Positions 1 through 64,000 of a DNA stretch of 64,000 nt are shown here, one piece after another. The first letter of the stretch is position 1. Each line of letters opens with the position of its first letter. Where the stretch lies: positions 4,099,727-4,163,726 of the forward strand of contig CM012955.1 of assembly GCA_000181795.3 (NCBI GenBank), given 5' to 3'. A model generated the notes under the pieces. It did no database searches and was not told the DNA's origin. It saw only the letters and a list, made by a program, of their open reading frames with translations. Position numbers and translations under genes: made by a program. Origin of the DNA: Trichinella spiralis. Its lineage: Eukaryota; Nematoda; Enoplea; Trichinellida; Trichinellidae.

Positions 1-416
1 ATAAGATGCATATATGACGTTATCAGCGAAATACGTAGAATATAAAAACACATCCTAGAACGTATTCAATCCGATCAGTCGCACAATCAAGTAAAGTTCT
101 ACATAGGGGGCTAATTGGAGGTATCGTAAATTTGAAGTTGCTTGCATAACGCTGTTAAGAATGCGTATTTTCAATATAGTTTACAGAAAAATTCCATAGA
201 TATTCTGCTCGGATGACCAATTAAAGCTGCACATATATAGTTTGGCAATTTATGAAGCCAGTTTCTATGCCTTTGTTCATATTAAGAGTACAACAAATTC
301 AAGCTTGGGCGATACCCTTTAATGCGTCCATTGTTCAACAAACCGTCAAATTCTGTCATACTTTAATATCAAGTAAAATTATTATTCATCAAATCATCAA
401 GTTCACCTGGCAATGA

Positions 417-2581
417 TTAAAAATAGAAGTTTACAAATGTAGTGCAACGGTGGATATAAGCATGAAAAAATAAAGAGGGTTCTTTAAGTAAATCATGCAA
501 AAGTTCCAAAAATGGAAACTTCACGTTGCATCCTTCGCTCAGCAATTGCATACTGTTCACCAATAAGCAATGTGTCGCGTATAATGTGTCAACGTAACTC
601 ACCGCTAAAAAATAAAATATTATTCAAGCAATTATCAAGAAATAAGTTCAATCAATCAATATTAATTTGAACATAATAAACAAAATTCCATATACTTGGA
701 TCATGATTGAAAAAATTCTCACGACCATCAGCACTGAAATATTTCAAACATTTGTAAAACGAAATAATTTTTTCCACAATTTCAGCAGTGCAGATGGCCA
801 TTTCATCTCTTCCAACATTTACTGCTGGAGTATTTACAACAATGTCGCGAATGAGCAACATCAGCATATATATGCCATTGCTAAATTAATTAAATTAACG
901 CAAATTGAAAAATTAACAAATAATCCAATACCTAACGTAAATATGCTTCATTGTATAAAGCGGCATTTTATCATTCAAATTGTTGTAATGTTTCATATAT
1001 TGATCACGACTACTGGCATTCGATTTTACATTGAGCAGATTTTCAAAATCATTTTCAATAAGCACGTATTGATGAAATTCACTTTTACAAGTAAGAATAG
1101 AATAAGCCACATAAAACGATACATCTTTCATATGCTTCAAATAAATTCTTGTCATATTCTTTTCAAATATTTCATACATTTCCAAGCAAGCTTTAGGCAA
1201 ACCATTTCGCAGCAAATTTCTCAAGTAATCATCATGATGAATTTCCGACATTGATACTTGAAGCATCGATAATACAGGATTCAACAATTCCATGACAACT
1301 ACACGAAGCAGACAACGAACATCACATTTCAAAAGCTTTGCATAAAACTTGTCATCCAAATTTAATTTAATGCTTACAAACTTTTCACAACGTGCGGTCC
1401 ATGTTTCGATAAAATTTTGTAAAATATTCTTTGATTTATTTATAATTGCCGGTTGATAATATTCATTAACAAACTTCAGAAAATATGTGCTGAAATTAGA
1501 AGAAAGATTTTGGCAGATTATCGCACTGAAAAACTTTTCATCCAACCGCTTTGATAAACATATTAGCATGCTGTTGAATAATTCGGCGATGTTAATTGAA
1601 AATATTGTTTTTCGTAATTTATGACGTGAAACACCAAATCTCAATTCAACAATATCTGAATTGCTTGTCAACCAAAACAATAGGGACCATTTTTCCTCCA
1701 AAATTCGCAAACAAGACATTTTGGGCGTTTCTGTATTCCACTTTAAACTAACATTACCGTTCATTGCCAATGATATCAAATCTGCTCTTTCCATCAAAAT
1801 TTCTCCCATTCTACCAATATCGTTCATAATTGATCGCAAACAATAATCCCAAACAAAACCATCACTGCTGTCATCACAATAATTGCAAATTGTATCATAA
1901 TCATTATAAAGACAATGGAAACGTTTAAATAAATCATTATAAAATTTTAATTCCTTTTCCTCTTCAGAACCAACTACTTTAACACCACAAACTGCAGCTT
2001 CATCAACCTGCTGCTTCCACTAAAAATTTTTATTTAAAAATAATTAATTACAAACAAAAACATATTATAACAGCTCAATTAGTTTCTTCAAAAAAATATC
2101 GCATTATTATCAATTTATTTTAAAAAATACTTAAATTATACAACAGTAAAACAGCCATGCAAACTCAATACAAATAACACAATTGCTAAGTGTTAAATTA
2201 ATTACATTACGTTGTTAAGAAGGCAAAGTTATGCATGCAATCATTTAAATAAATATGTATTCAGATGAAAAGTGGAAAATAAATTATAACAGTGTCACCA
2301 CTTGAATGTTTTATATCATTCCATTTTCAGAAAATAATAATAATAATAACAATAACTTACGCTAGCAGATGCTACATCTTTTCCACAATTGTACTTTTCA
2401 GTCAAAGCTTCTCTCAATCTATTCTCCAATCGATGCTTCAACATCTGCACCGTTAATGAAATATTCATTCTTGAATCCATCATTATTCGACCACAAAAAA
2501 TATCAAACAAATGAAATATCTCGAAAATTTTTAATCCAGTCTTATTTGTCGCTGTATTCACAATGACAACAACGAAACCAA
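417..2581 (-). CDS. Unrecognised multi-exon protein, at least 500 residues
   Basis: I do not recognise the family. The longest exon is 932-2020 (acceptor TTTTTAG before it, donor GTATT after it). An upstream exon at 2361-2581 joins it in phase through a GTAAG donor, and further coding is likely at about 680-880 and 417-608. The protein is soluble-looking and rich in Leu, Phe, Asn, Lys and Cys, with a mainly helical character and no signal peptide or clear membrane span. A further short open stretch at 2762-2971 could be another upstream exon, but I could not place the splice. The C-terminal end is uncertain: the frame closes at 417, but a short downstream exon reading ELDDLMNNNFT near 380-410 is possible. 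Helical scaffold or tethering proteins look like this, but nothing specific can be claimed. Confidence 0.55.
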
Positions 2582-3488
2582 CTAAATTGCTAAAAGAAAA
2601 AGATGGTCAACAACAATTTAGCGTTGGAAAATTTTAAACTTTAAAAAGCACAAGTTCAATATTTGCTTTAAACATATGATAACAATTTCATATTTTTATT
2701 AAACCATAAATGCACGTAAACTATAGATAATTAGTTTTATCTCTCAAATTATGAACAACTGTTAAAGGATAGATTTGAATTTCACTTTTTTATTGGCAAA
2801 TACAGAATTAATAAATGCAATTAATTTTTGAAAAATACTTTTATCTCTATAATATTCAATATATTCATGTATTAGAGTAAGAAACTTTTTACTTTCAGTT
2901 AATTCTTCAGAATACTGACGCCAAATAAAACAACACATATTATGCTTTCTTGGATTGTAGATCATGTTCACAAGAAATTACTATTCAATTCAGTTACTTT
3001 ATTAATTACAATTCATATGCAAAATTAAATATTTCGAATGCTACCTGTTGTGTAACACTTTTCCATCTCCAGTGAAAACGTCTACCACTACCGCATTCTC
3101 TTGTTTCAGTTCAGCAAGCTTTCAGCTTCAATAACTCTGCATCAGTCTCAGTAAAATACTAATATGCAGCGATGACATTCACTAAAATCAACAATATTTT
3201 ATATTCATAAATTTCCCTAATGTATAATTCGTAGCATTCAAACTGACTTCATAACTACGGTCCATAATATTTCAAAAATTCTTCATCCAACAGTATAGAT
3301 TGTTGGGCATAATAAATTCAGTTTAATAACATAACGATTAACAAAAATTACATAAAAATAACGATAATACAAATTAGAAAAACTGAAAAAGGAACACAAA
3401 AAAATTCAAACTAATTGAAAAAAAAATAATTTCCTCGAACAATAATATAAGAATAATTTGATATTATATATATATAATATCAAATTAC

Positions 3489-4840
<1,352 letters not shown>

Positions 4841-5225
4841 CAGTCAACTGTACTGTAAAATACAGTACACTTCCTTAAACAGAGAGAAAACATTTTCAAA
4901 AACAAACCAGCAAACTAAACCTTTTCCAAACATTTTCTTAGTCTAATAATCAAGAATCAACTAAGCAACTTATGGAAACAACTGAAAAAATTATTCTTCT
5001 TCAACAGAGATAAAGTCGATTGGATAAATTTCACAAACATCTCGTTATTCTGCAAAGATTGTCTGTCTCACCTAGGCAGTTTTATTTCAAAACTTGTGAT
5101 TTGTCAAAGCAATATCTATAGTCTAATTTGTCGGACATAATTCAGAAAAACAGAAAAATCATTTCATCATTCAACATCCATTATTATTATGATTATTTTA
5201 TTTTTTATTTTAATTTGATGTAAAA

Positions 5226-5611
5226 TTGTGTAAAACGGAAAATAAAAATTATGCGACATGTTATAATGGTTATCAATTACATGATAATTATGAGAATTAC
5301 TATTCGAAAATTAGCAAATGGGAGCTGGTAAATAAGAGAAATGTTTTATGCTTAGTTGGAAAAGTGAGCCCAATTTTCATAAATTTGGAAAACAGGCGAC
5401 AAAACCAGCTATACACTTACAGTAACCAATGATCAGTTTCCCACATTACAAAAGACCTTTAATCAATCAAAAGTGTATAACATTATTCATTACCCCTTCC
5501 ACGAGATCACTTTCTGATAATCTGAATATGCTAATGAAATCTGAAAATAATACAATTAAAGAAATGAAAACATTTTTACCATATGCTTTTGTGATTTGCA
5601 AGGAACAATAG
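5226..5611 (+). other. Two overlapping short open frames, not convincingly coding
   Basis: Frame one (5226-5432) ends in an ATGA that starts frame two (5429-5611). The products are 68 and 60 residues with ordinary AT-driven composition (Asn, Lys, Ile) and no recognised domain. The first codon of the upper frame is not a clear ATG. Splice sites that would join the two were not found. This is probably chance open frame in intergenic DNA. Confidence 0.15.
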
Positions 5612-5967
5612 GGCAAACGTAAAGCGTCAGTGGAAAAGTTTCAAATTTCGAAGCTACTTTGATGTCGAACCAGACCTGAAAAACTTTAAAATATAGGAAC
5701 GAAATATAAATTACTCTACAAAAGTATTTTTACCGAAACTTATAAAATTTCAAACAAAATTAATAATAAACAACTGCAATATGAATATTGCTATTTTGAA
5801 TGCAACACATTTCATTTTGAAATAAAATATTGAAAAGTTAATCACTTAAATTAGTTAACATTACAAACAATTCTAAAAGATATACTACAATATACCAAAA
5901 ACATTTCTGCACAATTTGACAACGATGAATTTCAAAAACAGTTTAATTCATTTTTTATCAGTTCGAA

Positions 5968-6249
5968 TTACAATAATCTGAAAAAGTACATCAAAATTTG
6001 ACGTACGAGATAAATCAGAAATACATTACAAAGTAGAAACAAATAGCGTTGTAATAACGCCAAATTTAAGAATTCATTTCGAAAATCTTCAAGTAATTTT
6101 GTCGCTTCTGCGATTGTAAGCATTGCATACGGGTGTAGACACTGAGCAATATAAGCACAAAAACCACTGAAATATAAATGTTTGAACAATCCCTTTACAC
6201 AATTGCAATCCAAACACATTAACACAGTTCTTATAAATCGACCGTCCAA
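5968..6249 (-). pseudogene. Fragment of an unrecognised gene family (copy A)
   Basis: This open frame contains a block reading HPYAMLTIAEATKLLEDF that is almost the same as HPYAMHTIAEAKKLLENF at 10438-10641, and the underlying DNA matches too (about 6060-6165 against 10438-10545). The two copies are in the same orientation and lie on opposite sides of the LTR retrotransposon, so this is a tandem duplicate pair. The downstream third of copy A (hydrophobic, LYLF-rich) is not shared with copy B, whose frame stops right after RNEF. I see no complete exon structure, so it may be a decayed copy or a short terminal exon. Confidence 0.4.
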
Positions 6250-6365
6250 ATAAACGCAATGTCAAGTAATGAACTAATGCTTAAAATTGAAATGAATTGT
6301 TTAAAATTAATTAACTAAAAAGTAATCTCATAATTACAAATTTTAAAAATTATAAATATTAGAAA

Positions 6366-6370
6366 GTAAT
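6366..6370. repeat. Target site duplication GTAAT (left)
   Basis: The five bases GTAAT directly precede the left LTR, and the same five bases directly follow the right LTR at 10166-10170. A 5-bp duplication is typical of Ty3/gypsy and BEL/Pao integration. Confidence 0.75.
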
Positions 6371-6504
6371 TGTAGTGAGAACTCTCGAAGTTAAAAGCTT
6401 TATTCGACAGAACGCAGACAACATTTAGATATGATTATACAATAATATCGCCAGTACACAGAGGAAATCAGGTGTAAAATGCATATATGCTACAGCAACC
6501 AGCA
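6371..6504 (-). repeat. LTR, 3' copy of the minus-strand element
   Basis: About 134 bp starting TGTAGTGAGAA and ending AGCA. Its central 60 bases align with the right-hand LTR, including GATTATACAATAATAT against GATTACACAATAATTT and GAAATCAGGTG against GTAATCAGGTG. The copies are clearly diverged, which argues for an old insertion. Confidence 0.75.
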
Positions 6505-6784
6505 CATTTTCCATAAGTTTAGTATTAAACGTCATCTTGTAAGTATATTCGTATTCTGCGTATTTATTGCGGAATGTCGTGGAGAAGAATGCAGCGAATC
6601 AACATTTGGAAATGCTTCACAACGGTGTCTTTTCTTCGCCTCCACCTCTAGGACATAAGTGGGGTTTCAGGTATCACTGCAATCTGCTGTCGTACCAGTG
6701 AATTTATCACACTTTCATCCGTGTTCGCTACGACAAAACAAGCGCAAAGCATGCGGCGAAAGCCGGATTTGTTGAAGCAGTAAA

Positions 6785-7772
6785 TCATTGTGTCGACTTG
6801 GTTGAATTCCAAGCAGGATTTAAGAAATTCATCGCATTCAGTACTGAAATTTTCTTTGGCGTTTCTAGTGAAGCTAACCTGTCATACACAACTCTTTTTC
6901 TATAACACTGCTTTACACATCGAATGATGCCTTGATCAAGCGGCTGAAGGTGACTCGTGAATTTTGTTAGAAAAAAGAGTATCTTCACACTCATTCAGAT
7001 ATGACGTATCAGAGAGATGAGCAGGGTACTGGTCCATGAAAAGCAAAATTTTTCTCTTCATCAACTCTTTCATTTTGGCATCCAACATTCGCAAAAAGTA
7101 TCCAAAAATACCCATTGTCATTCATGACTTACAGTTTGCATGATATGCACACGGAGAGGTCCGGACATTTTTAAAGCACGCTAATTTTTTTACTCCGCCT
7201 ATGTATAACCAGCGGCCTAGCATCTCCGGCCCAAATTCATTGCAGCACAGCAGGACAGTGAGTCTTTCTTTGTCTACTTTAACGCCACTGCAATTTTCAC
7301 TTTTCAAAATGAGAGTTTTGTTCGGCAATATACAGTAAAATAGACCCATCTCGTCGGCATTAAAAACGTCATCAGGGCGGTAATCGTTAAGCAGAACTTT
7401 CAATCGGTCCTTCCATGCGTCAACCGCGTACATATTCACTTCACCACAAACACTGCGGTACACAAGATCATGTTTCTGTCTAAATCTGCTTGTTAACGAC
7501 AAAACTCGATCGCCTGAGCGTTAGTGGAGTGTATTATTATTCACGCGAAAGGTCAACGTTATTTGACTGTCCAACCGCTGATTGTCCCCGTTCGTTCCGA
7601 ACGTGACGAGAGAACAAAGCAGTAACGGGTATACATCATCGAAGATTCTACAACAAATAACAGTGTCAACAATACCAGAGAATTTTACGAAGGTCAGATT
7701 ACCGAAATAACGCCAAAACCAAACTACCACGATTTCGAATAACAAGATGATACACAGACGCACGCAATACAC
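6785..7772 (-). pseudogene. pogo/Tigger-like DDE transposase remnant
   Basis: Three open segments in different frames (7122-7502, 6936-7121, 6785-6994) together carry the landmarks of a Tc1/mariner-superfamily pogo transposase. The first has FNADEMGLFY with the first catalytic Asp. The second has ILLFMDQYPAH, where these proteins normally show a Leu-Leu-x-Asp-Asn-x-x-x-His block, so the usual Asn is Gln. The third has HLQPLDQGIIRCVKQCYR, the third acidic block. The N-terminal CENPB-type DNA-binding half is poorly preserved, although RFRQKHDLVYR resembles the tail of that domain. Frame breaks near 7121 and 6990 rule out a functional product. It sits inside the LTR element and so inserted later. 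No terminal inverted repeats were found around it. Confidence 0.8.
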
Positions 7773-7959
7773 GCTATATATATAATCATTACGTCATCTA
7801 CCGTAGGCCACTACCGTAACAAGGAACGCAGGTACTGATTCGCAGGAGTCCGTAAGCGACCAAAGAATTTCCAACATTGCTAATCCATTTATTCGGCGCT
7901 CTCAATGGATTAGGTCATTAACGACATCGTTGGGTTTCCAGGACATTAGTCCCATTCAA

Positions 7960-8640
7960 GGTGCTATCAGTCAGAAGAGAAGGATTTACCTGTCGGCGTT
8001 CTTCCTTGATAGACAAAGAGGCACTCGTAGGGTGTAGTGTTGATTGCTGTCGCAGCAATAAACGTGCAATGCCGGTACAATCATTTCCTCCAGTAATTCA
8101 ACACGTAATTGCTGAGACCTCAAACGCCATGGCAACTGCCTTCCATATGACACCGTTGTAGTTTTGTGTTCGACCATTTCCTCGCAAATTGTAAGCTGTC
8201 GTATGATTGGTAGCCATGCCGAGCGAGTGCAAATGTGTTTTCAATCATATGACATATATGTGGCACCACAATCCGTGCAAACATACGCTGCCATACCAAA
8301 TAAGTAAAAATGTTGGGCCAGGCACATGATGACGGGTTTTCAGCTCTGTAGTCAGTGGACTGCTCACGGGAATCTGGAATATTCATCTTCAACTGCTAAT
8401 ATGAATAGATTACTTGACACGGATGGCAGTGGTCTTTGAAGTCGATGTTTACCCGTTCAAATGAGCGGAAGTAAAAATGCTGGGTCAGGCATTTCATGAC
8501 AGTTTTGCACAAGTTCTGTTGTCATTGGCATATTCGCAGAAATCTGGAATATTCCTCTACAGCTGCTAATATGCATCGATTTCTTCATACGGATGGCAGT
8601 GGTCTTTGAAATCGATGCTTAATCGTTCAAATGGGGGCAG
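7960..8640 (-). pseudogene. Retroelement integrase core remnant with internal tandem duplication
   Basis: Minus-strand reading across several frames gives the Ty3/gypsy integrase order: SIDFKD near the first catalytic Asp, EDEYSRFP, then a block CTDCGATYMS matching the second Asp region, and a tail reading AINTTPYECLFVYQGRTP, where family members have a TNTTPHER-type block. Stops interrupt every frame. A unit of about 165 bp (8304-8463) is repeated at 8469-8632, so the start of the integrase core is present twice. Confidence 0.7.
8304..8632. repeat. Tandem duplication of about 165 bp, two copies
   Basis: Copy one runs 8304-8463 and copy two 8469-8632. Both begin GTAAAAATG and contain GGATGGCAGTGGTCTTTGAA near their ends, with AATCTGGAATATTC in the middle. 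Identity is high but not complete, so the duplication predates further decay of the element. Confidence 0.8.
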
Positions 8641-8789
8641 TTGCCTTGATCAAATTTCCGGAGTTGCTTTCATGTACGTACGTTTCGTACGAACAGAAAT
8701 ACGGATGTACTGATATACTTTCGAATTTCATCAGTTGTAAGCGGACAGGTTTTATTTCTTACATATTGAGTGAATCATACCAGTTACTC

Positions 8790-9850
8790 ATTGAAAACAC
8801 AGGATGTTATGAAGAATTTGCAATGCAACTTTGTCTTCTTGCAAGCTACCGCAGATTCCAAAGAGATCATCCGCCACTGTATTTAATTCGCTGGCACAGT
8901 ATATGATGTTATAGCTGTGGAGTGATCGGCCTAAGATATCTTGACCGATGATAACTTCGGTGAACAAGTTCGACAGAACATGTAGTCTGGAGTTGGCATA
9001 GTGAAAACCACGCAATTCCATGCCATCCATTGCATAGCCTGTAAGCTTTGACCGAAAAGAAGTCATAAGTATCTTTCCACCAGTCGGTAATATTCTTAAT
9101 TTCACAGTTTCGCATAATCGTTCGTCGACGAAACTTAGTAGCTGACAGTATCTATCAGAGCTGTGACATTTGCCCAGTTAATCTTAGCTTCTTCTATAGC
9201 TTTCTTCAATTCAGTAACTGCTGTCTGACAGAAAGAACAAATTAATGAGGTCTGTCGAAGCAGAAGCAGTTTTTCTACAAGCGCTTCTGTATACTTTCGC
9301 ACAGTGGCTTACATTTCCACAGTTGTTACATGTAGCTCTTCTGGCCGCAGTACACAGAAGCCGCGGTCTTCTGCAAAAATAGCACTTTTGTTTAACTGTA
9401 GCAGACATAACAGTCCTTTCAGACGAAAGAGTTTCTCATGACTTGATTTTTCCGTGCCAAAGTTTCTACTGCTCACATAGTTAATCGGTTTGGACGTAGT
9501 GTAGGCTTTTGCATTTTCTTTGGCGGAATTTAGAGTCAATGCCTTATCTGTGGCCTCTTGCAAAGTTAGCCCACAGTGTTCCAGAAGTCAAGTGCAAATT
9601 TTACTGGATCTCATACTGTTCATAAAGCCGTTGCGGACCATTTCTTCTCGGTACTGTTCCGCAGAGACTCTTGAACTCGCACTTCTTATTCAGTCGATCG
9701 AGAGCATGCAGAACTCTTCAAGCAGTTCATTATTTCGGTGCTTCGTCGAGATGAATTCATACCTTGCGAAAATTACATTCTTCGGTTCAAGACAAACTTC
9801 GTTCACTTTCGATACTGCTTCGTCGTAACTTTTTCAGTCTAACACATATT
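8790..9850 (-). pseudogene. gag/protease remnant of the LTR element
   Basis: The minus-strand open segments 9309-9563 and 9211-9408 read a gag C-terminus with a cysteine/histidine zinc-knuckle-like pattern (CNNCGNVSHCAKV). The segment 8788-9105 contains a retropepsin-like end (LFTEVIIGQDILG) and runs within about 20 residues into ELNTVADDLFGICG, which is typical of the end of RNase H. The retropepsin active-site Asp-Thr/Ser-Gly is not clearly preserved. Frames are broken, and no reverse transcriptase YxDD motif lies between protease and RNase H. Confidence 0.65.
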
Positions 9851-10044
9851 CGAAAGTGGATGCGGTTAGATCGAAAATTGAGATCATCAACCTGTCCATC
9901 CCAGGATTAGCATTCAGTTGAACAAAATCTTTGAATTGCATCAGCCAGAATTTCCATTCTCGTTCATCATTCGGAGTTGTGGGATCGATAGCGAATTTGT
10001 TCGGAATAAACTACTTATTCATGATAGTCGAATATGTAATCAAC

Positions 10045-10165
10045 TGTAATGAGAAATCAAACTTTAATAGACAAACACCCCAGAGTTAGATGTGATTACA
10101 CAATAATTTCGACAGTATATAAAGGTAATCAGGTGCAAGATCTGTACGTTACAGTATCTAGTACA
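10045..10165 (-). repeat. LTR, 5' copy of the minus-strand element
   Basis: About 121 bp starting TGTAATGAGAA and ending TAGTACA, followed at once by the GTAAT target duplication (10166-10170). It aligns with the left LTR through the AATAAT and ATCAGGTG blocks. No convincing tRNA primer-binding site was identified next to it. Confidence 0.72.
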
Positions 10166-10437
10166 GTAATTTAGGAAGCTAATTTTTGCATAGAATAGAA
10201 AAAAATTGACAGCATATAATTGAATTGACAGCATAAAAAAATTGATAGAAAAAAATTATTTGAATAATTTTATTCATTATTTATTAATTCAAATTTTGTT
10301 TCAAACATCAAACATTTCAAAATTCAATGATCAATATAGTCATTCAAAGTAAACATCAACATTTCCGATAAAAGAATAATCGGAAGTACATGTTGTACAA
10401 CATAAAAAATAAACAAATAACGTAATAATGTCAAGTT

Positions 10438-10880
10438 TCAGAATTCATTTCGAAAATTTTCAAGTAATTTTTTCGCTTCTGCAATAGTATGCATTGCGTA
10501 TGGGTGTAGAGCTTGATCAATGTAAGCACGAAAAGTATTGAAGAATAAATCTGTTTGAGCAATCCCTTCAGACAATCTCAAGCCAAACATCTTAACATAG
10601 AAGGCAGCTTGTTTTACGGATGACTCCACTGGGTTCTTCAATTCAACATTTGAGCATCACTCATCACCATTGTACGTGGCATGAAATGCATCCAACTCTT
10701 GTTTCTTTTCTCGGTATTCATCCGCAAAACCTTTGAAATCAGTCATGAAGGTTTCCAATCTGTTCAGTGTTATTGTGCAGAAAGAAACGCACTCGTGCAT
10801 ACTGCTCAATTACCTCGCGACCAAAGAAAACTGAGAACGCAACTGAACAAACAGCAAAAGCAACAGCAATAATAACAGCG
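10438..10880 (-). pseudogene. Unrecognised gene, copy B of the 5.97-6.25 kb family
   Basis: The minus strand reads SMHECVSFCTITLNRLETF and then a charged helical stretch (FADEYREKKQELDAFH), followed by a TGA in frame at about 10654. The same frame then continues through 10641-10438 (NPVESSVKQAAFYVKMFGL to LLENFRNEF) to its stop. Either a very small intron or a nonsense mutation separates the halves. The C-terminal block is shared with copy A. Nothing matches a family I know; the helical, Lys/Glu-rich N-terminal half looks coiled-coil-like. Confidence 0.4.
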
Positions 10881-11001
10881 GTTGATGTGACGTACTTTCA
10901 TTGTAATGCATTTTAAAGTTACGCATATTTTAAATTCATTTCTGTTAAAGTTTCAAGCAATGGCTTAAACTGCATTAAAAGCTGAAATATTTTATGTAAT
11001 A

Positions 11002-11190
11002 TACAGCAAAATTGCGTTATAATGAATACCGATATAACGAAATATTTGATACAACGAAAATTTTTGGATTCCCTAGCAATTTCTTAATAAATTGCACAGA
11101 TTTAGAGTAAATCTCAATACAACCAAATATTCGTTACAACAAAAAAATCACGAATCCCCTCCGAGTTTGTAGAAACGGAATTTTACTGTA
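11002..11190. mobile_element. pogo-type MITE, 189 bp, TA target duplication
   Basis: The left end reads TACAGCAAAATTGCGTTATA. The right end, reverse-complemented, reads TACAGTAAAATTCCGTTTCT. These are imperfect terminal inverted repeats starting CAG and bounded by TA, as in pogo/Tigger elements. Internal motifs such as GATATAACGAAATATTTG and their inverse near the right end (CAAATATTCGTTACAAC) extend the inverted symmetry. There is no coding capacity. Confidence 0.7.
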
Positions 11191-11339
11191 TTTGAAATAT
11201 AAACATTCCTAATTTAAAATATCTAGCAGCAAGAAATGCTTTTCATGGAAATCATGCAATTTAACACTGTTATTTACGAATTCTCCACTTTGCTGCTCGT
11301 CCATTAATGTTGATAAATTTTAATAATCTAAATCACAGT

Positions 11340-11700
11340 TTTCTTCGATTTGCATCACGTTCAAAGTGGAAAGTTTAAGCGCCTCTTTGAGTTGTCAGAG
11401 AAATTATCATGGCCCCAAGCAATAAACTTTTGTTCCATCAAAATTTTTCGCATTACAATTCGCCGACCAGATGGCTTACTTAAACGGCTTTCAATACCAT
11501 GTTTGTTCAACACCGTCACAGTATTAAACTAAAATAAAGCAATTTTAATCAAAGTTAAGTAACAAAATAGTCAGAAATACTTTTCTATATTTTCTGTTCC
11601 ATCGGATACATTGATAAAGCAAGCATCTGCAATTCTCAAGCAGCTGCATGCATTTACTGGATGCCATCATGTTTTCGGCTATTGGAAAGCTACATCAATG
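11340..11700 (-). CDS. Possible exons of an unrecognised gene
   Basis: On the minus strand 11380-11530 stays open and reads as a charged globular stretch (TVLNKHGIESRLSKPSGRRI and onward). A second open piece at about 11580-11690 is cysteine-rich (CSCLRIADACFINVSDG). The two could be joined by an intron between about 11530 and 11585. They lie upstream of copy B of the duplicated family and may belong to it. No domain was recognised. Confidence 0.25.
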
Positions 11701-13035
11701 ATGCCATTCAACTGCAAGAAAAGAATACTGAACAGTTGAAAACAGCAATAATGTTAAAAATCGTACCCCAACATAAAATAAAAAAGTTTATAATTTTCAC
11801 ATATAAAACAGAGAAAATTTCAAAAATATATAATAAATAAGCATACAACTTTCTCTGTTTATAACAATAAAGAAAACGATCTATCCATTTATTGAAATTC
11901 ATTACAAAAAGCGTCATCCCCTCAAAATTTCATGTGATTGTGACATGGCAACAAACATAAAAATAAGACAAAAAATTTGTATTAACACCAGTACCAATGC
12001 GGATTCAGAACTGAAATACACATGAATGAAAATGTATGCATTTATAAAAGTGAAATATTTGCTTAACAGATGTAAGACAAATTCTTCTAACACACAGCAG
12101 TTTAAAAATTTAATCATAAAACAAATTTACCTGCGTGTATGAATGAAAATGTAAAAATTAACACTTAAATTCAGAAAAATTTTGACATTTCTTCCTGCGG
12201 ACAATAACTACACTACTACAGTATAAATATTATCAAGATTTGTATAAATTAAATTGAATAAATGCATATCATTTTCCATAACAATATTTTTTAAATTAAT
12301 TCTTATAAAGTTAAGGGATAATATTCAAAATAAATAGCTAAGCTTTTTATTTAACAATTTCTTAAAAATTTTTGTGTTATCTTAAATTTAGTGTAATTAT
12401 GATTAGTAGATGCTTATTTATTAAGATGTAAAATTATTTTTGCGGAAAAAATATGATTAACAGTATTTTCATCACTACAGTTAATTGTTAATGATCATCC
12501 TTCAAGTACGTAAACAAAATATGACGTTTCTGAAAAGTGTACTTTTCGTGATATGCATGCTGCTTTACGCATATATCAATTATTGCTTTTTTGTCGAGAC
12601 GAAATTCAGCTGGACTATTATTTGAATATTTAATAAAATTTTATAAGTAAACTTTTTAATTGAGAAACACACGGACAATTTTCTGAAAGTTTCAAATAAA
12701 CAATACTTGTTTAATGTTCAGAAATTATTGCCTCATTGTTGCTCAAAATTCAAATATTTTGATAATTTGACAATGGAAATAATTTTAGAAAATAAGAAAC
12801 GTTAAAACATAATTGCCCCAAAATGTAAAAAACCAATTGAATAAACGTCTTTTTAAAACGAACATTTTCATTATAAAACGATTACTTTTCAAATGAATTC
12901 CAATAATGAATAATTCTTTTTATTTACGCTATGTTACCCAATGCTAGACTATTCAGCTTGGACTGATTTTCCTTTTCAACAGTATTACAGCAGATTTTTA
13001 AAAAGTTGCAATAAAATTAATAACATGGTCAGATT
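11700..13035. other. Intergenic AT-rich DNA
   Basis: About 1.3 kb with only short chance frames of Phe/Ile/Leu/Tyr composition, caused by the very high AT content. I saw no RNA gene, transposon end or conserved domain. Confidence 0.6.
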
Positions 13036-15060
13036 TTAAGTGGATTTCTTTTTTGAATTCAAATCTGGCTGCAGAAACAGACCAACTAGAAGAATGGCGT
13101 GACAAAAGTGCAACAAAAGACTGCTCCACAAAGTCGACGGATAAACATTCCAGCACATTTCAATAATTCCAAGCAAAGTTAATCTGAAAATAAATTTTAC
13201 TATTTTACATTTCAATGTAAAACAGAAAAAAATATTCACTTTGAAGTAGTTGAATAGGGAGTCTGCCAGGAAAGAAAAGGCAAAAGATGATAATACCATA
13301 CGTAAAACTGATAATGCAACGATCGACTAAACGATATACCAATTAAATTAATACCAGCGAGAAGAAGTACAATTTCTAAAATGAAAAAAAGACCAGAATC
13401 AAACTTATTAATATATTTCAAAAATGTACGCTCCAGTCACCCTGATTTTTTAAATGCACTGTTCCATTGTCAACAGCTACCATCACTGCGTTCCGTATAC
13501 TAGTAAATCGAGAACTAGAAAAAATTGTGAAAAATCAAACCTGTAGCAAATTTTCAAATAATACATTCTTAACAAACACATCTATGTACAAAAACACGTG
13601 AACTTTTTGTGCACACAATTGATAGGACGTACCGAAAAAATTTGATATAAAGAAAGTAAAATACTAATATGATGTGAAATAGCAGTAAAATGCAGTGAAA
13701 GCATTTGTGCGTGAAAACTTCTTCTGGAACAAAACGCCAATTCACGGTCCAACGATGATCAAATACCCGACCAAAGTTGAACGCACTTCGCAAATATCCC
13801 AGTGGATTTGTGTGCAAAAATGGAATGGCAAGCGTCACCTGAAACAAATTTCCAATAAATGAATAATAACATACCTTACTGTAAAAAGCTTACTTGAAAA
13901 AGGAAAGCAAAGCATTCCACTAGAATTAGAGAATCTTATATATACAATTAAAATGTTAAACTGAATTAATATAATTCAATGAACTCGAAAAAAATACCAG
14001 CTGATAAGTATTAATAATAATCCTCAAAATCCTTAATTACAATTAAAAAAAATTATTGCTAAATGCAAAAATTAAATAAAAAATCATGCAAGTATGCATA
14101 GTGCTTTTGGAAATTACCTGAATTAAAAATGCCAGTGCAAACAACCGACAACTGTCCTGAAGACCTCTTTTGTATAAACAAATTACTGCAACAGCAGGTG
14201 AAAATAATAAAATATTCATTTTCACAGATAAGGCCAAGCTAAAAATTTCATTTATTAATACAAATAAAATATTAAAAAGAAAACCAACCTATAGAGCACG
14301 ATCCCTGCAGTCCATTGTCGATAAATCCAACATAACAGTGCAATGTAAAAAAGAAACATGGCGATTGGGTCATTAAAAAGTCGTAGCAAGAAGATGGAAT
14401 GAATACGATAAGATGTACAACTCATAAATATAAGAAAAATTGAAGGAATCTGAAATAAAATTCTTTAAAATTTGCAATACACATGAATTGATAAGCTTCT
14501 TTCAAGTTTACCTGCCCACTTCGAATATTGATAAAGAATACAATAATCAAGTTGCATAAATAGAGAATGGTAAAGAATAACTGCGCAACAAAAATATTTC
14601 TGCCATGATTTGTCAAATAATACAGAATTGTGTAAATGTAAACGTGTCCAGCCGGATATCTAAATAAAAGCATACAGATGTGAGCACATAAATATGGGAG
14701 CAAATTTTGAAATGAACTACACTAAAGGACCAGTGTCGCCCTTTAAAAGAGTGTAATCAAAAGTTCCATTTATGAAGCCTTCCACTTGCTGCATGTATGC
14801 AAGCCAGTCTATTTCTGTATCTAAAATAGCGAAGATAAATTGCAATATGAACAACTTGTATACTAATTTTTACAAGGTACAGTTGTTACAATCCACAAGC
14901 ATAGTACAAATTCAAACACAAACAATGCGACTGCTATTTTTGGTCGATATTTGGTGTCAAGCATAAAATTCTGAATCAATTCCACCGGACCACCACATGC
15001 CATATGTTTCGTGTTTGCTTTCGCGTTTCCGCGAAAGTTCTTCTTTACCTGACGAACCAT
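13036..15060 (-). CDS. ALG3: ALG3, Dol-P-Man:Man5GlcNAc2-PP-Dol alpha-1,3-mannosyltransferase
   Basis: This multi-membrane ER enzyme adds the first lumenal mannose to the lipid-linked Man5GlcNAc2 N-glycan precursor, using dolichol-phosphate-mannose. The ATG at 15060 opens a basic cytosolic leader followed by the first membrane segment. Family landmarks in order: [40 protein letters not shown] (the acidic ER-lumenal loop typical of GT-C enzymes), [76 protein letters not shown] and [19 protein letters not shown]. The first exon is 14881-15060, and the Val-Tyr-Pro junction is spliced precisely (GT|A). It ends with a lysine-rich tail (LNSKKKST). It is divergent from the HELLS gene, with about 1.5 kb between their starts. 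Confidence 0.95.
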
Positions 15061-16543
15061 CCTATGACTGTGATGTTAAAAATACACAGTGTAGTTTCTA
15101 AAATACTGTTTTTTTTAAATAGAAGCATCAAACAACATTAAAAACAAATTATAACAACAAAATATTGAATTTACAATTTGTTAACTCTAAATGAAAAACG
15201 TAAACATCAAGATAACAAATGAAAAGCAAGTTTAAAATACAGTGTTACCAAGAACATAGCAATAATGTGAATTATTAACTTAAAAATATGTGGCAGTAAA
15301 ATTTTGTAAAAATATAATCATCCAAATGTTTTACTCAATGTAGCGTTCTTTTTTTCGATAACAAATGCTTTTTTCACAGTATAGTAATTATGAAAAATTA
15401 GGTCAACAAAATCTGATTTGATTAATCCAGAACACTGTATTAACATTTTCGCACTCAGATTCTGAGTTTTTTATTTTATGTTAAGTTATAAATTTTTCAC
15501 ATGAATTTCAATATTTTTTTACATTTTAACATTTTAAAATCTTACATCCAATCGCTGGACACCGTCAACGGCGGTGATTGCTGTATAGTCGGTATTCAAC
15601 AACAAAATAAGGAAATCTTACTGAAAACGTTTAAGTTTATTCCAGATAAATGTCGAATTTTAACATCAGACCGTAAACGTTCGGCTTTGTCACTTTTTCA
15701 GAGCTATTCAAATAAAATCAGGAATGTTACAAATATACAGTCCATATTTATTAAAGTGATATACATGACTTCTGGGAAGTAAAAGTGGCGGAAATATAAA
15801 TTATATGCTTTCAGCATATTGAAATATCACTTGACAGCACGAATTTTAAAACAAAATTAATTAATATAATATATAAATTTGGTTCTATAATAATTTACAA
15901 TATATTTTAAATAAATTTATAATATTATATTTCATTTTTCTATTACATTAAAAGATCAAGTATCATATATATTTGAAAAAATTATGTCCGCTTCAATTCA
16001 GTAAATATTTTAAATATTGTAAATTTATAATACTTTAACTAATATGGCAATTAATAAATATTTTAAATTAATATATTCTGTCAATGTCTCTTCAAAACAT
16101 TCATTTAAAGTCATAGTACAGTAATTAATGTTAAAGCTTGCTAATGGCTAAGGTGGAATTTTGTTAACTGCAAATTACTTTAGCTTTCAAACGTTGAAAA
16201 TCTGTGTAGAAAAAAAAATTACATATTCTTAAAATATTTTTTAACAAAAACAATACGCATTATTAATAAAATTCTTTTCAATATCCAGCCTTTCTAATTA
16301 TTTGCTTTTTTAGCACATATGCAATTAAAAAATAATTAGTTGATTCTTTATGACATTTTTATCATGATAAAATTCAAAATACGAATTATCTTAGGTGATC
16401 TTTTTGATGACTATTGTTTTTACAAATAGCTTATTGTTCTTGCGTATCATCAGTTACAGTGGTTTTCTTGTATTCTGGTTTCCGTCATTCAGAGTGTCCG
16501 TTTACGAGGAAAAATTTTTGCTTGGAACTATATTTAGAGAAAA
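15061..16543. other. Divergent intergenic region between ALG3 and HELLS-like genes
   Basis: About 1.5 kb of AT-rich DNA between two divergently transcribed genes, so it must hold both promoters. A 93-codon open frame at 15501-15782 on the plus strand (DTVNGGDCCIVGIQQQNKEI) is slightly more balanced than its surroundings but matches no family I know. Confidence 0.5.
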
Positions 16544-19669
<3,126 letters not shown>

Positions 19670-20406
19670 ATCGGAATCTGGAGCAATGAAAAGCGTTTTA
19701 TACCACAATAGTTTTATATTTCTTTCATTTAAGATAGTCAGATTTTAGATAGATTGTTTTAGATTCTGTTTAAACGTTCTATAGAACGCATTTTTCTTTA
19801 GCCGTCACGTTATACATTGTATTTAAGTAAGCAAATAAGTTTACAAAAGTAAATAAATAAATATATCTTTCAGATGAAAAGTATTTTGCACATACATACA
19901 CATGAAAAATTGTAGCCGATTGTTAATTATTCTTTAAGATTAAAAATAACTGCGAACCGACCTGCACGTTTTTTGTTATGGTACGATCTATGCAGTACAT
20001 ACGCCTAGCAAGAACTTCCCCATTCTTAGTTATTCGCTACAGTCGTTACATAATTTTTAAAATGCAATAAAATAAGAAATGTGGATTGTTAGTCCACTAT
20101 AAACAATTTTACAGCAAAAACGAAACTGACAACAATGAATTTGAAAAGTTGTATTCAAACAATTTACAACAATAGCTAAACTTCATTTAAATGCTAATAA
20201 TCATTAAAGGTAAAAATAACGAAAATATTTTTAAATTTTTTAAGCTGAAAACAATTTATTTAATAAATGTGCACAAAAAACTGTTTTTAAGCTGAATCAC
20301 ACTTATATTTAATGAATACCATAGTACGTGATTTTCAAGCTAATAATAAGGTACGGTAGTTTAAGGTATACGGTACTCTAATAATTTGCTTACAGAAGTT
20401 AATTTG
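19670..20406. other. Intergenic, same-strand gap
   Basis: About 740 bp of AT-rich DNA between the HELLS-like stop and the next plus-strand gene. AATAAA-like signals occur shortly after the stop (near 19850). Nothing else is recognisable. Confidence 0.5.
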
Positions 20407-21120
20407 ATGTCGTCAGAAACAGTAGAACCGAAAGCGGACCCTGTTGCTGAAGTCGTGGAAGAAATAAAACATAATCCTTCAAGACCACGTAATAATTCGT
20501 TTGTCAAGGCAATTGTTTATGGTACAAAATCATGGACGTTGCCCAAGAAGTCGGCAGAAGACGATCAACTGTATTCGTGGATCCTTTATGTGAAGCCGTA
20601 TTTTGAAGAAAATTTGGAAAACTACATTGATAAAGTAATTTTTACATTACACGAAAGTTACAATCAACCAGTAAGAGGTAAGAGAATGCATTAAACTGCT
20701 ACTGCTTCCATCATCTATATCTTTTTTAAGTATGCAGACATCCGCCTTATTCTGTTTCGGAAGTTGGCTGGGGAGAATTCAAAGCAGTTATAACTTTCAA
20801 ATTCAAGGGCGTTTCGAAACATATGGTTTGTGGACGCTTTTTTATCAAACTGACATACAGGAATTATTTTTGAATATATTTAGGTTCGAATATATAAGAA
20901 AATTACTTTGTTTGACCCGCATATTCCAGATTTTACAGAAACTGATCCTTTGGTAGACGAGCATTATGGTGAATTGCTTTTTGAGAATGCACCTTTGGTG
21001 TTGCAGAGACACCTCAGAATCGACGAGGGGAAAACGAAAGTTGTTGGAAATCATTCCAAAGATCATTCGGCGCGAAGAATGGAGATCCGTACACTTGTTA
21101 ATGCTGCTCGGCGTTCATGA
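20407..21120 (+). CDS. GAS41/YEATS4-like YEATS-domain protein
   Basis: YEATS domains bind acylated histone lysines; GAS41 is a subunit of the SRCAP and TIP60 complexes. The ATG at 20407 (MSSETVEPKADPV) is the first good Met. Exon 1 (to 20677) has VKAIVYGTKSWTLPKKSAED and YSWILYVKPYFEENLENYI, with the family's LHESYNQPVR block. Exon 2 starts at 20731 (acceptor TTTTAAG) and continues in phase with HPPYSVSEVGWGEFKAVITF, the YEATS signature. Exon 3 from 20884 has ITLFDPHIPDFTETDPLVDE and YGELLFENAPLVL, like the C-terminal YDELxF block of GAS41. The frame closes at 21120 with no long coiled coil, whereas GAS41 normally has one, so the C-terminus is short or a further exon is missed. The exact exon 2 donor (20811 or 20826) is uncertain. 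Confidence 0.8.
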
Positions 21121-22735
21121 GAAGATAATGTTATTGAAGAAGCTCTCATAATTGTCCTCACTGTATATAAAATCTTTTATATATCTCAACTTGTTTATAT
21201 GGATTAAATTTTAACGTAAAAAAGACAATAAAAGATTTGTTATTCAAATATAGAAAGTGTTTTTGTTATTTATTGTTGTGTAATTGATTTAAATTTCATT
21301 CTATTGCAAGAAGTAATATTCAGATGCGGACATTAAATTATGAATTCACGTGCTTGTGCACAATTTGAATTTAGCAACTTTTTTGATTTGAAACAATTTT
21401 AATAGTTAAATGTTTTGCACTGCTAATAATACAATTTTTCTGTTGTATTCCCTATCATTAGTTTTGTTTAATATTAGAATACTGTAGTGTTTTAGGTATG
21501 CAAGCTCAAGCCGAAAACTCTTCTCGTCAGAAAATATTTTTCACAGATTACTGAACTGTGTGTTGATATTTTTATTATATATAAATTAATACTTTTCTCA
21601 CAAAGTTTTTGATTATAAACAACATTCTGAAAGAGCCCTGATCAAACAAAAGATTTGGTTGACATCTAAAGCTTCAGTTGTGACTGCAAGAGGCGACTCA
21701 TTTTTTCCCTTAGTGAAATTCTTATTTTTCCTGTCGCAGTCTTTATTTAATACTGTGGTATGCAACCTTTCCATTCCAATTTTTAGTGACTAATGTTCAT
21801 TGAATCTAACGTACACACTGTAAACGTTGCGCCCTAGGCTGACTGCATGACAACTTTAAAGCTGGAAATGTGCAAAATAGTTTATTTGATAACACACCTA
21901 CATTCACTAATACGACAGCACCATTCTGGACAGTGCGCAACGCTGGCTTAACAAAATGCTCAACTTTGAACGAGTTGATCATTTTATATGCAATGCAGGT
22001 GAAATGACGCAGTTGTCATCACTATATGATCATTATCAAACTCATCACTCACTTAAAATGTGATTCAACTCTTGTAATCTCGTTTTTTACCGTATGCCTT
22101 GCAAAATATATTTGTTGGGAATAATCGGGTTGATGATTCTCAATCAATCAATCCAACTCTGCGCGAAACAATTGGGCATGACTAAGTGAGTCGCTGGGCC
22201 TTCTCAGGTTTAGAAGAGTTAGCTGTAATTCGAGAACAACAAAACACACGGAAACTGAGATTTATTCAGGGATGACCACTGCACAATGAAAAGCACAGAC
22301 AGTCAGACACAATAGAACTCGAAACCGTCAAAGCAATCAATCAATCAATCACACGCCACCAAAACACACGACCCCATTGCTCACTCTCACTCGTGCGTAA
22401 AACGTGACTCTGACGTCACGACCAACTAACTTCGGATTATGGTAGCGGATTCAGATTATCAGGCTCGAACGAAAGTTGTTTTAACAATATTAATTTATCA
22501 TTTGAGACAATTCTAATCTGTTTATAAGCTTTGATGTATTTTAAATGCAGTTATATCTCACATATTATATTTGTTTCTATTTTTACAATAAGCACAAACC
22601 TCTTGATGTTAAAAGCAACTTTTGTTCTTTCTGATCATTATATGATGATTAATGCTATGTGATATTTTATGCACGACCATCATTATTCACTGAAATTTGG
22701 GTTTGGTGATTTGCTTGCTTATTTCAGTATATTTT
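21121..22735. other. Intergenic with a GC-richer repeat-like island
   Basis: Most of the stretch is AT-rich and featureless. Positions 22170-22440 are richer in GC, with CA/GA runs, three tandem CAAT units and the block TGACGTCACG. This island looks like inserted repeat DNA rather than host intergenic sequence. Confidence 0.4.
22170..22440. repeat. Possible solo LTR or other repeat fragment
   Basis: The segment has sharply different base composition from its flanks. Its start (TGTAATTCGAGAACAAC, then TTTATTCAGG) follows the same layout as the LTRs at 6371 and 10045 (TGTA..GAGAA..TTTATT or TTTAAT). I could not fix a right end or a target duplication, so the assignment is tentative. Confidence 0.3.
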
Positions 22736-25700
22736 GGAAATCAGATGCCTTTGAATTTGGTAGACAGTACTTTAGTGTCTGTAGTAGAACGTAGAAGTGA
22801 AAATAAAAATGCAATAAATTCCGAATGGTAAGGAATTGAAACGTGCCATTTTAGTCAGAAGTAAAGCTGTACTTTAATTATAGCAATGACGAACTAGCAT
22901 TACATGAATATCAGTTGTTCGATGTTGAGCAGAAGACTATGGCTCAAGGTATGTATAAAAAGCATTTTACTGAATCGCAACTTATATCTGATGATTACAC
23001 AAAGTGAAACTGAAGGTGAATAATGCGGATGGTTCCTATTGCTTTAAAAATCATTTATTTTTAGATATCATTTTTCATTTTAACAGAAACGAGATTGATA
23101 AAGTGGTGATCGTAGTTAGAATGGCTATGAAATTTTTGAAAGAATGCGAAAACAAGAAGAAGACAGCTTTGGTATTAACTCACAGCAAATCTATGTTGGA
23201 CCTCATTGTTAAACAGCGCAATTTTGTTGCTAATTCTTTGGGATATGATATGAAACAGTGCGTAAATTCCTGTAGTTCGTACTGTGATAAACTATGCATT
23301 TTACCATGTCGAATGTTGATCTGTTGCAATGGTAATATGTATTTTTTTATTTGACTTGAAAATTTAAAGTGTATTTATAATTCAACAACGAACGATTTCA
23401 TAACTTACGGCTAGCTTTAGATATGTTAATGGAAATGCGCAGCAATGAAAACTTGATGAAATCCATTAGCCTCGTAGTTCTAGAATCATTCGATGTATTA
23501 CCGGCATTGATAAATGCAGATGAAATGATGTAAGCAAAATTCGTTTACATGTAATTTGTTAGCCTTCCTAGGGTTCAATATTTTTTAGGAATTCGTATTT
23601 TAAATGCTGTGTACAGTTCGAATAATTTGAAATTTTTACATAATTTATGACCATAAACGTATTAATTTAACATTAGGTTGTATCAAACTTTTTTGTTAAT
23701 AAATACGAACAGTCTCTTATAATTCTTAATAATGCATTATTGTTTACATATGGGAGTTGTTGAAGCATATTAAGTTATACTAATGACTTATATAATAATG
23801 GAGATGATAAATTACAAAAATATAATAGATATGAGCTTCAATTTTTGATTTTATGGAATAGTTGTTTTTTGGAAACAATACAGTAAATTGATGTGGAAGT
23901 ACAATGTGATTATACGGTAAAATTATTGATATTTTTCATTTTGAATGAACACATTAGTAAAATTTTCATTTGCTCTCATTTACAAATATGTATTTTATTT
24001 TAGTTACAGTTTAGAAAACTTTTCAATGGAAACTCGTGTAGTCATATTTACGAAGTCTGAGGAAGAAGCTTCTGCGATCAAGGAAGTCGAACGTTTGAAT
24101 AGTTCATTGGTTATAGAGATCGGAAAATGTTATAAATACTTGGAAAAAGACAGTAAATCATCGTTAGAATACATTGTTATGATATATTTATAGATTATTA
24201 TATTATATTATATTATATTATAGTTAGGATGCAGTATTAGAATTTTGCTATTTTATTTAAAATATTATGGAATACTTTAGGAGATTGAATTCGATGAGGA
24301 GTTGAAGTAGTTTTAGCTAGTGAGATGCAGTTATTTTAACAAAGAATCATTCCTTTTATAGGCGAAGTTTGCACAATTTTAAAATTGAAATCATTTTCTA
24401 AATTTAGATTTGAAGATGTGCTTATTTCATCCAAAAGTGGAAAATGATAACGTTCTGAATTGCAAAATAGACGCAGTAAACTTCTTGTTGCATCGCATCA
24501 TATTTACTCGGTGTTTGGTATTTGTTGACAAAGCGTGTCAAAAGTGAGGCCAAATTGCATTTGCTTTGAACGTTTTATGCTTTTTGTCTGTAGTGAAATA
24601 GATACTCTGGAAGCAAGATTAAAATGTTGGTATTGGTCAGCACAAAAAATTGGTGAGAAAGACGTCTGTAAAGGAACTGGACATAGTGTTATTAAAGATT
24701 CTTCGCGAGTTTTGATTATAACCGGTTTGGTATGATGTTTTACTATTTTAATACGTTAAAAAACTTTTTAAAAAAATAATGTAATGTTCAGAAAGAGTTG
24801 TTTTAGAATTTGTGTGTTTAATCATTGAATTGGGGTTGACATGTGAATAAGCTTTAATTTTTATCGACAAATTAAAATACATTATTTACTGGTTTTCAAG
24901 CTCCATCAGAAACGCAACATTATGGTTACGGAATCTTACTGCGGTATATCCGTACACTGCATGTTGTTCTTTCCTTATTTTAAATGATAAATTAATGCTC
25001 ATTATTCTGAATGTTTCGCTCAAGACTGTTTTGTGTAGTATTTTATGTTTCTTTTTAAGTGTTCCGCATTATAGTATTCGAGGAATCTATTTAAATGGAC
25101 TTCTTTTAGGCAGAGAATCAGTTAAGTGTTGGTTCGTTCAACCTGGTTATCTTATTTCACATTCCGAAAAAGTGCGCTGAATATCATAATCTGTTGCAAA
25201 ATATAAGTAACCAATGTAAGGATGAAATTTTGTACTCTCATAAATGACCGAAACATTTTGAAAGCTGAAACTTATTTTTAGCTGAATACTGCGCAGTCAT
25301 ATTTTTGATAATGAATCACAGCGACAAGGAGCATGTAAAAACGTTAACCAGAAAAGATGGCGTGCATTTTACGTTGTTGAAAGGCAATTACTCAACTTTA
25401 TTAATTAATAGAAGTGAAGACTCTAGAAAGACGCAGTCGACAGCTTCCAGTTACGAGAGTTCAGAGAAGAATTGGTCGACAGTGTTTGAAAATTCAGTTG
25501 AGGTGTCGGAGAAACGGATTTGCAAGAATGATTTAAGTCGGAAAAGTTATGAAGAAATTGTCGCGCCATATAATTTGAAGCCTCATAATATTGATGTGAA
25601 TCGATTGTTTTATTTAAAAAAAAGCATAAAGCCTCGGAAGATTCCAACAGCCGGAAAGTCTATACAATACGACCGTTCAGCTATGCTGAACATTTTGCAA

Positions 25701-26202
25701 ACGATGTTCCGCGGTGGGAAAAACCCATCTGGCAATATTCAAATCTCCAATAGCAACAACGGTACGATTTTTCAGAAATTATTTATTTGAATTTATTTTA
25801 CTTGCTGTAGAAAAAGCGGAAAATGAATCGACTGTTCAGAAGAATGTTGAAAAAATTGAAATGAAGAAGAATAATTCATCAATTTCCAAACAGGACAAAA
25901 GTATGAAATTATTAATAGACAATAACTGCTTTGAAAATACAACTTTAGAAAAGAATAAGCCGAATGCGCGGGAAGAAGAGCAGAGGATTGTTGCAGATCC
26001 CTGTTTGGAAGATGCTGAAGCAGTTGGCGATGATGATGAAGGCGAACAATTTGAATTTGCAAACGATGGTCTCAGTTATGATAACCAAACCGAAGCTTTT
26101 CGTCAAGTGATGATCAATGTCAACAACTACGCAAACATGCTGGCACTGATGCAGAATTACATTGAAAGTATGGTTCGTCCGCGCGACACCGTAAAGGAAT
26201 AA
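22736..26202 (+). CDS. Degenerate DEAD-box helicase plus Tudor-like protein (Yb/TDRD12-like)
   Basis: Successive exons joined in phase read a two-lobe helicase fold without catalytic motifs. Exons seen: from 22736, from 22885, 23065-23331, from 23418, from 24003, from about 24411, from 24594, about 24895, and 25065-25170. Lobe one has TALVLTHSKSM in place of motif Ia, MLICCNALDMLMEM where TPGRLLDLL is usual, LVVLESFDVL instead of a DEAD box, and RVVIFTKSEEEASAI at the motif III position. No P-loop GKT is found. Lobe two has RCLVFVDKACQ (motif IV-like) and DSSRVLIITGL (motif V-like). A Tudor-like strand set follows (VPHYSIRGIYLNGL, VKCWFVQPGYLI). Exons 25305-25761 and 25810-26202 add a basic then acidic tail ending at 26202. 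This order matches Yb/TDRD12 proteins of the piRNA pathway. The tail could be a separate gene. Confidence 0.55.
24194..24222. repeat. (ATATT)n microsatellite
   Basis: Five and a half ATATT-type units in an intron of the helicase-Tudor gene, close to an exon end at about 24170. Confidence 0.85.
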
Positions 26203-27480
26203 GAAAGAACTTATATTCCCTGACTGACAACAGTAAAGTTACAATTCGAGGGAATTTGGAAGAAAATTTCGGTTTTTGGAAAAGTTTTTGATATTTTTTG
26301 TATTTCATTTCAAAATTGGTTTATTAAATAAATAATTAATAAGTAACATTTCAATATTTGAACAGAAAAACAATATGTACTTATCGCCTTTGGCGCTTCG
26401 GGGCAAATTTGCCTTTGCTCAGAGAATTGAACTATGATCTAGAACGTATTTTCAAAAGCCTCAAATTTTATGACCGTAATCGATAAAATAAAATTTTCAA
26501 AATGCGAAATATGGCGGTGGAAATGAAATATGCTGATGGAAATTATGAAATTAACGATTCACATTTAATTAGTGCGCCCAAGTATCGGATTTATTCAAAA
26601 TTTTGAAGATATCCACTTATAGGTACTGTACAATAAATGGACATGTACTTGAAAATTTTTAATGAACTATGGAAATGCTTTCCAAATAATTGTAAACAAT
26701 ATTGCGCAATATTTACGTACATAAATTTCTATTTATAAAAAGAAATTAAATTTTCAATAATATCCTAGCGGTTTTGTGGGAAATTTGTTAAAACCCAATT
26801 TCAGCAAATTCTAAAACGATGCTAGCTTATTTTAGATTTTTAATCTCATAATTTAAAATGAGGAATATTTATTGAAGCTTAGTATTGAACGAAAATGTCG
26901 AAATAAAAATTTTAAGTTGAAGCTTTCTGTATGCATAAAAAAATCAGGAACAGTTTTATTACAGTAGGCATAATTTTTCCAAAAAAAGCAAAAATTGAAT
27001 ATGAAAATTAACATTGATTGAAAATTTAAATTGAAAATTGAAAATTGAAAATTTGAATATTAACAAAATAATTTGATATGTATATTTCTCTAACCCTTTT
27101 TTAAATATTTCACTATCATCATACCAAATCATTTAACATTTCATTTAATGGCAACGTCTCATCAAATACCCTATTGAAAATAGTGCGCTGACTTCTGGAC
27201 ATCTTTTATATATAACTACGATTTAATAAAGTCATTTTCAGAAGAGATTATTTATATGTAATATTTAAACCTTATTGTCCTATTCATTACCGTAATGTAC
27301 AGTATAGTAATGGCCAAATCACATATAAGTTTCTTATAGTGCAGACTTGAAGAATTAAAGAGTAAAGAATGTTGGCAGTTGCAGAATACATTGACCTTCA
27401 ATGGTAACAATGGCGAATATTCTGAGAAAACATGATGGACAAAATTTTCCATAAAATCATCGATCTAGAGATGGAAAACG
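26203..27480. other. AT-rich intergenic DNA
   Basis: About 1.3 kb downstream of the helicase-Tudor gene. It contains a short (ATTGAAA)n-like run at 27012-27056 and otherwise only chance frames. Confidence 0.5.
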
Positions 27481-27489
27481 TAAGCTCAT

Positions 27490-28460
27490 TGGAAATAAGC
27501 AAAGGATAGGAAGGCGAACGCGCAGTTCAGCATGACTCAGTTCTATCTCAACGCCCGAAAGAGGAACGCTCTATTGTTCCTTCACAAAATGATTTTTTGC
27601 ATTATCCAGAAAGTGGACAACTATCCCTGATTTGTACGACGTACGCAGCAACTATGAATAGAACGGTTGGAACTTGGAAGCAGTAGCGCCTGAAAATTAC
27701 GTTTATTGCTCTAATAGCAAAAACTGCACGTGGACGGCACGAATCTGGCTTTTCCTTCGAATCACTGGAACGTAGTGAAAAAGTTGTTTATAGAGAAGCG
27801 TAAGGCGAAGTGTTCATCGCAAACAAGGTGGTCGTGGTGCTAGATACTATAGTGGCGTATCAACACCCAGCGTGTGATGCATCTCAGAAGAGTAACATTA
27901 TGACAGCTGGGTGACCAGTGATGAAACAGATAGGTAGAACACAGATGGTCAAATGCGAAGCGGGAACCGAACTTCCGTCTACACCAGACAGTTTGTTTCC
28001 GCATATATATGCTATGGCCACTTGAGCGACATTCCATGTTACCGTTGTTTAGGACGGAAGCAGTGGACTATCTATCTGTTTGTCACAACACCAAAGAAGA
28101 ACAATGGTTGCTACACCGGGCAACGTTGGTTGTTGTTCGGTTTTTGTATTGCCAATGAAGTTTCCTGCAAACCAATACGTGCCATATTTGGAATGCCCAT
28201 GTGCGTTGGACACCAAACTTTAACGGGATATAATTTCATCGTTCAGACATGGATGCCACAACATTACATGGCAATATTGGCATTGCAAGTATACTGCTGG
28301 ATTATTGATGGGAAATCTTCGATAACCAAGTGGGTTTAAAGATCGCGTTGTGAATGCATACAAGCGGACTCGGCTGATATGACAACATACTGTAGAAAGA
28401 GTCCAGCAGCAGAAACAAAAGCTGGATTTGTCGACGCTCTGGTCAGGATTTTGATGCATT
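27490..28460. repeat. GC-richer island, probably decayed transposable element
   Basis: The base composition rises clearly compared with both flanks. Long but broken frames exist on both strands (plus 27953-28339, minus 27840-28037 and 28220-28459), with unusual Cys/His/Trp content and several stops. A faint retropepsin-end-like string (LTGYNFIV followed by a frame change and GCHNIT) is visible on the plus strand. This is not enough to name the element class. Confidence 0.35.
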
Positions 28461-28839
28461 ATGAAAAGGAAATCCTAGCATTCCGGCTACACGTATACTT
28501 GGTGACGTATCCAGTCATTGTTAATATATCATTTTCACGATCTACAGGATCGTATTGTTTTACTATTTCATTGGCCTTATAGCAATTAAAGAATATTTTT
28601 TTCTGCATTTTTTGAAAAATTTCGAGATTTCTTCGGTTATAGCCGTTGCTGTTTTTGTTTCGGTTTCCATTATTTTGATTGTAAATGATGAATACTATTT
28701 TATTTTGCACTGCAAACTTTGAATAAAAATTTCCTGGAACCTTTGGAATATATGCTCTCTGAATTTGGTACATTTCGTATCATATAATACATGCGGGCTG
28801 CCAGTTGGCACATTCTTGAATCTCCACCATCATAGCTAC

Positions 28840-29390
28840 TCTCACATCAATGAAACATTTTTGGAATTTGAGTAAAGTATTTGTTCAGTATTTTCCGGTA
28901 TGTGACAGTCTATTTTCTCCTTCACTTCAGAAACAGTTGCTGCAACATTGATTGAAATGCTAATAAAACGTAGACTGTGATAAGACTGACTTTCCACTTT
29001 TGTACACTCGTCAGCGAATATAATTTGCAAAGGAAACAAAATTGAAACAATAAAAATTAAAAAGTATTTGCAAAAGCAAATTAATCACACCTCATGATAA
29101 CATGCTGCGCAAAGTAATCTCAGCATTACTGCATAATGCCTGCTACAATAACTGTTGCCATCTTTGCAAAAATAGATCAAGTTGATCAACAGCTCTTGGC
29201 ATGGATGACAAATGAAACAGCACAGCTGCCTGGCAGTTGTGGCGTTTAGACGAACACTACCCCTCTGCATATGCGAAGCACGCGAAATAGCAGAGTCCCC
29301 ACCCATCATCGCAGTGCAGAGACCATAGGATTTCCCTGATTTTGGCTGTAGAAGCATGCGCTCCGCCTGCTCAAAGAGCAAATGAAAAGC
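28840..29390 (-). pseudogene. Prickle-like LIM-domain pseudogene
   Basis: The minus-strand frame 29085-29381 ends in CFICHPCQELLINLIYFCKD, then GNSYCSRHYAV and LCAACYHEV, which matches LIM domain 1 of Prickle proteins (planar cell polarity). It is followed after about 50 bp by IIFADECTKVESQSYH, the start of Prickle LIM domain 2. The junction falls where the family has an intron: a GT donor is present, but the acceptor reads TTTGCAA instead of TTTGCAG. The first half of LIM1 lacks its second zinc-binding Cys and the Trp-His pair, and LIM2 soon loses all its cysteines. These defects indicate a decayed copy. No PET domain was found upstream. Confidence 0.65.
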
Positions 29391-29639
29391 TCACACTCCC
29401 CAGAGTCTATGAGAAGGGAGCTTCACACTACTGGGTGCAGCCCTTTTTAGTCTCTCCATCCTCCACCTGCTTTAAATATTTCAGATGTTACACCAGGCTT
29501 GTTGCCATTTCGCAGAGCTCATTTACGCCAGATGAGGTGCCCATCGTTTGCCCGCTCGATTATGGTCTCCTTTTTTTGATTGGTTGTTCACTGATAGGCT
29601 ATACGGAATTTGAACGCTAATTGGTGAATGATTTATGAT

Positions 29640-32600
29640 ATTTTATTAGTTACTCAACTTTCATCAATGATTGGATGATTGTTTTTTATCAAATGTTGTC
29701 CGAATATCAGTGTTAATTTTCCAAAATTTAACTTTTCAGTTTTGTTTCCCAACTAACCCTACATAGCCATCGAAATAAACAGATACGAAATTAATGCTTT
29801 TCTTATGTCTATTCGAATTGTAGCAGATTTCATTTGTTCCGCTTTTGTAATAAAGAACCTTGGAGCCAGTGACAAAAGTGAACAAAAGTGATACAAACAA
29901 ATTTAAAGAAAAAACAGAATAAAATATGCCAATAAAGAAGATATTAAAGATATCAATGCAAAATAACTAAAAAAAGGCAACTTACTAAAAATGATGTCTT
30001 CTCATTGTCAAGGTACACCTTCTTTTTGCGTTGTCCTAACTCATGATGAATCATCTTCAAGGAATGAAAATAAAATATAAAGGAAAAAGCATATTTTTTC
30101 AAAAATTCTGGTCCATCTTTTCAGTGTTAAAGTTAGTCTTTAGCTGCCGCTTTACCGAAACCGTTAGCTCAAATAAAACTCACTGAGCGACAGCAAGGTT
30201 GTGTTTTCAAGCTCAGTGAGGCCTACGAACTAGTCTGTTATCACTGATAACACTAGCGCTTCGAGGAAAATAGATTTGCATAAAGGAAAGACAACACGTG
30301 ATTGACGTGGAAATATTTGACCTAGCTTAATTGTGTTGAAACTCATTTATTTATTATCTTCTACGATAAACTGATGCGAATTCTTCATAGAATTGCTATT
30401 ACTATTCATTAATACTTGATTGTCTTAATGTTTTCACTGTATAATTTTAGTTTCTTAAGGACCAGCCACATCATCAAATAGAATGCTGATTTTAGAGTTT
30501 TTTCATTATTTTTTTTTACATATTTCAAGAAAATATTAAAGTCAATCAATTTATTTTTCGTTATAAAATTTAATACTATTTTTAAGATGAACTGCTGATG
30601 TAGCAGCTATTGTCGAAAATAAATCTAAAAAATGTTTTTATAAGAATGCATTTGTCAGTGTTCAATTGAAAAGCATCGTTCAAAGTTGTTCAATGTGCAA
30701 CAAGTTGAGTAATTATGCGCCACCGATCACTGCAGAATTGTCAGAGCTGAATGAATGAACCACTGTAAATTTTTATGAAGAAATTCCATCGGATTATTTT
30801 TAAATATAAATTTGAAGTTTAATTAAATTTCCATTATTCTTTTGACGATTGTAGTTCTGGGTGCTTTATTTTATATTCACGTGTGTCATAGAATAGCAAT
30901 AAGAACGCGTGAAATTTGTGGGTAGTAATAATCGAAATTGAAACGTCAGAATACGCACACTCTCTCAGTTCGTTTATACTAATTGATTAAAATATTTGTA
31001 TCTTTTACATCTATGTGAAAATTGTGTATACATTCTTCATGCTCGAACAAATCAATGCTAAAATAATTGCAACCAAACAGGAGCAAGCAAATAGCACACG
31101 CACACGCACATACCGTGCCTAAACAACATTCACTATAAACCTTTCAGCTTCTATTTTATTATAACGTCATAGATGTGAAGTTCAATATCTATGTTACATC
31201 CTTGTTTACAGTGCTCTAGAGCTTTGCAAGTATGCAATAAAAATAGGTATAAAAGGTATCATCATAGAATACCTATTGCATCAGCTCCATCTATTTTTCA
31301 TTCAATGAAGCGAGCAATAAATTGACTTCAACATAAAAGTTGTAGTACCAATGTTGCATCATCGTGTAGTAAGACTGAAAAGCTATAAATATGATCAAAC
31401 GAGATAAAATGGAATGCTAATTTTGGAAAAACAGAATAACATGCTTTTACTGAATCAATTTATTTTGACTGTTCTTTTATCAGGTTGCAAAATTTGCTAT
31501 AAATGCAATTCCAACCACGGACAACCACACATGATTTGTGTTTTTTGCATTTTTTAAAGTTAATATTTTTCCACAATTGCCTTTCATTTTAAAAGAATGC
31601 TTTAATTGCGCTGTCTGCTTTGTTTTCCGTGGAACTGCAGATGACCAATTTCAGAAAAATCACTACCGCAGTGCTTTTTATTCAAACATTTCAAGTTGGA
31701 CAATGAGCAATTATTATTAAATATTAATTAATTACCCCTGCTATTATTGACTGATTTCGGCAAAGAAAAACCAAATTGGAAGCCATTTTCAAAATCAATG
31801 CAGCATAAAATAAGCTTTGATCAATTTAAATTTGAGAAAAAGAAATCATAATAATAAAGAAAGTCATACCAAAGTTGTGTACATCATGTGAACATTATTG
31901 TTTGGCTAAATTTATAAGAATTTCCAATATTCCCGGATGCGGCAAAGGTGAAGTAGCTTTCTCTCTCTCCCTCCCTCTCTCGTAAATTTTGAAAAGTATG
32001 CAAATTTCTTTGAACAGAGTTATGCTTCTTTAAACGTACAAGAAATAATCTACATTGGCAAAAATGAAAAGCTTTGTCTAAAAACAAAAACAAAAAACAA
32101 AAAGCAAAACGACAGAAGAACTTTCTGAACACGGAGTGAAGAATTTAAATGAAAGAGAATGTATTTTGCTTGGCACAGTGAAGTGGCATCCAAGCAGCCA
32201 GACCAAGCACACAATCTGCAAGAGGTGAAAACGCAACAGCTGAGCGATGAATGAAATTATTATTATTGTTGTTATTATCATCTTTTTTATAGTAAATTGA
32301 AGAGCAAACTGTGTACTGTGCGTATTGTATGTACAAAATACAATCATCAGAGAAAAGACAGTATTTTGCATGAATAACACCGAATGAACGAGGACAACTG
32401 ACCGACCAAGACATACAATCAATGAATCAGTGAATCAATCAATAGAGTAGTTATGAACAACAGCAACAAAAATACTCTACCAAACCTCCTAAAGCACAAA
32501 AGAGGAAGATACAAAATATTGAATATACGAAGTTTTGTCATCACGGCTGATGTGCTGCCATTTAGCATGATTAAACCAAGCAGATGATGGAGTATGTATG

Positions 32601-32678
32601 AAGCCGGAAAGTTTGTTTTTTGTTTTTTTTTTGAAATAGCAGTAAATATGATTAATTCTTGACTGTTGTTGGTCAGTG
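29640..32678. other. Intergenic, gene-poor, with hairpins
   Basis: About 3 kb with no supportable gene. It includes the hairpin pair at 30179-30256 and a pyrimidine-rich run (CTCTCTCTCCCTCCCTCTC) at 31960-31981. Many chance frames are Phe/Tyr/Asn rich. Confidence 0.5.
30179..30256. other. Two adjacent perfect-stem hairpins
   Basis: The first hairpin has a perfect 10-bp stem, CTCACTGAGC (30179-30188) with GCTCAGTGAG (30211-30220), and a 22-nt loop. The second, 30230-30256, pairs CTAGT with ACTAG and GTTATC with GATAAC around a 3-nt loop, with a 2-nt bulge. They may form structure in RNA or mark a small inserted element. Confidence 0.45.
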
Positions 32679-34034
32679 TTAACAATTGCAACCCTGCGCC
32701 TGTTTTCCTCGGTTCGTTGGAGTGTCGGTCAGTCGAGTACCTTTGGCATGCGTCATTGTAGGATCGGAATCCAAAGACTCGGCCATCTTGTCACAAATAA
32801 TATCCACCAATCTTTCAAACACTGCTTTGACGTGTACATTTTCTTTCGCGGATGCTTCAAAAAATTCAAGGCCTAAAATAAAATACACACATACATGCAT
32901 ATATATATAGTATAAACAATGCCCCAGTTTCAAGCCATTTTCATGAATGATAATTTGCTGCCGGTAATTTGTTCAGAAGTTTGTAATTAAATCTATTTTT
33001 AACCAAAATTGAGCTGTTAACCATGCTTTCGTCATTTCAACATTGTTCATGCTTAATAGATGTTTAATAAGAAAACAAATTGATATAACAAGTGCAAATT
33101 TTTCGTGAACATCACCTCTTGAACATAAATGAAAATTGTTTTATATTTAAATTACACAAGTTTGTATTAAAAAAATCTATATACCTACTACTGTTATTAT
33201 TATCATTATTAAATGAACTAATCCCAACAAGAATAGAGATATTTTAACATGTGTAGTAAATTGGATTATTTCAATTTTCAATCCTGTGCAATGTAAACAT
33301 ACCCAGTTGATCGGCTAGTTGCTTGCCTCTTTCGTAAGATACAACACGCTCATCTTCCATGTCGCATTTGTTACCAACCAGAACCACCTGAGCGTTATCC
33401 CACGAGTAGGTCTTAATTTGAGTGCACCTGTTGAAAATAAAAGTTGAAATATTTGTATGAATAAGATGCCCATTTGAAAATTGAAATTACAAATCAATTA
33501 CCAATCTTGAACACTGTTGAACGACTCCTCGTTGGTGATGTCGTACATGAGAATGAATCCCATAGCGCCACGGTAATACGCAGTGGTGATTGTGCGGTAA
33601 CGTTCCTGGCCAGCAGTATCCTGAATAATTTATTTTTTCTTTTTTGTGAAATGAAAATTTTCAACTACTGCACAAAGAAAGAGAGAAAAAAAATTCATAA
33701 ATGATAAAATCAGAATCCTGATTATTTTAAATGATCCATTTCTGCTTTCAATGATTGCAATAATCCGAGTGGAGTGAAAATGGAGAATTATTGATGCTGT
33801 TGTGAAATTTATTACCCATATTTGGAGCTTCACTCGCTTGTCGCCTCGGAAGACGGTTTTCACTTTGAAATCAATTCCAACAGTGGAGACGAACGCCGAC
33901 GTGAAAGAGTCGTCGCAGTATCTGAATAGGAATGATGTCTTGCCTACACTGCTGTTGCCGATGATTAATATTTTGAACATGTAGTCGAAATTTTGGTCAC
34001 TGCCGCCGTCACGCTGCTGGTACATTTGAGCCAT
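32679..34034 (-). CDS. rab-3: Rab3 small GTPase
   Basis: Rab3 regulates synaptic-vesicle docking and exocytosis at the vesicle membrane. There are four coding exons: 33816-34034, 33502-33620, 33303-33427 and 32679-32872, all with GT-AG junctions that join in phase. The ATG at 34034 gives [20 protein letters not shown], close to the Rab3 N-terminus. G motifs: [10 protein letters not shown] (P-loop), the switch I block [26 protein letters not shown] (switch II), [10 protein letters not shown] (NKxD) and EASAKEN (SAK). [12 protein letters not shown] and [20 protein letters not shown] are Rab3 family markers. The protein ends GCNC, a CxC double geranylgeranylation signal. The length (about 219 residues) is normal. 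Confidence 0.96.
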
Positions 34035-34640
34035 CTAGAAGCGGGCAAAAATTATTACTATTATTATGATTATTAAAATTTGCCACAACGCGCCTGTTGC
34101 CGACGCACGGACAATTTTCCCACGAACGAATGAAAAGCTGAATGGAAAATTGCAATCAGCAGGACTGTTTTGAATTGATTGAAATGAAATTTCCACCGCC
34201 AAATCCCCACCAGCAGCAAGTCGGTAGAGCAAATGGGAAAAATTGCGCGCTGTCAGTATGCAAACAAGCACCATTTTCAAATCGGATCGCAATTCTGCTA
34301 TTCAAACAGCAGCAAATCCGCCCACCGAATTGGTGAATCTCAAACCAAGACAAACTTACATTTGTTCTTTCTATTTCAATTTTAATTTTAATATCTACCC
34401 TTCCAAACCTTCTGGTCAACAATCGTCAGAATACCGGATATTAGCATTCGTGAGCCAGGGGGGGGGGGGAAATGAACTGACGCGAGACGAAACAAATCAC
34501 CCATCCGTTCTATCATTAGTATTCCATTGAACAAATGAACGCAAAACAGCCAGCCTGCCTGTGCTTTGTCGCGTCGTACCTGCGTCTCACCAGGCACGAT
34601 TTGTTCTCCATTGTCTGGACTTATTGCATCTGCTTACAAT
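34035..34640 (-). promoter_or_regulatory. Rab3 upstream region (5' UTR/promoter)
   Basis: This stretch is directly upstream of the Rab3 ATG and is more GC-rich than the intergenic DNA around it. It includes a ten-base G run at 34449-34458 and overlapping chance frames on both strands. It probably contains a 5' leader and promoter; no specific factor site was identified. Confidence 0.35.
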
Positions 34641-37600
34641 AAGCTAACAACAACAACAACAACAGCAACGCCAGCAAAATTTTCACTTGCACACAAGTCA
34701 ACAATTGAACAAGTCGGCAAATGAAAATCACAATCCTTCCGTGTAAATGCAAACAGATCGTTCTCAACATCTCACCAATCAAAGAAAGAAAAAAAACAAC
34801 CAAGAATACCAAGAAATTATAATAAATATATGCATCAAATACCCTTTTCAATGTGTATTACACTTTCAAGAAAGAGAAAAACAACTTCCAACTCGAGCTT
34901 CGTTTTCACTTTACACTGAATGGAATCAATCAAACAAATCATCTGATGTGTTTATATTAGCACAAAGTAGTCAACATGACATTTGGATTGTCTAAATAAC
35001 GTCATAGCTTGCAAAAAAATCGATTCTACTACGTAGATGCATAAAAATTTCAAATTCAATTACAAACAAGATGAAATATTATTTATTCAATCTTTTCTTT
35101 TCCCTTCTATTATTACTCTTATCATCCGCTAAAATCCAATTATAAATAATAAAGAGGATCATTTATTTTTCATTCACAAGTTGCTTGTTTTTTCAATTTT
35201 TCAAAAATTGAAAATAAAAAGAGACCTTAATTTTTCTTTTCAATAAGCCTGAATGAACTGAACAAAAATGTGAACATCATTTCCACGAACAGAAAAGTGA
35301 AGCATACAAAAGCACAACACGGTCTAAAAATACACGCAACAATTTTCAGATCATCATCATGCTGCACTTCTATTCATTGCACAGCAAAAGTTATTAATTA
35401 ATCGAAATATTACAAACGATGAAGAGAAAAAGAGACATACATAAACACTGATTTCAGCTGTCAACTTGCAGCTTCTACCTGAAAGCTGTGCGGCCGGTGC
35501 ACACATCATTCTCTGCTTTTGTTTGCATTCTACTTACAATCCACCGCATGCATGCTTAGCATATGTCATTGATGCTTAGCTGAGCTCGTAAACAGCATGC
35601 GAAATTCAATTTCGCACTTTTGCCATATCCATACTTGCCCAGCAACAAATGCAATACATTGAACTAAAGGGTCTATCATCTACGCGACTATATGGTTAAT
35701 TTTTGAATCCGATGGAAAAAGAAAAAGTGCTAATAAACTATATTTGATAAGTAGAAGAGAAAAAACAGTATGCAAATGAAGTCTATCTAAAATGCTTTTA
35801 CATCATCAGTAAAAGATGACAGATACAGATTTGTATGAATTTAGTCAAAAATGAAGTTTAATAATACGATTTATGAAATGAAAAGTTAAAAGCTGAATAG
35901 ATCAAAAATGCCATCTTGAATAATATGACTAGTTATATGCTCATAGTATATATATATATATATTCATTAGCATCAACAGTATGTAAAATTATTGATTATT
36001 TTGGAAGTAAGTGTGCTATTTGAAAACAAACAGTGGACAATTAATGATTTCTAACGATTGCCGGCATTTTACGTATCAAGCTAGTAGAGTACAGTACTAC
36101 TTAATCGGGGCATTTGACTTGAACCTTAAAGTCTGTAATTCCATCAGGACCGTCTCCAGGTTTGAATAACATTCAACCGACACTGATACACACGTTACCA
36201 GCATGATGCATTTGGGGTTAAGAAGCATATTTAAATGGCAACAGCGCTTGTGCTTGTTAATGCAGGTTAGCATCGATCTGCCGCGTTTGCCGACGCTTCC
36301 AAATTGCTGTGTTATAGCAAGCCACACTGGATTAAGCAAAAATCGAACATCTGCTATTTGGTTTACACAATACAAACAAAAGCAATAAACTTTAAACGCC
36401 AAAGTCTACATGAAAAGAACGTAGTTAAATAATCATGCAAAGCAGATATTGCAGAACAGAAGTCATTTCAACCTGAATAATAGCCCGTAAGTACTAGAAT
36501 ACGAGACCGTATTTAAATTATTCATTTCTCCAAAACTAGCAATTTGAACATGTTCGGACATATCAAAGCAGATGATTGGAATGAGTTGAAAGATAGAGAG
36601 CACAATTATCCAATACTGCGTCGATATTATTTACGGTCGATTGATGACAACTAAAATTTGTGCATCGTGCAACTTTCAATAATGCGAATTACAAGGAAAA
36701 ATTACAAAAGCAGTCGATGAAAAGTTGTCTGAATTTAGAATTTATTTGAAATATACAGTAAATAAATCCATTCAAGAAATCAGTGTTATTCATTTGTATG
36801 ATTTACGAATACAATTATCAAGAAAAAAACACTACATATATATGCATTGAAGAATGAAATAGTCCGTGTATTCCTTACATGCTTTGCATTTTATTTAATT
36901 TCGAGTGAATATATAATATTACACTGTATTCACTGCAGTTATTCTTATAAAACAAGCGGCCTATATATATATCAATAATAAATGATGAATGTATTGCAAA
37001 TTGAAGAAAAAAAGAAAGAAATATTTCCAAACATTGATCTTATAGATCTATATTTACTTGTTATAAAAAACGAATTCCGTTCAAGTTTATCACTTTGAAC
37101 TACATGCAGGCTGCGCAGCTACAGGTATTTTTGCACTTACGCAAATGATGTTGGTGAACATGTAGATTGCAGATTATAAAGAAATGATTCAATTTAAAAT
37201 TGTAAAGTATCTGCTGTGCAAATGAGAAGATGATTCATCGACAAGCAAGCGAGATGAAAATGAACCACAAGCCATCTATTCTGTCCATTGCTCATTCAAC
37301 GCGGTCCGTTCGATTAAGCACGGCGTGAAATGGCTTCGGGCTATGTGGGACCAGCAGCTTGAGCATGCAAAGATAACATGCGGCAAAATTGATTGAATTG
37401 GAAACAAAATTCAGTCGGTCTGTTTCCACTGATGACCAACTGCATTCAACGACTGATAGGAAGAAAAAGGGGAAATTCTATTGGAACTTGTGAAAAACAG
37501 AACGCGTTACTGTATTTTGCCAACAACTCCTACATTGGAATATTTGAAAATGGCAAACGAGAAATTTCAGAGAAGGAAGAAGAGAAATTTTTGCCAACAA

Positions 37601-39994
37601 GGAAAAACCGATCAGAAAGAGCAGCGCAGTCGATTATTGTCCTCTATTGATTACAGCGGCCGGCGTTTGGAAAATCTTTTCCGCTCAGTGAAGCCAAATA
37701 ATGCCCGATTGTGATGGCACACATGCACATGCGGCAGAGGTCCACACGCTTCGACGTCGCCTGAATTTTGCCACTTCAAGAAGCCAGCTTTATCTGAACG
37801 CTTATCGATTCGTAAATGCTGGTAATAGGCCGGCAAAGCGAAAGGCAATGCCGATGGGTAACCACGGAGACGGGGAACAAAACTGAACGAATGTAAATAT
37901 GTTGTTGCACATTTTCGACAACTCAGTGTGCATCTTCATACATCCATTCCGTATTCCAAAAATGCAATCTATGTTCAACTGAAATCGCCTTCAAATTCGC
38001 GCCAACAATTGTACATACATCTCAAGTATGATATTTGAATATTTAATTAGAAAAATGCTTAGCGTTTAGTCGATGTTTTAATTTAGCTTATATCGGACAA
38101 ACTGATGATGCTCAGCATGAAAAACAGAAATAAAACAAACATTTGCACAGTGTATGAAATGAGATAATTTTAAACAAGTAAATTAAAGAAAAGTAATTTC
38201 TTACAATGAAAAGCACAAAGTAATAGATGAGTAGATACACTGCGAGCAACGTTGCTTTGTGAATTTCTATCGACGTACTGTAGTGAAGATCAATACTGTT
38301 TGTTGGAAGTGACTACACCGTACTTGAAAATCATAAATGCTATTGATAATCTGTAACTTTGAGCAGCACGATCAATGGTCCTAACAGCCGCAAAGAGCTT
38401 TTATTGTGTACTGCTATGTGCCAGATAGCTGCCATTTTAATGTTAGATTCAGATCATTGTGTAGGCAAATGAGGCTGCCACGACGGAATCGATCTGCATG
38501 CCCAAAGAAAATCTTACATTTTTGACTTTGTCAATAAAGTGGTCAGCAAATTGAAACGACAATCAAACGCAAATGGCGATCATTTCAATCAAGGAGAAAT
38601 AAAACTGTTGGAAAGAAGTGCTCTTTTGCTCTTGAATGTTCAAAATAGTCATCTACAGATTATTCACACAAAATTTTCTGAATTATTAAAATTTGTTTAA
38701 AAAGCCAAAAGCCACTTGTCCTGAAAGTTAGACTTGTTTGCGAAAGACAGTTAGCATGCACATTTAGCGTTGTTGTCTACAGTTTAAAATGGTCTTTGAA
38801 AATTATAAAAATTAATAAAATGAAAATTTTTTTTCAAATGGTAAATGCATTTTATGCCATCCGACAAATGATACAGAGTTTAGAAATTCATTTACTGATA
38901 AAATGCTACGTAAGCACTTTTAACTAAAACTGGCATCTGTATAAATTCTGTAATTTATAATTATGTTTTTTAAAAAACAATTGCTGCATATATTTTGCAA
39001 ATGATCATCTTCAAATGTTGCTTTAATAATCAATTGCCTGTAAACGTAATAGTATTGTTTGAAATTTGCTTAAATTCAAACAATAATGTCATGGGCAGTA
39101 ACCTAAATATTCAATTCTGCATTATTATTAAATTTCGCCAATTTCAGTAGCCTATCTGCTAAACAGTAAATTTATAGGCATGAAATGAGAAGCTTTGCTT
39201 CTTTGAGCGAATACATACACCGATCCTCTTTTTGTGATTTGTTATGATTTGTAAAGTTTATTGCTTTTAAATTTATTATTGACTTAAAATTCCATTTTTA
39301 TTACAACAATAATGAAAAGTATACTTATTTAAAAGCGCTTTTCCCTTAATATCATGATTAAGTAACGTCATTTGACAACAGATAACTTCTTTATTAACTT
39401 GTAATGTTATAAAAAGTGGTGGAAAAGTGCTAACAGCTGCTTTTCACAAAGGAATCGCTAAGTGAGCCAATGAATTATCTGCATGACAATTTCAAGATAA
39501 AATCAATGCAAATCAAATTGCTGAATTTTTTACTGTAACACATTTATGCTTGAAAATCACTGGATGACAGTATTTTACAAAAATTAAGAAACATCAGTAA
39601 TCCAAAGAATTTGTATAATCATTGGCATTTATTAGTTTTAAACCATATGAAATTTAATATTGTACATTCGAAGTCTTTTTATTTGCTTTGCTTAATTTAC
39701 TGTCGACTTTTTACTAGCTGACCAATGTTTTTGGTATTTCGCGTTTTGAATTGCGCTTAAGTGTGTTTTATTTATAAATTTAATTTTTACTTATATTTAG
39801 AAGAATATGATGCACTTTCGCGGTATAGTTGAAAGTCAGTTGAAAAAGAATGGCAAGTGAATTTTATTTATTTGCATGAAAGCAGGCTCTTTTGGTTTCA
39901 GTGCTCTAATGATTTGTTCAGAACTTTTTGAAGCATTCATATTTTTTAGTATCTCCTTTTACCGTTTTGTATAGCAAAATTTTAAACTGCTTGT
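34641..39994. other. Large gene-poor region
   Basis: About 5.3 kb without a supportable gene, unusual here because genes are otherwise 1-3 kb apart. It includes a GC-richer patch at 37240-37890 with overlapping frames on both strands (plus 37393-37650, minus 37651-37848), none with a recognised domain, and a TA run at 35948-35962. It may hold long upstream regulatory sequence or introns of Rab3, or an undetected noncoding transcript. Confidence 0.4.
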
Positions 39995-40741
39995 ATGAAG
40001 GCATCGTACACGGATTCTGTTTTAGCTGTTCAAAGCGTTACGTCAATGATGCTTAATTGGAATAAATATTCACGGCAAGAAGAAAGCAGGGATAATTTTG
40101 AAAATTTTCAACTGGGATATTTTGCTTCACTGTACGGTTTTGTCATGCCATCGGCAGGTAATGTGAATAAGCACAGTTCAGTTTTTTACTATAATCCGAG
40201 TGCAGCGTCATTACCTGTGGTTGAACCTCCGAGTTGTTCGATCAGTCTGCTGGTTCCAAATTTGAACACACAGACTGATTGTACGTTGCAGTTGCCGCCG
40301 CATCCGGCAAGCGTGACAAAGTTACATGCCCATCGAATGTTGCGCATTCGTCGGCATAAAATCAAAAAGCACTGGAGGATGAAGCGTTATCGGCGTCGGC
40401 GGGTCGTCTATTTGCGCTTGCATGCGGAGAAGAAGCAGAAGTCAGAAAACGCTTTCCGAGCTCGTATGAACGAGTTGCTTCGCGAAGCTTTGCAATTCAG
40501 TGCCGAGAAGTACGTCGAAACTGTGATCAGCAGATCCAAGTGGAAGCCGACAGAGGAACGTTTGCCGGATGGTCGACGCAAATATCCGCACTGGACTGAA
40601 CTGATGACCGTTGAGGAACTGTACGGTCTGAGCAATGTGGACTACATCGACAAGAAATCTTGCACCGCTGATAAAGAAGATTATGATGCAATTTTGAAAT
40701 TGAAACAAAAATACAAGGACACATTTGGAAAATTAGTGTAA
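39995..40741 (+). CDS. mS38-like mitochondrial small-subunit ribosomal protein (AURKAIP1 family)
   Basis: This is a single-exon protein of 248 residues. The first 110 residues are low in similarity to anything I know and would fit a mitochondrial presequence plus a variable region. From about residue 110 it reads MLRIRRHKIKKHWRMKRYRR and then a long Arg/Lys-rich helix with FRARMNELLREALQFSAEKY. Proteins of the mS38/AURKAIP1 family have the same start (LRIRR-K-KKH or M-HHKY) followed by a basic helix that threads the mitoribosomal small subunit. The C-terminal 70 residues (PHWTELMTVEELYGLSNVDY) extend beyond the usual family end. The stop is the first of eight TAA triplets in a row. The family call is moderately secure. 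Confidence 0.6.
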   Translation: MKASYTDSVLAVQSVTSMMLNWNKYSRQEESRDNFENFQLGYFASLYGFVMPSAGNVNKHSSVFYYNPSAASLPVVEPPSCSISLLVPNLNTQTDCTLQLPPHPASVTKLHAHRMLRIRRHKIKKHWRMKRYRRRRVVYLRLHAEKKQKSENAFRARMNELLREALQFSAEKYVETVISRSKWKPTEERLPDGRRKYPHWTELMTVEELYGLSNVDYIDKKSCTADKEDYDAILKLKQKYKDTFGKLV

Positions 40742-40762
40742 TAATAATAATAATAATAATAA
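40739..40762 (+). repeat. (TAA)8 run beginning at a stop codon
   Basis: Eight TAA triplets follow in frame from the stop codon of the mS38-like gene, so termination has seven backup stops. This is a microsatellite at the CDS/3' UTR border. Confidence 0.9.
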
Positions 40763-41370
40763 TGTAGGATTGTTGATAATATTGTTTATTTTTCCTTGGA
40801 ATAAATAACTTTTGTATGAGAAAAATATGTAATTGTTGTATTTTAAAATTTTCTAATGAAAAAAATTGTCTAACAATTCTGATAATGCAACAGTAATAAA
40901 ATAGAATTAGAAGTATTAGTTCCTTTGGAAAGAAATTAAAGCAAGAACAATACTGGAATGCTGAAAACTTGAAAAAATGCATAAAATAGGATGAGCATTA
41001 ATAGCAGCAATTCATGAATTGTGCACATGTTGTTAGAATGCGAAATGAAAAAGAAAAACAACAAAAATGCGTTCACTTGAAAATAATGATAATAGTTGAA
41101 AGTTGAGTTGCTAATCTTTTGCATGTGACACTATGAACAACAATTTTTTATGCATTTATGGAAATTAATGTTCAGTAGACACACACCGCCTTTGTTGTTC
41201 ATCGAAATACTCATTTTTACCACACTGCGCCAGAATTGGCTTCTCACCGCATAAATAATACCACCGGGTATTATTTATACCATGAACACCATTTATACCA
41301 GCTGTTTGATTGCACGCTTTTTCAACGAATTCTTAAATGTGAATTTTATGATAAAATTCGAAATAGAATA

Positions 41371-43512
41371 TCACTTAAATTTCATACCATGTAAACAAGT
41401 AGAAGGGCAGCTTCTTGTTTCAGAAAGTGCCTGTACATTGCAATTATGTCTGATAAGTGAAGTTGGCCAAATTACTTCTCTTGTTCGTGTCCGTGTTCGA
41501 TTATTGCAAGGACCTGTACATTCTGACCAAGCATTCCATGTTGAGTATTTGCACTCTAACAGTAACATATGTTCAAATATGACAAAAAAGTATACAACTT
41601 TCAGAGTAATGAAAAAATCCCAATTACCTGCCACTGACTTTACCATATTGCATTTTCTCATTTCGAGTGCCATAAAACATGACGTGTTATCATGATCGAG
41701 AAAAGCAATAACTCGCATTCTTTGTTCGAACGACTTGCCAGGAACACCAGAACATGGAGTCCAATAGGACCATTGATTAACAGCAGAACATTCTAAAATG
41801 AGACATTCAACCATAACAATAAATTTCTAGTCGTTTTATATACATACCAAATGCGCATCTGTTTGCAATGCAAAAGCCATAAAAATAGGTTTCACTGAAC
41901 AAACGACTGTAAGTCAAATTTTGCAGTGCTTCTGCAGTTGCAGATGTATCATTTGACACTTTTCCACTGATAGTTGACGAAGTCAATGTTTCACTAGTAT
42001 TTTTTGCAATATTTGACAATGGCACTGTCCCATTAGTTTCTTCTTGTACTTCAGCAGATGCATCATCTGGAACTTGAGCACTGCTAGTTGTCAAAGGGCT
42101 ACTGTAAGTAGATGTTTCATTCTTTTCCTGTGGAACACTGGTTGATTCTACTGATGCAATAGTTTCGCTTTGTTCAGTTACATCGGTCGTTTCAGGAACT
42201 GATGTTTCAGTTTCAATATTTGAAACATTCAACAACAGCTCAGTTCCATTAGTTTCTACCTGCGTCTCTGCAGATGCATTATCCGGCACTTTTACGCTGC
42301 TAGTAGTCAACGTAGATAATGGTTCACTCTCGTTCTTTGAAAACTCATATGATGCTAGTGTTCCATTAATTTCGCTTTGCTCACTTGAACCTTCTGTTGC
42401 AGATGAAGATGTGCCATTCTCATTCTTTGAAACAGCCGATGATATCACTGTAGTATTGGTCCCGCTTTCATCATTTGAATCATCCGTCGCGAGTGGAGAC
42501 GTCACAATTCTTTCACTTGAAGCTGTAAAAGATCTTTTTAAAACGATATTTGCTGTCATCATATCTGTAGAATTAACAGTTTCATTTCGATTGTCTAAAC
42601 TAAGCAATGGTTTTATTATCATTTCAGCTAAAGAATTCATTGGTAGAACTGAAGAATTTCCCATATTTCCATATAAATAGGATCTGATGATTGGAATCTT
42701 GGGAATTTTCTTCGATGCTTCCTTTCGTTTATCCAGAACACTAGTATTATACTGTGTATTGTCGGGAATTGCATTTTCCTTTGCAGCTAAATCTTCAGTC
42801 GCGGATGGAGGCGTCACAATTCTTTCATTTGAAGCTGTAAAAGATTTTTTTAGAGGAATATTTGGTGTCATCATATCTGTAGAATTATCAGTTTCATTTC
42901 GACTGTCTACACTAAGCAATGGCTTTATTATAACTTCATCTAAGGAATTCATCGGTGAAACTAAAGAATTTCCCATAGTTCGATATAATTTGGATCTAAT
43001 GATTGGAATCTTGTGCATTTTCTTCGATGCTTCCTTTTGTTTACCCAGAACACTAGTTTTTACTTGGGTACTGTCGGAAATTCCATTTTCCTTTACAGCT
43101 GAAGGATAGACATTTTCATTAAGTGAAGGCCAGGTTCGATTTTGTGGATGGTCAGGAATTATTTCTTTTACAGTTGCAGGATATACGGTTTCACTCATTA
43201 AACACTTGGTTCGATTCCGTGAACGATCAGGAAAAGTTAGTTCCTGTGTATACTTTGATGATCAGTTAAAAGTTCCTATCTGCTCCTTTAGAGCACTGGA
43301 TGCAGTCGCAGATCTCTCTATTAATGTTTCCATTGTAGAAACAAATTCAAAGTCAAAATAATCATTCAATATAATTAAAAACTATAGATCAAAAATTGAG
43401 CACTACAATTAATCTAAACAAGTGTTAATGATCTAATAAGAAAAAAAAACTTACTTGTGTCAAAAGACGAAGAATAAGCAAAGCAATAAACAAGCACTAA
43501 AATAGAAAGCAT
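41371..43512 (-). CDS. Secreted repeat protein with two thrombospondin type 1 domains
   Basis: Exon 1 (43455-43512) encodes a signal peptide, MLSILVLVYCFAYSSS. The next large exon (about 43245 to 41850) encodes two repeats of about 95 residues sharing KIPIIRS-LY, MNSL-E-IIKPLLS, NSTDMMT-NI and ERIVT-P-AT, then a Ser/Thr/Glu-rich stretch packed with Asn-x-Ser/Thr sites, likely heavily N- and O-glycosylated. The last two exons (about 41791-41620 and 41565-41371) each hold a thrombospondin type 1 domain: WSYWTPCSG and WNAWSECTGPCNNRTRTRTR, both with the WxxW mannosylation motif. Phase between exons 1 and 2 was not resolved, so a small exon may be missed. No family name can be given; it has the look of a parasite or host-facing secreted or matrix protein. 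Confidence 0.7.
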
Positions 43513-46110
43513 TTTTAAACTGCAACGACGAAAATCAGTCAATATACAGGAAGAAATGTCAGTGTAAATGTGAAATGAAGATTGTGAAGCAATTAACAAT
43601 TTATTCTGATAGTAATAATTATCATATTAGGTCACCAGACATATTATTCTAATTTTTAGAGATGGAAAGGGGCCATGTAAGTGCATCAGTACATTTCGAA
43701 AATCAAAACTCCATTAAAACAACAATAAAATTATGATTTAAAAAAACTGATTTAAAACATAATCTATAAATTAAATTATTTTTACTGAAATATATTCAAA
43801 TTGATGCACTTTAAACACTGCATAAATCTGTTAATTATACCTTATGATATCAAAGTCGAGTAGTCCTGAAATTACGACTACTGTCCTTGTATGAAGTTTG
43901 TAAAAAATATAACAAAGCCCAATCATATAATGTAAAATTCGTACATGTTATGTTTGCATTTTCTAATGATTCATGTAACATAAAGGGCGATCTGATTTAC
44001 GCCGGAACAGAACTCCGTCGTAAGTCGATGCCACCTGAATATTAATTGTTTTTCTTTAATAACATTAATAAATCATTTGCACAGCTTTGAAAAAATTTCA
44101 CGATATTTGTTTATCCACTGAAAATAACCAAAAATACCATAACTCAATATTACACCATTTCGACATGCGTAAAACTATCTCATATATCGACAGTATTAAA
44201 CTATCTCACAGATAAATAAACATTAAGAAATTAAATTTCAAAGCAGTATGTTTAAAAAAACAACTATGAAATATGAAAATAAAATTTTCTGAAGCTACAA
44301 ATCATTTAATACTAAACTGATTTCAAGTTACTGGAAATACAAAGTAAACTTCATCTGATAATTTATTTCACAATTTTCGATTCTACTTACAGTGCGACAT
44401 CATATACCATGGAACGGGATGTTAATTGTTAAAAAAAAACTTATAAACTGCATTTTCTTCAATGATTCCTTTTGTTTATCCAGAACACTAGTATTATACT
44501 GTGTATTGTCGGGAATTGCATTTACCTTTGCAGCTGAATCTTCCGTCGCGGATGGAGACGTCACAATTCTTTCATTAGAAGCTTCAAAAGTTCTTTTTCG
44601 AACGATATTTGGTGTCATCATATCTGTAGAATTATCAATTTCATTTCGCTTGTCTAAACTAAGCAATGGTTTTATTATCATTTCAGCTAAAGAATTCATT
44701 GGTAGAACTGAAGAATTTCCCATATTTCCATATAAATAGGATCTGATGAGTGGAATCTTGGGAATTTTCTTCGATGCTTCCTTTCCATTATTCAGAACAC
44801 TAGTATTATACTGTGTATTGTCGGGAACTGCATTTTCCTTTACAGCTGAAAGATAAACAGTTTCATTAAGTGAAGGTGTGGTTCGATTTTGTAGATGGTC
44901 AGGAAAAGTTAGTTCCTGTGTATACTTTGATGATCAGTTAAAAGTTCCTATCTGCTCCTTTAGAGCACTGCATGCAGTCGCCGATCTTTCTATCAATGTT
45001 TCCATTGTAGAAATGAATTCAAAGTCAAAATAATCATTCAATATAATTAAAAACTATAGATCAAAAATTGAGCACTACAATTAATCTAAACAAGTGTTAA
45101 TGATCTAATAAGAAAGAAAAATACTTACTTGTGTTAAAAGACGAAGAATATGCAAAGCAATAAACAAGCACTAAAATAGAAAGCATTTTTGAACGGCAAC
45201 GACAAGAATTAGCCAATATACAGGAAGAAATGTCAGTGTGAATGTCAATTGAAGAATGTGAAGCAATTATCAATTTATTCTGATAGTAATCATTATCATA
45301 TTAGGTCACTGGACATATTATTCTAATTTTTAAAAATGCAAAGAGGCTATGTAAGTGTATTAATACACTTTGAAAATCAAAACTCCATTAAAACAACAAT
45401 AAAATTATGATTTAAAAAAACTGATTTAAAACATAATCTATAAATTAAAATATTTTTACTAAAATATATTCAAATTGATGCACTTTAAACACTGCATAAA
45501 TCAGTTAATTATACCTTATGATATCAAAGTCGAGTAGTCCTGAAATTACGACTACTGTCCTTGTATGAAGTTTGTAAAAAATACAACAAAGCCCAATCAT
45601 ATAATGCAACATTCGTACATGTTATGTTTGCATTTTCTAATGATTCATGTAACATGAGGGGCGATCTGATTTACGCCGGAACGGAACTCCGTCGTAAGTC
45701 GATGCCACCTGAATATTAATTGTTTTTCTTTAATAACATTAATAATTCATTTGCACAGCTTTGAAAAAATTTCACTAAATTTGTTTATCCACTGAAAATA
45801 ACCAACAATACCATAACTCAATATTACACCCTTTCGTCATGCGTAAAACTATCTCATATATCGACAGTATTAAACTATCTCACAGATAAATAAACATTAA
45901 GAAATTAAATTTCAAAGCAGTATGTATAAAAAAACAACTATGAAATATGAAAATAAAATTTTCTGAAGCTACAAATCATTTAATACTAAACTGATTTCAA
46001 GTTACTGGAAATACAAAGTAAGCTTCATCTGATAATTTATTTCACAATTTTCGATTCTACTTACAGTGCAACATCATATAGCATGCAACGGGATTGTAAT
46101 TGTCAAAAAA
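42700..46110. repeat. Direct tandem duplication of about 1.67 kb
   Basis: Block one (about 42750-44440) and block two (about 44440-46110) match nearly base for base, with a constant offset of 1671-1673. Examples are GATCAGTTAAAAGTTCCTAT at 43261 and 44932, and the CAGTGCGACATCAT / CAGTGCAACATCAT pair near 44390 and 46063. The unit covers the 5' flank, signal-peptide exon and repeat exon of the secreted gene. Differences are scattered substitutions and small indels. Confidence 0.9.
44400..45186 (-). CDS. Truncated tandem copy of the secreted repeat protein
   Basis: Exon 1 at 45186 encodes the same signal peptide (MLSILVLVYCFAYSSSFNTS). The second exon (about 44930-44400) stays open with one full repeat and most of another (SYLYGNMGNSSVLPMNSLAE), then runs off the duplication junction near 44440 into unrelated sequence and stops at 44400 after PFHGI. 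The Ser/Thr region and both thrombospondin domains are absent. The frame is undamaged, so a short secreted protein could still be made; it may equally be a dead partial duplicate. Confidence 0.55.
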
Positions 46111-46124
46111 AGGCTTATAAAATG

Positions 46125-46484
46125 CTAGTTCGCTTCTTTCCCTTTCTCTTCTTGTGGTGTTTCTTCCACTTCCTCTTTCTGTTCACATTTCTTGTTCTTA
46201 TCCTCATTTTTCAAAACGACTTCATCTTCTGCCTGTTCTTGGACTTCCTGCGTATCGCAGTCGATCAAACGCTTCGGCTTTTGCTTCATCAAAAACGGAT
46301 GACGAGCAAAACCTTTAGATTTGATAAAATTGCGACTCATTGGTGACATAAGAGCATCTGACGGACTTTGGTAAACAGATCGGAGCTTTCGAATGTGATC
46401 CAATGATGACAATCCACTTTTCTCCGGAGCAACCGTTCCTGAATCAGTCGTATCTGTGTTGGAATCACGTTCCTGCTTATTCAT
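46125..46484 (-). CDS. Small charged protein with SP motifs, unrecognised
   Basis: A single open frame of 119 residues from an ATG at 46484. The N-terminal half contains SLDHIRKLRSVYQSPSDALM directly followed by SPMSR, with two Ser-Pro sites that could be CDK or MAPK targets, and FARHPFLMKQKPKRL. The C-terminal half is a low-complexity Glu/Lys run (EEVEETPQEEKGKEAN). There is no signal peptide or membrane segment, so a nuclear or cytosolic phosphoprotein is likely. The SPSDALMSP block loosely recalls the short Spo12-type motif, but I do not claim homology. Its start is 685 bp from the divergently transcribed PA28-gamma gene. Confidence 0.55.
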   Translation of the reverse strand: MNKQERDSNTDTTDSGTVAPEKSGLSSLDHIRKLRSVYQSPSDALMSPMSRNFIKSKGFARHPFLMKQKPKRLIDCDTQEVQEQAEDEVVLKNEDKNKKCEQKEEVEETPQEEKGKEAN

Positions 46485-47168
46485 TGTGCAAAGTTAGCGG
46501 TTAAAATGTAAAACAGTTTTTGACGTTTTTGAAACAATGGAAAACTAAAAGTGTTCAACTTCTTCGTGACACACGTTTACAAATCTGATTTACCCACCAC
46601 ACAAAAACATACTGTAGCAAGAGATCATCAAGTTTCTCTTTTTGAAATAACCTCAATCTTCCACGCTGTTTTTTATGATGAATTTAAATAAAAATTAAAA
46701 TGCTATATATTAAACAGAATTAAAATTAAACTTTTTAATACCTGTTCAATATTTTATTATTGAGCACAACAAAATAAAATTATTTTCTCTTTTACTTCAT
46801 CAGTTTAAAATTTTTTGATAATTAGTAAGATTTCGGAAAAAGTAGCACTGACTGATTATTACTTACAAATATTAAAATTTTTTGGTATAAATTAAAGTAC
46901 ATTTCAATATTTCAATGTAATTTTTATTTTGCTAAAAATGAACAACATTTTTGCTAAAAATAAATAATGTTTTGCTGAATTTGTTAAAAATTATTAAAAT
47001 TTATATGAAAAAGTCTATTAATGCACTGTTTAAAATGCGAAGTAATAATAAAATGAAACTGGTGTACAACTCTTGATTATCACTTTTAACTTTTAGCCAA
47101 TTACGGTTGAATTGAGATAGCTATCACATGGCTTATACGGTGTTTTATCAATTGGATCAATAAAGAAA
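46485..47168. promoter_or_regulatory. Divergent promoter region
   Basis: This 684-bp AT-rich gap separates the starts of two divergent genes (46484 minus, 47169 plus) and must contain both promoters. No specific element was recognised. Confidence 0.4.
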
Positions 47169-47885
47169 ATGGATGAAGATCATGAAGAAGTTGCATGCGG
47201 AAATTTAGATGTGTGGAAACAGGAACTTGGTTCCAAAGCAGAAGCACTGGTGTTAGAGGCGTTTCCAGGTAAAGGTCGTTATGTGGATGAATTGATGAAC
47301 AGCCAGTTCAGTATGGATCGCCTTCCTGAAATTATGGCCGGGTCGATCAACTCCGATACACTTCGTCAGCACAGTAATTTAACATCCTCCTGTTCTAATT
47401 CTGCTGAAAAAGTTGGCGACTCGGATAATCGAGATGAAAATTCGATGCTATGCAACAAAATGCTGGTGGAAATGAACAATTTGTTGATGCGACTTTTGCA
47501 CGAAATGTGTGAAGATTCCGGTATACTTATGAGATGGCTTGGATTTTTAATTCCACGAATGCAAGGTGGCAACAACTTTGGCGTTTCGGTTCAATTGAAA
47601 ACACTGAAAGAAGTAACTAGTGTCCGAAAATCGGCATCCGTGGCTTTGCAGCTGTTATCCAGATACTATAACATTCGCGGTGAGAGCATCAAAAAATTGT
47701 TAAAGCATCCACAAATAGAAGATTACCTTTGCCTTATTCAGAGTATCGACAGACGACATTTCTTCACTATTCGTGTAATTATTACGACTCTGCGCAACAA
47801 TTATTTTGGATTGCACGATCATTTTGTGAAAAATATAGATTTAATCAGAAATCCCCGTTCAGATAACACTCAGTATCTCTATTGA
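47169..47885 (+). CDS. PSME3: Proteasome activator PA28-gamma (REG-gamma)
   Basis: PA28-gamma forms a nuclear heptamer that caps the 20S proteasome and stimulates ATP-independent degradation. The 238-residue frame has no introns. The N-terminal helix (KAEALVLEAFPGKGRYVDEL) is followed by a variable acidic insert with Ser/Asn. The C-terminal half matches the family closely: LIPRMQGGNNFGVSVQLKTL holds the activation loop region, then SRYYNIRGESIKKLLKHPQI, EDYLCLIQSIDRRHFFTIRV and LRNNYFGLHDHFVKNIDLIR. It ends RSDNTQYLY, equivalent to the Ala-Glu-Thr-Leu-Tyr end of the human protein that docks into the 20S alpha pockets. The length is slightly short because the insert is reduced. Confidence 0.95.
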   Translation: MDEDHEEVACGNLDVWKQELGSKAEALVLEAFPGKGRYVDELMNSQFSMDRLPEIMAGSINSDTLRQHSNLTSSCSNSAEKVGDSDNRDENSMLCNKMLVEMNNLLMRLLHEMCEDSGILMRWLGFLIPRMQGGNNFGVSVQLKTLKEVTSVRKSASVALQLLSRYYNIRGESIKKLLKHPQIEDYLCLIQSIDRRHFFTIRVIITTLRNNYFGLHDHFVKNIDLIRNPRSDNTQYLY

Positions 47886-50800
47886 TAGAAGCGATACAAA
47901 TTTGCTGAAGATTGTTTACTGACGAATAAAGCTGAAAACAAATCGTTTTGTGTTTACGAACTTTATTATCATGCATATTATTTTGAAGCGAGTGAAGATT
48001 ATTTAGCAGGAATAAATATCCTGGGTTCCTTGTAATGATCATTTTGTCAACGTTTTCATTGGGTATTTTGAATAAACTTCTTTTTCAACATTTTTGTTTT
48101 TTCGCATACGGTAAATTGATCCAAATAAAGGCAGGTTGTTTTATTACTGTACTTTGAAATTTACGTAAAACAAACCTGAAGTGGAAAATTAAAAGCATTT
48201 TAATTTATAAACATTTTTTCATTTTACACCAAAAAATGATGTATAATTTTTTTCGATGCTTCATCGATTTACATTTTGCAGTTTTTTCATTGTGCAAAAG
48301 TGAATTTGCGATTTGTGTTCAAGGAATTCAATTTGATTCTTTGTTGTTTGATGCTACTTTTACACAACGATGTGTAAAAGTAAACATTTTTTCAACAGTA
48401 CAATATACTGTCAGTACAATAACGCATTATTGGACTATTTTGTTTCTGCAACTGGTGGTATGTTTATGGTGTAATGGTGAATTGTGCAATTTTATCTGAA
48501 ATGCAAAAAGCCCCATAAAAACTGGTTGATGTTCAATAATGTAGATCTAGTTTGCGAATGTTTAATCAAATGTTTGATTGAAATGTCATAAGTGTAATAT
48601 TTCAAGAAAATTCACATTTTCCAACAGAGCAGAATGCATTTATTTTGAAAAATAAAAGAAGGAGAAAATATTTCAATTTCAACAACTGCCGCCAAATGTT
48701 GAGAAACAGTTCACGTTTGATTAATATGCGTGTCATTTGAAATGCTATATTGTTAATCAACTTCAGCAAAAGGAGAGATGGAAGTTTTCTATTAATAAAT
48801 ATTTCGAAATAATTACAATTTATAAAATAAAAGTCGACTGAAACCAGTGTTCCAGGGGCAGTATTCGATTGGTTCAAATTCATCGGCAGTTGGACAAAAT
48901 TTCCAAAGTCAGCTGACTTGAAATGGAAAATAGCCAATCAAATGTATAGTAATTGCAATAGCATCAGCTGACGCAAAAGTTGTCGTCTTGCTAATTCTGC
49001 TGCCGTTGCTGCTGCTGTTGACATCGATGCCGCTTTGCAAAGTGCAGAATCCGATGAAATGGATGGAATATTACTGTGAGATGCGATTTCCTTTTTTCTT
49101 TGTCTCTTGCAAATGAAGCTTCCAATGATGTATGAATGACAAGGCAACTTTTTCAGAACAATAATTTCATCTACTGAGAGAGAAGAGAGGATTTTTTTAT
49201 TTTTGGTCATTTCTCCACTTGTGGATGACAAACTGTTGTTTTCTTTGGTTCAGGTCATTGGAATATCATCCTATTGATTTATATGACTTAGACATCTTCT
49301 TATCCGTCGCAGATTCATCTTCTGCAAATATTGGCAAATAAAACAGTATGAAACTGGATTGCTGTACGTTACTGCTACGTCTCTCTCTTTCTCTCCCTCC
49401 CCCTCCCCTTCTCTCTCTTTCTATGTGTGTGTGTGTGTCTATGTCACTTTCATGCGAACGTCAATAAAAGCGTTATTCACTTGCGCTTGCTCCAATTTCA
49501 GTCATGTATTTGGACAATTTTACAGCTGTTGACAAAAACGTATATTTGATTTTGTTTATTAATTTTAAAAATTAAATAGATGAAAAATATAATTTGAAAG
49601 TTATTCAAAGGCTAATGTTGTTCAACAGCTCACGTTTTCTCCTGCCGAAGGGGCTGAGAATAGCAGAACTTGACTTATAATTTTATTGAATACGTATCGC
49701 GTATTTTATAGAAGCAGATGTTGCTTGCTTATATTGTTGTTTGTAGTTTAGGTGGCTGAGTCGGTGTGTGTGCGTGTGTTTGGACGAGCAGATCAAGTCA
49801 ACGATCGTGATGCAGTGAAAAAGCATGAACATGCCGAAATGTCTTCTCAAACTGCTCAAAAATAACAATTCAGCAGTGGTTATTGTTCAAATCCAAGACA
49901 ATTGTTCATCAACTTTGCATTGTTAATTATGGAAAGTTGCAAAATTTTCAAATCTGAAAAAATACCAGAAATTTATTGCCCATCATCAATTGGATTGGTC
50001 AAGTCGACAAAAGCCTCTAGCACACATTCGTGCAATTTGAATAATGTCCAGGTAGGTGAATAATTTCTCTTCAAGATTGTCGTTGATTTTGCTCCACTTT
50101 ACAACATTAGAACACAAATTACATCTATTACATTTTATATAGAGTTGTTCCATTTGCTTTGAATTTCGAGAGCCTGAATTATTATTATTATTATTAAAAA
50201 GCACTAGGTGAAGTCTGCTGTTGACATTTTTTCTGCTCACCAACTCCGATTGATTAGTGAAAATGCAATGCGTTAATTTGTAAACATTTGTGTTTCTGTG
50301 GGGGATAAATCTTTCGCTTGTCATTAAACAACGCTATCGATAAGTTAATGAGTGTTAAAGTTTTGAACAAATCAATTCAATTAGTAGTATTAGAATTGAA
50401 GAATATGCTAATGTTGTGATGATTAAATACCAGTGTAGCAGCAGAAGACGATGCTGTTGTTCAGGTTTTGTCAAACTAAATCCAATATCTTCAGTCAATG
50501 AAACTATAAAAATATTAAAAATGTAAAAAAGCTACAAAAAGCTAGCTGTGCATCATTAAATGTTTTTTTATTTTTCTGAAATGATCATGAACAATGAATG
50601 TGCTTACGGGTTTGCATAATTGATTTCGAAGAAGAAGAAGAAAATGTTGACTGGCTTTGATTGCTTTGTTGTAAAAATTAAGAGTAAAATTTGTTGAAAA
50701 GTAGAAAGCTAAATAATTTCAAAATTACTGCTATTTACTGATCAATTTTATTGCAATTTCCCATTTGATTCAATTCAAATTTGATACCAGTATTATCATT

Positions 50801-52375
50801 GCACTTTTTTTATTGTCAATTATCTAAAAGCTCACGAAGCATGCAGTTCAATTTCTTTTAAAATTCGATGGTATTTCAATCAAAACTAAAAACAAAACAT
50901 TTTGAAGTTTTAATTTGAAATGTTGCTTGCTCGTGTGATGCAATGTTTGCGTTTCAGTATTAACATTGCAATGTGATGATAGATTTAATATGATCTATAG
51001 ATTTTTGTGCTCATTGCTCAGCGTTGTTGTTGTTGTTGTCGATGACAAGCGTGTATATGTTGTTGGAAAGCAGCTGAGAAAATTGACTACTTCATTTGCA
51101 TTTTCAAGTAGATACTGGCGTTGTATTATTAACCGCTATTTTGTGCATGTTTGCCCTTTTGCTTTTCGGTTTGCCGTCGACAAAAATCCCCTCATCGTAC
51201 GTACATTCGCATTTTAGAGGCAGGATTTACTTTAGGAAAAAGAAAGGATACAACTGGTTGGAAAATTTGATTTCTTTGTCTCTTATTTATGGAAGGTAAA
51301 TTTGTTCCAATGTATACTGTAATTGATACTTGCTTATTGAAAAATGTCAAGTTTCATCTTGACCAATTGTTGTCATTCGTGTATAAATTTCATCTATAAT
51401 ATTGATTGTTTTCGTTTTATTTTCCTTGATCCTGACAATATTGATTGTAAAACTATAACAAACAGTTAATCATATTTCACATTACAGTACACCTTTAGTT
51501 TGCAATTTCAATTGCTGAGAAATGTGCATATATTCGAAGAAAATTTTCATGAATATTTAGAAGAATTGCATTAAATAAACAACGATAAATAACAGTTTGC
51601 AAAATAGACGGCCAGAAAGGAAGAACTAGTTCAATTTCAAAAAATTTCGTTAGAAGAAAAAAGTTATTCAGCTGTTCAGGTCATTTGTGTTCAAATTGTC
51701 AATAATTCATTTCCAGATGAATAGCCGCATTATAAAAAAAATATTCAAAAAAAGGTAGCATATTTTTCTTCAACAATTTCACAACAACATGCGTTGCGGG
51801 TTTTTTTTTCTCTTCATCTTTTCACCGCAGCATTTGCGTTGTGGAGAGGAAGGAATGAAGCGATAATGGCTTGTTGCATGCTTCCTGTTAATTCTGACGA
51901 GAATATGGAAATTTGCACAGGATAATTGTGCACTGTTAACAACAACATTGCATTGTTCCATTTTTCATTTTCTTCGCATCTCCAATCGACTGATTACCGC
52001 AACCAACTGACCAACCAGCACATTGCATATTCAAAATTTGTGTATAGCAAGCAGGGTGTCACCAACTGGCACCGGTAAATAATGCTGAAACTGGTTTACA
52101 TATTTCATACAGAGTCTGCACATATTTTCAGTTTATATACTTACAAGAAATATTTTAATAAACAGGAAGAAGAAAAGATTCATTTATTTATTTTCATACA
52201 TCATCATCATTGTTGTTGTAATGTCGATTTGTACTGCATTTTTGATATAATGTTGTAGTTGCAATTTGTTTTTCATCTATTTTCTCTGTAAACTGCTGTT
52301 CTACCTCTACCCGGAGCACCTAATTTTTGCTTTTTAAATTTCCTCTTTATTTTAAATTATCATTATTATTTCAGT
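47886..52375. other. Sparse region upstream of the Atos gene
   Basis: About 4.5 kb with only weak frames. A minus-strand frame at 48938-49231 (SSLSVDEIIVLKKLPCHSYI, later Ala/Leu-rich) and one at 49986-50324 (KCNRCNLCSNVVKW) cannot be tied to a family. A plus-strand hydrophobic frame at 51096-51299 could be an upstream Atos exon but is unproven. Pyrimidine and TG microsatellites lie at 49379-49440. Confidence 0.35.
49379..49440. repeat. Pyrimidine-rich and (TG)n microsatellite
   Basis: A run of CTCTCTCT, CCCTCCCCCTCCCC and TTTCTCTC is followed by (TG)6. It is strongly strand-asymmetric and could form triplex or slipped structures. Confidence 0.85.
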
Positions 52376-54997
52376 GTCCGAAAATTGAACAACTTCGTGC
52401 CAAGTTGATCAACCTGTGGAACAAGACTGCATCGGCAGAAATAGGCGTAATATTACAATTCGACGAATGTTTCCAATCCAAGCGTGCAAAATCGATTCTT
52501 CTCGAAAAATGGAAAATTCAATTTTTAACCACTCGGTAGCTATATATTTCTAAGCTTTACTGAAGTTTTCATTGATATTTATTTTTCGAAAAAAATTGAA
52601 CATTAATTTCTACCACTAGCAATGAACGTCAGTTGCTGGAACAATTTCTGATACAGGCTGTGCATTTGTATCTTCTTCATTTTTCCCAGCTGAGCTCGTC
52701 GATGTTTCAATACAACGTCAACCCTCCTCCATTCTCTGTACACTACAAGTATTATACACAATATTGTTAATTGTCATATATATATATGTCTATATTGTTC
52801 TAATTAATAATTGTATATATTAATTCATTTTAGAACAGATGGAAACGACTGTTCGAATGATGAACAACTGTGCTCTGATTTCAAATACAACAACCAAAGT
52901 TTCCTAGTTTGTGAGAATGGAAATGATTCATCAATGAAGAAAGTTGAAGCCGAAATGTTGTGCCGAGATACCAAGCTGTCCAATTTGCGGCGCGTCTGTC
53001 TGAAAATTTCACCATTCCAAGGTGAGAGATTAATTTTCATTTCTTTTCCATTCCCTGTTTCACTTCAAATATTATAATTAAAACGTGTATTGTATATGCA
53101 TATATGTATATTTTTCCCCACAGGTACAGATCGTTGCTTGCTTGGGAAAAATTTATCAGAGGTGTTGAACAGCTCAATATTGGACGACCCGGCGTTGGAA
53201 AGGTAAAAAGAAATAGTGTGCGATGTGCATTGATGAACACAAATTGTTCAATCAGAAAAAATTTGTACGAATAAGAGAATCATTTCTCAGATGTGAACAA
53301 TGCTCAGATGTGAAGAACAATAATCATTCGGTAACGATCAATAAGCAAAGCACAGCTGTGCAAGGCGATTCAGTGAAACTTGCTTACAACACTGGCCATC
53401 GAAATAGCCGAATCAATGCTGCTGCTACAAGTGAAATATTGCTGCTTGTTTATTTATATTTATTTATTTATTCGATTAAGATGATGCCAATTTGCACTGC
53501 CATGTCACGCGAAGCTTCCAGGAGAAGAGGCGGAAAACTTCAGCTGACAAATCTCACCACTGTAGAAGTGAAAAACCGGGAAAGGTGAAGAAGCATAATT
53601 TTGACTAAGCAATAATGAAGAAGCAATTTTTTGGTTTTATCGTGCATACAGGTTTCGTCGAGCAGTATTCGGCCGGTGAAAGCTAGCAGTCCTGTTCGTT
53701 TCCACAGCATCACCAAACTACCTCTCACCTCTAGTCCGGTAAGAGAAGAGGCTTGCAGTTAGTTCATTTCAAATGTTGCTCCCGAACAAAACCTGTTAAT
53801 ATTTAAATTTACACATTGTGTTGGATTGTTTCCCAAAGTGACCAGAGAGGGATATTTCGATTTTTAGGCTCCGGTAAATCGTTTCCAAAAATCGTTCCAA
53901 TTCGACCCCAGCTTGACCACCGACAGCGTGACCATGAAAAAGTGGGCAAATTTAAGAGCATCGAAATGCACCGTTCATTTTTATTGTCGCACAAGATTGT
54001 GTGCATAATGGACCTTCATTCAGAGTCTGTTGTCATTTCAGATGTTCTTCCAACTGTCGCGACTGTGAAAGCACAAGCGGCGATTCGGAAGACGGCAGCA
54101 TTCCGTTAAGGAGACGTATATTTTCAAAGCGTATGAATAATCTGTTGGGAAGTTTCGAAGTGAGAACACAAGACAAGCAGTTGCTTGTCAACGTTGGATA
54201 TGAAAAGTGAATTTGGCTTTTGATTTCAGGAAAGCGCACTGCAGGGTCGATTTACGCCGTTTGGAATTTTGAACGGATTTACAATCGAACTCGGAGCCAG
54301 CGGAACTTTTCTTCCTCCGCATGTGCGTTTGCCTGTGACGACAATATTTTTGGATTCACCTCCAGATGCTCCGTTGCCTTACATTGTAAAATAAAAACAT
54401 AAAAATAAATAAATGTATATATGTATATATATATATATATATGTATATGTAGGGTCGATGCAATTTGAAACAATTAGGCAAGAAAGGTTACCACATTCCA
54501 AAAGCAGGAAACGTTCAAGTGGTAAGAGATGGATGGAGACAGAGAGCATTGCATTGTAACATTGCATTTTCTTGTTCAGACACTTTTCAATCCTCAAGGA
54601 TCTGTGGTAAATATGTTTATCGTACAGTATAATTTGAAAGAGATGAAATGCCGTTCCAAAACGTTCGTCCGTCAACGTACGTACTTCATGCCCAAATCGG
54701 CAACTTACAAGGATGCGAAAAACAACCGCAGCTGGTTGCGCTATTTGATTCATTTACGGTACGTTGAAATTTGTATGTTGAAACCCACGTGTTTTGGATG
54801 TTGCTTTGCTTGAAATTTTCAGCTTCGCCAGTTCCAGCTCTGGAAAGTTGTACTTGCATTCGGATATTAAAATGCTATTCGCCCGTAAACCGGAACTGGA
54901 CTGCAACAACGTTAGCCTCACTTCGGCGGGTATCCGTGATTGTGCAACATACGAACTGCGCGCGTTCAACGAAATTCCCCAACATCCAACTGTTTGA
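52376..54997 (+). CDS. Atos/FAM214-family protein (C-terminal part)
   Basis: Atos proteins (FAM214A/B in vertebrates, atos in fly) are conserved nuclear regulators; in fly macrophages Atos raises expression of metabolic genes. Exons from 52376: KRAKSILLEKWKIQF, then YLLHFSQLSSSMFQYNVNPP, an acidic spacer exon (from 52833), short exons at 53124-53203 and about 53650-53740, then 53869-53959. The conserved tail runs from 54041: MNNLLGSFEESALQGRFTPF, GFTIELGASGTFLPPHVRLP, LGKKGYHIPKAGNVQVTLFN, VVNMFIVQYNLKEMKCRSKT, FVRQRTYFMP and RYLIHLRFASSSSGKLYLHS. The TGA is at 54995-54997. Introns are short GT-AG. The true start was not found; it lies upstream of 52376. The C-terminal identification is firm. 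Confidence 0.88.
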
Positions 54998-55596
54998 CAT
55001 TTTCCAAAAAAGAAGTATTTTTTATTCTCAAATGGCTAAAAAACAAAAATATACAAAAAATGATATTCATTTTTATTCACTGTAGGAGTGAAAAGGGTGA
55101 ATGAAAAAGTATATTGATTTCATTTTTAGATGAAGTGCACGAGAAAAATGCTCATCGAATAAGCTCGCATGTATGTTGCCATATTATTTTATATCACGCA
55201 AATTACTTTGTACCTGTGCTCATGAAACATACATTTTAATCGAGTAAATCAATGTTGAAAAAATATAACAATAATTGTGAGTCCATTTGTTACGACTGAA
55301 CGAATGTCTTTTGGTTTTCTTTACTAAATCGGAATCAATCCATCTATATATATAGAAAGAGAGATGTGATATGTTGTCCAGCTTGATATATATATATATA
55401 TATATCACTAAGGTATTTTAACTTGCAGCAACAAGAAGAACAGCCAGCCACCATTGCACGACTAAGAAATAAAAAATCCACAGCATAATTAAGCAACGAA
55501 AACGAGCAGAGACAATTTTCACGTCGTCGTTGTTGATCTTTCGTTCCCCTCATCTAAGAAAAGGAAAATATTTTAATTTTCAAATATTCACCACAT

Positions 55597-58283
55597 TCAA
55601 TTTGCGTTGGTTTGAAATGCAATGTTCATACCCTGCTGCTGCTGATGCTGCTGCTGTTCGTTGCATGCAGTAGTAGTTGTTGCTGTTGTTGGCGTTCCGT
55701 TTTGCTCTTCAGCTTCAGTTTCTGCTGAAATCATTGACTGATTAAAAATACAAAGAAAAAATTAATACCAACGTGCGAATCTACCCGTATTTAATTCTTG
55801 TACAAGCGACGTCATTGTGTTGGTGATCGAATCCGCGGCTGACAACAAATCCGACTGCAAAGAGCTTTTTCTGGGTCCGAAGCTCGAATATGGCGACGAT
55901 GGAAGAAACTGCTGAGCTAAGCGACCATACGTGCCTCCGTAAAGTGACGAATCCGCATCGTTCACGTTGCCGACGTCTTTTGCCTTGGAATCGGCGTCGT
56001 TGTTGCTCGCTTGCAACAAAGATCTCGGTGAATTATCCCGAGGAAGTTGGGTCTGAATGAAATGAAAATTTAACGAATTATTTTCTTCAATTCCAAGCTA
56101 AAAGCTTATCCATATAAGCAAAACAAAATTTGCTCCTCTCAACGACAACAACAACAATAATCACCTTCAACACTTTCATCAAACCTTCCAATTGCATCAG
56201 CAAATCTTTTCTCGTGTCCTGCAACTGCTGCATTCGAATTTCCAATTCCGTCTTACGAAGTCTCAAATTATCCAATTCAACAGTGGCTCCGTTTTCGCCC
56301 ACTGCCGAGGTAGACATCATGCTGAGATTGGTGGCACTTTGCATCGCTTGTAGTCGGTGAATTTCCCTCAAAATTTCCCTGACAAAAAAAGACAAGCGTT
56401 TTTTGCTCAGTTGAATTTCAAGAAAATTGAATCAACATTAATTTTACCTATTCTTTTTCTCCAAATGAGCAATGGTGGCTCGTTGAGCGAGATTCTCTTC
56501 TGCTGCATTCGTCGCCGCCGGTCGGTACTAGAATTTCAAACAAACAACACTCGTTGTACACGGAACCGTATACCACCATAACCCCTCCCCTTCCCCAGAG
56601 CTTTCAAGTCTCACTGCATACCGTAGACCTGCCGGAAAGTTTCGCAGTGTACCTGGCAATCAGTTTGTGCTCGTCGTCCAAATTGTCATACCAGCACGTG
56701 CTGGAAAATGGAATGTTGAAAATTTTCAATCCGTTCACAAATCAGGCTACTACTAACCTGACTAAGCACGGTCGACTGCCGTCTATTGAATTGTCCGTTG
56801 GGTTGATTTCGGAATTTTTCTTCAATAAACAACGAACAAGCGACGGGGAGCTTGGTCTTAAAATATACAAAATAAGTGCTTTTTTTGGCTTTTTCCTTCA
56901 AATGCAACAACAACAACAGTATTCCGTACACTGCATTGCTGAGATCCAACGGTCGTTCCGAAACTTCAGGAACGTACGGCTTTTTGTTCGTGTGACCAGG
57001 AACACACTGCAACGACTTGCTTATCGAATGGCCAAGTTGTTTAGTGGGAGATTTCTGAAAGAAAAAGAATAAACAAACAAAATATGAATAATAATAATAA
57101 TAATGATGAAAATAATTACTCACGTATGAAGAATATTCTTTCATTTCGTGCTGATTAGTATGAGAATCGCTGATTCGACCACGCCAAAAACAGTCTTGAC
57201 ACAGTTGGTAATTGTGACATCGTTGACATTTGTAACGAAATCCAGTAAATGAATCCCGATTGCAAGCATCACAGACCACCGGATGAAAGACTGCACAAAT
57301 GAATTATTCATAATTGTCGCGCTACAACAAAAGAGAAGAGCAGAACAACACGTACCGTGTTCAACGCTGGCCATTCTGTGCAACAAAGGCAACCACATGA
57401 GGCATGGTGGACACGGGTCGGCCATCAGCGCGTCCAAAAACGTGTTGATGGTCACTTTTGCGGACTAAAAATATTTCGATTAAATTCGATCGCACAACGA
57501 CAATCAAATATTCACAAAATTTGTACCGGATCGAAAATTTGTTTGGGCAAATTTTCAGAATAAGAGAACGTTGGCCCCTCGAAAACGGCACAAGGCAAGC
57601 AGAGGACTTCTTTCAAATAGTCACAGAAACGATTGAAATCCATCACACCAGAAGTGTCGGATATGAGCGAAAAAATATCTTAAACAACAAAACAAACCAT
57701 GCACGAATGCAAACGAAAAGCTCTGGTCGGTTGGGCTTCATTTTACATACAGCGCAGTTTGTCCAACAATTTGCCGGCGCACAGAGTAGCCAGAGCAACT
57801 TTCACTGAAAACACTTGCAACTTGCCGTTGTCATCTCTGAATGGAGAAGAGGAAATACAAAAAAAAAGTAATAATAATAATAATAATTCTTGCAAAAAAT
57901 GGATAATTGGAAATTGATTTGCATACCGGTCGAAAGCAGCAACCAAAAAACTGATCAACAAACGAATGGTCAAATCCGAATCGATCTGCTGCACCACAGG
58001 CAAGCGTTTGTTCAAATTGTGATAAACGGTCGAAAGTAATAATTCGACACGAGAAATTTTCACTTCAGATTTGTATTCAACCGCGTTCAGGCCGTTCTCT
58101 CTGAACGATTCGATCACGTTCCAAATGTCGACCAAATGCACTGAAAAGCCATGAAAAAAGTATAAACAAACAAACAAACAAACAAACAACAAGAACTTTT
58201 ACAATTCACTTTCTGCTGAATGAATCGCAACTTGCAGGCAGCTCGATAAGTGGCAAATCGAATGGTGTCAAAATTTTGTTCCC
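55597..58283 (-). CDS. Dystrobrevin
   Basis: Dystrobrevin is a cytoplasmic member of the dystrophin-glycoprotein complex at muscle membranes and synapses. Exons on the minus strand: from 58283 [20 protein letters not shown]; about 58142-57929 [20 protein letters not shown] (EF-hand-like region 1); about 57839-57745 [20 protein letters not shown]; about 57680-57545 [20 protein letters not shown] (EF region 2); about 57465-57357 [20 protein letters not shown]; about 57292-57124 the ZZ zinc finger ([20 protein letters not shown] and [12 protein letters not shown]); then [28 protein letters not shown], and the coiled-coil exons ([39 protein letters not shown]). The last exon is Gln/Thr-rich and stops at 55597. 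All ZZ ligands are present. The start codon is upstream of 58283 and was not located. Confidence 0.94.
58150..58192. repeat. (ACAA)n microsatellite in a dystrobrevin intron
   Basis: A run of about six ACAA units sits a few bases from an exon boundary, within a very short intron. Confidence 0.85.
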
Positions 58284-58559
58284 CTGTAACAAAAAAAATC
58301 ATAAATACAATTCGTCAACCGTGTGAAAAATTAAAACTTTTTTACTCAAATCCGAAACAAGCATACGAAAATCATTTTTTGCCAAAGAATTGGACAAGGT
58401 CGAATTCTGATCTACCGTATCCATCTTTTTTATCCAACCGCAATATCACTCGACTCGTCCACTGGATTCACAACGCATGCAAATTTCTTCCACCACAATC
58501 TGCAACACGCTCGACTGGCATTTTTTCCGCTACAAGCTATGAGCAAACAAAATAAAAAC

Positions 58560-58605
58560 ATATCGATTTGAATTTCTTCTTCTTCTTATTATTATTATTA
58601 TTTAA
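58560..58605. repeat. (TTC)n(TTA)n microsatellite
   Basis: TTC repeats pass directly into TTA repeats at 58577-58601. This is simple sequence with no coding role. Confidence 0.85.
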
Positions 58606-61600
58606 TTTTTTGTTCAAAATATGATCAACTGTAGCGAATTACACAACATTTCTTCATCAACAACGAATTGGAAAGTTTTCCAATAAATTGCGCATACGTC
58701 GTGCAGTAATTTTTTCAAAAAATAAAAATTAACAAATAAATAACCAACCAATCATCTCACATCGGATGTTATTCAAAATAAATTACATCTCATTTTTATT
58801 GCTTTTCAAAAAATGTCACCCATTTCATTATAAAATGACATCCGTGTGCACTTGTGACATTTGAAAAATGCAAAAAATTTCAACTTATCAAATATGAAAA
58901 TACTTTTTCTATCAATAATCACATCTCATCGAATCCAATCAACTGGCATACTGTAGCCAATTTCGAATCAGCATTCAAATGGTAGTAGAACAAAACAACA
59001 GCAAAATTTTCTTCTTTTTTTTCCAATTTGAAACGCTCCAATGTCAACAACAAAAAAGATGATGAAATAAAAATTCAATAATAAAAAGTTGAATTAGATC
59101 AAATGAAAAAAAAGTGAATTAATTTGAAAAAAAAATTCTTTTTTTCTGTGTAATAACTCATCTTAATTGAAATGGGAGCTTATTTCGATGGAGCTGCGCA
59201 AAAGAGAAAGTGAAGTAGAAACGCGAACGGATTTTGTGTTGATCTGATTTATTATTTTTTTCATTTTTTCATTCAACCGGGATCATCTCTTTTGGAAATC
59301 AATTTTCAAAAGCCGGCTAATTTCGCTGCAGGTCATATAGATATTGCGTTGTAATGAAAAATGTTCGTTCACGTTTCGAATGTGGCACAGAAATGAAGAT
59401 CTGATTTGAAATGGAAATTTGAACATTCCATTCAACCCCCAAAGCTTGGCCAACAACTACTGATTTATTGAATATTTACATAAATAAATAAATAAAAACA
59501 AACCTGCTCCAAAAGCTATTGGAGGAAATTGAGACAATTGAAACAATTGCACTGGGTGAAATAATGAATGAGTAGAAATTTTACGCATGACCACGTTGAG
59601 CAATGGTGAAGCCGATGAATAACAAAAGGCGATGTTGCCAGTTGTTCCAAGCTAAATCGCAAAGCTAACGCGGCATGAAGAAGAAGAAGCAGAAAAGCAT
59701 CCCAAGCGGCTGTGATATGCCAAACGATTGAAAAATGTTTAACTTTGCAGATAACATCGAGAAAAGTGCACGTCGTGTGTGCAAGTTGAAGAAAATTGTG
59801 ACCGACAAAATGGAGATGCAATCGATTTCCGGCCAAACGGAAAAGGGTCGTTGCTTTTCAAAAAAGCTTCCACTTTCACATACAACAAACATCCCAACTC
59901 AAATCACCGACTGATCTATCAATAACAACACGGTGGTCGACAAAAATTCCAATATCCAACAATTCATTGCATACAACTTTACATAAACGACAGATATTTT
60001 TTTAAATAACCTAGGATATGTATGCTTCTGGGTCATCATTCGGATAGCTGAAGAAGCATGCTTTATCCGGAGGGGAAAAATCGAAAATCCGTCTTCGAAA
60101 GCAACCAACTGACAATGAAGCGGAAAGAAATAGAGGAAACGACAAAGTAGGGGAACAAGTCATCGAATTTGAAACCAATGCACAAATATTCGAATCAGTC
60201 GACGCGTCATTAGCCAAGTGTTCGGCTTTCGGCTAACCATTCGATAAGCGATCAAGCTCGTTCTCTATAGCATGCATTGAAAACCCAGCCCACGACCAGG
60301 GCGTCAGCTGTTCCACTTACTGAACAACAATTAATCAAAAATACATTTTCTAAATTTTCTACGCACATCCCATCACGTGAAATCATTTTATAAATTAAAT
60401 TCAAAAAGAAATTCATGCTCATCCTTTCTTTCAAACTTGCTATCTTTTCACTTGAACGAATTTTCATACATTTTACTGTACATATATGTACATATATTTT
60501 TTTCTCTCTCAATTCTATTCATTCTCCTATTCACACTTTGTTTCACATTAATTTAATACTTCACTGTATTCATTTAGTCTAATTCAATTACCACAGCAAA
60601 CAAACAGTACAGTTTGTTCTCATTTAAATTAATTTCTGACAACAAGAAGCACAACATAGAAAATCTATATACCCTTGAAGATTGTCATTTTTGAAAAAAG
60701 CCCTTTTCTGCCAGGAAAATATTGTAAAAATAAATGGTTTAACGAAACAAACTATACAACAAAAAATTAACAGGCAACTTGACAAAACTGAAAAAAAAAG
60801 AGTAACCAGTTCATCAACCAAAAAAGTTAAAACAACTAATTTGCTTCATAAAAATTATAATAACATCAATGGACTTATCAGGAACAACTTTTTTAAAATA
60901 ACAATAACCAAACCAACAAACATGAAAACATTCAAACACTTAACTATCAATATGTAGTACAATATTATCTTCAAAATAAAAAGCACTATTAATCAGTGAA
61001 TTGCTCAGTGTGAATCTGTAAAAAAGTTGTGAAATAATACAAATTGTTTCGCATACCTTGAAAACTAAACATGAACTGCATTTAAAGAATCCTCAAAAAG
61101 AAATCATCCGCCTGTTTGCAAACATCTACAATGAACCGTTACGTTCGTAACTAGCGTATCAACAAGTGGACAGTTTTCGTAAGATATGTAAGACATACGC
61201 TTTTGCAACAAGCTAACAACAATTACAAGTGCCAGAGAAGTGCCAATTCTATAATTGTATTAAAATGGCTGCCATGGTGTGCTTAAATGTGACGCTGAAG
61301 AATAACTTACCATTATTGCAATGAAAATATTAAGCATATCGTTATCATGTGAAGTTCACTCATTGATTTGAACAAATTACAACCATAACTCATTAAGGAA
61401 ATTTCTGCACATATCACGCAGTAAAATTTTCGATGAAATAAAGCAAAACCTCATAATACATTAATCAATAAAAGATCTTCAAGTAAACATAACTGAAATG
61501 TATTATTAATTAGCAAGCGGAAATGTTGTCCTTGTTTGTCATTCAATTAATTTGTCAAAAATTTGTTTTACGATATTCTTAAATTTCCGATTTTTTATAA

Positions 61601-64000
61601 TTTACATTTAATAAGGCATATTGAAATTATTAACTGCGGATGAATGTCAACAAATTGCAATTTGCATGTATGTTCGGTGCATGTCAAAGCAACATAAATT
61701 ACGCTACGTTTATTTTTAATTTTTTTTTATTTCTAATAAATTTACATTCCCATGATTAGGTGAAATAATGTCTAATATAATTTTTATCAAAATTGATTTC
61801 GTAAAGATTAACATAAATACAGTAAGAATATAAATTCAAGTACAAATCATATATCGCTTCGAGCGTAAGTATCAGACAAGTAAACAGCTTGCTAGCTAAA
61901 TGGTTAATTAATGAAACGAAAAGATGTCCGAGCGCATATTTTGCAGAAATGTGCTGCCGAAACAAATGAAATTTGTGTTAAATTAGGTTGTCTAATGCTC
62001 TTTACTAAATTTGTAAGCTTACATATCAGATGACATCTTATACCAGAAAGTGAATATTGAACAAAATTTTTATATTGAAAAGATCTCTGTTTAGAAAAAT
62101 AAGAATTGAAAGTGTATTAATCAGAAAATGGCAAATATAGGCAATGTTCATATAAATATAGCTGAAGCAATTTTGTTTTTCATGTTGAAAAGCAACGTGC
62201 ATGTTCGTATTTCAAATGCAACAAAATAAGCATAAGAGTAATAAAAGAAAGTTGCAAATTATATTGAAAATATCAAATTGAATGAATTTTGTCACATTTG
62301 AAAGTTGATTTATCATCGTTTTCTATCATTTTACCAAGAAGCACTGTGTGAATTCAGCATAATTTCAAGCAGCATTCATTCAGCTATTGTGTATAGATTT
62401 TAAAGATACATTTGACAGTGTGTAATTTGTTTCAACTTTTATAAAAGATGATACGCATGATTGAATAGCAGCAGGAAGAAAAATGTACTTGTTGCTTGTG
62501 CTGAAAATTCACAAGCTCAAAATGAAATCAACCTCAATGTTCTCAAAGTGAATTTGTATATACGACAAATAAGCAGCGTTGGGAAAGTTGCAGTTCAATT
62601 TGAAATAAAGCATGTCATTTATTTTTAAAATTTCACTTTCGAGCCAACAGCCTTGCTCGAAGCTTTCGGTTTAGGTGGAATTTTAATTTTTTGATTAATG
62701 ACCATTTTGGAATGAACCGTTTCAGTGGGAAGCTTTTAAAAATGACAACATCTGCTCACTCGCCATTATCATCACGACGAGTCGAAAGCTTTCTTCGAGT
62801 TGTTGTTCTTATTTTTCTTATTAATCAGCTCACATTGTTGAAGCATAAGAATATTTTTAATTGACAGTCAGTTCACGGCATAATCAAGCGCCCGAAATGG
62901 ATATTTTCACTTTCACTTCAATTGCACACTAACCATTCGTCTGGAGAATCAAATAATTTGCAAAAAAATTTCGCCTTTTGCTTTTTGTGAAACAAACGAA
63001 AAACATTCGAACAATTAATTCTTTCTCATCACTGATATGGAAAAATTGACAAAATTTGCATATGTAAAATAAACGATACAACATGACTAAGTGCCAAATA
63101 TGGCAGTTGGTCAGTGAAATATTTTTTTAGAAAAAAATAAAATAAACATTTTCCACAACGTTCATCATATCTATTTGAGAATGAAATTCAATTTTCCATA
63201 AGTTTTACTTTTTTCTTTTGTAGTAAAAATTGTCGGACAGCGACTTTGTTTACTTTAACCGGTCCGGAATATTTTTTCAAGTCGGTCCGCGTTGCGTGAT
63301 TGGACAATTTTTCAAAATTTTGGCGCTCAATTGCGCCTTCTAACTAGGTTAATTTTGAATTTTGAATTTTTTTTTCAGCATCTTCAGGTTGTGCAAAAAG
63401 TTAGCAAATCTATTCTAATTCGGTAAGTAGTTTAGTCACCAACTGACAATTGACATGAATTAGCAATTTCTAAAGGGAAAGCTATGTGCTTCTTTTTTTT
63501 TTAATATTAATTTGCATTATTTTGTTTCAATCTGGTAGGATATTTTGCTGTTGGCTTCAGTTTTGTTGTTACATTGATAAATTACAGCAGAATAATAGTA
63601 GTAGTAGTGATGCCAATAATCGTACAGTTAGATCGCAGGAAGGCTGTTAAATAAATCGAATCAAAATTTGTCGAATCTCTTTTTCCTCAATGGTCGTGTA
63701 ATAGTGACAAATAAAAATATTTAATAATTATCATTGAGCTTTTGCAAATATTTTCCACTTGATTTGAATCCATTTTGAAATCTGTCCAATTATTTTGCTT
63801 TCCAATTTTGGCTTCAGATAAAAATTAATTTCACATTATTCATAATTTGAAAAAAAAGTGACTGAGAGTGAAAAAATTGATTAATTATCAATAAAGAATG
63901 ATGATTGTTGTTTATTCAACCTGTTGGAAGTCAGGGCACACCCAAAAGCAGTGCACAATTATTATTGATGATTAATTTTCGACAAAGCTTGACATGATGC
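58606..64000. other. Gene-poor region upstream of dystrobrevin
   Basis: About 5.4 kb in which I find no supportable gene. A minus-strand open frame at 59516-59836 ends in a possible donor and could be a 5' leader exon of dystrobrevin. The rest is AT-rich with chance frames. A non-AT patch at 60010-60310 has no recognised domain. Positions 63200-63420 include a short GC-richer stretch that might be a promoter of a gene beyond the window. Confidence 0.4.

Follow-up and report, generated by a model that had tools for sequence, protein, structure and literature searches.

The gene at positions 22745-26202 (+ strand) of the 64,000-nucleotide stretch of Trichinella spiralis DNA analysed here (the window; C3:4099727-4163726 of a 53.1-Mb, 14-contig genome) most likely encodes a Gemin3 (DDX20) paralog that has diverged heavily and lost catalysis. 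We assign it to Gemin3, and not to the TDRD12/Yb proteins, because it shares its exon layout with the DDX20 gene of the same genome. Descent and loss are supported by this layout, by the loss of the catalytic motifs, by an open frame in five Trichinella lineages and by constraint on lobe two. The gene would have arisen by DNA-level duplication of Gemin3, introns included, followed by loss of the ATP-binding, ATP-hydrolysis and RNA-clamping motifs with the two-lobe layout retained. Its product is presumably expressed; it would neither hydrolyse ATP nor unwind RNA, and would make protein contacts through lobe two and a tail of ∼250 aa. Introns may thus serve to place a protein that lacks a confident Pfam match and whose sequence similarity is almost gone.

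Gene model and replaced helicase motifs

Ten exons with GT-AG introns encode a protein of 640 aa (640 codons, no internal stop). Splice sites were picked by eye and the exons joined by script; the resulting model agrees with the annotated Trichinella proteins. The original prediction placed the gene at 22736..25180, a span that proved too short, as exons 25282-25761 and 25811-26202 complete it. The features of the gene are as follows:

22745..22827, + strand: exon 1, start codon and N-terminal region, ending in phase 2
22884..22948, + strand: exon 2, what is left of the Q-motif region; 16 DDX20 alignment columns hold no residue
23065..23331, + strand: exon 3, lobe one from the P-loop to the motif Ib positions; 267 nt (270 in DDX20)
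23082..23105, + strand: motif I position, NRNEIDKV (SKSGTGKT in Trichinella DDX20)
23421..23529, + strand: exon 4, region of motifs Ib and II; 109 nt (112 in DDX20)
23483..23494, + strand: motif II position, ESFD (DEAD in DDX20)
24004..24152, + strand: exon 5, motif III region with the linker; 149 nt (134 in DDX20)
24050..24058, + strand: motif III position, TKS (SAT in DDX20)
24408..24543, + strand: exon 6, start of lobe two with motif IV (KIDAVNFLLHRIIFTRCLVFVDK); 136 nt (142 in DDX20)
24594..24729, + strand: exon 7, lobe two to motif V (SSRVLIITGL); 136 nt (142 in DDX20)
25061..25177, + strand: open reading frame with the supposed Tudor pair, in a non-coding frame; made up of intron and a wrong frame of exon 8
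25110..25215, + strand: exon 8, degenerate motif V-VI region AENQLSVGSFNLVILFHIPKKCAEYHNLLQNISNQ; 106 nt, equal in DDX20
25282..25761, + strand: exon 9, last part of lobe two (EYCAVIFLIMNHSDKEHVKTL) and beginning of the tail
25811..26202, + strand: exon 10, tail with low model confidence, predicted C-terminal helix and stop codon
25901..25948, + strand: in-frame 48-nt GT...AG stretch inside exon 10

Searching 5.8 billion proteins gave seven at E ≤ 10 among 4491 candidates, all from Trichinella, which bears out the earlier supposition of a clade I nematode as host. The seven represent five lineages (T6, murrelli, nelsoni, spiralis and pseudospiralis). The best match is the T6 protein (95% identity, 100% query coverage), the T. 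pseudospiralis protein stands at 79%, and T. spiralis Tsp_08716 is 100% identical to the candidate over 73% of the query. None of the seven carries a functional name or a Pfam domain in the search table. No homolog outside Trichinella was found in searches among 4491 and 77 candidates, the protein search requiring shared 5-residue words, and a search of the candidate's own genome returned the candidate gene alone (9 exon matches).

The annotated models differ in detail. Two of them (P0002 and P0007) have the same start methionine as modelled exon 1. Exon 3 is shorter in two murrelli models and one nelsoni model. Exon 4, which holds ESFD, is skipped in two of the seven, Tsp_08716 (P0004) and the other nelsoni model (P0006), and the skipping hides part of the DEAD-box-like core. 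The 48-nt stretch at 25901-25948 is coding in Tsp_08716 (1/7) and in the present model and is missing from the other six annotated proteins; it is possibly an intron or a species-specific insert of 16 residues.

Alignment with DDX20 proteins upholds the earlier observation: when joined in phase, the exons encode a protein that resembles DEAD-box helicases, has its catalytic motifs replaced and keeps recognisable landmarks in lobe two. T. spiralis and T. pseudospiralis both carry other residues at all seven of motifs I, Ia, Ib, II, III, V and VI (the general forms being SGTGKT for motif I, xPTRE for Ia, STDLxxRGI for V and HRIGRAGRF for VI). Besides the positions listed above, motif Ia reads THSKSM (TPTCE in Trichinella DDX20), Ib CCN-DM (GTP-GR), V ITGLAENQL (SSDLLSRGV) and VI NLLQNISNQ (HRAGRAGRF); motif IV is partly kept (LVFVDK, compared with VVFYNN), and the Q-motif region is largely gone. 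Judging by the replaced residues, the candidate has most likely lost both ATP binding and ATP hydrolysis.

The remaining helicase likeness is faint. It exceeds chance, however, in hhalign, where the whole protein scores 43.2 against the DDX20 family (maximum 35.8 in 200 window-shuffled controls). Pfam yields only Helicase_C, below the cut-off, for the candidate (E 0.1) and for the T. pseudospiralis protein (E 0.006); the T6 protein has no match at E ≤ 0.01. Searched singly against PDB sequences, the candidate matches eight eIF4A1 sequences (E 0.18–0.23). A profile of the Trichinella alignment gives 16 PDB matches at E up to 10 with no helicase among them: 15 are glycine receptor (E 0.015–0.16) and one is an oligoribonuclease (E 0.31). 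As for the two RecA-like lobes of a DEAD-box fold, AlphaFold2 (AF2) given the DDX20-family alignment builds 23 of 33 core blocks at pLDDT 57–78, a result that depends on the family input and so is not independent; from the seven Trichinella sequences without the DDX20 family, pLDDT is 30.5. In Foldseek the best rows for the AF2 model are DEAD-box proteins with low TM-scores, and many helicases are among the matches listed by VIA-align.

Exon layout and descent from Gemin3

An intact Gemin3 (DDX20) gene lies in the same genome at C3:9634500-9641500. It was located with a human DDX20 core sequence, whose first 206 residues match PDB 2oxc at 205 positions. The assembled protein shares 91% identity with a T. 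pseudospiralis protein that bears the name DDX20, and 35–43% with the DDX20 proteins of other animals (best 120 of 4140 matches).

The helicase part of each gene is interrupted by seven introns, and their phases are identical in order (1,1,2,1,2,0,1; 7/7). The six exons between these introns measure 267, 109, 149, 136, 136 and 106 nt in the candidate and 270, 112, 134, 142, 142 and 106 nt in DDX20, differences of 0–15 nt each and 33 nt summed. This comparison of lengths and phases uses no alignment between the two genes. In 2,000,000 random draws of six from the 88 exons predicted at 16 other loci, the sum never came down to 33 nt (best draw 39); random phase series agreed in 509 of 2,000,000. 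An intron-blind protein alignment puts five of the seven introns at the same column and phase, and the remaining two are off by one and four columns.

Controls came from a spliced aligner, able to recover all seven introns of DDX20, that was run on 16 of the 31 DEAD loci counted in the genome. Within three residues of a DDX20 intron and in the same phase lay 4 of 103 control introns, one of them exactly, and each locus shared zero or one. Among these controls L052 is probably not a DEAD-box locus, L055 and L056 are near copies, and five are short stretches. DDX20-based spliced alignment of the candidate DNA captures lobe two only in part and gets the flanking exons wrong, at a score of 92.5 (49.9–68.1 in six shuffles).

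By sequence scores alone Gemin3 does not stand out, and the DDX20 intron layout might have arisen by chance in a degenerate DEAD-box protein of another origin (e.g. from the UAP56 or eIF4A/DDX19 branch). Some other DEAD proteins score equally well in pairwise and profile comparisons, a mixed DEAD profile scores higher, and the free tree, a phylogeny that is uninformative in that the candidate is not placeable, puts it nearest L003, which we take to be a UAP56-like locus. Yet L003 shares no intron with the candidate by position and phase, the control introns seldom match (in the 16 of 31 loci compared), and the exon lengths and phases fit DDX20 far beyond chance; another origin is improbable. 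We do not put descent from Gemin3 more strongly because of the control loci left out and the higher score of the mixed DEAD profile.

The original prediction instead saw a diverged member of the Yb/TDRD12 piRNA factors or an independent pseudo-helicase. Yb, BoYb, SoYb and TDRD12 have degenerate or weak helicase motifs as well as Tudor domains and act with PIWI. The degenerate helicase motifs are confirmed, and with them the pseudo-helicase; membership of the Yb/TDRD12 family is not supported. The supposed Tudor-like strand pair (SIRGIYLNGL, VKCWFVQPGYLI) sits in an unused frame, and exon 8 codes in another. That exon (25110-25215) follows a TTTTAG acceptor, joins the preceding exon in phase 0 and reads AENQLSVGSFNLVILFHIPKKCAEYH, which falls on the Gemin3 motif V-VI stretch of lobe two. 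The true-frame segment FNLVILFHIPKK from the same DNA occurs in 7/7 annotated proteins, and GIYLNGL or CWFVQPGY in 0/7. Pfam finds no Tudor domain in the 640-aa protein (E up to 10), nothing in the 39-aa open reading frame and only an E 5.1 match to an unrelated family in the 109-aa one; the genome's Tudor-family matches (eight places; two SMN-family places) all lie outside the window. Clade I nematodes, moreover, are reported to lack PRG-1/PIWI, and piRNAs were not detected outside clade V (Sarkies et al. 2015, PMC4323106), so that a piRNA role would stand without an obvious pathway. With the exon layout matching DDX20 as well, a TDRD12/Yb-type factor is exceedingly unlikely, and the piRNA reading is removed from a clade reported to be without PIWI.

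The genome holds 30 exon-level matches to the Piwi domain (Argonaute). Among these loci, C1:16202334, C1:16290398 and C1:14026645, and likewise C1:3190557 and C1:3417487, have near-equal scores and layout and are apparently recent duplicates.

Constraint and possible roles

The two lobes have diverged unequally between T. spiralis and T. pseudospiralis. In the candidate, lobe one is 80.6% identical (133/165) and lobe two 93.5% (157/168), with 67.3% in the N-terminus and 80.2% in the tail; in DDX20, lobe one is 96.4% (162/168), lobe two 89.3% (151/169) and the tail 85.9%. The better-kept lobe is therefore reversed between the two proteins (Fisher p 0.0005 and 0.018), and the difference in lobe two between candidate and DDX20 is not significant (p 0.24). 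A relaxed catalytic lobe beside a held lobe two would be expected if lobe two were a contact surface. A freely decaying copy should not give this pattern, and the identities suggest a constrained, non-enzymatic function.

The candidate could nevertheless be a functionless, decaying duplicate. Its catalytic motifs are lost, its Q-motif region is largely missing and the annotated models differ between species. These points are countered by open frames in the annotated proteins of five lineages and by a lobe two no less conserved than that of the active DDX20, and we consider decay quite improbable. Given descent from Gemin3, the chief rival to a role beside it is another job altogether, in which the protein has left the SMN/Gemin3 axis for an unrelated, Trichinella-specific function carried out through lobe two and the tail. 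That no relative was found outside Trichinella agrees with such a departure, as does the weak likeness of the tail to Gemin3 C-termini. Parsimony favours the retention of old contacts, direct counter-evidence is absent, and we give this departure a nearly even chance. Our own proposal, which likewise presupposes the descent and is advanced tentatively, is that the protein works without enzymatic activity, as a partner or regulator of either the active Gemin3 or the SMN complex.

The tail after lobe two has 248 residues in the candidate and 73 in Trichinella DDX20. Against 109 DDX20 tails that of the candidate scores 25.9 in hhalign, and two sets of 200 shuffles reach maxima of 24.2 and 25.1; its resemblance to Gemin3 C-termini is only suggestive. 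The C-terminal region of Gemin3 has partners that include SMN and Gemin4 (PMC10608988). SMN and Gemin2 domains are encoded in the Trichinella genome. A Gemin8 search gave no match anywhere, in control genomes likewise, and is thus uninformative on Gemin8. Drosophila Gemin3 is reported to bind itself, and a helicase-deleted form prefers the intact protein (PMC6904755); a natural helicase-dead copy could act likewise. Gemin3 might then have been split in Trichinella into a short active helicase and a helicase-dead, long-tailed copy that pairs with it and either docks it in the SMN complex or holds it out. We regard this specific arrangement as unlikely. If true, it would parallel in nature the helicase-deleted Gemin3 made in the laboratory, with enzymatic and scaffolding tasks separated.

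Known relatives and neighbouring loci

The candidate has the two-lobe segment order of Gemin3/DDX20/DP103 (MEL-46 in C. elegans, PMC2711086) but lacks the P-loop, DEAD, SAT, motif V and motif VI residues. Compared with DDX20 it also keeps lobe two better than lobe one. The Drosophila construct Gem3-deltaN is likewise a Gemin3 form without helicase activity, and it binds the intact protein (PMC6904755). There the helicase is artificially deleted, whereas the candidate has a natural core, degenerate yet retained, and its partner binding is putative. The pseudohelicase Utp25/Def is also DEAD-box-like and works in an RNP assembly machine, but it is a different protein and serves ribosome assembly (PMC9539457). 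The candidate shares degenerate helicase motifs with the Yb/BoYb/SoYb/TDRD12 proteins, and by Pfam has no Tudor domain. Utp25/Def is widely conserved in eukaryotes.

Gemin3 is reportedly essential in C. elegans, Drosophila and mouse; work published in 2023 links it to the ATP-driven remodelling of snRNAs (PMC10584915). The roles of its non-catalytic parts are hard to separate from the enzyme. Dead and active copies in one lineage would, if our reading is true, separate these roles naturally, and lobe two, being conserved, marks a surface of interest. In the open-licence literature we found no publication on Trichinella with Gemin3 or DDX20, or on Tsp_08716, and wider searches of that literature gave no title on a dead Gemin3 copy among their best matches. 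Pseudo-helicases are already known (Utp25); these searches found no description of a naturally helicase-dead Gemin3 that accompanies an active copy.

Several other loci deserve mention. A small gene with a YEATS domain split over two exons (window 20413-21117, +; Pfam E 1.9e-7 and 2.6e-7) immediately precedes the candidate on its strand. Exons of an SNF2-family ATPase, presumably HELLS/LSH-like, occupy 17902-19444 (+) of the window, with SNF2-rel_dom at E 3.9e-17 in 17902-18249. Elsewhere in the genome, L054 (C3:11340643), L055 (C1:6982503) and L056 (C1:3508517) are closely related DEAD-box loci with one or two predicted core introns, L055 and L056 being near-identical copies. The annotated 766-aa protein of T. 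nativa (P0008) joins DDX20 to a V-ATPase subunit d domain and is probably a gene-model fusion.
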